This document shows, piece by piece, positions 1 through 64,000 of a DNA stretch of 64,000 nt (positions within the stretch are counted from its first letter, which is position 1; every line of letters starts with the position of its first letter). The notes under the pieces are model-generated. The model searched no databases. It saw only the letters and a list, made by a program, of their open reading frames with translations, and had not been told where the DNA came from. Origin of the DNA: a bacterium (lineage in GTDB: Bacteria; CLD3; SB21); contig WBUR01000024.1 of assembly GCA_008933615.1 (NCBI GenBank), positions 1-64,000 of the forward strand, written 5' to 3'. The position numbers and the translations under genes are program-made.

Positions 1-2512
1 CTATTACGAACTGGGTCACGTCCACTTCAAACCGATTGAACTTATTGAATGGGCGCGACGCGGACACCGTAACGCCGTAATTGCGGTAACGGATAAAACT
101 GTCGGCAAGGCCGTCCCCGATACCCGGTATGGTCTGGGTTCCGTCCTCATACGCATAGTCCGTCGCAAATGAATAAGCGGTATGAAAAGCCGTAATGCCG
201 TAATCGGTTCTGCGAGACAAATAATAATAGGCGCCGTAAAAGCTGCTGTTTTTCAGATCGAAGAGTAAACTCGTGCCGAATAACAACCGGTGATTTCCCA
301 ATATATCGCTGAATGCCATCTGCGTCGCGCCGACGAAACCGGTAAAGGTATTAAATCCGGCCGTTCCGTAAAACAGATCGGGCGTGAAGCGAACACGGTA
401 ATTACGAATCCGGTACTCTCCTTTATCGTTCTTGTAAACTTTTTCAGGGAGGGATACAATCTCAGGCAGTTCTTCTTCCTCCTCCTCTTCTTTCTTCTTT
501 TCCTTGTCTTTCTTTTTATCATCCATTCCGGAAAAAATAAAATTACGATACGATATGTCTTTGGTCTGTTTTATAGTAGTATCCTGAACTGCCGCCGAAT
601 CCCCTGAGGAATACATCACGTCGATCACCGTGTCTTTAGAGACTTCCTGGGTCAGGCTGCGTTTATCTATGAATCCCAACTCGTCAGACAAAGTCTGAGG
701 CAGGTCTTTGTCTTTGCGAAATTTCTTCATTGATATAGTTATCGGCAGTTCGATCGGTTTAATATCGAACGGGTTTTTTAAAGTGAAGATATCAAACCCG
801 CTTTTGTTAAAACCGGAATAGGCGACCACTTTTCCGTCTTTGCTCAAGGAAGGCTGAAAAATTCCGCTTAGGTTATTGGTAATAGCATAAGTTTTTTTCG
901 TGGTCAGATCGGCAACGTATAAATTGGTCACGCCGTTGCGGTTCGACGTATACAGCATTTTAGAATTATCCGGTCCCCATTCCGGCCACGTATCGTTCAT
1001 CTCGTCCGTCGTGACGCGTTCCATTTCTGATCCGTCGGCATTCATGATATAGATGTCGGTTTGTTTGTAATCATAATTGACCATCTTGAAGTTCTTGTCC
1101 GGCGGACCGAGCTGATCTCTGCGATCGGAAACAAATGCAATTTTCTTGCCGTCGCGGCTGTATACGGCGCGCGTGTCGCTGAAAATATCGTTGGTCAATT
1201 TTTGTTTTTGTTTCTTATCCAGGTCAAAAACATAGATATCGCTTTGCCCGTGATATATGCCGGAAAAGATGATCTTGCGTCCGTCGGGGCTCCACGATCC
1301 GCCGAATACGCCTTCAAGGTCTTTCCATGAGTATTGCTCGATCTCTCCCGTCAAAACGTCGATGATCAGCAGCGCGTCGTTATCGCTTGCCTTGGCGGAG
1401 AAAACCAATTTTTTTGAATCCGGGCTCCAGCTCATGCCCGGGCTTAACCAATGCAGTTCCTCAAGATTAGGCGTTTTTTCGCCGGAGACAATTTTCTTGA
1501 TGACCGTTCCGTCAATGGCCGAGATCAGCACAATGTCGGCATAACCGGACTTATCGGTTAGAAAGGCAATTTTGTCGCCGCTTGGAGCAAGCGCGGGCGT
1601 AATGTTATAAAAATTTCCATCGCGGTCATGAAACGTCAATTGTTTTCCGATTTCCTTCACCGACTGCATGTTCGTGATGTCGGGAAAGTAGATCTTGCGT
1701 TGATACGTGGCCCATTTTTCAGAGAATTCCTCTTCTTTCATTCCGAATGTGGATTCAAATGTGGAATTGGTCGTTCCTGCCACGCGCAGTTTCGTCATAA
1801 ATTCGGCGACCTTTTCTTTGCCGTATTTTTCTTCCATATAACGAAAGATAGTCGGCCCTGCGGTGTATACTGCATAACCCGACATTTGCATCAGGTTGGG
1901 CAAATACGCTTCCATCACGGCGTCTCGAACAAACATATCCGATTGGGTGTTAAATTCTTTGTACCTGGAATCGTATTCCGCAAGGCCCTCCGAGACCCAC
2001 AGGGGAATTTGAACCCGTATGCGCCCGCTGATCAGTCCCTGGATCGAACCTCCGTACATGTAATCGTTCATCACGCCGTGCACGAGTTCGTGATGCAAAA
2101 CGTGGCGAAATTGTTCATACGATCCCTCGTACGGGATGACAATACGATTCTTAAATAACTCCGTGACGCCGCCGATGCCTTCCGACAAATACTCATCCAA
2201 TACGTTAGTCTGCTGGAACTGATTATGCGAATTGTAGATGACGAAAGAGATACGGCTTTGAATTTCATAATTTTTGAAACTCTGTATGATGGAAACGTAA
2301 GAGCTTTCGGCTATGTCGGCTGCGAATTTCGCCAGTTCATCCCCGCCTTCATAAAAATAGAAGTCAAAATGCTGGGACTGTACAAAGCGCCAGTGATAAT
2401 CTTTGTATTGAACCTTATTCTGGCCGAAATATTTTTGTTCCTCCTGGCTATGGAGATACGATACAGCGTGTATCAAGAAAACGAGAAACAATACAATGCG
2501 TGAAAGACGCAT
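1..2512 (-). CDS. Secreted MA-like metallopeptidase / TolB propeller / outer-membrane barrel protein (C-terminus outside window)
   Basis: The C-terminus lies beyond the window; about 837 codons are visible. The start ATG at 2510-2512 follows a strong GGAGGAG site and opens a hydrophobic signal peptide. An HELVH zinc motif (HEXXH, residues 141-145) sits in a gluzincin 'peptidase MA-like' domain, with a conserved helix around the sequence SEGLAEYDSRY downstream. From about residue 300 come TolB/PD40-type beta-propeller repeats (for example PEWGPDNSKMLYTS and PSFSKDGKVVAYSG). A lysine/glutamate-rich low-complexity linker follows near residues 665-685. After that, alternating aromatic segments look like an outer-membrane beta-barrel. 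The order suggests an exported, surface-anchored protein whose peptidase faces the periplasm or exterior. The architecture is read directly; whether the peptidase is active and what it cleaves are not known. Confidence 0.8.
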   Translation of the reverse strand, partial: MRLSRIVLFLVFLIHAVSYLHSQEEQKYFGQNKVQYKDYHWRFVQSQHFDFYFYEGGDELAKFAADIAESSYVSIIQSFKNYEIQSRISFVIYNSHNQFQQTNVLDEYLSEGIGGVTELFKNRIVIPYEGSYEQFRHVLHHELVHGVMNDYMYGGSIQGLISGRIRVQIPLWVSEGLAEYDSRYKEFNTQSDMFVRDAVMEAYLPNLMQMSGYAVYTAGPTIFRYMEEKYGKEKVAEFMTKLRVAGTTNSTFESTFGMKEEEFSEKWATYQRKIYFPDITNMQSVKEIGKQLTFHDRDGNFYNITPALAPSGDKIAFLTDKSGYADIVLISAIDGTVIKKIVSGEKTPNLEELHWLSPGMSWSPDSKKLVFSAKASDNDALLIIDVLTGEIEQYSWKDLEGVFGGSWSPDGRKIIFSGIYHGQSDIYVFDLDKKQKQKLTNDIFSDTRAVYSRDGKKIAFVSDRRDQLGPPDKNFKMVNYDYKQTDIYIMNADGSEMERVTTDEMNDTWPEWGPDNSKMLYTSNRNGVTNLYVADLTTKKTYAITNNLSGIFQPSLSKDGKVVAYSGFNKSGFDIFTLKNPFDIKPIELPITISMKKFRKDKDLPQTLSDELGFIDKRSLTQEVSKDTVIDVMYSSGDSAAVQDTTIKQTKDISYRNFIFSGMDDKKKDKEKKKEEEEEEELPEIVSLPEKVYKNDKGEYRIRNYRVRFTPDLFYGTAGFNTFTGFVGATQMAFSDILGNHRLLFGTSLLFDLKNSSFYGAYYYLSRRTDYGITAFHTAYSFATDYAYEDGTQTIPGIGDGLADSFIRYRNYGVTVSASRPFNKFNRFEVDVTQFVI

Positions 2513-2751
2513 AAGAACTCCTCCTTTACCGCGTAAAAACATATATGAACTCACCATAAATTCCGATAGTCTGCCATGGGTATAACCAACAAATTTGCCG
2601 CTCATTCCTTTTTAAAAGACAATGTATTCAAAAAAGTGATTGATAGGAATAGCCATTTCAACTATATTAGCCCGCGTTCAACGTAGAAAAAAACAAACGT
2701 ATATTCAAGCATAATTCATGATACATTCAACCTTCAAAAGGAGTCATTCAC

Positions 2752-3177
2752 ATGGGTAACGTCACTTTAGGTATTCTGAAACCGGACTGTGTAAAAAAAA
2801 ATATACAAGGAAAAGTCATAACAAAAATTCAGGAGGCAGGTTTCAAAATATTAGCCATGAAACAAATCCGCATGACGAAACAACAGGCCGAAGGTTTTTA
2901 TGCCGTTCATAAAGGGCGCCCGTTCTATGATGAGTTGACAAAATTTATGAGTTCAGGCCCTTGCGTCCCGATGGTTTTGCAGAAAGACGATGCGGTGGCT
3001 GCATTCAGAAAGACGATCGGCGCGACCGATCCTAAAGACGCCGATCCGGGAACCGTTCGCAAAGAATTTGCCGACAGCAAAGGCGAAAACATAATTCACG
3101 GTTCGGATTCGGATGAAAATGCCAAAGTCGAAATTGCCTATTTCTTTACCAATAGTTCACTCATCGCCAATCAGTAG
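2752..3177 (+). CDS. ndk: Nucleoside diphosphate kinase
   Basis: This 141-residue protein transfers the gamma phosphate of ATP to nucleoside diphosphates through a phosphohistidine intermediate. The N-terminus [15 protein letters not shown] is the family's beta-strand and ATP-site lysine. The signature IIHGSDS contains the catalytic His116, and the [12 protein letters not shown] segment is typical. The length is normal for the family. An AAGGAG site lies 9-10 bases before the ATG. The next gene (cinA) follows after about 50 bases on the same strand, so the two may be cotranscribed. Confidence 0.97.
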
Positions 3178-3227
3178 GTTTATTACGGGCATGATTTGTG
3201 ATAGTTCCAAATTATCCGGAGAAATGT

Positions 3228-4511
3228 ATGACCGCAGAGATCGTGGTGATCGGCGATGAAATTCTCTCGGGGCTTATCGTCGACACCAACTCGGCTTTCC
3301 TAAGCCGCCGGTTGGCCGGATTTGGAATTACGGTAAACCGGGTAACCAAAGTTGGCGATAACGTTGAATCGATTGCGCAGGCCTTTGATAAGGCGGCAAG
3401 GGACGCAGAGTTGGTGATAAGCTGCGGCGGGCTTGGGCCGACCCACGATGACAAGACCAGGGATGCCGCCGCGAAGTTTCTTGGAACGGAACTCAAGCTT
3501 AATGAATCGGCGTTACAGGAAATCCGATCCATGTATCAAAAAGCCGGGCGGGTTATGAGCGAAACTAACCGCGTGCAGGCCATGATCCCTGAAGGAGCGA
3601 CATATTTGTCCAATAGCCGTGGAACCGCCCCGGGGTTGAACTTCAAAAAAGGACACGCGACATTTTTTTGCCTGCAAGGCGTTCCGAGTGAAATGCAGTG
3701 GATGGCCGATATGCATTTGCTTCCGTTCGCGCAGAAAGTAAAACAGGATACAGTTCTCAAGTTCCGCACTATACGAACGGTGGGAATTCCGGAATCTACT
3801 TTGTATGAAAAAACGAAGGAAATTGTTCAGCAGTATCATGATAAGTTGGACATTGCTTACTTGCCGCACATGGCCCGCGGCGTCGATATACGTTTGACCT
3901 GTTCGAAACAATCCGCGGAAAAAGCGGCTGAACTGATCGCCGCTGCTGAAGGGCGATTCGTATCATGTATTGATCAATTCTTTAACAATGCGGTGTATGG
4001 TTATGACGATGAAACGCTGGAACAAAGCCTCGCCCATTTGTTTTTTGATACGCGTCAGACCATTGCTACCGCCGAGTCCTGCACGGGCGGGCTTGTCGCG
4101 CACCGGCTGACCAACGTATCAGGGAGTTCGTCTTATTTTTTGCAGGGTGTGACGACCTACAGTAACGATTCCAAAATGAAGTTGCTGAACGTGCCGGAGA
4201 AAGTATTGACAGTCCACGGCGCCGTCAGCGAAGAAGTTGCCAAATCCATGGCGGAAAATATTCGAAAAATTGCCGGCACGAACTTAGGGCTTTCTACCAC
4301 AGGTATTGCCGGACCTACTGGGGCAACGGAGCATAAACCCGTCGGACTGGCCTACATCGGTTTTTCGACCGATGAAAAAACGATGGCAATAAAACTGACT
4401 CCCTTGCCGTACTCGGTTGAGCGGCTTGTTTTTAAGGAACGGTTATCGCAAATGGCGTTGGATGTGGTTCGCAAACATCTGATAAATCTGAAAGGGTTAG
4501 TGAAAAAATAA
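3228..4511 (+). CDS. cinA: CinA family protein (NMN deamidase / competence-damage inducible)
   Basis: This 427-residue protein has an N-terminal MoaB/MogA-like domain (MTAEIVVIGDEILSG, then SCGGLGPTHDDKTRDA) and a C-terminal PncC-type amidohydrolase domain (TAESCTGGLVAHRLTNVSGSS; TGIAGPTGATEHKPVG). In characterised relatives the C-terminal domain deamidates nicotinamide mononucleotide and the N-terminal domain is a pyrophosphatase. I chose the ATG at 3228, which gives the conserved N-terminus and has GGAG just upstream. A GTG 30 bases earlier is in frame but adds residues the family lacks. A palindromic repeat lies downstream at 4604-4687. Confidence 0.93.
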   Translation: MTAEIVVIGDEILSGLIVDTNSAFLSRRLAGFGITVNRVTKVGDNVESIAQAFDKAARDAELVISCGGLGPTHDDKTRDAAAKFLGTELKLNESALQEIRSMYQKAGRVMSETNRVQAMIPEGATYLSNSRGTAPGLNFKKGHATFFCLQGVPSEMQWMADMHLLPFAQKVKQDTVLKFRTIRTVGIPESTLYEKTKEIVQQYHDKLDIAYLPHMARGVDIRLTCSKQSAEKAAELIAAAEGRFVSCIDQFFNNAVYGYDDETLEQSLAHLFFDTRQTIATAESCTGGLVAHRLTNVSGSSSYFLQGVTTYSNDSKMKLLNVPEKVLTVHGAVSEEVAKSMAENIRKIAGTNLGLSTTGIAGPTGATEHKPVGLAYIGFSTDEKTMAIKLTPLPYSVERLVFKERLSQMALDVVRKHLINLKGLVKK

Positions 4512-4603
4512 ATTTTTTTATCGGTTGGCTCACAATCAGCCCGTCGAAGCATGAACGCGAGTAAATCCGATAAGCAATTAAGTAAATGAACTTGTTCTTA
4601 TTT

Positions 4604-4687
4604 CCCACGAAACACACGGAAAAACACGAAAAAAACCTGAGCCTTGTATAGGTTTGATTTTCGTGTTCGTTTCGTGTATTCCGTGGG
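4604..4687. repeat. Long imperfect palindrome, CACGAAACACACGG family
   Basis: The left arm starts CCCACGAAACACACGG and the right arm ends TTCGTGTATTCCGTGGG. The arms pair over about 30 bases with small interruptions, and an inner AAACCT/AGGTTT stem closes the loop. The element fills the gap between cinA and the EutN-like gene. There is no T-run of terminator type, although the hairpin could still affect transcript ends. No gene lies inside it. Confidence 0.75.
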
Positions 4688-4719
4688 CATAGATTCTTTT
4701 AATATGAAATGAACACTTT

Positions 4720-4995
4720 ATGATGATCTGCAAAGTGACGGGATCGATCGTCTCAACGCATAAGAATGAAAACTTGAACGGGCATAAGATCATGATCGTT
4801 CAGCCGGTTGATCTTAATCAAAAACCCACGGGCTCCGATCTGCTGGCCATTGATGAAGTCAGCGCCGGCGTGGGCGATCTCGTTTTGGTTATGAAAGAAG
4901 GCGTCGGCGCACGCATTATTCTTAAAAATAAAAAAATTCCCGTTCAGGCAGTTATCGTCGGCGTCATCGATGACTTTCACATTGCAACACCCTAA
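4720..4995 (+). CDS. EutN/CcmL family protein (microcompartment vertex-like)
   Basis: This 91-residue protein matches the EutN/CcmL/CsoS4 fold: an N-terminal VTGSIVSTHKNENLNGHKIMIVQP strand pair, then DEVSAGVGDLVLV and a C-terminal AVIVGVIDDF. Family members form pentamers that cap bacterial microcompartment shells. No shell hexamer (BMC domain) or encapsulated enzyme gene is visible in this window, so a shell role is not supported by context. Two consecutive ATGs (4720 and 4723) could start it, and the ribosome site is weak. The stop is 37 bases before murA, suggesting cotranscription. Confidence 0.85.
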   Translation: MMICKVTGSIVSTHKNENLNGHKIMIVQPVDLNQKPTGSDLLAIDEVSAGVGDLVLVMKEGVGARIILKNKKIPVQAVIVGVIDDFHIATP

Positions 4996-5032
4996 CATCA
5001 GAGAGCTGTAAGTTCTCATCACCGAGGTTCAC

Positions 5033-6316
5033 ATGGAAAAATTTATTGTTGAAGGCGGCCACCCTTTAAAAGGGACATTTAATCCGGCGGGTAACAAAAA
5101 CGAAGCGCTGCCCGTCATTGCGGCCTGTATGCTCACGGACGAACCGGTTATGCTCAGGAACATGCCGGACGTTATTGACGCGCGGAAAATGCTTGAGATT
5201 GCCGCCGCGATCGGAGCGGACGTTACTCAAATGGACGCGAAAACGTGGAAGGTTCAGGCCAAAAATATAAAGACGTTCGAGCCGGATCATAACCTGGCGT
5301 CGGAGATCCGCGGATCTTTTCTTTTTGCAGGCTCTATGATCGGACGGCATGGCAAAGTTAGTTTGCCGTCGCCGGGAGGCGATAAAATAGGGCGGCGGCG
5401 TTTAGATACGCATATTCTTGCGCTGGAAAAACTCGGCGCAAAGACGGAACTGGGTCACAAATTTTATAAAATGGAAGCCGCGAAACTGATCGGGCAGGAT
5501 ATATTTCTCGATGAAGCCAGCGTGATGGCAACAGAAAACGCTATTATGGCGGCCGTGCTTGCCGAAGGAACGACCATTCTCAATAACGCCGCATCAGAAC
5601 CGCATGTACAGGGGCTTTGCAGAATGCTGGTCAGCATGGGCGCCCGTATATCCGGCATCGGAAGCAACCTCCTCACGATCGAAGGCGTCAAAAAATTACG
5701 TGGATGTGAGCATACTATTTCCAATGATCATATCGAGATCGGCAGTATCATCGGGCTGGCCGCGGCGACAAAAAGTGAAATTCTGATCAAAGACACGAAT
5801 CCAAAAGATATGCGGATGATACTGCTCGTTTTTGAGCGGCTTGGTATCGAAGTTGAGATCAGGGGACGGGATTTATTCGTTCCGAAAGAGCAGTCGCTGG
5901 AAATTCATTCCGATATGGACGGCGCCATTCCGAAAATTGACGATGCGCCATGGCCGGGTTTTCCCGCCGATCTGACGAGCATCATCGTGATTGCGGCAAC
6001 GCAGTGCAAAGGGATGGTGCTGATCTTTGAAAAAATGTTTGAAAGCAGGCTGTTTTTTACGGATAAACTGATCACAATGGGCGCGCGGATCATTTTGTGC
6101 GACCCGCACCGCGCGGTGATCCAGGGTCCGACCCCGCTGCACGGCGAGTTGATCACCAGCCCGGATATTCGTGCGGGTATGGCGCTCCTGATCGCGGCTT
6201 TGTGCGCGCAGGGGACGTCGACCATGCAGAACGTCAAACAACTGGACCGCGGGTACGAACATATCGACGAACGTCTCAGGGCTCTTGGCGCGCAGATTCG
6301 GCGCGTGAATGAATGA
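5033..6316 (+). CDS. murA: UDP-N-acetylglucosamine 1-carboxyvinyltransferase (MurA) with Asp at the catalytic Cys position
   Basis: This enzyme transfers enolpyruvate from PEP to UDP-GlcNAc, the first committed step of peptidoglycan synthesis in the cytoplasm. The length (427 residues) is normal. The active-site Lys22-Asn23 (AGNKNEALP), the Arg in IGRRRLD, the Asp in [12 protein letters not shown] and the Arg in [10 protein letters not shown] are all present. The catalytic loop reads PGGDKIG rather than PGGCAIG, so residue 117 is Asp where most bacteria have Cys. Cys-to-Asp MurAs are known in Mycobacterium, Chlamydia and Borrelia and are insensitive to fosfomycin. Enzyme activity and resistance here are inferred from that precedent. 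Confidence 0.95.
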
Positions 6317-6476
6317 ATTTTCGAAAAGGAACACGGATAACGCGGATTTAGCTGATTTGCTCGGATTTAAAAGGGAACTAATTCATCAAGATATTTCAGA
6401 TAAAATCATTAAGGCTTTCTATAAGGTATATAACGAACTTGGTTTTGGTTTCTTATTTACCAATGACAAAAAGTGA
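6309..6476 (+). pseudogene. Truncated GxxExxY-family gene remnant
   Basis: A 55-codon frame overlaps the murA stop. It reads through NTDNADLADLLGFKRELI and then HQDISDKIIKAFYKVYNELG, which is the N-terminal part of GxxExxY proteins (a PDDEXK-like family of about 125-130 residues). After GFGFL, where the family continues with EKVYENAL, this frame gives FTNDKK and stops, so about two thirds of the domain is missing. It lies between the arms of a palindromic element (6328-6519). The coding start itself overlaps the left arm. I treat it as a decayed gene. Confidence 0.75.
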
Positions 6477-6519
6477 ATCAATTCTGTCTAGATCCGTCCG
6501 ATCCGCGTCATCTGTGTCC
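6328..6519. repeat. Palindromic element carrying the GxxExxY remnant
   Basis: The left arm begins GGAACACGGATAACGCGG at 6328. The right arm (6491-6519) ends CCGCGTCATCTGTGTCC; its reverse complement closely matches the left arm. The first 22 bases of the left arm are identical to those of a second, gene-less copy at 36701. The interior holds the truncated GxxExxY frame. Confidence 0.75.
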
Positions 6520-6558
6520 TATTAATCAGCAGTTACAAATCTTAATCCTCGTACATTG

Positions 6559-7395
6559 ATGAATCCCACACATCATCACCCTGACTTCATCGTGGCGCGA
6601 AGGCCGATGATCGATATGATCGATGCCGGCGTTGTTTTTTATCGCGCATCGTATCAAACGGTTACTCAGATCGTTTTGACGTTCTACCTGCCGTTGTTTC
6701 TTATCAAATATTTATTTTTCCGATTTGACCTGATCCCGATTGAACGGGTGTTTAATTCGTTCGGCTTTTTTCAAACGGGTTCCTATACTTTGGAAAACGT
6801 GGCGCTCATGGTGCTGGACGGAAGCGTAAATTCGGTCACGGGCGGAGCCACCTGCTTTTTTCTATTTGAAAAAGCGAAAGGCCATGAGATGGGTGCGTCT
6901 TTGCTGATAAAAAAAATGGCTGGAAAAACAGGGCCGCTTTTATGGATAACGGCCATCACAACAATGATCACGCTAATCGGACTTGGATTCTGTTTTATTC
7001 CCGGCTTGTGGATTGGGATCATTTTTTTATTTTCGACGCAACTGGTGGTTATTGAAAACGTATCGTCTTTCGATGCAATTTGGAAACGCTCCCGTTATCT
7101 CGTGTTGAGCGAATGGTGGAGAGTACTGGTTTATTTTGCTCTGACCACGCTGCTGCTGTTTGTTCTCGGCTTGTCGCTCACGTTTTTGATTTCAGGCGTG
7201 TATCAGATTTTACTAGAACAGTTGAGTTGGCTCACGGGTTTGATTCCGGATCTGAAGATGATTGAAATAGCCGGAGGAGCCGTTGCATCGCTTCTCTTGA
7301 TTCCAATGCAGGTGATATTTATTACCATTTTATATTTTGACGTGCGTTCGCGAAAAGAAGGATTTGATCTGGAAATGATGCTGCAATCGATATGA
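6559..7395 (+). CDS. Multi-pass membrane protein (GPDPase membrane-domain-like)
   Basis: The protein is 278 residues with about five or six hydrophobic segments (near residues 35-55, 85-100, 130-165, 185-215 and 235-260) and an amphipathic C-terminus (FITILYFDVRSRKEGFDLEMML) typical of glycerophosphodiester phosphodiesterase membrane-domain/DUF975-like proteins. No catalytic motif is visible. Its stop overlaps the start of the DUF4129 gene by four bases (ATGA), and the downstream genes are DUF4129, DUF4350 and MoxR, so it belongs to that set. An in-frame TTG directly precedes the chosen ATG. Confidence 0.7.
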   Translation: MNPTHHHPDFIVARRPMIDMIDAGVVFYRASYQTVTQIVLTFYLPLFLIKYLFFRFDLIPIERVFNSFGFFQTGSYTLENVALMVLDGSVNSVTGGATCFFLFEKAKGHEMGASLLIKKMAGKTGPLLWITAITTMITLIGLGFCFIPGLWIGIIFLFSTQLVVIENVSSFDAIWKRSRYLVLSEWWRVLVYFALTTLLLFVLGLSLTFLISGVYQILLEQLSWLTGLIPDLKMIEIAGGAVASLLLIPMQVIFITILYFDVRSRKEGFDLEMMLQSI

Positions 7396-8576
7396 ATTCG
7401 CTTTTTAAAAAAATAAGCGAGACTTTCGTTGTCTTTATCGTTGGAGTGAACTCCCTCGTATTCGCCGCAGAGCCGGATGCCGTCACGCCTTCGCTTTTCG
7501 ATTCAAGCCTCATCAAAAACACGGCGATCACACCGGCCGATTACGAAGGGTTGCTCAGGTTTGTACTGGAACAAACAGCCGAACTCCGGCTGAATAATGA
7601 CGGCGAAGTCCGAGCGGGAATACAATCGAATTTTCAATCGCTTCGGCGGCAGATACCCGATTCATACGCATTCACCGTGTGGATCTCTTATGGCGATCCG
7701 GACAGCGTACGGGCTTTTGATACGACGGCGGTAACAAACAATAGTTGGCTCTTGAACGATCTGGATAAATTGAGCGGCGCACATTTGCAGGACAAGGGCG
7801 CTGAACAAATTCAGCATAACTTGGAATTAGCGTTGCGCTCGATTTCAACATTAAAAAGCTATATTCTGATTCGCGATACCGCAGACTATAAGAAACAATT
7901 GATGTCCATTCTCGAAAGGCCGGAATACAGGGAGAAAAAAAATAAAAATCTTTTGCTGGACGGGTTTAACTGGCTGATGGACCAACTCGCTTCCATCTTT
8001 AGCGGACTTTTTAAAAACAGCAGTTCACGTGAAACGCCGCAGGTCCCGGAGCCGCGCGATTATACCATGATCGGTCAAATGCTGGTTTATGCGGGTTACG
8101 TTATCGGCGCGATGACCTTATTGTGGCTGGCTGTGCATGTAATCCGGCATTTTCGGCAACGCAAAGAGAATTCTGCCGCTAAGAAAAAAAATTTCGAAAA
8201 CCTGATCGAAGCGGGGGAATCGATGGAGCCGGACGACCATCTCCGGCATGCGCATCGCTGCGCGTTTACAGGCGAATACCGGAAAGCGATTCGTCACCTG
8301 TTCTTATCGATAATCCTGCATCTCGATGCACAAGATCATTTTCGTTATCAAAAATTTCAAACCAACGGCGAGTATCTGACGGCCTTATTGAATGAGAGTC
8401 AGTTGTTCTGCAGGATCGAACTGCACGGACATCTGAAAAAGATCAGCGATATGTTTGAAAAAACATGGTACGGCATTGAGAACGCAACGGAAGAAGATTT
8501 CACCGCCTGCAATTCCTACTACCATCTTTGTTTACATGCGCTGCAGCAAAAACAAACCGTGACCAGTGGAGTATGA
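7392..8576 (+). CDS. DUF4129 domain membrane protein
   Basis: The 394-residue protein has a signal-like N-terminus (FVVFIVGVNSLVFA), a long extracytoplasmic region and one membrane helix near residues 225-255 (MLVYAGYVIGAMTLLWLAVHVI). A cytoplasmic C-terminal DUF4129 domain follows (HAHRCAFTGEYRKAIRHLFLSII through FEKTWYG). DUF4129 proteins are commonly encoded beside MoxR ATPases, transglutaminase-like and DUF58 proteins; their function is unclear. The start overlaps the previous stop and its stop overlaps the next start, indicating tight translational coupling. Confidence 0.8.
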   Translation: MNSLFKKISETFVVFIVGVNSLVFAAEPDAVTPSLFDSSLIKNTAITPADYEGLLRFVLEQTAELRLNNDGEVRAGIQSNFQSLRRQIPDSYAFTVWISYGDPDSVRAFDTTAVTNNSWLLNDLDKLSGAHLQDKGAEQIQHNLELALRSISTLKSYILIRDTADYKKQLMSILERPEYREKKNKNLLLDGFNWLMDQLASIFSGLFKNSSSRETPQVPEPRDYTMIGQMLVYAGYVIGAMTLLWLAVHVIRHFRQRKENSAAKKKNFENLIEAGESMEPDDHLRHAHRCAFTGEYRKAIRHLFLSIILHLDAQDHFRYQKFQTNGEYLTALLNESQLFCRIELHGHLKKISDMFEKTWYGIENATEEDFTACNSYYHLCLHALQQKQTVTSGV

Positions 8577-9817
8577 CGGGCGATACAAAAAAAATAGTTT
8601 GGGCCGGTGTTGCGTTCAGCGCGGTACTGATCCTCATTGTTTTTTCATCACAGGCCGGAGAAGCGCGGCGCGCAGAAAGCCTGGCTTCCACCTATAATGC
8701 AAAGCCCAACGGACTTAAGGCTTTTTATACGTTATTATCCGAAAGCGGATACGACGTTCTCCGATGGAGAAAAAGTATATTGTCGTTGGATTTTGAAGAT
8801 CCTTTGGTTTTAATAGTTGCTTCGCCGCGAGAGCCGTTTTCGGAATCGGAGATGGATTCTGTGAAAGAACGGGTTAGAATGGGTTCCACGCTTTTAGTAT
8901 TTGCTAACCGGCACACGGATAGATTATTAGAAAAATTCGGTATTCAGGCAGCGCGCGCGTCTTTTGAATCTTTGTCATACTTGCAGCAGCCCACAGCGCA
9001 AAATGTTCTGTTCGATACTTTGTACAGGCCGGACGAATCAGTAAGTGACATCCTATATTCAGAATGGACGAACTCATTACAACCGGATTCATCCGGATAT
9101 ATTTTACATTACGGGAAAACGAATTCAAATTCCGTCGTTGAAATGCCGTTTGGAAGCGGCAGTGTGATAGCGTTTAATTCAGCGGGTTATGTTGCCAATC
9201 AGAACGCAGGGCGATACGATAATCTGCAGGCGGTGATGGGCCTTCTGCGGTATAAAACCGACGGTGAAAAAAGATATTTCAGCCGGATAATGTTCGATGA
9301 ATATCATCATGGTTTTAAAGAATACGAATCGGTTATTTTTCTGTTGGATCAAATGCCGGTGAAAGCCGGTCTGATGCTTGTTATTACAGCGGTGTTGCTT
9401 TGGGTTTATTCCAAGGCAAAAAGGTTTGGCAGGCCGGTGCCGGTCCGCAGGTCATCGCGGCGGTCATCCGACGAATATGTCAAATCGGTATCGGCGGTGT
9501 ACCTGAATGCAAAAGCCCATACGCTCGCTTTGCGTCTGTGGCACCGCTGGGTCATGGCCTCTCTGTCGGCAAGGTTTCGTACCAACATGGAAAATAAACT
9601 TGCAGAAATAATGGAAACACGGTATGATATTAAAAAAGAAGAAACCCGGCGCACATTGTCCGTAGTTCGTCAAAAACTCAAAGATGCGGAAAGTTCGCAA
9701 CTGAGCGGCGTAATAAACAAAAGAAGTATTCCAATCGATGAAGATGAACTGGTTGCTTTATCAAAAAAATTGGATACGTTGTATCGCGCTTCTAAGCGCA
9801 GAGGCCGTACAGATTAA
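8573..9817 (+). CDS. DUF4350 domain membrane protein
   Basis: The 414-residue protein has an N-terminal membrane anchor (VWAGVAFSAVLILIVFSS) and a DUF4350 domain with the usual opening YNAKPNGLKAFYTLLSESGYDV. A second membrane segment near residue 270-290 (GLMLVITAVLLWVYSKA) is followed by a charged cytoplasmic tail. The family occurs in MoxR-DUF58-DUF4129 gene sets and is built like a periplasmic ligand-sensing or GATase-like domain; its role is unknown. ATG 8573 overlaps the preceding stop. A longer in-frame start upstream would lie deep in the DUF4129 gene and is not likely. Confidence 0.8.
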   Translation: MTGDTKKIVWAGVAFSAVLILIVFSSQAGEARRAESLASTYNAKPNGLKAFYTLLSESGYDVLRWRKSILSLDFEDPLVLIVASPREPFSESEMDSVKERVRMGSTLLVFANRHTDRLLEKFGIQAARASFESLSYLQQPTAQNVLFDTLYRPDESVSDILYSEWTNSLQPDSSGYILHYGKTNSNSVVEMPFGSGSVIAFNSAGYVANQNAGRYDNLQAVMGLLRYKTDGEKRYFSRIMFDEYHHGFKEYESVIFLLDQMPVKAGLMLVITAVLLWVYSKAKRFGRPVPVRRSSRRSSDEYVKSVSAVYLNAKAHTLALRLWHRWVMASLSARFRTNMENKLAEIMETRYDIKKEETRRTLSVVRQKLKDAESSQLSGVINKRSIPIDEDELVALSKKLDTLYRASKRRGRTD

Positions 9818-9901
9818 TTTAATTCGTTATTCATCGCTCAATTTCTAATAAGAAATTTATTAATTCAAAACACATACATCAGAAACAAGAACAAATCAGC
9901 T

Positions 9902-10852
9902 ATGACACAGACCAAAGACATTGTTGACAAGATCAAAGCGGAACTGGACAAAGTAATCGTCGGCCAGCCGTTTGTAAAAGACCATCTGATCATCGCCCTT
10001 TTATCCGGCGGGCACGTTTTGCTGGAAGGCGTTCCGGGCACGGCAAAAACGCTGATGGTAAAAACGCTGGCGCTTATCATGTCCAGCCGGTTCCGCCGCA
10101 TACAATTCACTTCCGACCTGATGCCGTCGGACGTGATCGGCACCAATGTATTCGACGCCAAGACCTCGTCGTTTATTCTCAAGAAAGGCCCGATATTCAC
10201 CAATCTGGTACTAATTGATGAGGTCAACCGCGCGCCGGCAAAGACGCAGGCGGCTTTACTGGAAGTGATGGAAGAAAGACAGGTAACGATCGACGGCACG
10301 AGGTATGTGCTGGACGAACCTTTCATTGTGTTTGCTACGCAGAATCCGATCGAATACGAAGGAACGTACGCGCTGCCCGAAGCGCAGCTGGATCGATTCA
10401 TGTTTAAGATCGTTATCGATTATCCGCAGGCAGAAGACGAAAATCAGATCCTGAGAAATTATCACAACGGGTTTGACATGCATCACCTGGAATCGGCGCA
10501 TATTCAGAGCGCGGTGACTCCGGATGAAATTTTGTCGTGCCGCGCGGAGATAAAAGACATTAAAGTTGAGGAGGGCGTGATCAACTATATTACGCAGATC
10601 GTTCGCAGAACGCGCGATCACGGCCATATTCTTGTCGGCGCCAGTCCGCGCGCCAGCGTCGCGCTTTTGCTCGCGTCCAAAACCCGCGCCGCGATGAACG
10701 GTTCCGCCTACGTCACGCCGGACGATATCAAAGCCGTCGCCAAGCCGATCATGCGGCATCGGATCATACTTCAGCCTGAAACGGAGCTGGAAGGAATTCG
10801 CGCGGATGAGTTGATTGATGAAGTATTATATTCGGTTGTCGTGCCGAGGTAG
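9902..10852 (+). CDS. MoxR family AAA+ ATPase
   Basis: The protein is 316 residues, full length for MoxR. It has Walker A GVPGTAKT, Walker B LVLIDEVNRAP, sensor 1 FIVFATQNPIEYEGTYALPEAQLDRF (cited only as its position, near residues 140-165) and a C-terminal lid ending in DEVLYSVVVPR. MoxR ATPases act as chaperone-like remodelling factors for partner proteins, usually a DUF58/VWA protein. Here the partner set is DUF4129/DUF4350 and no DUF58 gene follows: the next gene is convergent. The last 36 bases of the coding end are repeated imperfectly at 14121-14156. Confidence 0.93.
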   Translation: MTQTKDIVDKIKAELDKVIVGQPFVKDHLIIALLSGGHVLLEGVPGTAKTLMVKTLALIMSSRFRRIQFTSDLMPSDVIGTNVFDAKTSSFILKKGPIFTNLVLIDEVNRAPAKTQAALLEVMEERQVTIDGTRYVLDEPFIVFATQNPIEYEGTYALPEAQLDRFMFKIVIDYPQAEDENQILRNYHNGFDMHHLESAHIQSAVTPDEILSCRAEIKDIKVEEGVINYITQIVRRTRDHGHILVGASPRASVALLLASKTRAAMNGSAYVTPDDIKAVAKPIMRHRIILQPETELEGIRADELIDEVLYSVVVPR

Positions 10853-10872
10853 GTTATTTATTTCCAAACAAG

Positions 10873-11304
10873 TTAAGAAAGGTGATTCTTCCTATCTTTG
10901 AGCGGGATCACTAACTTAAGCCCAGACCACTGTTCATCAATCGCGCAAACCTTCACATCCACCAAACCGATCTTCAGCGCCGCGCCGCGAATGATATCCT
11001 CAGTGATATCGGTCGGCATCTTCGCCGATTTTTTATACCAGGAAACCCAGATCATACCGTTTGGCGCCAATTCTTTCTTCAGAGCCGGTAACTCCGTCTT
11101 CAATCTTGCGGCCTCGGTAACAAAATAATGGATCAGGTCTTTTTTGTTTTTTGTTTCCTTCACAAATTCCACCGTCGGCGGGAAATCGGAAAAAAGATCA
11201 CGATAATGTGCCGGCGCATCGATGAGCCGGATTTTAAAATGGTCTTTGATGCCCAGCTTTTTTGCCAGGGGCGTGCCGGAATAGCCGGAAGGATTATTAC
11301 TCAA
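10873..11304 (-). CDS. DUF3052 family protein
   Basis: This 143-residue protein begins SGYSGTPLAKKLGIKDH, the characteristic DUF3052 opening, and contains LAPNGMIWVSWYKKSAKMPTDI in its middle; small soluble domain, function unknown. It is coupled to the upstream DUF1801 gene by a four-base overlap. The DUF1801-DUF3052 pairing is common in other genomes, so the two probably work together. The gene converges on moxR with only 20 bases between stops. Confidence 0.85.
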   Translation of the reverse strand: MSNNPSGYSGTPLAKKLGIKDHFKIRLIDAPAHYRDLFSDFPPTVEFVKETKNKKDLIHYFVTEAARLKTELPALKKELAPNGMIWVSWYKKSAKMPTDITEDIIRGAALKIGLVDVKVCAIDEQWSGLKLVIPLKDRKNHLS

Positions 11305-11702
11305 CCCAACCCTTTCAAAGGCAATAATACGCCTTTTCGTTTGACGATATTCTTATAGTCCCACTGAATCGCTTGGGCTTTTTGGAGCCATCGCTTTAAA
11401 TTTTTTTTATTTATTTCTTTGGACGAGGTATAAAATGCGGAAGCGTCTTTAAATTTGCCCGTACCGGGTTTTAATAATTCCTCATCAAAACTTGCTCCGC
11501 TCCAGAACATCAGGCGAATGCCGCTTTTCTGTTTACTATATCCGACAATGGGATTGCCGTCGATGAACCAAACCGGATGCGCATGCCAGACCTTGTTTTC
11601 CGCTTTAGGTAAATGTTTACCGATCTCTTCGTACAGCAAATCGCAGATCGACTTGTCTTCATGCGTTTGCCGCTTGTGGTAAGCTCCAATTTCTTTATTC
11701 AT
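11301..11702 (-). CDS. DUF1801 domain protein
   Basis: The protein is 133 residues, with the DUF1801 core KVWHAHPVWFIDGNPIVGYSKQKSGIRLMFWSG (positions about 40-70) that resembles the YdhG/frataxin-like fold. The C-terminal half is basic (KRWLQKAQAIQWDYKNI). The function of the family is not established. It is first of a two-gene unit with DUF3052. Upstream, 11703-12363 holds only repeats, so its promoter must lie in or next to the repeat copy at 11761. Confidence 0.85.
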   Translation of the reverse strand: MNKEIGAYHKRQTHEDKSICDLLYEEIGKHLPKAENKVWHAHPVWFIDGNPIVGYSKQKSGIRLMFWSGASFDEELLKPGTGKFKDASAFYTSSKEINKKNLKRWLQKAQAIQWDYKNIVKRKGVLLPLKGLG

Positions 11703-11760
11703 GTTACTCCTCTGCCGAAAGTTATTTTAAAACAAGCGTTGGTGAAATCCACTCGCGGTA

Positions 11761-11859
11761 ATCACCAAAACACCAATCATGTCATTCTGGAAGAATCTTT
11801 TTGAACCATAGAACGCGCTTCTAAAGAAAGAAGATTCTTACAGAAAAACAACGGTGTTT
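11761..11859. repeat. Direct repeat copy 1 (about 99 bp), palindromic-repeat family
   Basis: It starts ATCACCAAAACACCAATCAT and ends AACAACGGTGTTTT. A second copy at 12203-12301 differs at only a handful of positions. The inner part (TCATTCTGGAAGAATCTTTTT ... AAGATTCTTACAGAA) is a hairpin and belongs to the same family as the array at 16610-17443. The two copies bracket the hairpin-rich element at 11860-12170. Confidence 0.85.
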
Positions 11860-12170
11860 TCTCAGCCGGAGGCTGATCCGCCTTTGGCGTGATTTGCCAC
11901 TTTCTTTTCAAAAAGAAAGCGGATTCAAAGCAATTAGAGTTTGTAATAAACTATATGTAAGATTAACACACTCAGAAAACCATTCTTCTTTCTTTTGCTG
12001 GCACAAAAGAAAGAAGGAAAGAAAAGTGCCTGGGCTGTTGAAAAAACGCCTAAAATCTTCGCTTCAGCCCTAAACAAAACAAACTCGTGGCGCCTGATGC
12101 GCCACTCAGACAATGTTTTGTTTTTACGGGCTTCCGCTCCGATTTCTTAACGGCATTTTTTCAAAGGCCC
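11860..12170. repeat. Hairpin-rich intergenic element, copy A
   Basis: The element contains CAGCCGGAGGCTG, a CTTTCTTTT...AAAAGAAAG hairpin, a linker with TTTGTAATAAACTATATGTAAG, a second hairpin TTCTTTCTTTTG(CTGGCA)CAAAAGAAAGAA, then a large stem bounded by TTGAAAAAACGCC and GGCATTTTTTCAA with GTGGCGC(CTGAT)GCGCCAC at its tip. The two-hairpin core recurs in the opposite orientation in copy B at 35154-35494. No ORF with family similarity lies inside. Confidence 0.75.
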
Positions 12171-12202
12171 GAAAATTCGCTTTATTTTTCCTATCGAAGA
12201 CA

Positions 12203-12301
12203 ATCACCAAAACACCAATCAGGTCATTCTGCAAGAATCTTTTTGAACCATAGAACGCGCTTCTAAAGAAAATAGATTCTTACAGAAAAACAACGGTGTT
12301 T
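12203..12301. repeat. Direct repeat copy 2 (about 99 bp)
   Basis: Near-identical to 11761-11859 (for example CAATCAGGTCATTCTGCAAG against CAATCATGTCATTCTGGAAG). Together the copies flank the hairpin element A. The copy ends 62 bases before the DUF4386 stop codon. Confidence 0.85.
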
Positions 12302-12363
12302 TTAAATTTTGATCTCTTTATGGATTTCCGGCCGGGAATACCCATACACATTAGTATAAAACT

Positions 12364-13041
12364 TTACTTAGATACCGCTATCTCGCTCTTCCCCGCGACT
12401 CCCTTCACGATCAGCCAGACCGCAAGAACGAGCTCAAATACCAGCATCGGCATCCAGACGAACCAGTTCGCCGAAACGACTCTCGCCAACTGCATCGGAA
12501 GAAAACCTACCAACAGAACGGATGCCAGAATGCCAAGCCAGGCAAGCACTTGAGGAATCATCCGTCCGCGCAAAAACAGATACGAAAAAACCGTGCTTCC
12601 CACGGCGAAAAAGACCGCGCTGACGGTGGAACTGCCCACCGGCATCAGCAGATACGAACCGATCGCACTCACGCTCGCGGCGTCCGGGATTTTATCTCCG
12701 GCGGTCGCGAGCCAAAAAAGCGCCAGCGTTTTCGGCAGATTGGCCGCTCCGATCACGCCTTCACCCACACGGCAGGCCAAACCGAATATCGCCAGATCGT
12801 GTTCCTCGTCCCGCGTGATCGCGTACAACGACACGGCGAGTATCAGGGCGAAAAAACAGCAAAGCAGATCGAGGATGATCGCCCCGCCGAACTCAGACGT
12901 GTGCGCGGCAATATTCGCCAGCTTTGCGGCGGTTCCTTCGCCGGCGGTGGCCTGGCCATGGAGCATCATCTGGGAAATACCGGCCGCGATGTAGAATATA
13001 AACGTGAAGCCGGCGATCCTTGCGTAGGTCTTGCGGGTCAT
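12364..13041 (-). CDS. DUF4386 domain membrane protein
   Basis: The 225-residue protein has about six transmembrane helices and the DUF4386 features: MTRKTYARIAGFTFIFYIAAG at the start, YAITRDEEHDLAIFGLACRVGEG in the middle and NLPKTLALFWLA after it. The function is unknown. AAGGAAAAG precedes the ATG. Base composition is visibly GC-richer than its neighbours, and it stands alone between repeats, which fits a separate acquisition. No enzyme motif is seen. Confidence 0.8.
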   Translation of the reverse strand: MTRKTYARIAGFTFIFYIAAGISQMMLHGQATAGEGTAAKLANIAAHTSEFGGAIILDLLCCFFALILAVSLYAITRDEEHDLAIFGLACRVGEGVIGAANLPKTLALFWLATAGDKIPDAASVSAIGSYLLMPVGSSTVSAVFFAVGSTVFSYLFLRGRMIPQVLAWLGILASVLLVGFLPMQLARVVSANWFVWMPMLVFELVLAVWLIVKGVAGKSEIAVSK

Positions 13042-13300
13042 ATTCTTTTCCTTCTGATTTGTTTAATGATCCTAACTAAACGGCGGCGGTGGGGTTTTGT
13101 TTCATGGCTTGCTCTAACACTCCAGTCTCCAAAACCCGCGTGGCGATAAAAACATTACCGCCAAAACTCAAGCATTCAAGGAGCGCCATGTACGAACGCA
13201 CTAGCGATCGCGTGTAAACTGACTATCTAAGTACTCACGCTTCCGCTGGCGCGGAAGCGGATGTGAAAGCCTCATGTTAGCCGCGGTTCTATAGTTATGG
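13042..13300. other. Intergenic stretch with one strong hairpin
   Basis: No gene is evident. A perfect 9-bp stem CGCTTCCGC(TGGC)GCGGAAGCG lies at 13238-13259. It has no T-run on either side, so it is not a clear terminator. Confidence 0.5.
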
Positions 13301-13855
13301 TTACGGCGATTCTCCACCAATTCCGCCAATATTGACACCCGCCCAAATGAACTTTACCCATACAATAACTAGGCCGATAGATATCGCAGTTCCAAGTAGG
13401 ATAGTCTTTCCAGCATCATGCTGACGTATTTCAGCCGATCGTATCTCGGTCATTGGAATTATTATGCTTGTTCCTTCACTAGTTAGTCCGCTGACGACTG
13501 ATGAGTTATGGAGATTCTTTCCGCCAGCGGAGTCAAATACAATTTTTTTCTCATCGCGAGTTGTAATTTCTAATATCTCGTTCGGGTTAAGCGAGTTTTG
13601 TTCAACATGCAGTATTAAGATTGCAGGTATTGCCACTAGTTTTTGTTCTTTGTCATATCCGACCACAATGTCATCCAGTATCATTGATTGTCCACCCAAG
13701 TTATTGAATATGACTTTCTCCCCCGATAGTAGTGTAACAGCAGTAAATGAACCTGGAATTGTCGGCTGAAACTCATTTAGCTTATCACCAGTAAACGTCC
13801 TTCCTGTGTAGCATCCGATAACAGTTATGAGCAGCATAAAATATATTTGTTTCAT
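13301..13855 (-). CDS. Hypothetical lipoprotein with C-terminal membrane segment
   Basis: This 184-residue protein is not a family I recognise. The N-terminus MKQIYFMLLITVIGC has a lipobox-like end at Cys15, so it may be a lipoprotein. The middle is beta-rich, with two similar strands of the type LLSGEKVIFNNLGG and TRDEKKIVFDSAGG suggesting an internal repeat. A hydrophobic helix follows near the C-terminus (TILLGTAISIGLVIVWVKFIW). The layout resembles the 126-residue lipoprotein at 28539-28919. A GGAGGAAT site lies just before the ATG. Confidence 0.6.
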   Translation of the reverse strand: MKQIYFMLLITVIGCYTGRTFTGDKLNEFQPTIPGSFTAVTLLSGEKVIFNNLGGQSMILDDIVVGYDKEQKLVAIPAILILHVEQNSLNPNEILEITTRDEKKIVFDSAGGKNLHNSSVVSGLTSEGTSIIIPMTEIRSAEIRQHDAGKTILLGTAISIGLVIVWVKFIWAGVNIGGIGGESP

Positions 13856-14120
13856 CGCTATTCCTCCTTCTGTCGGATAGTGTCGTTGAAGAACTGAGAA
13901 GATAGACTTTAGCTTTAAATAGAGATCGCTCGTACGACTGTTTTACGCAATTGCGGTATTGACGGGATTCTGTATTTATTTCCGATATTGCACATATCAG
14001 ATTTCAGTGCTGTTGAAAGTTTCTACGATAAGAAAGAACTACGATAAGCCGGGTTAAATGTACTCTGTGAAAAGGCGTTTGTCAATAACTTTGACCAAGT
14101 TTTTTTGTTCATGTGACACT

Positions 14121-14156
14121 GAAGTATTAAATTTGGTTGTCGAACCGAGGCAGGTT
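14121..14156 (+). pseudogene. Duplicated fragment of the moxR 3' end
   Basis: The 36 bases here match 10820-10855 (the last codons of moxR plus four bases after its stop) at 31 of 36 positions by direct comparison. Read in the moxR frame it gives EVLNLVVEPRQ, against EVLYSVVVPR-stop in the gene. No other moxR sequence is adjacent. Confidence 0.55.
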
Positions 14157-14192
14157 GAGATAAAAAAATATTAAAAAAATGATCGACTTTTA

Positions 14193-14221
14193 TTGACAAA
14201 CTCAGAGAGATTCATTAATTT
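14193..14221 (+). promoter_or_regulatory. Consensus-like sigma70 promoter for the sRNA candidate
   Basis: TTGACA at 14193-14198, a 17-base spacer, then TAATTT at 14216-14221. The expected start of transcription is near 14228. No protein gene follows on the plus strand. Confidence 0.6.
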
Positions 14222-14227
14222 AAAGTC

Positions 14228-14305
14228 CCCACAAAAGAAGTTACCCCCTAACTTCTTGGCTACGATAGAGCTCCGGAGTGTTTACACTCCGGAGTTTTTT
14301 ATTTT
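14228..14305 (+). ncRNA. Candidate small RNA with two hairpins and intrinsic terminator
   Basis: Downstream of the promoter lie a perfect 9-bp hairpin AAGAAGTTA(CCCCC)TAACTTCTT at 14235-14257, a short single-stranded stretch GGCTACGATAGAG, and a terminator hairpin at 14271-14294 followed by six Ts. The C-rich loop is a plausible base-pairing site. The unit of about 75 nt matches no RNA family I recognise, and transcription is inferred from sequence only. The next plus-strand gene is several kilobases away, so a leader role is unlikely. Confidence 0.5.
14271..14305 (+). terminator. Intrinsic terminator
   Basis: A perfect 10-bp stem CTCCGGAGTG(TTTA)CACTCCGGAG is followed by TTTTTTATTTT. The T-run is on the plus strand only, so it ends plus-strand transcripts rather than the converging DUF255 gene. 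Confidence 0.85.
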
Positions 14306-14364
14306 AGGTAACAATTATTTAAAGGGATAGCGAACGGGGAATTTCGGGCAGCCTCAGCGGAAAG

Positions 14365-16614
14365 TCACTTCAGCAGATCCATCATTTCTGAAACATCATG
14401 GGTCGGAGCGCTGCAGGTAAAATTCCGACACACGTAAGCGGTGGCTTTGCCGTTTTTCATAGCCTGCGTTTTTGTAAACGGGGCGATCCCATCAAGGCCG
14501 GAAGACGATTTGGATGATCGAAATAAAATGACTTTGTTGGGTATGAAGCGCGACCGTAAGGCCGCAAGCATTTCCTTTGACAGCGCGTCATGCTCTTCGC
14601 CCGCGATGACGATCTCATACGAAGGGCCTGTTTGAAAATCATAGGCCATTAGAAATTGCGCGTACACCATCGGAACTTTGGATATGTTTTCCGAAAAACA
14701 GTTACCGATCGCTTCAGCCATTTCTGCAAACTCTTCCTTTCCCGTAATGCGGCTTAGCCGGATCAGGTTCAGCGCGGCGATGGAATTGCCGGACGGAATC
14801 GCTCCGTCGTAAATTTCTTTCGGGCGCGTAATGAGTTTTTCGGCGTCCGATCCGGTAAAGTAAAAGCCGCCGTTTTCTTTGTCCCAATAAAATTCCGTCA
14901 TCGTTTTGTTCAGTTCCAGCGCGGACTCGAGATACTTCACATCGAAGGCCGTTTCGTACAGATCGAGTAAACCCCACACCATAAACGCATAATCATCGAG
15001 ATGCGCGGGCAAACCGGCCGCTCCCTGGCGGTACCTTTTTAATAACCGTCCATTCGGATCGCGTAAAGTTGACAAGATGAAATCGGCCGCGCGCCGGGCG
15101 GCATCGGCGTATTCGGGTTTATCGAATACCTGCGCGCCTTTTGCAAGCGCCGCGATCATCAGCCCGTTCCAGTCGGTCAGAATTTTGTCGTCCTTCAGTG
15201 GGTGAATGCGTTTTTCTCGAACGTCAAAAAGTTTTTTCCGGATGGATTCTATTTTAGCTTTGAATTCATCTTCGCTAAAATTTGCTTCATGCGCCAATAC
15301 ATCGGTATCTTTGTTGAGGAAAGGGATATTGGTTCCTTTAAATTCACGCGTCGCTTCTTCGTAGTAATTGCCTTCCGCAGTCACATTAAATGTTTTGCAG
15401 AACAATTCCGCATCCGATGAGCCCAGGATAGTTTCCAGTTCCGCTTTTGTCCAGAGATAGAATTTTCCTTCTTCCCCTTCGCTGTCGGCATCTTCGGCGG
15501 AATAAAATCCTCCCGCGGGATCGGTCATATCGCGCAGAACATATTCAAATATTTCTTCGACGGTTTTCTTATACAAAGGATTTTGCGTTACCTGATATGC
15601 GTCGGTATAAGCCATGGCGATCAGGGCCTGATCGTAAAGCATTTTTTCGAAATGAGGAAGAAACCATTTGGCATCGGTTGAGTAGCGGTGAAATCCAAAA
15701 CCGATCTGATCATACATTCCGCCGTTACGCATCGCCTTTAATGTTCTTTCCGCCATCCTAAGCGCGTCGGCGTTCTCTGTGCGTTTATAATAACGCAGAA
15801 GAAAAGAAAGATTATGCGCGGTAGGAAATTTCGGCGAACTGCCAAAGCCCGCGTACTGAGTATCGAATTGACTTCGGAACATTGCAAATGCCGAATCAAA
15901 AATAGACGGGCTCAGCGCGACAGGGTTACTGCTTGCGGCTCGATTTTGAATGGCCGCGGTGATGTCGTTGGCGGACTTTAGGACTTCGTCCTTGCGATTT
16001 GCCCATGCGTCGGCGATAGCCGGAACGAGTTCCATCATCCCGGGGCGTCCGCCCAGGCTATGTTTGGGAAAGTAGGTTCCTGTAAAAAACGGTTTTTTAT
16101 CCCAGGTCATGATCACGGTCATAGGCCAGCCGCCGTGTCCGGTCATCGCCTGCGTTACCGCCATATAAATGTTGTCGATATCCGGGCGTTCCTCGCGGTC
16201 CACTTTGATGCAGACAAAAGTTTCGTTCATCATCGCGGCTACCGTCGAATCTTCGAAAGATTCATGTTCCATCACATGGCACCAATGGCAAGTGGCATAG
16301 CCGATGGATAAAAAAATAGGTTTATTTTCCGACCGTGCTTTTTCAAATGCTTCTTCGCCCCAAGGATACCAATCTACCGGATTCCGCGCATGCTGGAGCA
16401 GATACGGGCTTTTCTCGAAGACCAGGCGGTTGAATTCCGGCCCGCCGTCGGGCGGCAGTTGTTTTATTAATTCCGCAGAAGGAAAATTCATTGGCTGATC
16501 CTTATTTTGTTTGCATGCAGGCAGATTGAAAAACAAGATGAAGGCTGCTGTATAAAGAAAGAAGAAAAAGCGTATTCTACGTTTATTTGAGTTGGTAACA
16601 TTCCGGAAAGTCAT
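14365..16614 (-). CDS. DUF255 thioredoxin-domain lipoprotein (YyaL/SPATA20-like)
   Basis: The protein is 749 residues. The N-terminus has a membrane-targeting stretch ending in a lipobox-like FFNLPAC (Cys34), which would make it a lipoprotein. The DUF255 thioredoxin-like domain follows: [22 protein letters not shown], then [16 protein letters not shown] and [17 protein letters not shown]. The remainder is an alpha/alpha-toroid (six-hairpin glycosidase-like) domain. The family is widespread, and its reaction is not established. Oddly, the start codon (16612-16614) lies inside repeat unit 16610-16678, and the repeat supplies the sequence just upstream. The lipobox needs this start. Confidence 0.88.
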
Positions 16615-17443
16615 TCTGTAAGAATCCTTTTAATTACGAAGACTCTACTTTCTTCAAAAAAGATTCCTACAGAATGACAGCTCACCAACGTTTCACATTG
16701 TTTTATTTTTCGTGATATCCTGGCATATCATTCTGTAAGAATCCTTTCTAATTACGAAGATCTAACCTTCATACAGCGAGAAAATTCCATTTAGGGTTTT
16801 TCGCAGATATCAACGCCTCTTTCTTCGCTCTGGTCATATTCTTGATCTCCTTTTCCCAGGCTATGGCTTGCTTAATATCTGAAAAATGTTCATAGTAGAC
16901 CAGTTTGTAACAATAGTATCTTCCTGCAAATGTTTTCTTTTTTCCTCGGTTTTCATAATGCTGCTGTAATCGAACTTTGAGATCGTTGGTTACGCCGACA
17001 TAGAGAACGGTTTTTCCCGGATTGGTCGTAATGTATACGTAGTAATTTCCTTTCACGTCGTAGCCTTTACTTAATTCAAAAAAAGATTCCTACAGAATGG
17101 TAATGCACCAACGTTTATATTTTTTTTCTTGAGCATGGTCCCGGTGTGTCATTCCGCAAGAATCTTTTTGATTACGAAGGCTTTACTTTCTTCAAAAAAG
17201 ATTCCTACAGAATGACAATTCACCAAGGGATTCACGATCGAGCCTGTCTCGGCATGTCATTCTGAAAGAATCTTTTTGATTATGAAGGCTTTACTTTCCT
17301 CAAACAAGATTCCTACAGAATGACATCGCTCCAGTGTCTCACATTCTGGTTTTTTCGACATTAGTCCCAGGAATGTCATTCTAAAAGAATCTTTTTAATT
17401 ACGAAGACTTTACTTTCTTTAAAAAAGATTCCTACAGAATGAC
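16610..17443. repeat. Tandem array of about five palindromic units, one split by a GIY-YIG gene
   Basis: Units at 16610-16678, 16727-16768 plus 17061-17099 (split), 17148-17216, 17256-17324 and 17375-17443. Each intact unit is about 69 bp with arms GTCATTCTGTAAGAATC and GATTCCTACAGAATGAC around a loop such as TTACGAAGACTTTACTTTC. The roughly 40-50-base stretches between units are also related to each other (several contain CACCAACGTTTCACATT), so the true repeat period is about 108-119 bp. The array fills the gap between the DUF255 and S9 peptidase genes. Confidence 0.9.
16769..17056 (-). CDS. GIY-YIG nuclease family protein (YhbQ/UPF0213-like)
   Basis: The 95-residue protein is a single GIY-YIG domain: NYYVYITTN for the GIY strand, VLYVGVTNDLKVRLQQH for the YIG strand with catalytic-type Arg, and the AIAWEKEIKNMTRAKKEALI helix carrying the expected Glu. 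Such domains cut DNA with a metal ion. The start is GTG at 17054-17056, in line with the family's MKGNYYVYI. The gene sits precisely between the two arms of one palindromic repeat unit, in place of the normal loop. A deleted relative persists at 31049-31185. This suggests it is cargo, or the agent, of a small mobile unit. Confidence 0.88.
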   Translation of the reverse strand: MKGNYYVYITTNPGKTVLYVGVTNDLKVRLQQHYENRGKKKTFAGRYYCYKLVYYEHFSDIKQAIAWEKEIKNMTRAKKEALISAKNPKWNFLAV

Positions 17444-17449
17444 ATGCTG

Positions 17450-19495
17450 CTATTTTAAATACCGCGCAAACCAGTTGTGAACTTCTTTGTACCAATAAAT
17501 CGAGTTCTGCGGCTGGAGTATCCAGTGGTTCTCATTAGGGAAATAAACTAAACGGGATTCAACGCCTTTTCCCTTAAGCACGCCGTATAATTCCAGTCCC
17601 TGCGTCACGACCACACGGTAATCTTTTTCGCCATGCAGGATAAGCATCGGCGTATTAAAATGATTTGAGAAAAATGCGGGGCTGTATTTATTGATCTGTT
17701 CATAACGCCCTTCCCACGGCGCCCCGTCGTAATTTTTCACGCGTTCATACGTCATGTCGGACGCAAACTGGCCCATTAAATTATATACCCCTGCGTGGCT
17801 GATCAAACATTTGAAACGATCCGTGTGGCCTGCGATCCAGTTAACAAGATATCCTCCGTAAGAACCTCCGGCGGCGGCCATGCGCGCGCTGTCAATAAAG
17901 GAATAGTTGGCAAGAAGATAATCCGTTGCTTTCATGATGTCGGTGAAGGGTTTATCGCCATGCGCGCCGACGATCGATTTTCCAAAAGCATTTCCAAAAC
18001 TTGTCGAACCGTGAAAATTAACCATCGCAACCACGTAACCCGGCGCGGCGAACATCTGCCCATTCCATCGGTAATGAAAATCATCATTAAACGTACCTGC
18101 AGGGCCGCCGTGAATCATATGTACCAAAGGATATTTTTTATTGGGATCAAAATTGGGCGGATAGAGGAGATACATCTGAACGGGGTCGCCATCGGCGCCG
18201 GTGAACGTCAGATTCTCGACTTTTCCGAAAGCAATAGAATCGGTGATCGGCTTATTGAAAAAACTGAGCTGGGATATTTTCTTGGTTTTTAGGTCAAAAT
18301 CGAAAATTTCCGCAGGCTGCGACATATTCGTTTTGATGAACACAAGCCGGTTGCCGGAAACATTTAGCGCATTAACAACACTTTCGGTAAATAGCCTTTG
18401 AGTTTTATTTGACGCCAAATCGAGCATAAATGCCGACGTGCGCGCTTGGTCGCTCGCGAGCATAAACATGGTCTTGCCCGGATTCGATTCGTTGTAGTTA
18501 TAATAGGAAAGGGACGTGTCGGTCAGAACTTTTTGTTCCTTAGTCGCGAGGTCGTATCGCACCAGGCGTTCGTTTTCTGCGGAATAATCCGGATCGGTTT
18601 GCCGCGTGTAATAGATATATTTTCCGTCTTTAGAGAAGAAGGGATCGTTATCACCTTCTTCATTATCTTTGGTCAGATTAACCCACTCGTCATTGGAGGA
18701 AAGCGGCGCGAGGTACACATCCTGATTCATTTTGGTATAAGGAGGAAGGGTTGTGTTGGCCGTCAGAACCATCCACTTGCCGTCGGGAGATAAATCATAA
18801 TTTGCGTCAAGCCCGCCGAGGCTGATTGCGAGAATACGTTTCGATCCTTTGGTCAAATCGACGCGTTCTTTAGTGTCCATAGTATAAGCGTAAATATGAA
18901 TCACATAGCCGTCGGTCAGCCAATTATCCCAGTAACGGTAAAATCGGTTTTCCGTGACCTTCGCAGTCATCTTATTGTCTTTTTTTTCCTTGAGCGCTTT
19001 TTTCATTCCCTCAAAGTCATTCTCATACTCCGGTATAATTGAAGACGAAAACGCGATGCGCTTTCCGTCAGCGAAGTACTTCGGATTCGAAATGCCCATA
19101 GGCATTTCCGTAATCAATGCGGCCTCGCCGCCGTCAATGTCGATTTGATACAACTGCGCATAGTCGCCTTCACGTTTTGAAATAAATGCGATCGTGCGGC
19201 TGTTGGGATGCCAGGCCGGGGAATTATCGGAACCGACATTTGTGGTCAATCGTTTTAGTTTGTTACTGCTCAGATCGATCAGCCAGAGATCGGAATTCCC
19301 TTTGTTATCCTTAACGCTATATTCCGAGACAACAAAACAGCCGAATTTACCGTCGGGGGAAACGGTGAGCGATGACACGCGTTTCATATTCCACAGGTCT
19401 TCAGCGGTGAGCGTGCGTTTGTTTTGCGCCGTCAGATTGCCGGCGGTTGTCAAGGCCAAGAAAACAATAAATAAATGTTTTAGGTGTGTGAACAT
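17450..19495 (-). CDS. S9 family peptidase (dipeptidyl/acylaminoacyl peptidase-like), secreted
   Basis: The protein is 681 residues. A signal peptide (LFIVFLALTTAGNLTAQ) suggests export to the periplasm. Residues up to about 410 form a TolB/PD40-like beta-propeller (SSLTVSPDGKFGCFVV, PAWHPNSRTIAFIS). The C-terminal alpha/beta-hydrolase domain has the nucleophile motif GGSYGGYLV near residue 545, the acid in HGEKDYRVVV and the catalytic His in FPNENHWI. It should release short peptides or acylated residues from oligopeptides. It is preceded by a divergent M16 peptidase, suggesting a peptide-degradation neighbourhood. Confidence 0.93.
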   Translation of the reverse strand: MFTHLKHLFIVFLALTTAGNLTAQNKRTLTAEDLWNMKRVSSLTVSPDGKFGCFVVSEYSVKDNKGNSDLWLIDLSSNKLKRLTTNVGSDNSPAWHPNSRTIAFISKREGDYAQLYQIDIDGGEAALITEMPMGISNPKYFADGKRIAFSSSIIPEYENDFEGMKKALKEKKDNKMTAKVTENRFYRYWDNWLTDGYVIHIYAYTMDTKERVDLTKGSKRILAISLGGLDANYDLSPDGKWMVLTANTTLPPYTKMNQDVYLAPLSSNDEWVNLTKDNEEGDNDPFFSKDGKYIYYTRQTDPDYSAENERLVRYDLATKEQKVLTDTSLSYYNYNESNPGKTMFMLASDQARTSAFMLDLASNKTQRLFTESVVNALNVSGNRLVFIKTNMSQPAEIFDFDLKTKKISQLSFFNKPITDSIAFGKVENLTFTGADGDPVQMYLLYPPNFDPNKKYPLVHMIHGGPAGTFNDDFHYRWNGQMFAAPGYVVAMVNFHGSTSFGNAFGKSIVGAHGDKPFTDIMKATDYLLANYSFIDSARMAAAGGSYGGYLVNWIAGHTDRFKCLISHAGVYNLMGQFASDMTYERVKNYDGAPWEGRYEQINKYSPAFFSNHFNTPMLILHGEKDYRVVVTQGLELYGVLKGKGVESRLVYFPNENHWILQPQNSIYWYKEVHNWFARYLK

Positions 19496-19651
19496 GTCAG
19501 GTCTCCGTGTTTTAGATTTGATTTTATATTACAACGACAAAAACAACATATCCAATCTCATGTATATAATCAACAATTGATATTGAATCTCCTTGCCGAA
19601 ATAGGTAACTTGGCGCAGTAAAAAAATATTACTCAGAAAAAACGAAAACGA

Positions 19652-20920
19652 ATGAAGCTACCAAAAATAGAAATCTACAGAAAAATTTTAGATAACGGGT
19701 TAACGCTGCTTCTCAATGAAAATCATAAATTGCCTATTTGCACGGTTATGATCTGGCTGCGCGTGGGCGGCAGGAACGAAAGCCCGGGTATTACGGGCAT
19801 GTCACACTATCTTGAGCATTGTTATTCCATGGGAACGCAACGGTTCGGGCCGCGTGAAAACAGTTGGCTTATTCAGCGCATTGGCGGAACTAAAAACGCA
19901 TTTACGTCGCATGATTTTACTGCCTATTATTCCAATATTCCTTCCGCACATTTTGAAACGGTAATGGATATGGAGGCGGACCGCTTCACGCATCTTGCGC
20001 TTCCGGAAGAGCATGTTCTGTCTGAAAAAGAAGTTATCAAAGAAGAAAAACGTCTGCGGTATGAAGACTCTCCGTTTGGCAAGATGTACGAAACGATGTG
20101 CGGACTTGCTTACGAACGCCACCCGTATAAGAACACCGTGATCGGCAGTTGGGACGATCTGAATGTGATGACACGCCAGGATATGATGGCGTATTATAAG
20201 AAATGGTACGTTCCTGAAAATACCGTGATCGTACTATCCGGCGACGTTGCGCGTGATCGCGCGGTGCAAGCGGCGGAATCGTATTTCGGCGCAATTCCCA
20301 AAGGAAGTCTGGACGATTTAAAAACGGCTGATGAACCGGCGCAGCAATCGGAACGCAGAAAAAGAATACAAATGGAAGCAGAACATGCTTCGCTTCTGAT
20401 TGCCTATCAGGCCGTCGCGATGGATGACGACGATTATATTCCTCTGGTTTTTTTGAGCCATATATTGTCCGCAGGGCATAGTTCAAGGCTTTATCAGGCG
20501 CTGGTGTATGAACAGCAGATCGCCACGTTTGCGTCGGCAGCATGCGAAGGTTCAAAAGACCCCGGGCTTTTTCAGATCATGGCGCAAGTTCAATCCGATC
20601 ACACGATCGAGGAAGTGGAAGCGGCTTTGATGCAGGAAATTGAAAATGTTCAAAAAGAACCTGTTTCAGACCGTGAATACGAACGAATTAAAAACATGGT
20701 GGAATCGGGGTTTATCCATGCGCTGGAGACCAACGATAACCGGGCGGAAATGATCGGCCGGTATGAAATCGTTTCAAGAAAATACGGTTCGGAATACGTG
20801 AATATTTCGTTAGATCTGATTGAAAAAACAACGAAAGAGGATATTCAGCGGGTTGCAAAAAAGTATCTTATACCTGCGCATAAGAACATCGTCATACTGG
20901 ATCCGATTAAAAGAAATTGA
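19652..20920 (+). CDS. M16 family zinc peptidase (processing peptidase-like)
   Basis: The protein is 422 residues, one two-domain half of the pitrilysin family. The inverted zinc motif HYLEH (His52, Glu55, His56) and the distal Glu near 131-132 in EVIKEEKRLR are intact, so it should be catalytic. No signal peptide is evident. M16B proteins often pair with an inactive partner; none is adjacent. It is divergently transcribed from the S9 peptidase, with 156 bases between the two starts that hold no strong hairpin. Confidence 0.92.
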   Translation: MKLPKIEIYRKILDNGLTLLLNENHKLPICTVMIWLRVGGRNESPGITGMSHYLEHCYSMGTQRFGPRENSWLIQRIGGTKNAFTSHDFTAYYSNIPSAHFETVMDMEADRFTHLALPEEHVLSEKEVIKEEKRLRYEDSPFGKMYETMCGLAYERHPYKNTVIGSWDDLNVMTRQDMMAYYKKWYVPENTVIVLSGDVARDRAVQAAESYFGAIPKGSLDDLKTADEPAQQSERRKRIQMEAEHASLLIAYQAVAMDDDDYIPLVFLSHILSAGHSSRLYQALVYEQQIATFASAACEGSKDPGLFQIMAQVQSDHTIEEVEAALMQEIENVQKEPVSDREYERIKNMVESGFIHALETNDNRAEMIGRYEIVSRKYGSEYVNISLDLIEKTTKEDIQRVAKKYLIPAHKNIVILDPIKRN

Positions 20921-20934
20921 TTTTACTATAGTTT

Positions 20935-20985
20935 GTCATGGTTCGACAAGCTTGTCCTGAGCCCCGCCGAAGGGCTCACCATGAC
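20935..20985. repeat. Inverted repeat of the GTCATGGTTCGACAAGC family
   Basis: It begins GTCATGGTTCGACAAGCTTG and ends GGGCTCACCATGAC. Ends pair (GTCATGGT with ACCATGAC). A related palindrome lies at 42475-42529. Confidence 0.75.
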
Positions 20986-21048
20986 GTATGTGAGTAAAGC
21001 GGATAAGCACTATATTTAATCCATTCATAGAAAGAGAGTTATAGGAAG

Positions 21049-21690
21049 ATGGAACATCAGCAATATACCATAGGGGAAGAAATTGCAAACAGCATAACTC
21101 ACGGAATCGGAGCGGCTTTGAGTATAGCCGGATTGGTTATTCTCGTGGTCATGGCGGCGCTGCACGGCGATGCGTGGCATATTGTCAGTTGTTCGATTTA
21201 CGGCGCTTCCATGATCATGCTGTATACGGCATCCACGTTGTACCATACTTTTCAAAGCCCGAAAGTCAAACATGCCATGCGAATTCTGGATCATTCGTCG
21301 ATCTATTTATTAATTGCCGGTACCTACACGCCATTTACGCTGATCAGTTTACGCGGGCCGTGGGGATGGTCGTTATTCGGCGTGATCTGGGGCCTTGCAT
21401 TAACCGGCATTATATTTAAACTGTACTTTACCGGGCGATTTAATAAAGCGTCTACCATCATTTACGTTTTAATGGGATGGATTGCCGTCATTGCAATTAA
21501 ACCAATGATAGACATAATTCCAATCGGAGGACTGGCGTTACTCTTCGGCGGCGGATTGTCCTATACGCTCGGTGTCATTTTTTACGTTTGGAAAAAATTA
21601 CCCTACCATCATGCGGTATGGCATCTTTTTGTATTGGGAGGAACGATTTTGCATTTTTTCGCGATTCTCTTTTTCGTATTACCAAGTTGA
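21049..21690 (+). CDS. Hemolysin III family (PAQR-like) membrane protein
   Basis: This 213-residue protein has seven hydrophobic segments and the family's conserved motifs: IANSITHGIGAALSIAG near the start, SIYGASMIMLYTASTLYH, then RILDHSSIYLLIAGTYTPF, and HHAVWHLFVLGGTILHFFAI at the end, which give the conserved metal-type Ser/His/Asp set of PAQR proteins. Homologues (YqfA/TrhA) affect membrane fluidity; haemolysis is not a secure function. AGGAAG precedes the ATG. Confidence 0.92.
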   Translation: MEHQQYTIGEEIANSITHGIGAALSIAGLVILVVMAALHGDAWHIVSCSIYGASMIMLYTASTLYHTFQSPKVKHAMRILDHSSIYLLIAGTYTPFTLISLRGPWGWSLFGVIWGLALTGIIFKLYFTGRFNKASTIIYVLMGWIAVIAIKPMIDIIPIGGLALLFGGGLSYTLGVIFYVWKKLPYHHAVWHLFVLGGTILHFFAILFFVLPS

Positions 21691-21703
21691 CAAAGGGCGC
21701 CGA

Positions 21704-22234
21704 ATGATAAGTGAATTACAAAGCCGATTCGAAATGTTTGAATCGAAACGGATGTTTTTTTTGGATCGGATGAACAAGATGACTGCGGAACAACTTTCAT
21801 TCAAGCCTCATGCAGACCACTGGAACATGCTGGATATAGTTCAGCATTTAATGTTATCCGAGCGCGCTTTTTTGCTGCAGGTAACTGAAAAAACGTTTAA
21901 ACCGCGCAAACCAAGGTTTCATCCGCTTATCGGTTCGTTTATACTATGGTTGATTTTCAAAGTCGGCATTCACGTCAAAGTTCCTGTCAAATCGGCTCTT
22001 CCGAAAGATTCGATGAGTTTGCATGATTCCACGGCGCTGTGGCAGGAAAAACGGACAGGGTTGAAAGAATTTTTTGAAACCTTAGATCGAACTTCGGCTC
22101 GCCAAAAATTATTTTTTCATCCGATTAGGGGAGGAATAAGTTCCATTACGCTGGTCGAATTTCTCACCGTTCACTTTGATCATCACATGAAACAGGTGAA
22201 ACGTATTCAGCGTTCACCGCATTATCCGAAGTAA
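21704..22234 (+). CDS. DinB-superfamily protein
   Basis: The protein is 176 residues. It has a four-helix-bundle DinB/YfiT layout with LSFKPHADHWNMLDIVQHLMLSE and a C-terminal HFDHHMKQVKRI, which together supply the three-His metal site expected for the superfamily (the HWN...QH helix plus HxxxH). Some relatives are bacillithiol or glutathione-type transferases; the substrate here is unknown. The ATG at 21704 lies 13 bases after the hemolysin III stop, so the genes are likely cotranscribed. A longer in-frame start overlaps the preceding gene and is rejected. Confidence 0.78.
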   Translation: MISELQSRFEMFESKRMFFLDRMNKMTAEQLSFKPHADHWNMLDIVQHLMLSERAFLLQVTEKTFKPRKPRFHPLIGSFILWLIFKVGIHVKVPVKSALPKDSMSLHDSTALWQEKRTGLKEFFETLDRTSARQKLFFHPIRGGISSITLVEFLTVHFDHHMKQVKRIQRSPHYPK

Positions 22235-22247
22235 AAACCACACACTT

Positions 22248-23027
22248 ATGTGCCTCATCCTTCTAGCATACCGTGCTCATCCGGAATACCCGGTGATCAT
22301 TGCCGCCAATCGCGATGAATTTTATGAACGACGAACAGCGCATGCGGCATATTGGGATGACAATCCTGAAATATTGGCCGGTAAAGATCTGCAGGGCGGG
22401 GGCACCTGGCTTGGCGTTTCAAAAAGTGGGCGGATCGCGATGATAACGAACTACCGTGAACCCGGCTCATTCAATCAAGACGCGCCTACGCGCGGAAAGC
22501 TGGTCAGCGATTTTTTATCCGGCAAAAAAAATGCGATGAATTACCTTCAACAAGTAAAACACGGCGCGCGATCGTACAATGGATTCAACCTGATCTTGGG
22601 AGATGATTCCGGATTTTATTATTTTTCCAATCGATCGGACAAAATAAATCAATTACCGTGCGGAGTATTTGGACTAAGCAATCATCTTTTGGACACGCCG
22701 TGGCCAAAAGTAGAAAAAAGTAAAAATAAATTAATGAAATCGCTCGAACAAACGCAGGTTAATGAAAACGAATTGTTTGCTATTTTATCTGACGTTACCC
22801 CGGCGAATGATGCGCAGCTTCCGGATACGGGCGTAGGAGTTGAATTGGAGAAAATGTTATCGCCGGTATTTATCAAAAGCCCGAAGTACGGCACGAGGTG
22901 TTCGACGATTATCCTGATTGACAAAAAGTTAAAAGTGAGTTTTGTTGAACGAACGTACGCGCCCGAGGACGGCCGGTGGACAGAACTTAGATATGAGCTG
23001 AATTGGCGTGCAACTATAGTTTCTTAA
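22248..23027 (+). CDS. NRDE family protein (TANGO2-like)
   Basis: The 259-residue protein starts MCLILLAYRAHPEYPVIIAA followed by NRDE, the family signature, and has GGTWLGVSKSGRIAMITNYREP. Cys2 could become the N-terminal residue, as in Ntn hydrolases. Eukaryotic TANGO2 is linked to lipid/haem handling; the bacterial role is unknown. It starts 13 bases after the DinB gene and overlaps the convergent TPR gene by 14 bases. Confidence 0.9.
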   Translation: MCLILLAYRAHPEYPVIIAANRDEFYERRTAHAAYWDDNPEILAGKDLQGGGTWLGVSKSGRIAMITNYREPGSFNQDAPTRGKLVSDFLSGKKNAMNYLQQVKHGARSYNGFNLILGDDSGFYYFSNRSDKINQLPCGVFGLSNHLLDTPWPKVEKSKNKLMKSLEQTQVNENELFAILSDVTPANDAQLPDTGVGVELEKMLSPVFIKSPKYGTRCSTIILIDKKLKVSFVERTYAPEDGRWTELRYELNWRATIVS

Positions 23028-24540
23028 GCAGCTCGCGCGAAAGAAATTTGAATCTTGGCGCTTCAAGATATTGATCGTTGTCCACAACCTTATTCAACTC
23101 GTTCTTAGCCAACTCGTTCTTTCCAAGATGCGCATAACAAAACGCTAAATAATAGCGAGCCTGCGGTTCCCGCCACTTTTGATCGCCGTCATCCGTCTGG
23201 GTTCGAAGCGCTTCAAGGAAATAATCTTTTGCGCTCGGATAGTTAGAATGCGCCATTTCTGCGCGGCCAAGATAAAAATTGATTTGCGATAAAAATTTGA
23301 CGTTTCCGTTGCGCGCTTCCGGTTTTAACTTCAACATCATGCCTCGGCCTTCCTCGGTTTTTCCGAACAAAATCAAATGCCGTGCACGAATCACTTCTAT
23401 TTCGAATTCAGACAATCCGTATTGCAGGCGATTCTTGCTGGCCTGGGCGGTCGATTTACCTGAGTACTCATGATTCTTAGCAAGGTCATAAAGGCCCATG
23501 GCGGAGGCGCGGTTACCGGAGAGCTCCATCACTTCCCCGGATTGATAATATGCGGCGCCGACAATCCAGGCGTCAATGCTTTTGAATAATTTTCTATTTT
23601 TGCCGATCTCAGATGCTTCCGTCAAATACGGCAATGCCGTTTTATAATCATTTTTTAATTTGTTAATACGTCCCAGAAAATAGTCCGCGAACATTTTTGA
23701 CGACATAAAAGATGCGTTCACCGCCTCTCTGGCTTTATAAAATGAAAGTTCCGCTTTTCCAAAATCTTCCATGGAATAATAGATGAGGCCTAACTGATTA
23801 TACAAAAACGGGTTTCGGTTAAATCGTAAGGATAATTCCTGATGAAACCGAAGCGACTTTTCATAATTTCCTTCTTCGTAATAGACGTTCGCCAGGAAAA
23901 ACTTAGCTTCCAGTTTGGCCAGCTTTCCTTTTTCAAAAGCCGTCTCAAGCTGGCGAATTCCCTGAGCCCTGTCACCCCCCAATCCGAATAATCCGGCTAC
24001 GGCATCGATCCATCGCGGCATGGCGGCCGCATAATAATTATAAACGCCCGTGGTAAGATACGCATCGAAAATGTCCGGATTCCGGCGGATAATATCCTCA
24101 TGCAGGCTTTTTGATTTTTTCGCATAATAGAATGCCTTGAAAAAATTACCAACCATTGCGTGATACCGTGCGATATTTCCATAGGAGGTGCCTCTGTAGA
24201 ATTGTCCATCAACCTGATCAGTTCTTTCATACTCCTCGGCAACGGCGATGGCGTGGTCGTTCAGCTCCATAAATTGTTCTTCACTTGCGGTAGAGTCGTA
24301 TCCTGAAATGATTTGATAAAAATGAGAGGACGATTTGAAATAATATCCTTGGGGGTGCTTCGGATTCATTTGTATGACCGAGTCAAAAAGCGCGTCGGCA
24401 TGCGCAAAATCAAGGTTGTAAACCTTTTCCATACCCTGAAGCAATAAAGACGCGGCCGAATCCTGATTTTGCGATTGTGCAATAACGCGCGAATTCAGCA
24501 TCAATAAAACAAAGTATATAAGACTGATTAAGTATTTCAT
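23014..24540 (-). CDS. Exported TPR-repeat protein
   Basis: The protein is 508 residues with a signal peptide (LISLIYFVLLMLNSRVIAQ). Multiple tetratricopeptide repeats span most of it, for example NPKHPQGYYFKSSSHFYQ, NPFLYNQLGLIYYSMEDFGKAE and the C-terminal EPQARYYLAFCYAHLGKNELAK. It is probably a periplasmic or outer-membrane-associated scaffold. The gene is 12 bases downstream of the Omp85 gene, which suggests joint function at the outer membrane. Confidence 0.82.
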   Translation of the reverse strand: MKYLISLIYFVLLMLNSRVIAQSQNQDSAASLLLQGMEKVYNLDFAHADALFDSVIQMNPKHPQGYYFKSSSHFYQIISGYDSTASEEQFMELNDHAIAVAEEYERTDQVDGQFYRGTSYGNIARYHAMVGNFFKAFYYAKKSKSLHEDIIRRNPDIFDAYLTTGVYNYYAAAMPRWIDAVAGLFGLGGDRAQGIRQLETAFEKGKLAKLEAKFFLANVYYEEGNYEKSLRFHQELSLRFNRNPFLYNQLGLIYYSMEDFGKAELSFYKAREAVNASFMSSKMFADYFLGRINKLKNDYKTALPYLTEASEIGKNRKLFKSIDAWIVGAAYYQSGEVMELSGNRASAMGLYDLAKNHEYSGKSTAQASKNRLQYGLSEFEIEVIRARHLILFGKTEEGRGMMLKLKPEARNGNVKFLSQINFYLGRAEMAHSNYPSAKDYFLEALRTQTDDGDQKWREPQARYYLAFCYAHLGKNELAKNELNKVVDNDQYLEAPRFKFLSRELLKKL

Positions 24541-24552
24541 GTATTAATTAAA

Positions 24553-26403
24553 TTAAAACTGTCCGGCGATACCAAAGTGAATTTTACCGTTTCCAAAAGA
24601 ATCTTTTTTTCCTAAACCGAAATCCAAAGCGAAAAGCCCTAATTGCGTTTCAAATCGAATACCAAACCCGTATCCGATCGGCCATCCGTCTTCCTTGATG
24701 ATCCTATTTTGATCAACAGGGGATGAAGCGTTGCGATAATAATATCCGAGATCAACAAAAGTAAATATACGTGATCTCGGCGACGTCAGCCAGCGCAGTT
24801 CAAAATTATTCCACCCGACACGGGTGCCGTTGAAAAAATCTTCCGTGTAGCCCCGAAGGGTTTTGAGTCCGCCGAAGCGTAACTGCTCACTGTATGGCAC
24901 GAGCGTTTGCGGCGATTTATATACTGCGCCGTGCAGAGCATTATAAAACACCAACTGTCTCGTGACGGAAATGATCGTTTCAAAATCTAAAGTAACTTTC
25001 TGGGTAGAGAGCGTGCGGCTGTTTTTTTCAACGATCACGGGAAGTCCGTTAACTATCAGTGTATCGGAAGCGCTATTGTTTGCAGTCAGTCGGTCTTCAT
25101 TTTTTCTTCCGTATTCGATCTGCGCTTTGTAGAATGTGCCTTTCCTTGGGTTGTAAGGAGTATCACGGGTATCATAAGATAATCCGATATAGGCCGATGC
25201 AAATTGCGCCGTGGGAATATTATACAAAAAAGAAGTTACGGGATCGGCTGCGTCCACATATTTTAATTTAAGCCCGAACAGGCCGGCGCCGAACGTACCC
25301 AGCCAGACACTCCCGTCCAGAGTCATTTGTTGTTCCACATACGTTGTATCTTGAACCAACTGCTGAAATGATCCGCTTAGGTTTAAGGGAAAGTTAAATA
25401 TCCACGGCTCGGTATATGCAATCAGGAATTCCTGGGAATACCTGTTCTTTTTCTGCCAACGCACGTCGAGACGCCTCGCGGTTCCATAAAGATTTAGAAA
25501 AGACAAATTGGCAATGCCGGTAAAATATCCTTTGGATGCGGTGGTTTTCGGAACATACCCAGCAACGCCGTCAATAATATTTGACGGGCCCTCGTTTATA
25601 CTAATTTGCTGACGGTAACTGCTGTCGCTGTTTGCCGCAAGTTCACCGGCCCGCGCTTCGGTAATAAAAGGGAATCGGCGTATTCGCGCAAGGCCGGCTT
25701 CAATGTCGGTTCTGCGAAATAAGCGGGGTAGAGTGAGCCTCATTTCTCTTAGCAAAACATTACTTCTTGTTTGTTGCTGACCGCTCATTTCTAATTGAGT
25801 CAACATTGTTTTTTGATTTTCCGACACATGGAGACTAATGGCAAGTTTGGGCTGACCTTTTTCTTCATACAATTTTAGTTCAGCAACCGTGACCTTCGCA
25901 AACGGATATCCGGAGTCTTCATACAAACGAAGGATTTCCTCGATATCCATCTCAAGAGTTTTTGGATCGAAAGATTTATTCACATTCGAGTTCATCACGT
26001 TGAGCAGATCGGAAACGGTTAAAGAGGGGTTTCCTTTAAATTCGATATTTCCAATGGAAATTACTTTATTTTCTGTAACCAAGATTTGGATGCTAACTTC
26101 TGAAGAATCATCGGAAAAAATATAATGAACGGAATCAATTTGGATCAAATACAAATTTTTCAGGCTATACAGGCGGAGGATCTGTCGTAAGTCGCGGTCA
26201 AGCGCAGCTCGATCAAAAAAATTGTTTTTACGTGATCGGAGGTTTTCGAGAATATAACTCTCTGAAACCTGCGCGGCGCCCTCAACGCTGATCCTCTTGA
26301 TTGTTGCCGGGGATTCAATTGAGTTTGACTCTGTTTGGCTGAATGCCGGCGTTGAAAAGATAAGAAAGGCGACGCAGGTAATTATAAATAATGCGGGTTT
26401 CAT
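24553..26403 (-). CDS. Omp85-superfamily outer membrane protein with POTRA domains
   Basis: The protein is 616 residues with a signal peptide (LFIITCVAFLIFSTPAFSQ). Three POTRA-like regions cover about residues 35-260 (IKRISVEGAAQVSESYI, VISIGNIEFKGNPSLTVSDLL, LTQLEMSGQQQTRSNVLLREM). The C-terminal 16-strand-type barrel contains GGLKTLRGYTEDFFNG, the conserved substrate-loop region with RGY, and ends in ...GIAGQF, a C-terminal Phe like a BAM beta-signal. It is shorter than BamA, with fewer POTRAs, so it is more like TamA or another specialised Omp85. A coupled TPR gene follows. Confidence 0.88.
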   Translation of the reverse strand: MKPALFIITCVAFLIFSTPAFSQTESNSIESPATIKRISVEGAAQVSESYILENLRSRKNNFFDRAALDRDLRQILRLYSLKNLYLIQIDSVHYIFSDDSSEVSIQILVTENKVISIGNIEFKGNPSLTVSDLLNVMNSNVNKSFDPKTLEMDIEEILRLYEDSGYPFAKVTVAELKLYEEKGQPKLAISLHVSENQKTMLTQLEMSGQQQTRSNVLLREMRLTLPRLFRRTDIEAGLARIRRFPFITEARAGELAANSDSSYRQQISINEGPSNIIDGVAGYVPKTTASKGYFTGIANLSFLNLYGTARRLDVRWQKKNRYSQEFLIAYTEPWIFNFPLNLSGSFQQLVQDTTYVEQQMTLDGSVWLGTFGAGLFGLKLKYVDAADPVTSFLYNIPTAQFASAYIGLSYDTRDTPYNPRKGTFYKAQIEYGRKNEDRLTANNSASDTLIVNGLPVIVEKNSRTLSTQKVTLDFETIISVTRQLVFYNALHGAVYKSPQTLVPYSEQLRFGGLKTLRGYTEDFFNGTRVGWNNFELRWLTSPRSRIFTFVDLGYYYRNASSPVDQNRIIKEDGWPIGYGFGIRFETQLGLFALDFGLGKKDSFGNGKIHFGIAGQF

Positions 26404-26524
26404 ATCATGTTATCTTGTTGATATTCCGATATAATGCATCATACCGCAGCGGTACAGAGAACAAGTTTATGGAATTCCACACAAGCACTTATTCTATGAT
26501 TCTCTGTGTCTCCGTGGTGAACGA

Positions 26525-27139
26525 TTAATCCTGTCTAAGAATAACAATCTTGCCGCGCGTTAAGTCTACTAATTGGGAGCAAAACCGTTCAGTTTCGCCG
26601 GCTCGAATGGAGATCATCATTTCAGTTTGTATATCGTACTTGGTCTCAGTTATTTTCGCTTCGAACAAGTCAATCTGGCGCATGACCACGCTCGTTTCGT
26701 CATATGGAAACTGAACGCGGACGTTTTTATAAATTATTCGTTTGATAATATCGCAGTAAGTAATTACGTCAACGGCGCAGTCGGAATACGCGCGGGCAAG
26801 GCCGCCGGTGCCTAATTTTGTTCCTCCGTAATAACGTGTCGCCACAATAATGAGATTAGTCAACTTCCGGCCTGTGATGACTTGATAGATCGGCTTTCCG
26901 GCGGTGCCGGATGGTTCCCCGTCGTCGTGGTAACGAAAGGATAAATTAGATTCAATTCCGGCCCGATAGGCATAACAATGGTGAGTTGCATCAAAATATT
27001 TTTTTTGAATAGAGGCAAGAAATTGTTCCGCATGTTCACGGGATTCGATCGGGCAGGCGCTTCCGATAAAAGTGGAGCCTTTTACTTTGATTTCAGATTT
27101 TTTTTCATCTTTGATCGTATAAAATTCATCCGTAATCAT
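26525..27139 (-). CDS. YigZ/IMPACT family (UPF0029) protein
   Basis: This 204-residue protein contains the UPF0029 signature in FRYHDDGEPSGTAGKPIYQV and then VATRYYGGTKLGTGGLARAY, followed by a small C-terminal DUF1949 ferredoxin-like domain. Family members are linked to translation regulation (IMPACT) or possible nucleic-acid binding. The length is normal. It lies downstream of pyrC on the same strand (73-base gap). Confidence 0.92.
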   Translation of the reverse strand: MITDEFYTIKDEKKSEIKVKGSTFIGSACPIESREHAEQFLASIQKKYFDATHHCYAYRAGIESNLSFRYHDDGEPSGTAGKPIYQVITGRKLTNLIIVATRYYGGTKLGTGGLARAYSDCAVDVITYCDIIKRIIYKNVRVQFPYDETSVVMRQIDLFEAKITETKYDIQTEMMISIRAGETERFCSQLVDLTRGKIVILRQD

Positions 27140-27212
27140 GGGTATGGTTTTTGTGGAAAGAAAATCAAACGGCGTTCAAAGATACGGTATATTGCCTTCT
27201 TGGACTGGGAAA

Positions 27213-28511
27213 TTATTCCATAAATATTTTGTTTTTATGAATGACGCCGATCGCTTTGCCGCGCATTTCGTAATTATGGTATGGCGTATTGACGGATTTG
27301 GAACAGGTTTGCGAGACGTCGTATTTCCATACTTTTTCTAAATCGAGAATGGTGAATGTTGCGGAAGCGCCTGCCGTAAATTCCGGTAGCGGCAGGTTAA
27401 GTAATTTCCTCGGCGCAATAGCAAGTTTATCTATCGCAGAATCGAGAGAAATAACTTTTTTGTGTACCAGATCGGAGAGCGTGATACCCACGCACGTTTC
27501 TAATCCGGTAATGCCAAAAGCCGCATGGTCAAATTCGCATTCTTTATCCTCAACGGTATGCGGTGCGTGATCCGTTGCAATAATATCGATCGTTCCGTCC
27601 TGCAAACCCTTTTTGATCTCGTCCACATCTTTTTGCTCACGCAGCGGCGGATTCATTTTTGCAAACGTATTATAGTTTTCCACGGCCAGATCGGTGAGCG
27701 TGAAATGGTGCGGACAGACTTCACACGTGACTTTGATCCCGCGTTTTTTTGCTTCGCGCACGAGCCGAACCGTTCCGCCGGATGAAATGTGCGCGATATG
27801 AACGCGGGAGTCCGTATATTCGGCTAACAAAATATCCCTCGCAACAATAGTTTCTTCCGCTATACTCGGGATGCCGCGTATGCCCAGTCGCGTGGATGTA
27901 AAGCCTTCGTGCATGGATCCGCGATTGGATAATTGTTTATCCTCTGCATGTTCAATTACCGGAATGTCGAACATTTTTACATATTCGAGAGCGCGGCGCA
28001 TGATTTCTGCGTTGTAGACCGGATCGCCGTCGTCAGAAATACCCACCGCGCCCGCCTCGACAAGATTACCTATTTCCGCCAATTCCTTTCCCTCGCGATT
28101 TTTACTGACACAGCCCACGGGATATACGTCCACGAGGTGTTTTTCAGCGCGCGATTTTACAAAAAGCACGGTATCGGGAGAATCTATCGGAGGCGTAGTG
28201 TTCGGCATACAAGCGATTGCGGTAAAACCGCCCGCCATTGCGGCATTACATCCGGTCCAAACCGTTTCTTTATCCTCGCGGCCGGGTTCGCGCAGGTGCA
28301 CGTGCATATCGATAAAACCGTGCGTAACTATTTTACCTGAAAGATCTATAGTGTCGGCGCCGGACTGACTGATTTTACCGATCTTTTCTATTTTCCCGTT
28401 CTTAATAAGAATGTCCGTAACTTCATCGCGGCGATTCAAAACGTCGATCAACCGCACATTTTTCAACAGAAGCTGCTGGGGTAGGGGTTTTGCTGATACT
28501 TCTCGTGCCAT
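27213..28511 (-). CDS. pyrC: Dihydroorotase (PyrC, class I)
   Basis: The 432-residue enzyme closes carbamoyl-aspartate to dihydroorotate in pyrimidine synthesis. Metal ligands are visible: the DMHVHLREPG motif, HAED, the HISSGG His and the DHAPHT Asp. GCVSKNREGKELAEIGNLVEAGAVGISDDG is typical of the class (around residues 120-150). ATG at 28509-28511 is chosen over an in-frame TTG immediately before it. The gene ends a minus-strand run with lipoprotein and haemoglobin genes upstream; no other pyrimidine gene is nearby. Confidence 0.95.
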   Translation of the reverse strand: MAREVSAKPLPQQLLLKNVRLIDVLNRRDEVTDILIKNGKIEKIGKISQSGADTIDLSGKIVTHGFIDMHVHLREPGREDKETVWTGCNAAMAGGFTAIACMPNTTPPIDSPDTVLFVKSRAEKHLVDVYPVGCVSKNREGKELAEIGNLVEAGAVGISDDGDPVYNAEIMRRALEYVKMFDIPVIEHAEDKQLSNRGSMHEGFTSTRLGIRGIPSIAEETIVARDILLAEYTDSRVHIAHISSGGTVRLVREAKKRGIKVTCEVCPHHFTLTDLAVENYNTFAKMNPPLREQKDVDEIKKGLQDGTIDIIATDHAPHTVEDKECEFDHAAFGITGLETCVGITLSDLVHKKVISLDSAIDKLAIAPRKLLNLPLPEFTAGASATFTILDLEKVWKYDVSQTCSKSVNTPYHNYEMRGKAIGVIHKNKIFME

Positions 28512-28538
28512 CAATGTCCTGCTCGGATTAAAGTGAAA

Positions 28539-28919
28539 TTAGTGAGTAACTACAAAAGTTGTTATGATACCGGCTATGGTCGCGAACATGAGCGCCATCA
28601 TGACTTTCTTCATCCGGTCTTGCGGCTTAAGCGCGATACCGCGAACGTCGCTTAATTCCGTATCTCGAAATGCATCGCCCATACGCAGTGAAACAATCCC
28701 ATCTATATTGGAATAAAATGTTCCGTCATACGTCTCGCCGTTATACAAGACAAGCGTAACCGCGTCGCCCGGCTTGATGGTCTGGATAATCTGTTCCAAT
28801 TCCGCATACCGGTTTTTTCTTTCGGATTCATCCAGTTCCTTTTTTTCGCTTAAATAATAATTACTGGCGCAGCCCGCGGTTAGCATTAAAAGAAAAGCAA
28901 GAAGAAGATATTTATACAT
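28539..28919 (-). CDS. Small hypothetical lipoprotein
   Basis: The 126-residue protein starts with a clear lipoprotein signal, MYKYLLLAFLLMLTAGC (Cys17). A charged helix (KKELDESERKNRYAELEQII) is followed by a small beta domain (GDAVTLVLYNGETYDGTFYSN ... VSLRMGD) that resembles an SH3/Sm-like barrel. A C-terminal hydrophobic helix (MMALMFATIAGIITTFVV) follows. Function is unknown. It shares its lipobox, beta middle and C-terminal helix layout with the protein at 13301-13855. Confidence 0.65.
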   Translation of the reverse strand: MYKYLLLAFLLMLTAGCASNYYLSEKKELDESERKNRYAELEQIIQTIKPGDAVTLVLYNGETYDGTFYSNIDGIVSLRMGDAFRDTELSDVRGIALKPQDRMKKVMMALMFATIAGIITTFVVTH

Positions 28920-28975
28920 GGCAAACCTATCGCATGAATTTTTGTAAATCTAATGTTTCAGAAAACCAATTTCAA

Positions 28976-29374
28976 TCACTCAGTTTTATTTCTCATCGAA
29001 TCGGCGACCATTACAAAAAAATCTTTCATAACCGGGATCAGTTCCTTGTCGCCTATGCAATCGTCCATTGCCCTCTGCATGCACGACAGCCACTGATCTC
29101 GTTCGGCCGTTCCGATCGAAAACGGCGCGTGTTTGGCGCGCAACATAGGATGCCCGTATTTTTCTACGTACAAGGGCGGCCCGCCGAATCGTCCGATTAA
29201 GAACTTAAACAGCTTTTCGCGCGACGCGTCAAGGTTTTTATGCATGGCGCGTATACCTGCCGCATTCGGGTCAGAATCCATTATATCATAAAACCGGTTT
29301 ACCAGATTTTGAATGGCGTCTTCACCGAGTTTATGATAGAGCGCGCCGATTTGGTTTAATGCTATTTCGTTCAT
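28976..29374 (-). CDS. Group II truncated haemoglobin
   Basis: The protein is 132 residues. Proximal His82 lies in the hallmark RAKHAPFSIG, with Trp95 at the G8 position (ERDQWLSCM) that marks group II, and a B10 tyrosine in VNRFYDIM. Relatives bind O2 or NO, or work in peroxide/NO detoxification. The gene starts five bases after the end of the upstream lipoprotein gene, so they are likely cotranscribed. Confidence 0.93.
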   Translation of the reverse strand: MNEIALNQIGALYHKLGEDAIQNLVNRFYDIMDSDPNAAGIRAMHKNLDASREKLFKFLIGRFGGPPLYVEKYGHPMLRAKHAPFSIGTAERDQWLSCMQRAMDDCIGDKELIPVMKDFFVMVADSMRNKTE

Positions 29375-29379
29375 GCGCC

Positions 29380-30978
29380 TTATTTCATCGGATGACCAAG
29401 AAGAGAAACGTTAGTTATACTGAAAGGGATCTCGAGCTTTTGTACATCTTCATACATTTCGATCTTAACGGAACCTTTCGGAGGAAACTGGCCGTCGATA
29501 TATAAACCAATCGTGCAGCCGTCACCGAAATCGGAACTGGAATATTTTTGGGTGTTGAGTACTTTGCCTGTGGCATCGAGAATTTGAATATCTTTGATCA
29601 TAGTATAGGAAACGGCAAATTTCAGGCTGATTTCCTGAGACGATTCATTTTGCGTGATAGTTTCGATCGTGACATCAAACGAAGTGCCTCGCGAGCCTTC
29701 TTTCAATTCTTTTATTCCCGTGTCAACCCATTTGGCGCCCGATGCCGAACTGGCATAAACAAATCCTGACAGTTCTTTAATTCCTTTGACCGTTTGATCC
29801 GGAACCAACAGCGTCACGTCCCATAATATATGAGAAGCGCTTTGGGATACTTGCAAATACGTTGTTTCTCGGCTCCATTCGTCCGTTGGTAGAAGGTCGT
29901 CTCCGTTATCAGCTATGGCTCTGGTAACAACTGCCCTTTCTGCCGCTAATAAAGCGCCCGGTAATTCTCCCAAAAGAGACAAACGGTAACTTTGATCGTT
30001 CCCGAATAAATTATAATCCGGATCGGATAAATTGGATAAGGTGGTACGGACGATTTTCACGTTATTGAAATTCCCGCCTTGGTAGTTTTCAACTTTTTTT
30101 GCGGGTTGTGCCGATTCATCCACAAGACCCAGCGTCGTGATCATCGCATCGTATGCAGCCTGCGCTGCGGCCATCTCTGTGGCATAGTCAAAAAAGGCTT
30201 TAAATTTGCCCTTAGAAGAAGCGCGCACAGGTCCTTTTTCACCGAAAAGTTGTTCGTTCATTTCAAATCCCGACGGCGGGCCTTTCTGGAGATCCGATCC
30301 TGCAAGGGCTTGCGCGCGCCACCATTCCTCATTCGCCATAAGCTTATCAAGGGCATCCAGAAGTTTCTGTCCGTTAAACGAAACCCGCAACAGGCCGCTT
30401 TTATCCATTTTGAAATTATTTACTTTTTCTATTTTTCCCGGCAATTGAAAACTAATATCCGTCGTCATGGTTCCCAAGAAAGCGCCCATCATCGGCTTCA
30501 TCTGAGCAAACTGTGATTTTTGTTCCGTAACAAATTTGTCTACCTCCTCGCTCGAGAGGTTCGTTTTTGTTGATGCCTTTTTTTCCGATTTGCTTTCACT
30601 ATTCATCTCAAGTATCAGGTTATTTTGCGCGTCCTTGTAGAAATTAATAGAATCCAACATGCTGATATTTTTGAAACGAACTTTTGTAATATCAGTGAAA
30701 TAGGCCGTTCCTTTAAAGAAATTTTTTCCGTCGTCAGTTTTTTTGTATTCAATATCTTTCCAAGTATCAATACCCGCGGAATTTTTCAGCACATCCTTTG
30801 CCAGCGAGGCGCCGGCGTTACCTTGATTCGTTTCCATCATAGGCGTAGCCTTGACCTCAACAAGCACTTTTCCCGATCCGTCGGGATTTACAGTATAATC
30901 CAATTTGGTTTCGTAACAGCCGAGATACCATAAGCTCATAACGGCGACGATCAAAGCGGCAATCCAATTTGTTTTCAT
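29380..30978 (-). CDS. Hypothetical lipoprotein, 532 residues
   Basis: The N-terminus MKTNWIAALIVAVMSLWYLGC has a lipobox (Cys21). The mature part opens with KLDYTVNPDGSGKVLVEVKA, a beta-rich pattern seen in uncharacterised surface lipoproteins, and ends in a domain with beta-sandwich character (TQKYSSSDFGDGCTIGLYID). No enzyme motif is visible. It is the first gene of a minus-strand run (truncated haemoglobin, small lipoprotein, pyrC). AGGAG lies before the ATG. Confidence 0.6.
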   Translation of the reverse strand: MKTNWIAALIVAVMSLWYLGCYETKLDYTVNPDGSGKVLVEVKATPMMETNQGNAGASLAKDVLKNSAGIDTWKDIEYKKTDDGKNFFKGTAYFTDITKVRFKNISMLDSINFYKDAQNNLILEMNSESKSEKKASTKTNLSSEEVDKFVTEQKSQFAQMKPMMGAFLGTMTTDISFQLPGKIEKVNNFKMDKSGLLRVSFNGQKLLDALDKLMANEEWWRAQALAGSDLQKGPPSGFEMNEQLFGEKGPVRASSKGKFKAFFDYATEMAAAQAAYDAMITTLGLVDESAQPAKKVENYQGGNFNNVKIVRTTLSNLSDPDYNLFGNDQSYRLSLLGELPGALLAAERAVVTRAIADNGDDLLPTDEWSRETTYLQVSQSASHILWDVTLLVPDQTVKGIKELSGFVYASSASGAKWVDTGIKELKEGSRGTSFDVTIETITQNESSQEISLKFAVSYTMIKDIQILDATGKVLNTQKYSSSDFGDGCTIGLYIDGQFPPKGSVKIEMYEDVQKLEIPFSITNVSLLGHPMK

Positions 30979-31048
30979 AAGGTCTCCTCGATTAGGTGTT
31001 TCATTTTAACAAAGGTTAATTATTGATCATTTTGAGTCAGAGCAGAAT

Positions 31049-31185
31049 ATGCTATTCCGTAAGAAACTTTTTTGTTCTAAGAAAAACTTTCATACTGCGA
31101 GGAAATCCCATTTCGTATCATTAGTAGTTCCCTTTCAGGGCTGAGTTTCCTCTTTAATTCAAAAAATATTCTTACAGAATATCAT
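31049..31185. repeat. Palindromic element, internally deleted GIY-YIG-carrying form
   Basis: The left arm ATGCTATTCCGTAAGAA and the right arm TTCTTACAGAATATCAT pair with each other and match the arms of the 16610-17443 array. The interior retains GIY-YIG gene ends (see 31090-31138). The flanking TTTAATTCAAAAAA is shared with the flank of the intact gene copy at 17071-17084. Confidence 0.8.
31090..31138 (-). pseudogene. GIY-YIG gene remnant: first and last codons joined by internal deletion
   Basis: Read on the minus strand, the segment starts CTGAAAGGGAACTACTA, matching the first codons of the intact gene (GTGAAAGGAAATTACTA). It ends with codons for KWDFLAV and a TGA stop, matching the intact C-terminus KWNFLAV-stop. 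About 240 bases of the middle are gone. Confidence 0.8.
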
Positions 31186-31197
31186 TAAAAAATTACT

Positions 31198-32400
31198 TTA
31201 GAGCATTTGAAAGAAAATCGTTTTCAGATACAGCGTTTCCGGAATTTGCAGAATGTGCGGATGATCCGGTGGTTGGTACGAAGTATGAACCACACGCAGA
31301 CGTACTCCCAAATCCGCTGAAGCATAACGGCCCGCTTCCCGCATCAGGTCCGTGGACATGTGATAGGCGCAGGACGATAAGACGATATGCCCGCCGGTAT
31401 TGAGTAATTTAAGAGAATTAAGCAATAATTTCCAATAGGCCCACTTAAGTTTTTCCATTCCTTCTTTGCGCTTAGCGATGGCCGGCGGATCGATAACGAT
31501 CAGATCGTATTTTTGTACTTTGCCCGCCTCTGTTTTTTGTAATTCGGTTTGCTCGTCTAAAAATTCGAAAACGTCGCACGTAAGGAATTCACATTTTTTT
31601 TCAACGCCGTTTAATTGTACGTTTTCTTTGGCAAAACCCACAACATCGGGATCAAGATCAATTGCCGTCACAATAGCGCCTGCTTTGGCAAGCGCGACCG
31701 TAAAAGCGCCGGTATATGAAAACAGATCGAGAGCCTTTTGATTGGGCTTTATCAACGAGCGTACGAAATCGCGATTATCACGCTGATCAAGATAAAAACC
31801 GGTTTTGTGCCCTTTGATCGCATCCACAAGAAATTTCATGTCATTTTCAAAAATCTCGATAGATGCCGGAACTTCGCCGTACACTGTACCCGCACATTTG
31901 TCTAACCCTTCTTCCGCGCGCGATTCCATATCGCTGCGCTCGTAAATTCCTTTAGGCTTTACGAGTTCAACCAGTATTTCAACGATCTCCTTTTTAAATT
32001 TTTCCATCCCGAGCGAGCGTATCTGCATCACGAGATAATCGCCAAATTGATCCACCATTAAACCGGGCAGCATATCGGCTTCGGCGTGAATGAGCCGCCT
32101 TGCATCCGAGTTGATTTTTTGGTTGTCCCGAAATTGAACGGCTTTCTTAATGCGATGTAAAAAAAAGCTTTTATCTACGGCAATGTTTTGTTTAGATAGA
32201 ATTCGAACCAGAATATGCGATTGGGAATTGTACGTGCCGATAGCAAGAAATTTATTCTCCGAATCGTAAACTTCCACGATGGACCCGTTCTCGATAGTAT
32301 CCCGATCCTTGAACTGTGTGGACACATCGTCACGAAAAATCCAGAGGTAATTGTTACGGATCTTTTTATCTTTTTTTTCTTTGAGCCTAACCTTGTTCAA
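31198..32400 (-). CDS. Class I SAM-dependent rRNA methyltransferase (RlmI-like)
   Basis: The 400-residue protein begins with a PUA-like domain and continues with an EEHEE-type region (GFYLDQRDNRDFVRSLI). The Rossmann domain has the SAM motif ALDLFSYTGAFTVALAKAGA and the catalytic loop VIDPPAIAKRKEG. It ends with SSCAYHMS carrying the Cys typical of m5C enzymes. RlmI methylates 23S rRNA at C1962 (E. coli numbering); the exact target here is inferred. It lies five bases downstream of mutS. Confidence 0.9.
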   Translation of the reverse strand: MNKVRLKEKKDKKIRNNYLWIFRDDVSTQFKDRDTIENGSIVEVYDSENKFLAIGTYNSQSHILVRILSKQNIAVDKSFFLHRIKKAVQFRDNQKINSDARRLIHAEADMLPGLMVDQFGDYLVMQIRSLGMEKFKKEIVEILVELVKPKGIYERSDMESRAEEGLDKCAGTVYGEVPASIEIFENDMKFLVDAIKGHKTGFYLDQRDNRDFVRSLIKPNQKALDLFSYTGAFTVALAKAGAIVTAIDLDPDVVGFAKENVQLNGVEKKCEFLTCDVFEFLDEQTELQKTEAGKVQKYDLIVIDPPAIAKRKEGMEKLKWAYWKLLLNSLKLLNTGGHIVLSSCAYHMSTDLMREAGRYASADLGVRLRVVHTSYQPPDHPHILQIPETLYLKTIFFQML

Positions 32401-32405
32401 TCAGC

Positions 32406-35051
32406 CTAACTCTCTTTCTCCAGTTTATTTTTTAATTCACTCAGCGCATTCAGCGCTTCGAGCGGCGTCAGCGCATCCACGTCAATTTGCGCCAATGCTT
32501 CTTTGATTTTTTGCCCTAGCGTATCTTCAAATAAGGTGATTTGCATGGGCGAATCGGCGCCTTTTGTAAGTTCGTTTTTATCTTTATGTGCGGAAATATT
32601 GTGTGACTCCAGATTTTTCATGACTTCTTTGGCGCGCTGGATCACGTCCTTTGGCAGTCCGGCTAATTGCGCGACTTCGATGCCGAAACTGTGATCGCAT
32701 CCGCCCGGAGCGATTTTGCGAATGAAGATAATTTTGTCGCCGTATTTTTTGACCTGCATATTATAATTTTTAACGCGGGGAAGCAGTTCCTCAAGTTCCA
32801 CGAGCTCGTGGTAATGTGTGGCAAACAAAGTTTTCGGTTTTTGATCCGTGTGATTGTGTAAATATTCCGTTACCGCCCAGGCGATGGAAAGCCCATCGAA
32901 CGTACTCGTGCCGCGGCCGATCTCGTCCAACAAGATCAGGCTTCGTGACGTCGCATTATTGAGAATGTTTGCCGTCTCATTCATTTCAATAAGAAATGTG
33001 CTTTCGCCGGCCGCGAGATTATCCGATGCGCCTACGCGGGTAAAAATTTTATCCACCAATCCGATCTCCGCAGAAGCGGCCGGAACAAAACTTCCCACTT
33101 GAGCCAAGAGGACGATGAGTCCGACCTGACGAAGATAACAGCTTTTTCCCGCCATATTCGGCCCGGTAATAAGATGGATCTGGCTATCAGCGTTCATCGT
33201 AAGATCGTTCGGAATAAACGGCTCATCCGGCGGCAGTATTTTTTCAACAACCGGATGTCGCCCTTCACGGATCAGCAGCGAATCGGAATCGGTCACAGCC
33301 GGCTTGACGTATTTGTTTAGCGTCGCGGTTTCAGCAAATGAGAAATAACAATCCATTTCCGCGATTAGCGATGCGTTTTTTTGGATATCGGCAGTATAAT
33401 CCGTAATCGTTTTTCGCAATTGATCAAAGAGCTCCATTTCCAGGCGGTTGATCTTCTCTTCCGCTGTCAGCACTCTTTCCTCATACTCCTTGAGTTCCGG
33501 CGTGATAAATCGTTCCGCATTGACCATGGTCTGCTTACGGATATAGTCGGCCGGTACTTTGTCTTTGTGCGTGTGCGTAATTTCGATATAATATCCGAAC
33601 ACGTTATTGAATTGGACTTTGAGCGAACCGATGCCCGTTCGTTCACGCTCACGGCTCTGAATATTCGCGATATAATTTTTTCCGTCAAACGCCGTGCTGC
33701 GCAGCGTATCGAGTTCTTCGTTGAAGCCCGCCCGAATTACATTGCCGTCTTTGATCTGCAGGGACGGTTCATCCACGAGCGCGCGATTAATCTCCTGCGT
33801 CAGCGTTTCCAGGCTAACAAGGGAATCCCTGATTAGCGCCAAGGCGGGGCTTTTTGCTAATTCCATTTCTGTTTTGATCGAGGGGATGATCTCCAGCGAT
33901 GAACAGAGCGCGCGAATTTCACGCGGATTAATACGATTGGCGCAAGCTTTGGATATCAGCCTTTCCAGATCGCCGATATCTTTGAGCAGGGTCATGAGCT
34001 GATCGCGCAGTTTTCCGGAGTGCACCAGTTCGCCCACGGCATCCAGGCGGGATTGAATTTTTTCTATATTCTTTAGCGGCCGTGTGATCCATTGTTTAAG
34101 CATGCGTCCGCCCATGGCTGTAACCGTCTGATCCAAAATAGAGATCAAACTTCCATGAGCATAACCGTCGTGGGTCGAACTCATGATCTCCAGGTTTCGC
34201 AGGGTAACGGTATCGAGCATCATAAAATCAGTTTGATCGAGTTTACCCATCCGATTGATGTGCGCCACGTCGGTTCGCTGGGTTTCTTTTAAATAATGCA
34301 GGCCGGCGCCCGCCGCGCATAATCCCGGATGGAGATCCTGCACGCCGTAGCCTTTAAGAGAATGGGTTTTGAAATGCGCGATGAGAATGTCGTAGGCGTA
34401 CTGGTAAGAAAAAAGCCAATCTTCCTGCCGCGTGACAACATGCGGCCATTTGGCCGATTGGAACATGTTCTTAAGCGCCTCATGGAGGGAAACGGGAACA
34501 ACAATCTCCGACGGCATGAATACGTTCATCTGATCCAAAAAATCTTTTTCCGAAAATTCGCCGACGAGAAATTCTCCCGTGGACGCGTCCATGATGGATA
34601 ATCCAAAAACCGTTTCAGGCCCGGTTTTGTCCGTGATAACGCAGGCAAGGAAATTATTCGATTTTTGATTGAGAATTTTGTCCGAGAGCGTCGTGCCCGG
34701 CGTGACAATTTCGATCACATCCCGTTTGACAATGCCCTTGGCCATTTTGGGGTCTTCGAGCTGCTCACACACCGCAACGCGGAACCCGGCTCGGATCAGT
34801 TTTGGGAGATAATTGTCCAGCGCATGATGCGGGAAACCGGCAAGAGCAACTTCCGCCGCTTTGCCGTTGGCGCGTTTGGTCAGTGTGATACCGAGGATCT
34901 TGTGAACCGTTCGCGCATCGTCGTCAAACGTTTCATAAAAATCGCCCATGCGGTAGAGTAAAACCGTATCCGTGTATTTTGATTTGATCTCAAAATACTG
35001 GCGCATCAATGGCGTGGAATCTTTTAATTCTATTTTAGGAGTGATCGACAT
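32406..35051 (-). CDS. mutS: DNA mismatch repair protein MutS
   Basis: The 881-residue protein is full length for MutS1. The mismatch-reading motif GDFYETF is near residue 36-42 (Phe-X-Glu). The ABC ATPase has Walker A TGPNMAGKS, a signature region with SLILLDEIGRGTSTFDGLS (Walker B) and a C-terminal helix-turn-helix. It binds mismatches and recruits MutL; no mutL lies in the window. The rlmI-like gene follows at five bases. Upstream is the hairpin-rich element B, so the promoter should lie within 35052-35153. Confidence 0.96.
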   Translation of the reverse strand: MSITPKIELKDSTPLMRQYFEIKSKYTDTVLLYRMGDFYETFDDDARTVHKILGITLTKRANGKAAEVALAGFPHHALDNYLPKLIRAGFRVAVCEQLEDPKMAKGIVKRDVIEIVTPGTTLSDKILNQKSNNFLACVITDKTGPETVFGLSIMDASTGEFLVGEFSEKDFLDQMNVFMPSEIVVPVSLHEALKNMFQSAKWPHVVTRQEDWLFSYQYAYDILIAHFKTHSLKGYGVQDLHPGLCAAGAGLHYLKETQRTDVAHINRMGKLDQTDFMMLDTVTLRNLEIMSSTHDGYAHGSLISILDQTVTAMGGRMLKQWITRPLKNIEKIQSRLDAVGELVHSGKLRDQLMTLLKDIGDLERLISKACANRINPREIRALCSSLEIIPSIKTEMELAKSPALALIRDSLVSLETLTQEINRALVDEPSLQIKDGNVIRAGFNEELDTLRSTAFDGKNYIANIQSRERERTGIGSLKVQFNNVFGYYIEITHTHKDKVPADYIRKQTMVNAERFITPELKEYEERVLTAEEKINRLEMELFDQLRKTITDYTADIQKNASLIAEMDCYFSFAETATLNKYVKPAVTDSDSLLIREGRHPVVEKILPPDEPFIPNDLTMNADSQIHLITGPNMAGKSCYLRQVGLIVLLAQVGSFVPAASAEIGLVDKIFTRVGASDNLAAGESTFLIEMNETANILNNATSRSLILLDEIGRGTSTFDGLSIAWAVTEYLHNHTDQKPKTLFATHYHELVELEELLPRVKNYNMQVKKYGDKIIFIRKIAPGGCDHSFGIEVAQLAGLPKDVIQRAKEVMKNLESHNISAHKDKNELTKGADSPMQITLFEDTLGQKIKEALAQIDVDALTPLEALNALSELKNKLEKES

Positions 35052-35153
35052 AATTTATATTTGTCCAGTTCCCCTCCTTCGAGGCCGTTGCAGAATGAGT
35101 TATTTTTGCGCCATTGTGTCAATAGTAATGAGAAAGGTAATATGATCGTTACA

Positions 35154-35494
35154 GCCCAAGGCACTTTTCTCAGCCGGAGGCTGATGCGCCTCTGGAGCAT
35201 TTCCTTCTTTCTTTTGTGCCAGCAAAAGAAAGAAGAATGGTTTTTCCAAACGGTGTTCATCTTACATATAGTTTATTGCAAACTCTAATGACTTTGAATC
35301 CGCTTTCTTTTTAAAAAGAAAGCGGCAAAGAAAACTTCGGCTGTGATAAAAATGCCTAAACCCTCGTTCGCAGAGTGGGTTGCGAAAAACGATTCTCAAT
35401 CTTCACGATACGTTAAATTAGAACGTTAGTGATAGCCGTTTTTCGCAGAAGTTATACTGCGAACTCGGGTTTCACCGGCATTTTTATCAAGGCC
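35154..35494. repeat. Hairpin-rich intergenic element, copy B
   Basis: It contains CAGCCGGAGGCTG, hairpin TTCTTTCTTTTG(TGCCAG)CAAAAGAAAGAA at 35205-35234, a linker, and a perfect 26-base palindrome with 13-base arms at 35300-35325 (CCGCTTTCTTTTT and its complement). Then comes a nested stem: GATAAAAATGCC 35345-35356 with GGCATTTTTATC 35477-35488, GTTCGCAG with CTGCGAAC, and TGCGAAAAACG 35381-35391 with CGTTTTTCGCA 35437-35447. The core matches copy A in inverted orientation. The inner stem sequence is unlike copy A although both fold. Confidence 0.75.
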
Positions 35495-35571
35495 GGGAAT
35501 ACCAAAGCATGACTCAAGTAAAATATTTGAAGACAACATGTCATATTGCAACAACCTCTAAGGAGGTGAAA

Positions 35572-35721
35572 ATGCGATGCGATTTCTTCGTTTGTGAGAT
35601 AATGGATTTGATTATAGGCATAATAGCCTACTTTTTCAAAGGCTTTTTGTCACTGAATCCACGATTGACTTTTGGGAATAGTTTTGATATTTTTTTGACG
35701 ACTTTAATAAAACGCCATTGA
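35572..35721 (+). CDS. Possible small membrane peptide (49 residues), uncertain
   Basis: The ATG is preceded by AAGGAGGTGAA, a perfect match to the 16S anti-Shine-Dalgarno. The frame encodes MRCDFFVCEIMDLIIGIIAY and a basic tail ending TLIKRH, with one hydrophobic helix. I know no family. Against it, a good promoter for the next gene (35665-35693) lies inside the frame, and the region borders a repeat. It may be a leader peptide or chance. Confidence 0.3.
   Translation: MRCDFFVCEIMDLIIGIIAYFFKGFLSLNPRLTFGNSFDIFLTTLIKRH
35665..35693 (+). promoter_or_regulatory. Sigma70-type promoter for the REC-GGDEF gene
   Basis: TTGACT at 35665-35670, a 17-base spacer, then TATTTT at 35688-35693. The start codon lies 52 bases downstream of the -10, and a GCCATTGA/TCAATGGC hairpin lies between. 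Confidence 0.5.
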
Positions 35722-35745
35722 TGTCAATGGCGGCAGGAAAGGCGC

Positions 35746-36696
35746 ATGTCCCGGGAAAAAATACTGATGATCGACGACGAGCCGGATAAAATTTTCATTT
35801 TCTCGACGATTTTGCAGAATAAAGGTTTTGAAGTCCTAACGGCGGCAAGCGGCAATGAGGGAATTGAGTTAATTCAAACTGCGCATCCCGATCTCATCCT
35901 GCTCGATATTAATATGCCGGACATTAGCGGTCATGTTGTGCGTGAAAAACTAAAGGAACGTCCGTTCACGCGCAACGTGCCGGTCGTCATGTTCAGTTCC
36001 AGCGATCAGGTGACCGACAAGATCCGGTCGTTAAAAACAGGTGCGGACGATTATATTACTAAAGATGTAGACCATGAGGAATTGGTTGCGCGGCTGGAAG
36101 CGCTGATCCGGCGCTACAAGGACAGCCTTGGCGCGAATCCGCTTACCAAGTTACCGGGGAACTATGCGATCGAGGACGATATCAATTTCCGCATCAAAGC
36201 GGGATTTGAATTTGCGGTATGCTATGCCGATCTGGATAATTTTAAAGCGTACAACGATAAATACGGTTTTAAATCAGGCGATGAAGTTATTAAAAAAACT
36301 GCGGAGGTTATTACGCAGGCGGTCAGCGAACTCGGAACGAAAGACGATTTTATCGGGCATGTCGGCGGAGACGATTTCGCCTTTGTTATATCGCAGAGAG
36401 ACAAGATCGATTCTATTTGCAAAAATATTATCGATACATTGAATGAAATTTACCCTGAATTATACAACGAGGAAGACCGTAAAAAGGGATTTATTATTAC
36501 AAAAAACCGAAAAGATGAGACCGATCAATTTCCGCTGATGTCGATTTCGATTGCCGTGGTGAGTAACGAGAACAACAAGTTGACCAACGTCGGCCAAATC
36601 GCGCAGATCGCCAGCGAAGTTAAGAAAATGCTAAAGTCAAAGCCTGGAAGCAATTACTGGATTGACCGGAGAAGTGCCGTTGCGGGTGTAAATTAA
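35746..36696 (+). CDS. Response regulator with REC and GGDEF-like domains
   Basis: The 316-residue protein has a receiver domain (residues 1-125; acidic pocket DD near 10-11, phospho-acceptor Asp54 in LLDINMPD, Lys106 in ITKD) and a diguanylate-cyclase-type domain from about 130 (NPLTKLPGN, then CYADLDNFKAYNDKYGF). The active-site motif is GGDDF (207-211) instead of GGDEF/GGEEF. The metal/catalytic Glu position is therefore Asp, so cyclase activity is uncertain. No histidine kinase is adjacent. An AGGAAAGG site precedes the ATG. Confidence 0.88.
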   Translation: MSREKILMIDDEPDKIFIFSTILQNKGFEVLTAASGNEGIELIQTAHPDLILLDINMPDISGHVVREKLKERPFTRNVPVVMFSSSDQVTDKIRSLKTGADDYITKDVDHEELVARLEALIRRYKDSLGANPLTKLPGNYAIEDDINFRIKAGFEFAVCYADLDNFKAYNDKYGFKSGDEVIKKTAEVITQAVSELGTKDDFIGHVGGDDFAFVISQRDKIDSICKNIIDTLNEIYPELYNEEDRKKGFIITKNRKDETDQFPLMSISIAVVSNENNKLTNVGQIAQIASEVKKMLKSKPGSNYWIDRRSAVAGVN

Positions 36697-36700
36697 AAAT

Positions 36701-36793
36701 GGAACACGGATAACGCGGATTTGACTGATTTCCACTGATTAATAGATTAAAAACAAATCCGTTTGAATCCGTATTATCAGTGTCATCCGTGTT
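36701..36793. repeat. Gene-less palindromic element related to the GxxExxY element at 6328
   Basis: The left arm starts GGAACACGGATAACGCGG; its first 22 bases are identical to 6328-6349. The right arm ends GTGTCATCCGTGTTC. The arms pair around a short AT-rich middle. It occupies the gap between the GGDEF gene and accC and could end transcripts in both directions. Confidence 0.75.
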
Positions 36794-36833
36794 CTATAGA
36801 CATATGAAATCTGACGAAAAATGAAAGGAACCT

Positions 36834-38177
36834 ATGTTCAAAAAGGTCATGATCGCCAACCGCGGTGAAATAGCGCTTCGCGTAATACGCGCTTGCAGGG
36901 AGCTCGGCATTAAAACCGTAGCGGTATATTCCGAAGCGGATGCTAATTCACTCCATGTCCGTTTTGCCGACGAGGCTATATGTATCGGACCGCCGCCCAG
37001 CGCGCAGAGTTATCTGAATATTCCCCAGATCATGAGCGCGGCGGAAATTTCCGGCGCGGACGGAATTCACCCGGGATACGGTTTTCTTTCAGAAAATATC
37101 AAGTTCGCGGAAATTTGTGAATCGGTAGGAATTAAATTCATCGGCCCGAGATCCGACATGATCCAGAAAATGGGAGATAAAGCGTTTGCCAAGGATACCA
37201 TGAAAAAAGCCGGTGTGCCGGTTGTGCCGGGCAGTGATGGAATTGTAAGGGACATGGCTCATGCCAGAGAGATTATAGAGCAGGCCGGGTTACCGGTAAT
37301 AGTCAAAGCAACTGCCGGCGGCGGCGGGCGCGGCATGCGTATCGTGAGAGAAGAATCGGAATTTGAAAATGCGTTTAACACGGCACGGAGTGAAGCCCAG
37401 ACGGCATTTGGAAATCCGGAAGTGTACATAGAAAAATTCATCGAACGTCCCCGCCACGTGGAAATTCAGTTGATCGGCGATCAGCACGGCAATGTATTTC
37501 ATCTCGGCGAACGCGACTGTTCCATGCAGCGGCGCCATCAGAAGTTAATCGAAGAATCGCCGTCTCCGGCCGTGGACGAAGCTTTACGGGAACGTATGGG
37601 CGAAGCCGCCGTTCGCGGCGCCAAAAGCGTCGAGTATGAAGGCGTCGGTACGATTGAATTTCTGCTTGATAAGGATAAGAATTTTTATTTCATGGAAATG
37701 AATACCCGCATCCAGGTGGAGCATTGCGTCACGGAAATGGTGTACAGCATCGATCTTATTAAATGGCAGATTCGCGTCGCGGCGGGTGACAAACTTCCTT
37801 TCATTCAGTCTGAGCTGAAACCCAAGGGTCATGCGATCGAATGCCGGATAAACGCCGAAGATCCTGAACATAATTTTCGTCCTTCCGCAGGTAAGATACA
37901 CGCGTTTCATATCCCAAACGGATACGGCATCCGCGTGGATTCCCATGCCTATGCCGAATACCAGATTCCTTCGAACTACGATTCCATGATCGGAAAGCTG
38001 ATTGTGCTCGGTGAGGACAGGGCGGAAGCTATCGAAAAAATGTACGGGGCTTTGGATGAATTTATTATCGAGGGCGTCAAAACGACTATTCCGTTTCATA
38101 AACAGATGATGCGTAATGAGAATTTTGTCAGCGGCGATGTGGATACAAAATTCGTTGAACGCCTGCTGGGAATATAA
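36834..38177 (+). CDS. accC: Biotin carboxylase subunit of acetyl-CoA carboxylase (AccC)
   Basis: The 447-residue ATP-grasp enzyme carboxylates biotin on its carrier protein. Its features are [21 protein letters not shown], the GYGFLSEN loop, the glycine-rich ATP lid [10 protein letters not shown] and the [10 protein letters not shown] catalytic segment. The length is normal for AccC. The usual partner accB is not adjacent: upstream is a repeat and downstream a hypothetical gene. It might instead serve another biotin-dependent carboxylase. AAAGGAA precedes the ATG. Confidence 0.93.
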
Positions 38178-38191
38178 CGAAATATAAAATT

Positions 38192-38596
38192 ATGGTAATA
38201 GATAACGAGATCATACAGGCACTCGACGAAATCATTTTGGGGCGAATCGTAAAACGCAGCAAGCATGAACTGACTTGGGACGAGCAGAATATTAGGGAAG
38301 AATTTATTCAGCGGCTCCTGCACAATCATTTCGAGTTCAAGACTATAAAAAATGTAGACGTACCGATCGGATTTCGTTGTCCGGCATTTTTGCTGCGTGA
38401 ACAATGGGCTTATTTCGGATGGGTGAAATGGATGAAATACGATGAGGGTATTTACTGGAAATATTTCGCATCCGAAGTGCGCCGCCCGTCGGGAAGCCCG
38501 GTGATCATTATTACATCGGACGATATAAAGGAAATTTACGTGAATGATCTGTCACACGAAGAGCACGACCCCGATTTGCCGCCGCTGTATGAATAA
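38192..38596 (+). CDS. Hypothetical protein, 134 residues
   Basis: I do not recognise the family. The protein is soluble and charged, with the start MVIDNEIIQALDEIILGRIV and a C-terminal acidic tail (HEEHDPDLPPLYE). A tryptophan/aromatic cluster (REQWAYFGWVKWMKYDEGIYW) marks the middle. It starts 14 bases after accC, so it is probably in the same transcript. Confidence 0.55.
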   Translation: MVIDNEIIQALDEIILGRIVKRSKHELTWDEQNIREEFIQRLLHNHFEFKTIKNVDVPIGFRCPAFLLREQWAYFGWVKWMKYDEGIYWKYFASEVRRPSGSPVIIITSDDIKEIYVNDLSHEEHDPDLPPLYE

Positions 38597-38674
38597 AGGT
38601 TTTCAGTTGAATTTCATGGATTATTTAGCGAATATAGAAACAACAAAAAAACGAAACACAAACGGAGTACGACC

Positions 38675-39379
38675 TTGAAACGACTTGGAATTATCGTGGA
38701 CGCGATCACGGCGCTGCGTACCCTGGGCGGACAAAATTTACCTGATCCGGTGCATGCGATTGCTATGATCGAGATGGCAGGAGCGGACAGTATTGTGTAT
38801 ACCTTACAGGGAATTGCTTCGTCCAAAGAACCGCGCGACGTAAAAATATTGAAAGACTGCATTCATACCCATTTTAATCTCCGTATCACGCCGAACCATG
38901 AGATGGTCCAATTGGCAATCAATGCCAGGGCAGAAATGGTGACGTTGATCCGCATGGAAGTAAACGAAATCAAAAGTATTGCGGTGCAACAGAATGAAAA
39001 TCAATTAATGTCCTTAATCAGCGTCCTTCGCGCCGGTGGAATCGTGGTTAGTGCCCTGATTGAGCCCGATGCAAACGAAATCAAGTCAGCGGTTAAAATC
39101 GGATGCGACTATATTGAACTGAATACTGAAAAGTATGTTAAATCGGACACTTTGACGCTTATGGAACAGGAACTTGAAAACATCAAAGCCATGGCGATGG
39201 CGGCCGCAAAACTTAATTTAGGCGTGACGGCGTCCGGTCATTTGAATTATACCAATGTGCGCGACCTAATCAAAATCGACGAGATCGAAGAAATTAATGT
39301 CGGCCATTCCGTGGTATCGCGGGCCTTGTTCGTAGGATTGGATCAGGCAGTCAGAGATTTTGTTACTATTGTCAAATGA
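38675..39379 (+). CDS. PdxJ-like protein with altered active site
   Basis: The 234-residue protein follows the PdxJ (pyridoxine 5'-phosphate synthase) TIM barrel: RLGIIVDAITALRTLGGQN, HAIAMIEMAGADSIVY, and the end NVGHSVVSRALFVGLDQAV. Several catalytic positions differ. The His/Arg cluster (HLREDRRHI in PdxJ) reads YTLQGIASSK, the NLEMAPT Glu is Arg in NLRITPN, and the NVN start is IVD. The GHLNYTN His is kept. It is probably a paralogue with another role. The start is TTG at 38675 with CGGAG upstream, as no ATG fits the conserved N-terminus. Confidence 0.75.
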   Translation: MKRLGIIVDAITALRTLGGQNLPDPVHAIAMIEMAGADSIVYTLQGIASSKEPRDVKILKDCIHTHFNLRITPNHEMVQLAINARAEMVTLIRMEVNEIKSIAVQQNENQLMSLISVLRAGGIVVSALIEPDANEIKSAVKIGCDYIELNTEKYVKSDTLTLMEQELENIKAMAMAAAKLNLGVTASGHLNYTNVRDLIKIDEIEEINVGHSVVSRALFVGLDQAVRDFVTIVK

Positions 39380-39469
39380 CGTGTTTGCGTCAGGAGTCCA
39401 AACGCTGTATAAAGCACCAAACTGAAATCTGAAAAAAATAATATTCAAATAATAAAACAGGAGTTTTCA

Positions 39470-40135
39470 ATGTCTGACATGACCAATGATACTGAACTTT
39501 GGGCTAAGGATAAGCATCTTATTGCACGGCTGGATGAAGAAGAGGAGCAAGAAGAAGAAACAAAAAAAGATGACGAAAAAGAGGATCCGCTTGGAAAGAA
39601 AATGATGGAATTCTTTCTCAAGTCGCGCACCGTGCTGCTTTTTGAACAAATCGAACCGAAAGTGACGCGCCGTCTGATCTCCCAACTGCTGTTCTTGAAC
39701 GAACAGGATTCGAAAAAAGAAATTAAACTGTTTATCAATTCTCCCGGAGGCGTCGCAGATGACGGACTTGCCATTTATGATCTGATTAAACTAATTGATG
39801 CGCCTGTAAAAACCATTGTCTGCGGATTAGCGGCCAGCGCGGCGGCAATCGTTTTAGCGGCCGCGAAAAAAGAAAACCGATTGGCTCTCCCGCATTCACG
39901 TATCATGATACATCAGCCTCTTGGCGGCGTTCGTGGAAGCACCAAAGACATTCAGATCAGCGCGCAGCAGATCGTCCGCCTGCGTGAACAATTAAATGAG
40001 ATCTTAGCATTCGAAACGGGTCAACCGATAACAAAAGTGGCCGAAGATACTAATCGTGATTACTGGTTCACTACCGAAGAAGCCATTGCTTACGGCATGA
40101 TTTCACGCAGCGTTGAAAAGATCAGCGCTATTTAA
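39470..40135 (+). CDS. ClpP-family serine protease with acidic N-terminal extension
   Basis: The protein is 221 residues. The ClpP fold has the triad Ser123 (GLAASAAA), His148 (IMIHQPLGG) and Asp197 (NRDYWF); spacings of 25 and 49 equal those of E. coli ClpP. The first 45 residues add an extension with a run of glutamates (RLDEEEEQEEETKKDDEKED) in place of the short ClpP propeptide and axial-loop N-terminus. AGGAG before the ATG at 39470 supports this start. No clpX or clpA is nearby. It may be a second, specialised ClpP. Degradation partners are unknown. Confidence 0.88.
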   Translation: MSDMTNDTELWAKDKHLIARLDEEEEQEEETKKDDEKEDPLGKKMMEFFLKSRTVLLFEQIEPKVTRRLISQLLFLNEQDSKKEIKLFINSPGGVADDGLAIYDLIKLIDAPVKTIVCGLAASAAAIVLAAAKKENRLALPHSRIMIHQPLGGVRGSTKDIQISAQQIVRLREQLNEILAFETGQPITKVAEDTNRDYWFTTEEAIAYGMISRSVEKISAI

Positions 40136-40158
40136 ATTGAATCATAACATAAGTTCAT

Positions 40159-40518
40159 ATGGCAAAATTTGAACACCATATCTTCATCTGTCAGAACACA
40201 AGAGAAACCGGACACCCGCGCGGGTCGTGTAATTCAGACGGGAAAAGCGAATTACTGAAACTGTTCAAAGAATCAGTAAAAAAATACGGATTGGATGGGA
40301 AAGTCAGATCAAATAAGGCAGGCTGTCTGGATCACTGTGAGCACGGGCCAACGGTTGTTATCTATCCGGAGGCCGTATGGTACGGCGGAGTAAAAGCGGA
40401 AGACGCGGATGAAATTATAAAATCACTTGTTGAAAGCAAAACCGTCGAAAGACTGAAACTTAAAGAATCCTGCATTAATACATCCGCCTGCGAACATAAA
40501 CCTAAGAAGTCATCCTGA
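40159..40518 (+). CDS. Thioredoxin-like [2Fe-2S] ferredoxin
   Basis: The 119-residue protein has cysteines 11, 24, 56 and 60 spaced as C-x12-C-x31-C-x3-C, the cluster-binding pattern of the Aquifex/Azotobacter thioredoxin-like ferredoxins and NuoE-related domains. HIFICQNTR and GPTVVIYPEAVWYGGV are typical strands. The C-terminus carries two more cysteines outside the cluster motif. It probably carries electrons for an unidentified partner. It starts 23 bases after the ClpP gene and overlaps the convergent folC stop by 17 bases. Confidence 0.9.
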   Translation: MAKFEHHIFICQNTRETGHPRGSCNSDGKSELLKLFKESVKKYGLDGKVRSNKAGCLDHCEHGPTVVIYPEAVWYGGVKAEDADEIIKSLVESKTVERLKLKESCINTSACEHKPKKSS

Positions 40519-41797
40519 TATTCTTAAGTTCGGACAAAAGGAAGTGTGATCCTGTAATCACCAACAGGTCATTAGAATTCATCTTAGATTGAATATCCAG
40601 AAAAGCATTTCCAAAAGACTCTGCCGCTTTGACTTGAGAATAAAATTGCCGGATGTTCTCTGCCAAAACCTCTGCCTTTAATGCACGTTCATTTCGAGGC
40701 GTTACAGCATATATTTCCTTAAAATGAGGTGCGATAATTCTTACAGCCTCCGCATAATCTTTATCTGCCAGCATCCCGATGATCAGAAATAATTTATTGA
40801 AATGCGGCTTGTAGATGGACTCTACGGCTTCGGCTAAAACCTTCATACCTGCAGGATTGTGCGCAGCATCCACAATAATCCACGGATCCTTTCGAATTAC
40901 TTCCAAACGCGCAGGCCACATGACGTTTTCTAAACCCAGCCGAATCGCATCTTCTGAAACTGAAAATTGTTTTTGGATAACAACCGAACTGACCGCCAGT
41001 GCGGCGTTAGTCAGCTGATGCTTTCCCGCAAGGTTCACATTCATGTTTTTAAAAAAATAATTTTCGTCATGTATGTTTACATTAAGGTCTATCTGTGACC
41101 GGTCAATTTCTAACCGAACATTCGAAAATGTTGTTGCATTACCGAGATAGAAGGCAGTGGAATTTACTAAACGCGCCTTTTCGGCAAAAACGTGTTTCAC
41201 CTTATCGTCAACAAAACCGATCAGGCATGGCCTGTAGGGTTTAATAATTCCTGCCTTTTCAACTGCAATGGATTCCATCGTTTTGCCGAGGTGTCCCGTG
41301 TGTTCCAGATCAATATTCGTAATAACTGAAATCAGCGGATCGACAACATTTGTCGCATCGAGGCGCCCGCCAAGGCCGGTTTCAATAATGCCGATCTCTA
41401 TCTCATTTTCTTTGAAGTAATCAAACGCCATCGCCGTTGTTGCTTCAAAAAAAGTACATTTTAGTTCATCGATCTTAATTCTCATTTTGTTGGTCAGCCG
41501 AACGATGTCCGCCTCTGAAATGCACGCACCGTTAATTCGGAGTCGTTCACTAAAATGGAAGAGATGAGGCGAACTGTACAATCCTGTTTTATATCCGGCC
41601 GCGCGAAAGATGGAATCAAGCATGGCACAGGTCGATCCTTTACCGTTGGTCCCGGCCACGTGAATGACAGGAAACGAACGCTGCGGGTTTTCTAAGTATT
41701 CTAGTAAACTCCGGGTATTATCCAAACCCAATTTCATTCCAAAAAATTGGAGGTCGTAGAGATATTTGAGCGTTGCTTCGAATGGACTAGTCATCAT
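40502..41797 (-). CDS. folC: Bifunctional folylpolyglutamate/dihydrofolate synthase
   Basis: The 431-residue Mur-ligase-type ATPase adds glutamate to folates. Its P-loop is GTNGKGSTCAML, followed by GYKTGLYSSPHLFHFSERLRING and GLGGRLDATN. The Mur central and C-terminal domains are complete (DAAHNPAG). Two adjacent ATGs could start it. It is preceded by the terminator after nuoB, so it needs its own promoter, which I do not see clearly. Confidence 0.93.
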   Translation of the reverse strand: MMTSPFEATLKYLYDLQFFGMKLGLDNTRSLLEYLENPQRSFPVIHVAGTNGKGSTCAMLDSIFRAAGYKTGLYSSPHLFHFSERLRINGACISEADIVRLTNKMRIKIDELKCTFFEATTAMAFDYFKENEIEIGIIETGLGGRLDATNVVDPLISVITNIDLEHTGHLGKTMESIAVEKAGIIKPYRPCLIGFVDDKVKHVFAEKARLVNSTAFYLGNATTFSNVRLEIDRSQIDLNVNIHDENYFFKNMNVNLAGKHQLTNAALAVSSVVIQKQFSVSEDAIRLGLENVMWPARLEVIRKDPWIIVDAAHNPAGMKVLAEAVESIYKPHFNKLFLIIGMLADKDYAEAVRIIAPHFKEIYAVTPRNERALKAEVLAENIRQFYSQVKAAESFGNAFLDIQSKMNSNDLLVITGSHFLLSELKNIRMTS

Positions 41798-41808
41798 GCT
41801 GTGCGGTT

Positions 41809-41842
41809 AAAAAAAAAGCTGTATTTAAAAATACAGCTTTTA
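41809..41842 (-). terminator. Intrinsic terminator after nuoB
   Basis: AAGCTGTATTT and AAATACAGCTT form an 11-bp stem with a very short loop. On the minus strand it is followed by eight or more Ts. It separates nuoB from folC; partial A/T symmetry may let it act in both directions. Confidence 0.8.
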
Positions 41843-41866
41843 AGAATACAAAAATAAAAATAGATG

Positions 41867-42442
41867 TCATTCATAAATTCCGGTGATGACTTCGGGTACG
41901 AAATCGCCTTTTCGTCCTTCAATACCAACATGCTCATCTCCGTACATCCCCTCGTCTTTAATGTCGCGGGCGTAGACCGATTCTTTTTTAGTGATCAGGC
42001 GCTGAATTTTCATAACCGCTTCAATAAGTCCCTCGGGGCGCGGCGGACAGCCCGGTATATAAACGTCCACCGGAATAAACTGATCGACGCCTTGAATGAG
42101 CGTGTACGTATTGAAAAAACCGCCGGTCGAAGCGCATGCGCCCATGGAGATACACCATTTCGGATCGGGCATTTGATCCCATATCCGTTTAAGCACCGGC
42201 ATCATCTTGATCGAGACGCGCCCGGAAACGATCATCAGGTCGGCCTGGCGCGGCGAAAAGCGGATAGCTTCTGCCCCGAATCGCGCCATATCATAACGCG
42301 GGCCTAGCGCCGCCATCATCTCGATCGCACAGCACGCAGTGCCGAACGGCATCGGCCAAAGAGAGTTCTTGCGTCCCCAATTCCATATAGCTTCCACCGA
42401 CGTGGTTAATACGCTGTCTTTGATTTCTTTAGTTAGATCCAT
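41867..42442 (-). CDS. nuoB: NADH-quinone oxidoreductase subunit B (NuoB)
   Basis: The 191-residue protein carries the N2 [4Fe-4S] cluster ligands: Cys37-Cys38 (TACCAIEMM), Cys103 (GACASTGG) and Cys132 (PGCPPRPEG), spaced as in known NuoB. It would take electrons to quinone in complex I. No other nuo gene is adjacent: upstream is sod behind a repeat, and downstream is a terminator. It is therefore a solitary subunit gene, possibly a second copy or a split operon. Confidence 0.93.
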
Positions 42443-42474
42443 CTTGATTCTCTATTAGCTGAACGTCATGGTGA

Positions 42475-42529
42475 GCTTGTCGAACCATGACCCATTAAAA
42501 TTGCCATCCTTTGACAAGCTCAGGATGAC
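42475..42529. repeat. Two adjacent inverted repeats of the GTCATGGTGAGCTTGTCG family
   Basis: GTCATGGT...ACCATGAC (42475-42491 region) is followed by GCCATCCTTTGACAAGCTCAGGATGAC at 42503-42529, whose ATCCT and AGGAT pair. The family is also at 20935-20985. It lies between nuoB and sod. Confidence 0.7.
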
Positions 42530-42541
42530 AAAGCAGATATA

Positions 42542-43153
42542 TTATTTAGCCTTTTTGTAATAATCAGCGACTTTATCCCAATTCACCACGCTCCAGAAAG
42601 CCGTCACATAATCCGGCCGGCGATTCTGGTACTTCAAGTAATAAGCGTGTTCCCAAACGTCCAAACCAAGTATGGGCTTTAATTTATCCGAAAGGGGGCT
42701 GTCCTGGTTAGCTGTGCTTGTCACGACCAAGTTGCCTTTGCCGTCCACGCATAACCAAGCCCATCCGCTTCCGAAACGCGTCGCGGCAGCTTTTGCAAAT
42801 TCCGCTTTAAAATTATCAAAACTGCTGAACTTCATATTGATCGCATCTGCCAAATCGCCTTTGGGCGTTCCGCCTGCGTTGGGGCCCATAACCGTCCAGA
42901 AAAAACTATGATTCGCATGTCCGCCCGCATTATTGCGGATGGCGGTGCGAATGTCTTCCGGAACGGCATTCAGATCTGCAACAAGTTCTTCAGCGGTTTT
43001 AGACTGTAAGTTGGCATATTTTTCCAGCGCCGCATTGGCGTTATTTATGTAGGCCTGATGATGCTTGCCGTGATGGATTTCCATAGTTTGTTTATCAATA
43101 TGTGGTTCTAACGCATCGTGCGGATAAGGCAATGGGGGCAAGGTGAAAGCCAT
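42542..43153 (-). CDS. Superoxide dismutase (Fe/Mn family)
   Basis: The 203-residue enzyme converts superoxide to peroxide and O2. The metal ligands His27, His82, Asp165 and His169 ([17 protein letters not shown]) are intact. The [10 protein letters not shown] motif points to the Fe/Mn family, and the Gln/Gly features suggest Mn or cambialistic use. There is no signal peptide, so it is cytoplasmic. GGAGTTC lies shortly before the ATG. Confidence 0.96.
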
Positions 43154-43393
43154 AATGAACTCCTTCTATTTAGAAAATCAGAATTGTCATACAATAAACC
43201 AAACCACATTAACAAAAAAAAATGTTCTACGCAACGATTTTTTGACCCAAAATCAATATTCTGAATTTTTCAACTCTTACTTTATACAATAGCGTCAGTA
43301 AGTCGAGATGGGCAGTTACTAATCTGCTATATTCCAATTCGGATAAAAGCCATGGTATTTTCCATAGATAAATAGGAAGAATAAAATTTTTAC

Positions 43394-43422
43394 TTGACAA
43401 TAAGAAAAGGAAATAATATTAT
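43394..43422 (+). promoter_or_regulatory. Consensus sigma70-type promoter of the bacteriocin locus
   Basis: TTGACA at 43394-43399, a 17-base spacer and TATTAT at 43417-43422. The start codon of the exporter lies 71 bases downstream. Confidence 0.65.
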
Positions 43423-43423
43423 T

Positions 43424-43446
43424 AAACCACGTAGCGGTTTCTTTTT
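43424..43446 (+). promoter_or_regulatory. Possible attenuator hairpin in the exporter leader
   Basis: AAACC(ACGTAGC)GGTTT followed by CTTTTT resembles a short terminator directly after the promoter. The stem is only five base pairs, so an effect on transcription is speculative. Confidence 0.3.
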
Positions 43447-43493
43447 AGCCATAATATCTCAAATACTTTTTGCCTATTGTTTAGAATTGAGAA

Positions 43494-45683
43494 ATGAAAA
43501 AACTTTTTCGACAAAAGTATCCCGTCGTCAGACAATATGATCAAACTGATTGTGGGCCGGCTGCTCTTTTGAGTGTTCTAAGGTTCTATCGAGGTGACTC
43601 TAGTCTTGTTCGTTTAAGAAGACTGTGCAAGACAACGTCCGTAGGTACGTCAATGGCTAACATAGTGGAAGCCGCAAACGTGTTGGGTTTTGATGCCCGT
43701 GCTGTCCGAGGGGAGTTTGAAGAACTTTGTGATGAAATCATGCCGTGCATTGCTCATATTGTTACTTCAGAAGGGCTGTCACATTTTGCTGTAGTTTATA
43801 CTGCAACCCCAGATATAGTTTTAGTGGGTGATCCAGGACGGGGACTGCTAAGACTATCTTCCGAAGAATTTATGAATTTATGGAAATCAAAAACGGCCGT
43901 TTTGTTTAAACCGGGTTCTAAATTGCATTATGATAAGCCCCCCAGCTGGCTTTACTGGATTAGTCAATATGCGAAAAAATATGAAACGTGGATATACCAA
44001 TCGACTTTTCTCGGAGTTCTTTATACCGTTTTGGGTCTTGCCAATGCCATTTTCATTCAGTTGATTGTGGACAAAATTATTCCTACTGGTCAAACCGAAA
44101 AAATAGTATTGCTTACCCTTGCCTTATTTTTAGTATTAGTTCTGCGTTCTGGTTTTGGCTATTTCAGGCAGCGCTTTTTGGTTGTCGCCAACAAGAGGCT
44201 GAGCAATGATATTTGTGCCGATTTTTTACGCCATCTATTCAGATTGCCAAAATCTTTTTTTGATTCGAGAAAAACAGGCGATATTCTCACAAGATTCGCC
44301 GATACCCATCGGGTTCGGCAACTTATTCTCACACTGTCAACTGTGACAACTATAGACATCCTCATTGTATGCGGCTCATTGTCTTTCTTATTTTTTATTA
44401 CCCCTGGAATTGCATTGTCAATAGCTCTTTTGCTTCTCATATATTCATACTTATTGTTTACCAGAGCTAAGAGCTTGACGGATCAACAAAGATCAGTTAT
44501 GAAGAATAATGCGGAGGTTGAGTCCTCCTATATTGACAGTATTGAGGGTATTGATCATCTGATAAGTTTTAATTCTCAAGAAGTTTTCTCAGAGTTAAAC
44601 ATTGTCTTATTTAGGCGGCATCAGGATGGTATAGAGAGATTCGGTATGACCCAAGCGAGGTTGTCACTTTTTGCTGAATTTTTTCTTGGATTGGTTATGT
44701 TGTCAACGCTGGGAGTTGGCTCTTCGTGGGTATTAGGTGGCAGTCTATCATTAGGTCAATTGATAGCCGCCTATAGTCTTCTTGCGCTACTCATCCCAAG
44801 TGTCAATCGATTAGTTGATGTTAAGGTTGCCACGGCAGGTGCTTCAGTTGCATTCCATCGTATGATGGACATATTACTGATCGAACCCGAAAAACTTGAC
44901 GTAGGAGGATGTACGTGTATAGACAAATCAGTTTCCATTGACAAAGGGTCTTTTGGTTGGTCTGGCCAAGGGTTGCTTTTTAAAAACATAAGCCTTACAA
45001 TTTGCAAGGGCAAGTTATCTTCATTGTGGGGGCCAAGTGGTTCCGGTAAAAGCACTATAGTCAATATCTTGCAGCGAGTGTTGGACTTGTCCTCTGGTAC
45101 ACTCTTAGTCGATAACGTCCATGCGAATTTATTGTCTATTCGAGAATACAGAAAGAAAATATGCACCGTTCCTCAATCGATCAAAATCTTCAACGCTTCA
45201 CTCCTTGACAACATTCTTCTTGGACGACCATTTTCTGGAATTGAAAAAGTTACGGAGTGGATAAACGAAATTGGTTTCAGTTTTTTCCCTTCCAGATTTG
45301 AAAATGGTTTACTTACACTAATTGGAAAAGATGGTCAGCAGCTATCGGGAGGAGAGAAACAGCTTCTTGGTTTTTTGCGCGCTCTTTGGAACAGACCTGA
45401 GGTTTTGGTTATCGATGAAGCCCTAACCGGAATTGATATGTTTATTGAAAACGAATTATGGAAGTTTTTGAAAAGGTATTCAGAAACAAATGCGGTATTA
45501 ATTGTTTCGCATGACTTACGAACAATATTAAAAACCGATTACGCTTTTATACTCAATTCCGGCACCATTGTCAAAAGCGGACCACCAGTAGGACTTTTTG
45601 ATGCAGATCAGTTGAGAACAACGTATGGAGTAACTATGAATTTTGACGTCATGAATAATAATCCTCTCGTCGTGAAGGCATAG
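43494..45683 (+). CDS. Peptidase-containing ABC transporter (C39 family bacteriocin exporter)
   Basis: The 729-residue protein has three modules. The N-terminal C39 peptidase carries Gln14, Cys20 (VRQYDQTDCGPAALLS), His97 (LSHFAVVY) and Asp113 (VGDPGRG). A six-helix ABC membrane domain spans about 155-450. The ATPase has Walker A GPSGSGKST, signature LSGGEKQ, Walker B VLVIDEAL and the SHD switch. Such proteins cut peptide precursors after a Gly-Gly leader and export the core. The precursor at 47325 is the obvious substrate. All catalytic residues are present. It is the first gene of the island after the consensus promoter. Confidence 0.94.
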   Translation: MKKLFRQKYPVVRQYDQTDCGPAALLSVLRFYRGDSSLVRLRRLCKTTSVGTSMANIVEAANVLGFDARAVRGEFEELCDEIMPCIAHIVTSEGLSHFAVVYTATPDIVLVGDPGRGLLRLSSEEFMNLWKSKTAVLFKPGSKLHYDKPPSWLYWISQYAKKYETWIYQSTFLGVLYTVLGLANAIFIQLIVDKIIPTGQTEKIVLLTLALFLVLVLRSGFGYFRQRFLVVANKRLSNDICADFLRHLFRLPKSFFDSRKTGDILTRFADTHRVRQLILTLSTVTTIDILIVCGSLSFLFFITPGIALSIALLLLIYSYLLFTRAKSLTDQQRSVMKNNAEVESSYIDSIEGIDHLISFNSQEVFSELNIVLFRRHQDGIERFGMTQARLSLFAEFFLGLVMLSTLGVGSSWVLGGSLSLGQLIAAYSLLALLIPSVNRLVDVKVATAGASVAFHRMMDILLIEPEKLDVGGCTCIDKSVSIDKGSFGWSGQGLLFKNISLTICKGKLSSLWGPSGSGKSTIVNILQRVLDLSSGTLLVDNVHANLLSIREYRKKICTVPQSIKIFNASLLDNILLGRPFSGIEKVTEWINEIGFSFFPSRFENGLLTLIGKDGQQLSGGEKQLLGFLRALWNRPEVLVIDEALTGIDMFIENELWKFLKRYSETNAVLIVSHDLRTILKTDYAFILNSGTIVKSGPPVGLFDADQLRTTYGVTMNFDVMNNNPLVVKA

Positions 45684-45685
45684 CA

Positions 45686-46348
45686 GTGGTACAGAGTGTT
45701 TCAATAGACAATGCGCCTGTTTTTAAAACTTGGCACATCTATATTGCCTTGGTTGTCGTGAATATGTTGTTAATTTACGCAGACAGCCAGTTGGTTATGA
45801 CGAGAGACGTATACTACAACATACTTTCAGACCAAATGGAATATTCTCGGATCGACCAAGTCTACGAGGCAGTAAAAGGTTATTCCATATGGGGATATTT
45901 GTTCGTCCCGCTGATATTGTGGCTCAGAATTGCCTTTGTGGTTTTGATGACACAGTTTCCATTCATTCTTCGAGATATCGATATCCCATTTAAGCAAGTA
46001 TTTAGAGCAGGATGCTTTGGATTGCTTTTCCTCGCAGTTGGATCGATGTTGAGGATCATCTATCTTTCTTCTTTGCCTAGCGATCAAGTAGATAAAACGA
46101 TATTGACTTTTGTTCCATTTTCCATTGCACAGTTTCTGGATGCAGAAGCTTATGGAACGACAGCATTTGCGGTCTTAAGTAGCTTCAACATTTTTGAGTT
46201 ATTGTGGATTTTAATGATTTCAAAAGGTGTAGCTTCGAGTGGAAAGGTGAACAAAGGCGATGCTATATTGGTAACGAGTTTCATTTGGGTAATAATATTG
46301 GTATTTCAATGGGGATTAGGAATTTCTTTAGAAAAGATCAATGGATAG
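45686..46348 (+). CDS. Unknown membrane protein of the bacteriocin locus
   Basis: The 220-residue protein is not in a family I recognise. About five hydrophobic helices are visible (near 17-35, 70-95, 105-128, 140-175, 195-213). The start is GTG two bases after the exporter stop, so it is translated in the same operon. It has a single Cys and no enzyme motif. Its position suggests immunity, export or maturation; the sequence does not decide. Confidence 0.6.
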   Translation: MVQSVSIDNAPVFKTWHIYIALVVVNMLLIYADSQLVMTRDVYYNILSDQMEYSRIDQVYEAVKGYSIWGYLFVPLILWLRIAFVVLMTQFPFILRDIDIPFKQVFRAGCFGLLFLAVGSMLRIIYLSSLPSDQVDKTILTFVPFSIAQFLDAEAYGTTAFAVLSSFNIFELLWILMISKGVASSGKVNKGDAILVTSFIWVIILVFQWGLGISLEKING

Positions 46349-46740
46349 CAAGGCTCACCATCTCCTTTGTTTTCATGGCCTCTGCCATAATGAAGTTGGC
46401 AGATTTTGAGGATTCCATTGATTTGATTCAGGAGATGTTTGATTTGCAACATCATAATGCACGCTTGTTGTTGGCCATTAGTATTTTATTTGAAATCATG
46501 ATGGCTATGCTTGTTGTAGTAAGACATTTCCAGAGTTCAGAAACTTACTTGATTCTAATCTTGGCAATAAGTTTATTTATTGTTATTAATGGATGGCAAA
46601 TTTATACACAGCAAGAAAACTGCGGTTGCTTTGGCACGATGGTTCAAATGAGTCCAGTCGTGACGTTAGCAAAAAATTGTTTTCTCCTTTTCCTAGCAGT
46701 AAGCATCAGAAAAAAAATGTCCGGGAGGAATAGTGCTTAA
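46309..46740 (+). CDS. MauE/DoxX-like membrane protein
   Basis: The 143-residue protein has four membrane helices and the ENCGCFGT motif (Cys105, Cys107) typical of MauE/DoxX-family proteins. MauE with MauD helps form disulfides in methylamine dehydrogenase. The chosen ATG at 46309 overlaps the preceding gene by 40 bases and gives a short basic N-terminus before helix 1 (LTISFVFMASAIMKLADF). The thioredoxin-like gene follows with an eight-base overlap. Together they look like a thiol-oxidation pair; that function is inferred. Confidence 0.75.
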   Translation: MGIRNFFRKDQWIARLTISFVFMASAIMKLADFEDSIDLIQEMFDLQHHNARLLLAISILFEIMMAMLVVVRHFQSSETYLILILAISLFIVINGWQIYTQQENCGCFGTMVQMSPVVTLAKNCFLLFLAVSIRKKMSGRNSA

Positions 46741-47236
46741 GAATTTATTAACATTATCCGTTGGTTGTGTTTTCGCCATCTTGTTGATATGGCTGATAGT
46801 CAGATTGCTAACTTCCGAAGTGATGGCTGTCGGGTCGGAGCTTCCGAACATGAAGTACGTGAACGAAATGGGCCAGTTGGATTCACTGAAAAAGGATGAA
46901 AAGGTCAATACTATTGTGTGCCTTTTTAGGAGCGATTGTGAGCATTGCGAATATCAGCTCGACGTTTTTAACAAGTGTATTGATTCACTAAAGAACACTC
47001 GCATGATTCTCATGACTGGTGAATCGGATGAGGTTCTTGCCCGAATTAGAGCTAAATACGGAAATTTATCACAGGTAAACAAGGTGAGTTGGGGTAGTGT
47101 TCGTTTAGAAGAATTTATAAAACTTTTTGGACGAAAAAACACGCCAGCCATTTTTGTATTTAACTTAAAGTCAAAATTAGTTGCTAAGTTTCTAGGAGAA
47201 GTGAAAATCGTAACATTGATCAAATATTGTCAATAA
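46733..47236 (+). CDS. Membrane-anchored thioredoxin-like protein
   Basis: The 167-residue protein has an N-terminal anchor (VGCVFAILLIWLIVRLL) and a periplasmic thioredoxin/TlpA-like fold. The active site is Cys69-Glu-His-Cys72 in LFRSDCEHCEYQ, with a cis-Pro in KNTPAIFVF. The start is GTG at 46733, overlapping the MauE-like gene. It should exchange disulfides on the outer face of the membrane, matching the four-cysteine peptide encoded next. Confidence 0.82.
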   Translation: MLKNLLTLSVGCVFAILLIWLIVRLLTSEVMAVGSELPNMKYVNEMGQLDSLKKDEKVNTIVCLFRSDCEHCEYQLDVFNKCIDSLKNTRMILMTGESDEVLARIRAKYGNLSQVNKVSWGSVRLEEFIKLFGRKNTPAIFVFNLKSKLVAKFLGEVKIVTLIKYCQ

Positions 47237-47240
47237 AAAT

Positions 47241-47258
47241 TTGTGTTCCGGAACACAA
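47241..47258. promoter_or_regulatory. Perfect 18-bp palindrome upstream of the precursor gene
   Basis: TTGTGTTCCGGAACACAA reads the same on both strands. It lies just after the thioredoxin stop and 66 bases before the precursor ATG. There is no T-run, so an operator is more likely than a terminator. The regulator is unknown. Confidence 0.5.
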
Positions 47259-47324
47259 GGCGCAGTTTAATTAAAGCTCTTACTGCGGGGGCGTATTTTT
47301 AGTACTTTAGTTGGAGGATGAAAA

Positions 47325-47555
47325 ATGAAAGAGTTATCGATTGAAGAAATGGAGCAAATTTCAGGCGGCGAAACCAATATCAATTGGGATGGAGTAGCGT
47401 GTGTTGGATTTGGTGTTGGTTTGAGCGCTGCGGCAGGTGCAGTTGCTGGACCTTGGGGTGCAGCCCTTATGGGCTTTGCATATGGCTCCCTAGCTTATTG
47501 CCCTCCAGTTACTTATGACAATACCAGATGTGCTACAATCGGCGGTTATTGTTAA
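47325..47555 (+). CDS. Double-glycine bacteriocin precursor peptide
   Basis: The 76-residue peptide has the leader MKELSIEEMEQISGG, a class II double-glycine leader with the usual LS..EM..I.GG spacing. C39 cleavage after Gly15 would give a 61-residue core. Cysteines are at 26, 59, 69 and 76. Between the first two lies a glycine/alanine-rich hydrophobic stretch (VGFGVGLSAAAGAVAGPWG onward) with GxxxG spacing, as in pore-forming bacteriocins. GGAGG lies before the ATG. The four cysteines suit the MauE/thioredoxin pair upstream. The sequence is not one I recognise. Confidence 0.85.
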   Translation: MKELSIEEMEQISGGETNINWDGVACVGFGVGLSAAAGAVAGPWGAALMGFAYGSLAYCPPVTYDNTRCATIGGYC

Positions 47556-47576
47556 GATACATTCAATTCCATGTGA

Positions 47577-47606
47577 CTAGGGAAGGCAAAATTGGCTTGC
47601 CCTAGC
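47577..47606. other. Hairpin after the precursor gene
   Basis: CTAGGG pairs with CCCTAG, and an alternative GGCAA/TTGCC stem is possible. There is no T-run. It may stabilise the precursor mRNA end or limit readthrough to the ABC genes. Confidence 0.45.
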
Positions 47607-47621
47607 CATTATATATGATCT

Positions 47622-49013
47622 ATGAATTTTTTTATATATTTGATATCTAGAAAAATTGTGGCTTCGAATAGGTCCATAAGTAGGATAATAATAAACGTTT
47701 TCCTATTTGTGATATTTTTTGTTGTAGCTACATTTCTATACAAATTCTTTGCTCAACTTAATGACATTCAGTTGCAACTTACAAATGCGAAAGATTTCTT
47801 TTTTTTATTGTCATTGTTATCTTATTTTCCATTTTTCAAATTTGGACTTGATGATCATAGGGTACTTTTTTTATTTCCCATCAATAGGACATGGATTGCT
47901 ATATTGTCCATTATTTCGGAGTTTTTCAAACTTAGAATTTTAATCCAATCAATCTTTTCGCTATTTTTACTGTTAACCTATTCTGAAGCTATTCATACAC
48001 AACCACAGTCTTTTCTTTTGTTTTCGATATTTCTCTTCGTCCTGACTACATTTTTTATTGTTACCAAGCTGTCCATGTCTCGAGGTCAGATGAAGTGGTC
48101 TGGAATTTTCAATATCGTTTTGATTTGCGGTGTCGTGTTCCTGAATTATGTGATTCTGTCATATTCTGTTATTGTTTTATACATCATATTAAGCCTTTGG
48201 ATCCTTATTAATGTGTTTATTTTGAGAAAACAAATTAGAGACCAACGCATCATTCGTGATCAGTCAGCAAACATTTTGCTGATAAGCAGTTTGTTTTGGA
48301 GGATTTTTAAAAAGAACATGTTAGTTAGCAAGGAACTGCTCCTTCTTTTAAGAAGTGTTCGTGGATTTGAACTAGTTGTTCATAGTACGATTCTTTTCAT
48401 GTTGATTTTTGCAATTTCTTTTTATTTTCCGAAGCTCACACCCGTACATTGGTTTTTTGGATTTTTGTCTACAGGAATAATCATGGCGGAATATTTTCAA
48501 TATTGCTTTTCATGGGATTACGACGCGCTGGGAAAAGTTCGTCTATTACCAATCTCAAACATGGTTATTGTGTATTCAAAATTAGTTACGGCACGTCTCA
48601 TATACGTCTATATTAATTGCATGGCAATCCCTTTTAGTATCGGACACTACAACTTAATAGCAACTATTACGGTTGTGATTTTTAATATCACAATTCTGCC
48701 TCATGTTAACTTGTTATTTTCTTACGTTTCATATCAAAAGGTGTGGGTCAATAAGAGTACCTACAACCTTAAATACTATAAAAGACCGATTAAACTTCTT
48801 ATTGTTTTATTTTTTCTTCTTTTTACAGAGTTTCTGTTTCTTATTTTTTCAACTATATCTTCAGAATTTCAATTGTGGGGCTGCTTGTTTGTTGGTGGAA
48901 TTGCGATTCTAGTCTTGATTGGGGACAACATCCTTGTGAGATGGCACTCTAGTTATTATCAATTGTGGCTTAAGAACAATGAAAGGTGGAGCAATGCCGA
49001 AATTAGATTCTGA
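47622..49013 (+). CDS. Multi-pass membrane protein, probable ABC permease of the bacteriocin locus
   Basis: The 463-residue protein is very hydrophobic, with about ten to twelve predicted helices and no enzyme motif. It lies immediately before an ABC ATPase gene that overlaps its end, the usual arrangement for a two-gene ABC-2-type transporter. In bacteriocin loci such pairs often remove the peptide from the membrane (LanFEG-like immunity). I do not recognise the exact family. Confidence 0.65.
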   Translation: MNFFIYLISRKIVASNRSISRIIINVFLFVIFFVVATFLYKFFAQLNDIQLQLTNAKDFFFLLSLLSYFPFFKFGLDDHRVLFLFPINRTWIAILSIISEFFKLRILIQSIFSLFLLLTYSEAIHTQPQSFLLFSIFLFVLTTFFIVTKLSMSRGQMKWSGIFNIVLICGVVFLNYVILSYSVIVLYIILSLWILINVFILRKQIRDQRIIRDQSANILLISSLFWRIFKKNMLVSKELLLLLRSVRGFELVVHSTILFMLIFAISFYFPKLTPVHWFFGFLSTGIIMAEYFQYCFSWDYDALGKVRLLPISNMVIVYSKLVTARLIYVYINCMAIPFSIGHYNLIATITVVIFNITILPHVNLLFSYVSYQKVWVNKSTYNLKYYKRPIKLLIVLFFLLFTEFLFLIFSTISSEFQLWGCLFVGGIAILVLIGDNILVRWHSSYYQLWLKNNERWSNAEIRF

Positions 49014-49761
49014 TGTTTTAGTGATAAATGACCTTGTTGTTGACAGAGGTGCCGTATTTGAGTTACAAATTGCGAGTCTAAAACTAAAAGGCGGTGAAAT
49101 TCTCGGTGTTGTGGGCAACAATGGTGCTGGCAAAACCACACTTCTCTTGTCCATTCTCGAATTTCTTGACCGGGAGAAAGGTGAATTGAGGTTGTTTGAC
49201 AAAACTTGGAATGAAGATGAGATTTTCATTAAAAGGAATCTCGGCGCTTACTTGGATACATCATTTCTCATTGATTATATGCAAGTGGAAGAATACTATA
49301 GTTTTATCGCATCGGTTTATGGATTGGATATGATTGCTACAAAAACCCGAATTTCTGAATTTCTAGATTCACTACCTATCGAGTTTCTGTCAAAGCAACT
49401 CATCCGCGAATTATCGGCAGGAAATTTTACTAAGGTGGGTTTGATTGGTTCGCTCATTCACAAACCGAAGCTTATATTATGGGACGAGCCATTTGCAAAT
49501 CTGGATCCTTATTCGAAAAATCGATTGATGGAACTGGTACTGGAGGTCAAAGCTGAAGAGAATACTTCTTTTATCATTAGTTCTCATAACATCGAAGAAA
49601 TCTACAGCATTGCCGATAGATTTCTCGTTCTTGATAAGGGCAGAACTTTGGCAGCAGAAGCAAAAGACGTTCTTTCAAGAGATGATATTAACAATCTTCT
49701 GGGGCTCAAGAGGAAGGAATATTTATCTACTACATCATTGAACCTAACTAAGAAGTTATGA
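48994..49761 (+). CDS. ABC transporter ATP-binding protein
   Basis: The 255-residue ATPase has Walker A VVGNNGAGKTTL, a divergent signature LSAGN in place of LSGGQ, Walker B LILWDEPFANLD and the H-loop SSHNIEEI. It resembles the CcmA/NatA/LanF group that pairs with ABC-2 permeases. The start at 48994 follows AGGTGGAG and overlaps the permease by 20 bases. It is the last gene of the island. Confidence 0.9.
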   Translation: MPKLDSDVLVINDLVVDRGAVFELQIASLKLKGGEILGVVGNNGAGKTTLLLSILEFLDREKGELRLFDKTWNEDEIFIKRNLGAYLDTSFLIDYMQVEEYYSFIASVYGLDMIATKTRISEFLDSLPIEFLSKQLIRELSAGNFTKVGLIGSLIHKPKLILWDEPFANLDPYSKNRLMELVLEVKAEENTSFIISSHNIEEIYSIADRFLVLDKGRTLAAEAKDVLSRDDINNLLGLKRKEYLSTTSLNLTKKL

Positions 49762-49855
49762 ACTGCGCCATTGTAGATTCTGACTCACTTACACGAGTTT
49801 CGTGTCCACTATTTGAGATGCTTCAAATTTGTCCAGAAATCACCACGGTTCAAGT

Positions 49856-50290
49856 CTATGCCAAATCAGCTCTATCACTCTCACCCATGACTTTAATAAC
49901 GACCCGTTTTTTTCGCTGTCCGTCGAATTCGGCATAATAAATCTGCTGCCAAGGGCCGAAGTCCAGCTGGCCTTTGGTGATCGGAACGATCACTTCATGA
50001 TGGATGATCAAGCTTTTTAGATGAGCGTCGCCGTTATCTTCGCCCGTGCGGTGATGCAGATAGTTCGGATTAAACGGGGCAAGTTTTTCAAGCCAGGCAT
50101 CGATATCCTGTATCAAACCCGATTCAGCGTCATTGACATATACGCCCGCGGTTATGTGCATCGCGGAAACGAGCGCCATACCTTCTTCAATTCCCGATTT
50201 ATGTACGGCCGCTTCGACGTCTTGCGTGATGTTGATATAGTCGCGCCTGTTCTTGGTATTAAACCATAGGTATTCTGTAAACGACTTCAT
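49856..50290 (-). CDS. YjbQ family protein (UPF0047, thiamine-phosphate synthase-like)
   Basis: The 144-residue protein has the UPF0047 motifs [34 protein letters not shown] and [13 protein letters not shown]. The conserved His/Glu/Asp set is intact. YjbQ has weak thiamine-phosphate synthase activity in E. coli; the true role is unclear. It is the last gene of the minus-strand run that begins at dnaJ. Confidence 0.92.
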
Positions 50291-50319
50291 AGCAATCTTT
50301 CCTTACGCAGCCGATGGCG

Positions 50320-51096
50320 CTACTCGATCATCATTCCGATGCGTGACCACCGTATGTCGAAGTTATCGTCAGAAGCGGTGGACCAGTACACCATGAGCGC
50401 TTTTCCTATGACATACTCGCGCGGAACAAATCCCCATTGACGGCTGTCGTAGCTGCGATCGCGGTTGTCGCCCATTGCGAAGAGTGTACCTTCAGGAACC
50501 TTTACCGGGCCGTAGTTATCACGGCTGCCTGCGTTTTTTGGAAATACGGTTTCATACCCTTTGTCGCGCGGAATGATGTCGGGGTCTTCATATTTTAATC
50601 CCGGCGGATCAACGATGTCGCTGAGCGGCGCGCCGTCAACATAGACAATTTTGTTTTTGATCTCAACCGTCTGCCCTGCAACGGCGACGCACCGTTTGAT
50701 GTAATCGACCAGAGGATCGGGCGGAAATTTGAAAACGATTACATCGCCGGAACGCGGTTCACGTAATGCGGGCAATTGATACTGCGGAATTTTTATTTCC
50801 GTAAACGGGATTTTGTCGGGTGTTTTCGCTCCGTACACAAATTTATTAACCAACAGGAGGTCGCCAACTAGCAGCGTGTTTTCCATGGATCCGGTTGGAA
50901 TTTTAAATGCCTGGAGAAAAAAAATCCGTATGATATATGCAAAAAGAAGGGCGTACAAGGCAATCTGAAAGAGCTCAAGCGTTTTGCTTTTTTCTTTTTT
51001 TGAAGCCTCTGCGATGGAAGGTTTGTCCGGCGGGGAAGTTTCTTCCGAATTCATAGGCAAAACCAGGCTGCTATCAGGCAGTTCGTTAATAGACAT
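50320..51096 (-). CDS. lepB: Signal peptidase I (copy 1)
   Basis: The 258-residue protein has one membrane helix (residues 43-62) and the catalytic pair Ser70 (IPTGSMENTL) and Lys134 (DYIKRCVAVAGQ), with box E GDNRDRSYDSRQWGFVP. It cleaves signal peptides on the outer face of the inner membrane. It lies five bases after a second, larger lepB. The N-terminus has a Pro/Ser-rich cytoplasmic tail. Confidence 0.94.
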   Translation of the reverse strand: MSINELPDSSLVLPMNSEETSPPDKPSIAEASKKEKSKTLELFQIALYALLFAYIIRIFFLQAFKIPTGSMENTLLVGDLLLVNKFVYGAKTPDKIPFTEIKIPQYQLPALREPRSGDVIVFKFPPDPLVDYIKRCVAVAGQTVEIKNKIVYVDGAPLSDIVDPPGLKYEDPDIIPRDKGYETVFPKNAGSRDNYGPVKVPEGTLFAMGDNRDRSYDSRQWGFVPREYVIGKALMVYWSTASDDNFDIRWSRIGMMIE

Positions 51097-51101
51097 AAAA
51101 T

Positions 51102-52061
51102 TTATCTGATGATTGTTCCAATACGTTTCCAGTTCACTTTGGAAAGATTAAGCGTACTGAATAATTTAAGAATATAGTTGGTCTGTTTGGCGGCTTCTAC
51201 ATTGGACCAGTAAATGAATAGTCCCTCGCCGGCGACATGATCGCGCGGAACCGGGCCCCAAAAACGGCTGTCCAAACTATTGTCGCGATTATCGCCCATC
51301 ATAAAATAATAATCCTGGCCGACTTCATACGAGTCCGCTTTGATTCCGTCCACATAGTATCCGTCGGCGCGCCGTTCAAATTGTTTATGGTCGCGCAGCG
51401 CGAGGTATTTAATAAAGTCGTCGTTATTTGGAGAGATCGTGATCAAATCTCCCTTCGCTGGAATACGCAGAGGCCCGAAGTTCTCGCCCGTTCCCATTGT
51501 TTTTGGAAATACGTCGCTCGTGGCGCCGGAATTTGGATCGTAAGGGTAATAATGGATTCCAGGAAAATCAAAACTTTCAGAAAACAATTTCCCGTCCACA
51601 TATAATTCTTTATTTTTTATTTCCAGTGTTTGTCCTGCCGCCGCGACGCATCGTTTTATATAATCTAACCCCAGCTGGCCTTCCATATTGGCCAGTTCCG
51701 GATGAGGAAACCGAAACACAACCACGTCTCCTTGTTCAGGTTCCTTGAACGATGGAAACCGGTAACGCGGCAGCTGAATGCCCGTGAAAGGAATGTTTTC
51801 CGGCGTCTGAGCGCCGTAGACGCACTTATTTACAAATATAAAATCGCCTACCAGCAGAGTGCTGACCATGGAACTCGTTGGAATAGTGAATGCCTGCAGA
51901 AAGAATGTTTGCACAAAATAGAAAACACCCAACGCCCACGCAAACGATTTTACGGATTCCGTCGTTTTTTCTTTGAAGGTTTGTTCTTTTTTTATTTCCT
52001 GCTGTTGAGCACGGAGCGCTGCGGTTTTAGAGTTCTTGTCTTTTAACTGGTCTTTTATCAT
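51102..52061 (-). CDS. lepB: Signal peptidase I (copy 2, larger)
   Basis: The 319-residue protein has catalytic Ser64 (IPTSSMVSTL) and Lys136 (DYIKRCVAAAGQ), and box E GDNRDNSLDSRFWGPVP. Compared with copy 1 it has a larger beta domain around residues 160-260, so the two may prefer different substrates. The N-terminus is charged (KDQLKDKNSKTAALRAQQQE). The tandem copies are clearly related and probably arose by duplication. Confidence 0.94.
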   Translation of the reverse strand: MIKDQLKDKNSKTAALRAQQQEIKKEQTFKEKTTESVKSFAWALGVFYFVQTFFLQAFTIPTSSMVSTLLVGDFIFVNKCVYGAQTPENIPFTGIQLPRYRFPSFKEPEQGDVVVFRFPHPELANMEGQLGLDYIKRCVAAAGQTLEIKNKELYVDGKLFSESFDFPGIHYYPYDPNSGATSDVFPKTMGTGENFGPLRIPAKGDLITISPNNDDFIKYLALRDHKQFERRADGYYVDGIKADSYEVGQDYYFMMGDNRDNSLDSRFWGPVPRDHVAGEGLFIYWSNVEAAKQTNYILKLFSTLNLSKVNWKRIGTIIR

Positions 52062-52131
52062 AAAATATTACCCTTTTAAATACAATGGAAAACGCGGCTT
52101 AGTTACATAAATTCAGATGAAGAAACAAGTT

Positions 52132-52614
52132 TTATTTCTGCCTTAGTTTGTTTTTGATCTTGTCGGCGATAAACGGGGGAACAAATGATTGTATGTCGCC
52201 TCCGAACGACGCTACTTCCTTAACAATACTTGAATTCAAATAAGTATATTTTTCTCCCGGCATCATTAAGATGGTGACGACTTCCTGCGCCAAACGGCGA
52301 TTGACATGCGCCATTTGAAGTTCGTATTCGAAATCGGATATGACGCGAAGTCCGCGAATCAGCGCTTTTGCCTGACGATCCTTGGCGAACTGTACCAGTA
52401 AACCGTCAAAACTTTCGCAGGTCACATTCGGCCAAGATTTAACGGCTTCGCGGATCATATCCTCTCGTTCCTCCGCGGTAAATAACGGCGTCTTTTTCGG
52501 GTTTTTTGCTACAGTTACAATGACACGGTCAAAGAGCGCCGCTGCGCGTTCGATAATGTCAATGTGACCGAACGTCAAAGGATCAAAAGTTCCGGGGTAC
52601 AATGCTGTTTTCAT
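52132..52614 (-). CDS. coaD: Phosphopantetheine adenylyltransferase
   Basis: The 160-residue enzyme makes dephospho-CoA from phosphopantetheine and ATP. It has the nucleotidyltransferase motif ALYPGTFDPLTFGHIDII, the RGLRVISDFEYELQMAHVNR region (residues about 88-107) and the C-terminal SSIVKEVASFGG in place of ISSTxVR. The length is normal. It follows rsmD by seven bases; the rsmD-coaD order is common in bacteria. Confidence 0.96.
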   Translation of the reverse strand: MKTALYPGTFDPLTFGHIDIIERAAALFDRVIVTVAKNPKKTPLFTAEEREDMIREAVKSWPNVTCESFDGLLVQFAKDRQAKALIRGLRVISDFEYELQMAHVNRRLAQEVVTILMMPGEKYTYLNSSIVKEVASFGGDIQSFVPPFIADKIKNKLRQK

Positions 52615-52621
52615 ATAAACC

Positions 52622-53176
52622 TTATACGTTTTTCAATAAAATTGTTACAAGCGATTCGCCCCATTTTCTCTGCTTATATAATGAAAAATCCTTGAAAGTT
52701 TCGAATGGAACAAACGGTTCGCCCGGCGCCGTCTCTATGACCAGTACGCCGTGAGGATTCATGCAATCAAACTTTATGATCTTTTCAATAAGAACGTTGC
52801 CGATTCTCTGTTCATAAGGCGGGTCAGCTAAAATGATATCGAATTTTTTACCCTTCTCCAAGAAACTGAGTGCGTCAGCCTGTACCACCTGAACGGTATT
52901 TCCCAGATTGGTTATCGCAATGTTCTTATTAATGATCGTGATCGCGCGCGGCGCTAGTTCAACAAACGTCACATCGGAACTGCCCCGGCTAAGCGCTTCA
53001 ATACCCAAGCTGCCGGTTCCTGAAAACAAATCGCAAACGGAACATTGTGAAATATCTTTTAAATTAGCGAGGCAATTGTAAATGAATTCTTTGACGATGT
53101 CTTTGGTAGGACGAACAAATTCGACGTTTAAATCGGATAAAATCAAACCGCGGCGTTGTCCTGCGATGATGCGCAT
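52622..53176 (-). CDS. rsmD: 16S rRNA (guanine966-N2) methyltransferase
   Basis: The 184-residue enzyme methylates 16S rRNA. It has the SAM motif DLFSGTGSLGIEALSRGSS and the catalytic LADPPYEQ. The N-terminal MRIIAGQRRGLILSD is characteristic. It is in a run with coaD downstream and a PilN-like gene upstream. Confidence 0.95.
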   Translation of the reverse strand: MRIIAGQRRGLILSDLNVEFVRPTKDIVKEFIYNCLANLKDISQCSVCDLFSGTGSLGIEALSRGSSDVTFVELAPRAITIINKNIAITNLGNTVQVVQADALSFLEKGKKFDIILADPPYEQRIGNVLIEKIIKFDCMNPHGVLVIETAPGEPFVPFETFKDFSLYKQRKWGESLVTILLKNV

Positions 53177-53200
53177 AATTAGCTCAGCCTTCGCCGAGAA

Positions 53201-54175
53201 TTATTTACCATCCGTTGCAGCGGTGTCTGAAACGGTCGTAGGAATCAAGACATTGTAATCGAAGAGAATCACATCCGGCTTCATCTTCTTTATATCTTTT
53301 TGCCTGGGGTCTCTAAGAGCGAAAGTTATTTCATATCTGGTCATTTCAATATTCAGGCTCAGCTTCGACAGGGTCGTTGCGAATTTCAAAAAATTTTCCA
53401 TTTGGCCCGTTAATTTACATTGGACGCTATGTTTCCCCATGATAACGCCTTTTGACTCTTTTGATTTCCCCGTATCGTCGGCTTGTAAAGCATCGGATAA
53501 AGCAAGCAGCTTGATTTTCTTTTTCGCTTTTTCCAAAGGAATATAAACGGTGTTAATGGTGTCGGTTTCGGCCCCGGTGGTTAAACGCAAAGTTCCCGAA
53601 AGGGAACGTTTGAATCTGAATCCGGCTATTCTCGAATCGCGCTCAATTTTTTCAGGACGGGTTTCATCAATCGTTTTAGAGTTCAGATAGGCATTCGTAA
53701 ATTCGATGACTTCCTTTTCGGTCTTTCCATAAAAATCGATTGCATAATCGTTGCCGTCGAGGGTAAATTCAGAAACAAATATTGCGGGTTTACTCAGTCT
53801 CAGAGCGTTCAGATGGGTCAGAAATTGAATGTCCCTGGTTTGCTGCCGGATGGTATTTGCCATATACAACTGCCGAATTTTTTCCCGGCGCTGTTCTTCT
53901 ACCATTTCCGGAGACGGCGCTTCTTCCACTGGCGGCAGTAAATTCAACGGGCCGGTATATTGTTCTACCCAATTTACCACCGTGTAACGCTCCATAATCA
54001 AGAATATACCGCCTGCGATAATGGCGATAAAAAGGATAGTCAATTTCATAACCCGCGCGCCGCCCTTTTTTGCTGCGGAACGAAAGGTCTGGCCTGTCGG
54101 GTCATCTTTTTTGGGGGCAGATTCACGAGCAACAGGGGTTGATAATTGGTTATGCAAGAGATTGATCTTTATCAT
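53201..54175 (-). CDS. PilN-like bitopic membrane protein
   Basis: The 324-residue protein opens MIKINLLHNQL, the PilN/GspL signature, and has a single helix near residues 45-62 (LTILFIAIIAGGIFLIM), then a periplasmic part. It follows a PilM-like gene by four bases, the order of type IV pilus and type II secretion platforms. The periplasmic domain lacks an obvious PilO partner next to it. The role is inferred from the N-terminus and neighbour. Confidence 0.65.
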   Translation of the reverse strand: MIKINLLHNQLSTPVARESAPKKDDPTGQTFRSAAKKGGARVMKLTILFIAIIAGGIFLIMERYTVVNWVEQYTGPLNLLPPVEEAPSPEMVEEQRREKIRQLYMANTIRQQTRDIQFLTHLNALRLSKPAIFVSEFTLDGNDYAIDFYGKTEKEVIEFTNAYLNSKTIDETRPEKIERDSRIAGFRFKRSLSGTLRLTTGAETDTINTVYIPLEKAKKKIKLLALSDALQADDTGKSKESKGVIMGKHSVQCKLTGQMENFLKFATTLSKLSLNIEMTRYEITFALRDPRQKDIKKMKPDVILFDYNVLIPTTVSDTAATDGK

Positions 54176-54179
54176 GTTC

Positions 54180-55253
54180 TTATGCTGTTAAGATTTTAAT
54201 AGCGGCACCGACGCATTCGGCGAAAGGAGAATAATCCGGCGGCGGCACTTCTTCTTTCGGCTCAACTTCCGAATCGTCTTCATTCTTATTCGCCGTTGAC
54301 TCTTCATTGGCAAACGGTTTAGGTATTTGTATTTTTGCAAAAGGATTAATAGCCGATGGATTAAATCGGGCATCAACAAAAGGAAGAGCGGATGCGGCAA
54401 ATTCATTGCATAGGATCACGCGGCCCAGCGCAAGGTTTTTTTGCGAGCTTTGGTTATATACTTCCATCGCATTATCCAGATGCCTGTTAAGCAAGGACGC
54501 GATCTTTTGAGGAGAACTTTTTGAAGTCGTGGTGAATTGATAAACGTGTTCAACCTCGTAATCGTCACAAAGCAGGATGGTGGTGGCGCCGGGCTTGAGT
54601 TCAACCAGCGCAGTCATTCCTCCCGGATAACGGTCATAATTCATTTCATACACCGCGTGAGAACATAGTATATCCACATCGATACCGGCCAAATTAATCT
54701 TAACCTTTTCCAGAACTTGACTCAGTGTCTCAACAAAACGACGCCGGATCCCAACGATTAAAACGGGATCGAGTTTGGATTCATCGGAGATAGAGCGGAG
54801 GTTGGCCGTGTTGACGATGAATTGATCGACCTCATCGAGGATTTGTTTTCCGATTTCCCACTTGACAAAACTCTCGAATTCATCTTCCGTACAATTCGCC
54901 TCCACATACGTTTTGTGAATGGTCGTCAGCTGGGTGTTGATGCTGAGGTTAAAACGTTTGGCTTGTATGGCATTATCTTCAATGCCGCCGTTGATATAGG
55001 AATAAAGATCGGAAACGTTCTTTTCAACACCTTCGATCCCGGATCCGAATTTCATAGTGGTCGGTATCATACCGAATTTACTTGCGTAAAATTCGGAATC
55101 GCCTTTTTCCACTTCTGCGAAATAAATGTGCTGGCCTCTTAAGCTGATGCCAAGCGCGGTATTCTCGTAAAGCGCCTTTTTTTCTGAAAATTCGCGGTCA
55201 ATCTCGTCATGATCGAGAATGCCCCGATCGCTTTGTACATTTAGAGTGCTCAT
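54180..55253 (-). CDS. PilM-like actin-fold protein
   Basis: The 357-residue protein has the PilM/FtsA-type layout: ALGISLRGQHIYFAEVEKG, the KWEIGKQI region, LAGIDVDILCSHAVYEMNY and MTALVELKPGATTILLCDD. In pili PilM sits in the cytoplasm and recruits PilN. An acidic proline-rich linker precedes the last 20 residues. It is between a TM protein and the PilN-like gene; pilB/C/T/Q are not in the window. Confidence 0.7.
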   Translation of the reverse strand: MSTLNVQSDRGILDHDEIDREFSEKKALYENTALGISLRGQHIYFAEVEKGDSEFYASKFGMIPTTMKFGSGIEGVEKNVSDLYSYINGGIEDNAIQAKRFNLSINTQLTTIHKTYVEANCTEDEFESFVKWEIGKQILDEVDQFIVNTANLRSISDESKLDPVLIVGIRRRFVETLSQVLEKVKINLAGIDVDILCSHAVYEMNYDRYPGGMTALVELKPGATTILLCDDYEVEHVYQFTTTSKSSPQKIASLLNRHLDNAMEVYNQSSQKNLALGRVILCNEFAASALPFVDARFNPSAINPFAKIQIPKPFANEESTANKNEDDSEVEPKEEVPPPDYSPFAECVGAAIKILTA

Positions 55254-55277
55254 TCATTCACCGTGTTAGATGGTAAG

Positions 55278-55850
55278 TTACAGCGCAAGCTCTGCTTTTT
55301 CATCCCAGCTGATCTCTCCTTCGATGACCGCGCCAATCTTTTCAATGTCTTTTTCATCTTTGGACGGTTTGATATTGAATGTCTTTCGCCCGGATTTGGT
55401 TGTGAGTTCAAGAATGAATTTCTCGCCGGTATACGGATTGTAGCTCAAAGAATCTAAGTATATTTTCTTGAATTCTCCCAAGGATTTTCCGCCGAGCGTC
55501 TCGTGATTTTCTTCAAACCGCATATAGGCGTTGTACAAAGGCTGGAACAGAGAGTCCGGAAGTATCTCCGGTTTGGCCTGTTTTGCAAAATCAATCAGCT
55601 TATCAATATCGGATGTAAACGACGTGTCCGTATATAAAGTCAAATACTCAAGCTGGAACAGCATTTTGATCTTTGCTTTGGTTAGTTTGTGATAGTTTTT
55701 CTGGATCTGTTTTTCTTTGGCCGGCCCTAAAATTGACCAAATCAAAACCAAGGTCATCAGTACAATACCGATTTTTAGAAAAATGTTTCCTTGAGCTTTG
55801 GGTCTTAAATTGCTGTCTGATTTCTTCTCAACTTGCTTTTCCTCTGACAT
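55278..55850 (-). CDS. Hypothetical protein with one membrane helix
   Basis: The 190-residue protein is not a family I know. A lysine-rich N-terminus is followed by one helix (IFLKIGIVLMTLVLIWSIL, residues 24-42), then a helical region and a small beta domain ending in EGEISWDEKAELAL. The LSYNPYTGEKFILEL segment resembles a short motif seen in pilin-associated domains, but this is weak. It is in the PilM run, so a role in the same envelope system is plausible. Confidence 0.55.
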   Translation of the reverse strand: MSEEKQVEKKSDSNLRPKAQGNIFLKIGIVLMTLVLIWSILGPAKEKQIQKNYHKLTKAKIKMLFQLEYLTLYTDTSFTSDIDKLIDFAKQAKPEILPDSLFQPLYNAYMRFEENHETLGGKSLGEFKKIYLDSLSYNPYTGEKFILELTTKSGRKTFNIKPSKDEKDIEKIGAVIEGEISWDEKAELAL

Positions 55851-55871
55851 AAATCCTCCGTAAACTGATGT

Positions 55872-56456
55872 TTATTGAATTTCAACAAATGGTTTTATTT
55901 TTGCAAACATTTTTTTGCCGATGCCCTTAACATTCTTCAAATCGTCCACACTTCGAAAATGGCCTTTTTTGTTCCTATACTCTACTATTCGTTCCGCTAT
56001 TTTTTCTCCAACGCCCGGAAGCCCGCTTAATTCGGCCGCCGTGGCCTCATTGATATTGATTTGTTTGACGGGCGCATCCTGTACCTGCAAAAAAAACGAA
56101 TCTATAGATTCCCGTCCAGCGCCCAATGCCAGTAATTTTTTCAGCGAATCCGCCTGCCGGCTCCATCGGTTAAACGAAACTGAGTCTCCGTTAAAAAGGG
56201 CAATCAATGAATCTTTTTCATTCCGGCTTAAAGCAGAATCATTAAAAATCCGTTCTGATAAATTCTTAAAGGAATCTGGCGTACTCTCGTTTTGAGCCTT
56301 CACTTCATGGGCGGAGACATACGTGCGAACGTAAGGGATCGCCGCACCGATAACGGAAAGAACGGCAAGCAAGAGTACTACATAAGTTTCCTGCCTCGTT
56401 AGTCCAAACAACAAAAAAAAACGGTACAGCGGCTCTGAAATTTTTTTAAAGAACAT
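55872..56456 (-). CDS. ComEA-like helix-hairpin-helix protein
   Basis: The 194-residue protein has an N-terminal membrane helix (VVLLLAVLSVIGAAIPYV) and a C-terminal double HhH domain (ININEATAAELSGLPGVGEK, then VDDLKNVKGIGKKMFAKIKP). ComEA proteins bind incoming DNA at the membrane during natural uptake. With PilM/PilN-like neighbours, a DNA-uptake pilus role is plausible. It is 11 bases downstream of dnaJ. Confidence 0.85.
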   Translation of the reverse strand: MFFKKISEPLYRFFLLFGLTRQETYVVLLLAVLSVIGAAIPYVRTYVSAHEVKAQNESTPDSFKNLSERIFNDSALSRNEKDSLIALFNGDSVSFNRWSRQADSLKKLLALGAGRESIDSFFLQVQDAPVKQININEATAAELSGLPGVGEKIAERIVEYRNKKGHFRSVDDLKNVKGIGKKMFAKIKPFVEIQ

Positions 56457-56467
56457 GGTTTTACGTT

Positions 56468-57598
56468 TTATCCGGCAAACGCTTCTTTCACTTTTTTGAA
56501 AAATCCTTTATCCGTATTTGAAGAAGGCGAGAGGTTTTCGCAATCCGTCAGTTCACGTATAATCTTTTTCTCACGTTCGGTCAAATGGGTCGGCGTATAT
56601 ACCATCACGCGAACCAACTGATCCCCGGAACCGGATCCATTTAAATGCGGAATACCTTTGCTGCGCATACGTAAAATCTTACCTGATTGAATGCCGGACG
56701 GGATCGTCAGTTTCGCCTTTCCCGACAGGGTCGGTATTTCGATTTCATCGCCGAGCACGGCCTGCGGAAAACTAATGGGAAGATCGAGTAGAACGTCATC
56801 GCCATGGCGTTCGAAAAGTTCATCTTCAAGTTCTTCCATAATGACAATCACATCTCCGGCTTGCCCGCCGCGAGGGGCGGCATGGCCTTGTCCGCGCAAC
56901 GGAATATAATTGCCCGTGGTCACGCCCGGCGGAACTTTGACGTTGATAACGGTTTCCCCGATCATTACGCCGTCCCCATGACAGGCCGTACACGGTTTCT
57001 CAACGACCGTTCCTTGGCCTTCGCAGTTTTTGCAAACCGTTACGTTGACAAATTGCCCGAATATCGAGCGCGAGACTTGTTTGACCTGACCGGAGCCGTG
57101 ACAAAGAGAGCATGTTTTTCGTTTACTCCCGGGCGCTGCGCCGTTGCCGCCGCAGGTGGAACATTCTTTGTTTTTGCGTAATTTTATCTTTTTAGTAACG
57201 CCTTCGGCAATTTCCTGAATTGTCAACTTCAGTTTGACTTCCAGATCGGCTCCGCGCTTCGGACGGGAAGAGTGTCCGCCGCCGAATGAGTCGCCGAATC
57301 CAAAACCCTGAAATATATCGCTGAAATGCGAGAAAATGTCATTGATGTCGTCAAATCCCTGCTGACCCATACCGCGAAGTCCTTCATGGCCGTAACGGTC
57401 ATAGTTCGCGCGCTTTTGATCATCGCTCAATACAGAATAGGCTTCTGCTATTTCCTTAAATTTTTCCTCGGAAACTTTATCGCCCGGATTTTTATCGGGA
57501 TGATACTGCATGGCCAATTTTCGGTACGATTTTTTGATATCGTCCAAAGATGCGGTTTTACTCACTCCGAGAATTTCGTAATAATCGCGTTTGGTCAT
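56468..57598 (-). CDS. dnaJ: Chaperone protein DnaJ
   Basis: The 376-residue protein has a J domain with HPD (YHPDKNPGD), a Gly/Phe-rich linker, four CxxCxGxG-type zinc motifs ([32 protein letters not shown]) and the C-terminal substrate domains. It stimulates DnaK; dnaK and grpE are not in the window. ATG at 57598 gives the family start [13 protein letters not shown] and has GGGAGAG upstream; an in-frame TTG 21 bases earlier is less likely. Confidence 0.96.
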
Positions 57599-57770
57599 AA
57601 ATGAATTAATCTCTCCCAAAAAAATCGTATTGGTTCAAAGGCTGGTGAATATATGAATTGAGTCAATATTAAGCAATACAATTTACATTGAGCCAAAACC
57701 GAGATTGCAGATCCGCCTGGAGTTCCGGCACTGCCGGATGCAGCCTAAATTCAGAATTTGCAACCTGATG

Positions 57771-58331
57771 TTAAAGTCCTAAGGCATCTGAATTGTTCTG
57801 CAATGCTTTGATTACAAACCCGATATGTTCGTCCAGATCAACCAGTAATTCGACAGCTCCACGCGTAATATCTTCGCGATTTACTTTAGCGGCAAAGGCT
57901 TTATCCTTCATTTTCTTTCGTACGGATTTAACCTCCACTTCTTTCACGCTTCTGGACGGGCGCACATACGAAACGGCCGTAATGAAACCGCATAATTCAT
58001 CGCATGCGAATAACGTTTTCTCAAGCAGCGAATCCCGCGTGACGCCCGTATAGTCGGCATGCGACATGATCGCGCGCCGTATATCGTCCGCATAACCTTT
58101 TTCTTTAAGAATAGAATTTCCTTTGTACGGATGGCCGTCCGGATCAACGGGATCGGGGAACCTCTCGTAATCAAAATCGTGGAGCAGCGCCGTTATGCCC
58201 CACTTTTCTTCATCCTCACCGAACTTTTTGGCATAGGCGCGAACGGCCGTTTCTACCGCCAGCGCGTGTTTGCGTAAACTTTCGCCTTTCGTGTATTCAC
58301 ATAGTAATTGCCAAGCATCGTCGCGTGTCAT
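57771..58331 (-). CDS. HD-domain hydrolase
   Basis: The 186-residue protein has the HD pattern KHALAVETAVRAYAKKFG, LLHDFDYERFPDP and IMSHADY, giving the metal-binding His and Asp set. The common description is a predicted hydrolase of the HDIG family; the substrate is not known. It is 172 bases upstream of dnaJ; the gap has a TCCGGC(ACT)GCCGGA hairpin at 57724-57738. Confidence 0.88.
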   Translation of the reverse strand: MTRDDAWQLLCEYTKGESLRKHALAVETAVRAYAKKFGEDEEKWGITALLHDFDYERFPDPVDPDGHPYKGNSILKEKGYADDIRRAIMSHADYTGVTRDSLLEKTLFACDELCGFITAVSYVRPSRSVKEVEVKSVRKKMKDKAFAAKVNREDITRGAVELLVDLDEHIGFVIKALQNNSDALGL

Positions 58332-58409
58332 ACTATTCCTTTTGTTAATGAGGCAAATTCAAATAAAAATTTTATTGCTTGCCATTGAATTATATAAGAA
58401 GTTTAGAGT

Positions 58410-58778
58410 ATGATGGCCGATATAATACTCGTCATTCATTTGCTGTATGTGAGCTTCGTCATCGGCGGTTTAGGCGCGATTTGGATCGGCGCTTGTTTCC
58501 GATGGCAGTGGATTAGGAATTTTTGGTTCCGGATGATTCATCTGGTTGCCATCGCCTTAGTTGCAATAGAATCGATCTTCGGCGTCGTGTGTCCGCTCAC
58601 CGAATGGGAAAATAGATTACGCCAATCAAGCGGCGGTTATCAAACCAGTTTCATGCAGCACTGGATACACAAGATCTTATTCTATCACGCCGCAGAAGAA
58701 GTGTTCACGGTCATATATGTTCTATTTACTCTGCTCGTTACAGCGTCGCTTTTTTTTGTCAGGCCCGCAAAGCCGTAG
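58410..58778 (+). CDS. DUF2784 family membrane protein
   Basis: The 122-residue protein has four helices and the DUF2784 features DIILVIHLLYVSFVIGGLG and GVVCPLTEWENRLR. The function is unknown. Two adjacent ATGs could start it. It is the only plus-strand gene right of the bacteriocin island and abuts the stop of the convergent Sua5 gene. Confidence 0.88.
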   Translation: MMADIILVIHLLYVSFVIGGLGAIWIGACFRWQWIRNFWFRMIHLVAIALVAIESIFGVVCPLTEWENRLRQSSGGYQTSFMQHWIHKILFYHAAEEVFTVIYVLFTLLVTASLFFVRPAKP

Positions 58779-59816
58779 TTATCGTGCGTTGATTATGTTG
58801 AATCCCGCCGCTTTTTTTAACCGGTTCATCACCGCCAATCCAAATCCATCTTCAGGAAGCGATTCGATTAATATAAGCTCTATTTTCTTATCGTCCATGC
58901 GGCGCAGCACGCGAAATAGATTTTTTGCAATCTGTTGTGCGGAGGAGCCGATGAATACGTTGGATACGTTTCTAAAAATACGATTACGATCGGTAACTAA
59001 AACGGCAATGTTTTTTGCGGCCGAGCGATGCACGATGGATCGGACTTTTTTTTCAACGGCTTCAGTATTTCCCCTTATTATTTTTAATTTTGCTTTCGGC
59101 GCGTAATGCCGGTATTTCATTCCCGGTGATGTAACGGAGACAATTTTTCTGTTCGATCTTACTGTAGGATGCAGGGTAACGTTTCCGATAATTTTTCTAA
59201 TTTCATTCTGTGTGATTTTTCCTGGCCGCAAAATCACCGGAACTTTTTTTGTCAGGTCTATGACGGTTGATTCTAAACCTACCAGAGTAGGACCGCCGTC
59301 GATAACGCAGGCTATACGGCTATTCAAATCATGAATAACATGCGCGGCATCGGTCGGACTGGGTTTGCCGGAACAATTAGCCGAAGGGGCGGCCAGCGGA
59401 AATCCGCATCCGCGGATGAGTTCGCGCGCAATTTTATGTTTTGGCAATCGAATAGCGACCGTGTTTAATCCTGCAGAAATTTCCGAAGGAACCACATCTG
59501 ATTTTTTGAATACAATCGTCAATGGCCCCGGCCAAAATTTCCTGATCAATTTTTCTGCGCTTGGGGGTACCGACTTTGCGAGCGCGTAAAGCTGTTTTTT
59601 ATCGGCAATGTGAATGATCAACGGATTGTCTGACGGCCGTCCTTTGGCCTTGAATATCTTCCGAATCGCTTTCGACGATAAGGCATTGGCCCCGAGCCCG
59701 TACACCGTTTCAGTCGGAAAAGCTACCAGTTCGCCTTGTTGCAAATAAGCGGCGGCCTGTCGAATTAATCGGGGTTCAGGAACTTTTGAGTCTATGGTAA
59801 GAATAACGGTTTTCAT
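58779..59816 (-). CDS. L-threonylcarbamoyladenylate synthase (Sua5/TsaC)
   Basis: The 345-residue enzyme makes the threonylcarbamoyl-AMP used for t6A37 in ANN-reading tRNAs. The YrdC domain has GELVAFPTETVYGLGANAL, KGRPSDNPLIIHI and GCGFPLAAPSANCSGKPSP. A C-terminal Sua5 domain follows a linker with SPGMKYRHYAPKA. ATG at 59816 starts the conserved MKTVILTIDS; a TTG earlier in frame is rejected. The length matches Sua5 rather than short TsaC. Confidence 0.93.
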   Translation of the reverse strand: MKTVILTIDSKVPEPRLIRQAAAYLQQGELVAFPTETVYGLGANALSSKAIRKIFKAKGRPSDNPLIIHIADKKQLYALAKSVPPSAEKLIRKFWPGPLTIVFKKSDVVPSEISAGLNTVAIRLPKHKIARELIRGCGFPLAAPSANCSGKPSPTDAAHVIHDLNSRIACVIDGGPTLVGLESTVIDLTKKVPVILRPGKITQNEIRKIIGNVTLHPTVRSNRKIVSVTSPGMKYRHYAPKAKLKIIRGNTEAVEKKVRSIVHRSAAKNIAVLVTDRNRIFRNVSNVFIGSSAQQIAKNLFRVLRRMDDKKIELILIESLPEDGFGLAVMNRLKKAAGFNIINAR

Positions 59817-59893
59817 ATAATCAAAAATAAGAAACAAAACTTTGCAGTGGTGAAATAACTTGATTGTAACTCGGGCCGATTTTTGATTACACT

Positions 59894-62389
59894 TTATTTC
59901 GGGCGAACTTTGACTATGACCAGCGTAATGTCGTCATGTTGTTCCGCATTCCTGCAAAACGCGCCCACTTCGGATACGATCTTGTTCAAGAGATCTTGTG
60001 ATGACAGATTTGTGTTGGATTGTACCATGTCGTACAGTTTGTCATCGCCAAATTCTTCCTGCTTTGTATTCATAGCCTCGGTGATACCGTCCGTATAGAA
60101 TATGAATGAATTGTCCTCGTCCAGTTTTTCAATTTGTTCGTCCAGGTTATCTTCAAATTTTTCTCCGGTAACGAGCCCAACGCCAATTCCTTTACATTGG
60201 ATCAGTTTCAATTTACCGTGATGGAGAGCGATAACGGGGTTATGGCCGGCTCTGCAGATCGTGATTGTTTTTTTATAAGTATCGACCAGCGCAAGAATGA
60301 TGGTAACGAAAGATTGTCTTTCCATTCCGTGGTACATCCATTTGTTCACTTCAATAAGAATTTGCCTCGGAGACGAATAGAGACGGCTTGCGATTTGGAT
60401 CATACCCTGAATCTTGGACATATACAGAGCGGCTGAGACGCCTTTTCCGGAAACGTCCCCGACGGCAATCAGCAAGCGGCCGTCATCCAGAGGAATATAA
60501 TCAAAATAATCCCCGCCAACGGACAACGCAGGTATCGAAACGCCAGCGATGTCAAGAGTTGGAATATCGGGGCTTTTGCTCGGCAATAGCGACTGTTGGA
60601 TGCGGCGTCCGACATTGAGTTCGTTTTCCAGTTTTGCTTTTTCCAATTCCTCTTTTAAAAGGCGCGCGTTCTCAATAGCGATGCCGGCCTGGTTGGCCAG
60701 GGTTGTCAATAAATCAATATCTTCTTGCGAAAACGGTTTTTCAGAGAGTTTAGGTCCCATAAAAAGAACGCCGACGAGTTTTTCTTTTTTGAACATCGGT
60801 ACGGAGAGAACGATATTCGATTCACGGATCGTATTTTTTTCGTCGTCAGGAATATTTAATTCGGATAGAGCGACGGTATAGAGCGACTGTGCTTTTTGCG
60901 TACGTGTCAGAATCCCAATAAGCCCGTTCTTGCGGTTGAGTATTTCGCAGTGGCCTTTGGTAATGCCTCGCTGAACATAATTAACAGGCTCTTCTTTTTC
61001 CGCCATGTACAAAGTGATGGCCATTGATTCAATGTGCATGGTCTCCACCACGGTATAAATAACTTTTTGAAGAATCTGGTCAAGTTGTGTAAGGCCCGGC
61101 AAATCTTGAGAAAAACGAAGTAATGCTTTTTGATAATTATACCGTTCTCTGAAGAACCGCTTATCAACCACCTCCTGGATTCGCTCTTTTACGGGCGCAA
61201 ATACGAAAGCAACAACAAGTAATATCCCGAATTGTAAAACCGGGCTATTGGCGCCGTAACCCGTCCAGTTTTGAATAACATAGCCTGCCAGGAATAATAT
61301 AACAAGATACGTCAAGGCCAGGCTGGCCGTCGCCGACGCATAAACTAAACTTTGCTTAATAATCAACTCCGTATCCATCGTACGGTACCGAAATATCGAA
61401 TAGCCGAAGGAAAGCGGAATCAACACAACGATAAGTACAGGAAAAAGAAATTCAGGATAATTAATGAATATCGCCTGAAAGTAAAACGGGATTAAAAACA
61501 AATAGATGAATCCCGTGAATCCGATTGCAGTGCCGACTAAAATACTTTTAAACGGCTTGCGTTCTTTCTGATCTTTTAGATTAAAATAGCTATGACAAAA
61601 TACGCCAAAACCAATTCCCATCATGGAAAACATAATGCTGATGGCCACTCCTCCGTTGTTTAAAAAGAAAAGCAATACGGTATTGAGAATAGAAAAAACG
61701 TAGATCGACGGTACAACCCATCGTCGCTTTTTTATGGTCAGTTTCTCACGGGGAAACCATAAAAAGAAATGAATGAAATAAGCCGGAAACATGGCAAATC
61801 CGACTATCGCGTTGATCAGCCAAAAAAAATTGCCCTGATATCCGGGGCCAAAAACCGTGCCTATGACCACGAACATCAATGCGCCGGTGGTAGACATCTT
61901 GAAGAATAATCGGGGTATCCAGTCGCCCGGCCGTGTATGGCCGACGATCCAGCCGATAAAGAGAAAACCAAACCCCAGCATGGCCAGGGACAAATAAACC
62001 GGATTGTAAGATTTGACGATCTGCAAAGGCATTTTCATAATGTCGCCCTTACGCGATATCGTGTAATAGACGGTATCTTGAGGCGTAGCGATATTCAGAA
62101 TTCTCTGGGCTTGTTGATCGCTGCGAATCGTAGAATCATTGATAGCTAAAAGAATATCTCCGTCCTTTATACCTGCCCGGTCGGTGACGCCGCCTTCCAG
62201 AATAGTTCGAATGGCAAGCACATCTTTCCCGTCGATTTTTTCACGAACCCAGACGCATTGATCATTGGAAAATATCTTAATGAAGAAGGCATCTATGAAG
62301 AAATACAAACAGGTCAAAGTAACGTAGATTCCAACGGCCGCGAACACACGCCTGTAAAATTTTGGAGTGAAGTAATTCTTGATATTCAT
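59894..62389 (-). CDS. PDZ - multi-TM - GAF - SpoIIE/RsbU-type protein phosphatase
   Basis: The 831-residue protein has a membrane helix, a PDZ-like domain (about 40-130, ILEGGVTDRAGIKDGDILLAIN), several TM helices (about 130-400), a GAF domain (about 440-580) and a C-terminal PP2C/SpoIIE domain (GGDYFDYIPLDDGRLLIAVG then DVSGKG, and FYTDGITEAMN). RsbU-type phosphatases dephosphorylate anti-anti-sigma factors. No STAS or anti-sigma gene is nearby. ATG at 62389 has AAGGGA upstream. An earlier ATG at 62419 would overlap the upstream gene by 26 bases. Confidence 0.87.
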   Translation of the reverse strand: MNIKNYFTPKFYRRVFAAVGIYVTLTCLYFFIDAFFIKIFSNDQCVWVREKIDGKDVLAIRTILEGGVTDRAGIKDGDILLAINDSTIRSDQQAQRILNIATPQDTVYYTISRKGDIMKMPLQIVKSYNPVYLSLAMLGFGFLFIGWIVGHTRPGDWIPRLFFKMSTTGALMFVVIGTVFGPGYQGNFFWLINAIVGFAMFPAYFIHFFLWFPREKLTIKKRRWVVPSIYVFSILNTVLLFFLNNGGVAISIMFSMMGIGFGVFCHSYFNLKDQKERKPFKSILVGTAIGFTGFIYLFLIPFYFQAIFINYPEFLFPVLIVVLIPLSFGYSIFRYRTMDTELIIKQSLVYASATASLALTYLVILFLAGYVIQNWTGYGANSPVLQFGILLVVAFVFAPVKERIQEVVDKRFFRERYNYQKALLRFSQDLPGLTQLDQILQKVIYTVVETMHIESMAITLYMAEKEEPVNYVQRGITKGHCEILNRKNGLIGILTRTQKAQSLYTVALSELNIPDDEKNTIRESNIVLSVPMFKKEKLVGVLFMGPKLSEKPFSQEDIDLLTTLANQAGIAIENARLLKEELEKAKLENELNVGRRIQQSLLPSKSPDIPTLDIAGVSIPALSVGGDYFDYIPLDDGRLLIAVGDVSGKGVSAALYMSKIQGMIQIASRLYSSPRQILIEVNKWMYHGMERQSFVTIILALVDTYKKTITICRAGHNPVIALHHGKLKLIQCKGIGVGLVTGEKFEDNLDEQIEKLDEDNSFIFYTDGITEAMNTKQEEFGDDKLYDMVQSNTNLSSQDLLNKIVSEVGAFCRNAEQHDDITLVIVKVRPK

Positions 62390-62393
62390 AACG

Positions 62394-63806
62394 TCATCCC
62401 TTGGTATTAAGTTTTTCATAATATTTTTTTGTGATCGCTAAAGCGTCGACGCTCGGCAAATTGGAAATACCCATTGCGTCAGAGACATAGTCTGTGTTTC
62501 GCATACCGTTTAATACGCAGGATACGCCGTCCAGTTGCGTCAAGAGCGACAGGGCAATTCGGCTCAAAGATTCTTTCGATACCGGATAGCCGGATTGATA
62601 TAAGGCTTGTCGTATGGAATCCGAGCCGCTTTGCTTGGATGCGGACAAAAATCGTTCGATGCCGTCCAAAGACTGATTGATTACCTGAATAAAACGATTT
62701 TGCCAGTCGGGCCAGCGAACATTGGTTCCAAATTGCTCCTGAGCCTGACGCATCCAGTGCGTGATGGGCGGAACGATGTATTGATTCATCACACCTTCCC
62801 AGTAATCGCCCGACGGAAGATCCTTGGCTACAAATTTCAAATACGCCGCAATACCTTCACGATCCGACCCGAATGCTTCGCCTCCGAATGTAGACGCAAA
62901 AGCATCTTCCGTTTCTTTCAACGGCAACAATACTTTTTCAAGTTCCTTATCCCCGGGTTTAGATTCGCCGGGCTTGACGTAATCGGCAATGCGGTAAAGT
63001 TTATTTCCATAAAAAGCATTCAAAGGGCGATTGATCAGAACGCCGATATTTTTTTCTTTACAGAAATGCAGAGCCGTTTTACCGTTGTGCGTGGAGTACA
63101 CGGCGCCTCCGGCTTCGTACAAATTCATCGGTAATTGAATGATCTTAAAATGATGATCCGGCGAAATATCTTCGGCCTGCACGAGCGCGCGTTGGACGCT
63201 GGTTCGAGCGCGGTCTTTTCCGTGAGCGCCAAAATTATTTGAACTGATTCCGTAATAACGGATTCGTCCGGTCTTGACTTGTGATTCCAGAAATTGAAAG
63301 GCGTTACGAATTCGCCGATAAAATTTATCAAGAACCATTTCAGTTATCGGATTAAGTTTCGCCGCATGATTGATAAAATACTCAGGATTATGCAGGAGAT
63401 AGACGTCAATGACATCGGTTTGCATACGCCTCAAGGAACGCTCGATCTGCGTTTCAAGAAATTCCGGATGAATACAATGCCACAAGTCATCGGTATATTC
63501 GACTACTTCCGGAAATGTTCTGTGACTTGCGAGAACCATGTTTTGTCCCTGGATATAGCCGCCTTTGGTAATGAGAATGATCTTCGTGCGGTCGTAGTCT
63601 TTCAGCACTTTACCTATGAGCGTTTCGGATAAGCCGTCTCCGTAGTTGGCGCTCGTATCAATCAGATTACCGCCGATATCGAGATAATGACGGAGCGCGG
63701 ATTCATGTACGGTATTGCCTTCGCTGATACGGTAGGAGCCGAATCCAATCGGATGACAAGATAATCCGGTAGAACCAAGCGGTCGATATAATGTGGATGC
63801 GTTCAT
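62394..63806 (-). CDS. Aldo/keto reductase family protein
   Basis: The 470-residue NAD(P)-dependent oxidoreductase has the TIM-barrel motifs LGSTGLSCHPIGFGSYRISE, the catalytic Tyr in TSANYGDGLSETLIGK, Lys in ILITKGGY, and His in VYLLHNPEYF. It is longer than the common 320-350 residues, with inserts in the C-terminal half. The ATG at 63806 starts MNASTLYRPLGSTGL; a longer frame begins upstream but encodes no conserved sequence. The substrate is unknown. Confidence 0.88.
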   Translation of the reverse strand: MNASTLYRPLGSTGLSCHPIGFGSYRISEGNTVHESALRHYLDIGGNLIDTSANYGDGLSETLIGKVLKDYDRTKIILITKGGYIQGQNMVLASHRTFPEVVEYTDDLWHCIHPEFLETQIERSLRRMQTDVIDVYLLHNPEYFINHAAKLNPITEMVLDKFYRRIRNAFQFLESQVKTGRIRYYGISSNNFGAHGKDRARTSVQRALVQAEDISPDHHFKIIQLPMNLYEAGGAVYSTHNGKTALHFCKEKNIGVLINRPLNAFYGNKLYRIADYVKPGESKPGDKELEKVLLPLKETEDAFASTFGGEAFGSDREGIAAYLKFVAKDLPSGDYWEGVMNQYIVPPITHWMRQAQEQFGTNVRWPDWQNRFIQVINQSLDGIERFLSASKQSGSDSIRQALYQSGYPVSKESLSRIALSLLTQLDGVSCVLNGMRNTDYVSDAMGISNLPSVDALAITKKYYEKLNTKG

Positions 63807-63862
63807 TGGAAACAAAATAAGCAAAAAAAAGGGAGCAAAAAAAGGCTTATTTTGTCTACAAC

Positions 63863-63897
63863 AAAAAAAGCGTCCCTCCCAAAGGAAAGACGCTTTT
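63863..63897 (-). terminator. Intrinsic terminator for the DUF2807 gene
   Basis: On the minus strand AAAAGCGTC pairs with GACGCTTTT, the inner CCTTTGGGAGG adds pairing, and seven Ts follow. It lies between the DUF2807 stop and the aldo/keto reductase gene. Confidence 0.85.
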
Positions 63898-63915
63898 GGT
63901 AACGGAAAGAGAATT

Positions 63916-64000
63916 TTACATTTTTTGAACGCTGCCGGAACCGGAAACGTTGGTATTGACCTTATCAGGATTACCGGCATAGCGAATAGAGCCGCTTCCG
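63916..64000 (-). CDS. DUF2807 (head-GIN) domain protein, C-terminal end only
   Basis: Only the last 27 codons are in the window, with the 5' part beyond its right edge. The residues SGSIRYAGNPDKVNTNVSGS then GSVQKM and a stop are the repetitive C-terminus of DUF2807 putative auto-transporter adhesin heads, a beta-helical surface family common in Bacteroidota. A terminator follows. Confidence 0.75.
   Translation of the reverse strand, partial: GSGSIRYAGNPDKVNTNVSGSGSVQKM

What the first reader, a model, noticed from the sequence alone, without database searches (positions are those of the whole stretch)
43394..49761. Compact bacteriocin locus with its own thiol-oxidation pair
Seen in the sequence: consensus promoter, C39 exporter, unknown membrane protein, MauE-like protein, CxxC thioredoxin, double-glycine precursor with four Cys, then ABC permease plus ATPase, all on one strand with overlaps. 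Known: C39 exporters cut Gly-Gly leaders, and MauE/MauD-type pairs help form disulfides. Inference: the locus makes, oxidises, exports and protects against a disulfide-bonded class II-like peptide in an FCB-type bacterium. The region is visibly AT-richer than its flanks, which fits recent gain. No lanthipeptide or sactipeptide enzyme is present.
Basis: partly seen in the sequence, partly recalled or inferred. Interest (0 to 1): 0.88.

Follow-up and report, generated by a model that had tools for sequence, protein, structure and literature searches.

The report
Disulfide peptide-toxin island, bacteroidetocin kin
A 6.7-kb gene island, absent from the same spot in a close relative, encodes a small exported peptide with four cysteines plus its own cutter-exporter, a thiol-oxidation pair and a probable self-protection pump, and it belongs to a family of bacteroidetocin-like loci found here in several largely uncultured phyla beyond Bacteroidota.

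Summary
In detail: seven co-directional genes at 43494-49761 (C39 exporter, membrane protein 'memB', MauE, CxxC thioredoxin, 76-aa Gly-Gly precursor with four core Cys, ABC permease, ATPase). They form a 6.7-kb AT-rich insert (37.6% vs 45.3% GC) between sodA and yjbQ, which lie about 80 bp apart in a same-genus genome. The exporter/memB/(MauE)/thioredoxin/precursor set recurs in Ignavibacteriota, KSB1 and, in part, Calditrichota and Gemmatimonadota. All 29 precursors found beside a family thioredoxin have 2 or 4 core Cys, nearly all flanking a hydrophobic stretch; related exporters without memB mostly sit beside 0- or 1-Cys peptides. The exporter tree places this group as sister to Bacteroidota loci with the gene set published for bacteroidetocins. 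Best reading: a diverged, non-Bacteroidota branch of bacteroidetocin-type class II bacteriocin loci with two additions, a MauE partner for the thioredoxin and a variable ABC pair that probably gives self-protection. The host matches neither DsbB nor VKOR. Antibacterial activity, disulfides, cleavage and electron-flow direction are inferred, not shown. New variant of a known kind.

The parts
43177..49880 (.). whole inserted island between sodA and yjbQ
   Evidence: Same-genus G002 aligns to window 43176 and resumes at 49881, with about 80 bp between; GC 37.6% vs 45.3%; the last ~25 bp at the right end include the 3' end of yjbQ, which has diverged
43394..43422 (+). sigma-70-like promoter match TTGACA-17-TATTAT
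   Evidence: 11 of 12 consensus positions, but such sites are not enriched over shuffles
43494..45683 (+). C39 peptidase/ABC exporter, 729 aa; Cys20, His97, Asp113 invariant in the family alignment
   Evidence: Pfam, alignment A2
45686..46348 (+). memB, multi-pass membrane protein of the bacteroidetocin 5-TM slot, distantly YknW/Yip1-like
   Evidence: helical model pLDDT 90.6
46309..46740 (+). MauE, 143 aa
   Evidence: PF07291 E 3.5e-16; helical model pLDDT 87.2
46621..46629 (+). MauE CGC motif (in NCGCFGT)
   Evidence: both Cys invariant in 13 aligned copies
46733..47236 (+). membrane-anchored thioredoxin-like protein, 167 aa
   Evidence: marginal Pfam hits; both Cys of CxxC conserved in 10 aligned copies
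46937..46948 (+). thioredoxin CEHC motif
   Evidence: sequence, alignment
47325..47369 (+). precursor leader MKELSIEEMEQISGG with predicted cut after Gly15
   Evidence: TIGR01847 bacteriocin signature above cut-off; leader conserved in relatives
47370..47552 (+). 61-aa core peptide, Cys 11, 44, 54, 61 around a Gly/Ala-rich hydrophobic stretch
47622..49013 (+). membrane protein, probable ABC-2-type permease, 463 aa
   Evidence: no Pfam hit; overlaps the ATPase gene; position shared with permeases of related loci
48979..49761 (+). ABC ATPase, 260 aa
   Evidence: PF00005 E 2.1e-22

Best explanation
The island makes, oxidises, exports and guards against a disulfide-bonded class II bacteriocin-like peptide of the bacteroidetocin-type lineage. 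The C39 domain cuts the 15-aa leader after Gly-Gly while the ABC part moves the 61-aa core across the inner membrane. In the periplasm the membrane-anchored CEHC thioredoxin oxidises the core, most likely pairing Cys11 with Cys44 around the hydrophobic stretch and Cys54 with Cys61 in the tail, and MauE re-oxidises the thioredoxin through its CGC pair. memB is needed for production or export rather than immunity, as reported for the bacteroidetocin TM protein. The ABC permease/ATPase protects the producer. Shown here: gene content, cross-phylum conservation, the Cys pattern, the insertion, no DsbB/VKOR match in the host. Inferred: cleavage, disulfides and their pairing, electron direction, MauE-Trx partnership, immunity role, killing.
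For: The set recurs with the precursor in several phyla. 34 of 35 cores in memB loci have 2 or 4 Cys, 33 of 35 with one near each end, against 2 of 30 and 1 of 30 in memB-negative loci; all 29 beside a detected thioredoxin are even. The exporter tree unites all memB loci (support 100) and makes the window's branch sister to the Bacteroidota branch. Published bacteroidetocin loci have the same four kinds of gene, give disulfide-type gel shifts and need the TM and thiol genes for full activity (PMC6671954). MauE is genetically linked to disulfide-rich methylamine dehydrogenase and has been noted in candidate Cys-rich RiPP loci (PMC7794033). The host matches neither VKOR nor DsbB. ABC pairs lie beside the precursors in many loci.
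Against: No authentic bacteroidetocin A/B sequence was compared, so kinship rests on gene layout and the tree. The core shares no clear sequence with the 42-aa class IIa-like bacteroidetocins. Several thioredoxin-bearing loci lack MauE, so MauE is not essential to the scheme. No activity data. No HlyD/TolC partner in the island, so how the peptide leaves a diderm cell is unexplained. Memb-negative controls are mostly related Bacilli loci, so the Cys contrast is not a set of independent points.
Confidence: 0.8

Rival explanations
1. The thioredoxin/MauE pair works in the reducing or isomerising direction: it keeps exported cysteines reduced or reshuffles wrong disulfides, while oxygen or small molecules do the oxidising.
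For: TlpA/MauD-like thioredoxins can be reductive (general knowledge); the sequence alone does not set direction; MauE fold search gave no significant match.
Against: The peptides carry even Cys numbers in paired positions; the host has no DsbB or VKOR match to make wrong disulfides that would need repair; the best, non-significant, fold match of MauE is VKOR-like.
Confidence: 0.2
2. The peptide is a secreted signal or a development factor rather than a bacteriocin.
For: No killing has been tested in this branch; C39 exporters also process pheromones (general knowledge).
Against: No regulator or sensor kinase lies in the island; the core is long and hydrophobic with bacteriocin-type weak family hits; relatives in Bacteroidales are published toxins by layout (PMC6671954).
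Confidence: 0.15
3. The ABC permease/ATPase is a second exporter for the mature peptide, not an immunity pump.
For: No HlyD/TolC partner is encoded in the island; bacteroidetocin loci manage without an immunity gene (PMC6671954).
Against: Such pairs lie beside the precursor in the window, L051, L054, L055, L057, L069, L072, L073 and L074, yet the window permease finds no sequence match among the others', as expected of peptide-specific protection; Bacteroidota-branch loci read here mostly lack the pair and still have the exporter.
Confidence: 0.3

Closest known systems
Bacteroidetocin loci (proposed class IIf; Coyne et al. 2019, PMC6671954)
   Same: C39 exporter, unknown multi-TM protein, thiol oxidoreductase, small Gly-Gly peptide with 15-aa leader and paired Cys; no HlyD; on acquired DNA
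   Different: Outside Bacteroidota; MauE added; ABC permease/ATPase pair added; gene order differs; core is longer, hydrophobic and Gly-rich, not class IIa-like
Class II bacteriocin loci with a thiol-disulfide oxidoreductase (PedC of pediocin PA-1, BlpG of thermophilin; PMC4919988)
   Same: A CxxC thioredoxin-fold protein helps a disulfide-bearing Gly-Gly bacteriocin
   Different: Gram-positive; no MauE or memB described there in the passages read
Streptomyces candidate RiPP families with mauE/mauD (decRiPPter, PMC7794033)
   Same: MauE-type gene proposed to act on a Cys-rich precursor
   Different: Actinobacterial; the passage read does not describe a C39/memB cassette
YknWXYZ (PMC4887032)
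   Same: memB has a weak NCBIfam hit to the YknW family; YknWXYZ protects against the SDP peptide toxin
   Different: Hit is far below the family cut-off; the YknXYZ partners are absent from the island

Membership tests
Bacteroidetocin-type biosynthetic locus | C39-domain ABC exporter | tested here: met
   PF03412 and ABC domains; exporter in one clade with Bacteroidota loci, support 100
Bacteroidetocin-type biosynthetic locus | unknown multi-TM protein of the same family | tested here: met
   memB model built from window and KSB1 copies hits Bacteroidales TM proteins beside thioredoxin and exporter, E 1e-26 to 1e-19; authentic bacteroidetocin A/B genes not on hand
Bacteroidetocin-type biosynthetic locus | thiol oxidoreductase with CxxC | tested here: met
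Bacteroidetocin-type biosynthetic locus | small Gly-Gly peptide, 15-16-aa leader, at least two Cys | tested here: met
   15-aa leader, four Cys
Bacteroidetocin proper (peptide) | sequence similarity to bacteroidetocin A/B, 42-53-aa mature peptide | tested here: inconclusive
   Core is 61 aa; A/B sequences are not printed in the text read, so no alignment was made
Class IIa bacteriocin | YGNGV motif | tested here: not met
   absent from the core
Lanthipeptide or sactipeptide cluster | LanB/LanC/LanM or radical-SAM enzyme | tested here: not met
   none among the island genes in Pfam or NCBIfam scans
ColV-type class II microcin system | HlyD-type adaptor encoded with the C39 exporter | tested here: not met
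   none in the island; HlyD_3 matches lie on other contigs
MauE family | PF07291 above cut-off | tested here: met
   60.1 bits, cut-off 27
Bacteroidetocin-type biosynthetic locus | antibacterial activity of the peptide | not testable with these tools
   needs expression and bioassay

The most novel reading that the evidence does not exclude
MauE acts as a dedicated membrane oxidase, a functional stand-in for DsbB/VKOR, that drives disulfide formation in one secreted peptide in bacteria without those general systems, and has been recruited into bacteroidetocin-type loci of several uncultured phyla.
Probability: 0.45. Interest if true: 0.72.

Novelty: new variant of a known kind. Interest (0 to 1): 0.52.

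Why it matters
It extends bacteroidetocin-type biosynthesis from Bacteroidota to Ignavibacteriota, KSB1, Calditrichota, Gemmatimonadota and an unnamed phylum, gives a source of many new peptides with a clear cysteine rule, and offers a small, clonable setting in which to ask what MauE does, which one source still calls speculative (PMC7794033). I found no paper in the held library tying MauE to this kind of locus or reporting such loci in these phyla, but the searches were few and cover open-access text only.

Tried and rejected
The memB alignment had no stretch conserved enough for a collection scan, so the exporter was used. C39 hits on Phocaeicola/Bacteroides plasmids looked like possible bacteroidetocin loci, but pBACSA02 carries HlyD and TolC partners and none of the three had a thioredoxin or memB hit. 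memB has no significant PDB fold match, so its YknW likeness was not pressed. The permeases of the different loci are not one recognisable family. A two-peptide system was considered: only one Gly-Gly precursor in the island and no second homologue in the genome, though some relatives have two. No direct repeat of 9 bp or more was found between the island ends in the stretches compared. The window organism could not be named.

Full report
Observation. Seven genes run on the + strand from 43494 to 49761: C39 exporter, membrane protein (memB), MauE, CxxC thioredoxin, Gly-Gly precursor, ABC permease and ATPase. MauE is best started at ATG 46309. The precursor has a 15-aa leader, MKELSIEEMEQISGG, and a 61-aa core with Cys at 11, 44, 54 and 61. 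The same leader-plus-even-Cys pattern turns up in 8 of 1000 shuffled islands. The promoter match is real, but such matches are no more common than in shuffles.

Insertion. In G002, a same-genus genome, flanking DNA (about 86-92% identical) runs up to window 43176 and resumes at 49881, with about 80 bp between. memB is absent from the other eight held genomes of the phylum. GC is 37.6% inside and 45.3% in the rest of the window. In G005 the sodA-yjbQ gap holds two unrelated genes instead.

Conservation. Strong memB relatives (26-40% identity) appear in 11 of 82 genomes of G053's phylum, and where the contigs continue they sit with the exporter, a thioredoxin and usually a Gly-Gly peptide; two further hits are weak and lie in other settings. 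A scan of one genome per species (85,462) with the exporter alignment gave 62 loci. The set, with or without MauE, recurs in records named Ignavibacteria/Melioribacter, KSB1, Calditrichaeota (contig cut off early) and Gemmatimonadetes (thioredoxin and peptides upstream, or no thioredoxin found), and in another order in Flavobacterium and Prevotellaceae. Both Cys of the MauE NCGCFGT motif are invariant in 13 aligned copies; both Cys of the thioredoxin CxxC are kept in 10.

Cysteine rule. In memB-positive loci 34 of 35 cores have 2 or 4 Cys and 33 of 35 have one near each end; in memB-negative loci the counts are 2 of 30 and 1 of 30. All 29 beside a detected thioredoxin are even. The exception, L070, has no thioredoxin hit, a fragmentary memB hit and one Cys. 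The loci are not independent, the controls are mostly Bacilli, and five regex hits that were clearly not precursors were dropped by hand, so the p value (6e-15) is only a guide. Even Cys also holds in loci without MauE, so the rule speaks for the thioredoxin more than for MauE.

Kinship. Bacteroidetocin loci consist of a 5-TM protein, a small 4-Cys peptide with 15-aa leader, a thiol oxidoreductase and a C39 exporter. Deleting the TM or thiol gene weakens activity, neither gives immunity, and producers are self-sensitive (PMC6671954). Bacteroidales loci with that layout were found with the Prevotellaceae memB. One, L162, has memB next to a 4-Cys peptide with Lys after Gly-Gly, as reported for bacteroidetocins A and B, but the rest of that locus looks broken. 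In the exporter tree all memB loci fall in one group (support 100), split into a Bacteroidota branch (100) and a branch with the window (99); the window groups with MauE-bearing, mostly Ignavibacteriota loci at 91. This was a quick tree without bootstrap.

Mechanism. The host genome (99% complete) matches neither VKOR nor DsbB, so a dedicated oxidant makes sense. MauE models as a helical bundle with good confidence; its best PDB match is VKOR-like but not significant. memB models confidently and matches nothing in the PDB. ABC permease/ATPase pairs lie beside precursors in many loci, yet the window permease finds no sequence match among the others', as expected if protection is peptide-specific. 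Cleavage, disulfides, electron direction, immunity and killing remain inference. How the peptide crosses the outer membrane without a HlyD/TolC partner in the island is open, as it is for the published bacteroidetocin loci.

Verdict. A new variant of the bacteroidetocin-type locus, outside Bacteroidota, with MauE and an ABC pair added.

Noticed in passing
L061 12767-12934 and L103 6615-7034: Ignavibacteriota cassettes with MauE and thioredoxin whose precursors are not Gly-rich (aromatic, acidic cores with 2 or 4 Cys) and which lack the ABC pair: perhaps a different product made by the same machinery.
   Followed up: partly
L142 2811-8892 (Flammeovirga pectinis plasmid): memB-thioredoxin-C39 exporter-peptide set followed by a GLPGLI protein, a LanC-like protein and a glycosyltransferase.
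   Followed up: no
L131 (G005) 6344-8334: The sodA-yjbQ gap holds an FAD-type oxidoreductase-like gene and an aldo/keto reductase-like gene in this relative: the site has taken other cargo or lost ancestral genes in the window's genus.
   Followed up: partly
window 50320-52061, - strand: Two signal-peptidase-like (LepB-type by eye) genes in tandem just beyond the island.
   Followed up: no
G000:C22:26782-27162 (L002): The only other C39 peptidase match in the genome lies in a 1478-aa open frame, not a typical exporter length.
   Followed up: no
L060 9678-10142 and L059 8748-9215: Similar IS200/REP-type transposase-like ORFs near two KSB1 cassettes (identified by eye).
   Followed up: no
L086-L108 (Bacilli and relatives): C39 loci with pairs of small Gly-Gly peptides each carrying a single Cys close to the C-terminus, a consistent pattern that may mean inter-peptide disulfides or other chemistry.
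   Followed up: no
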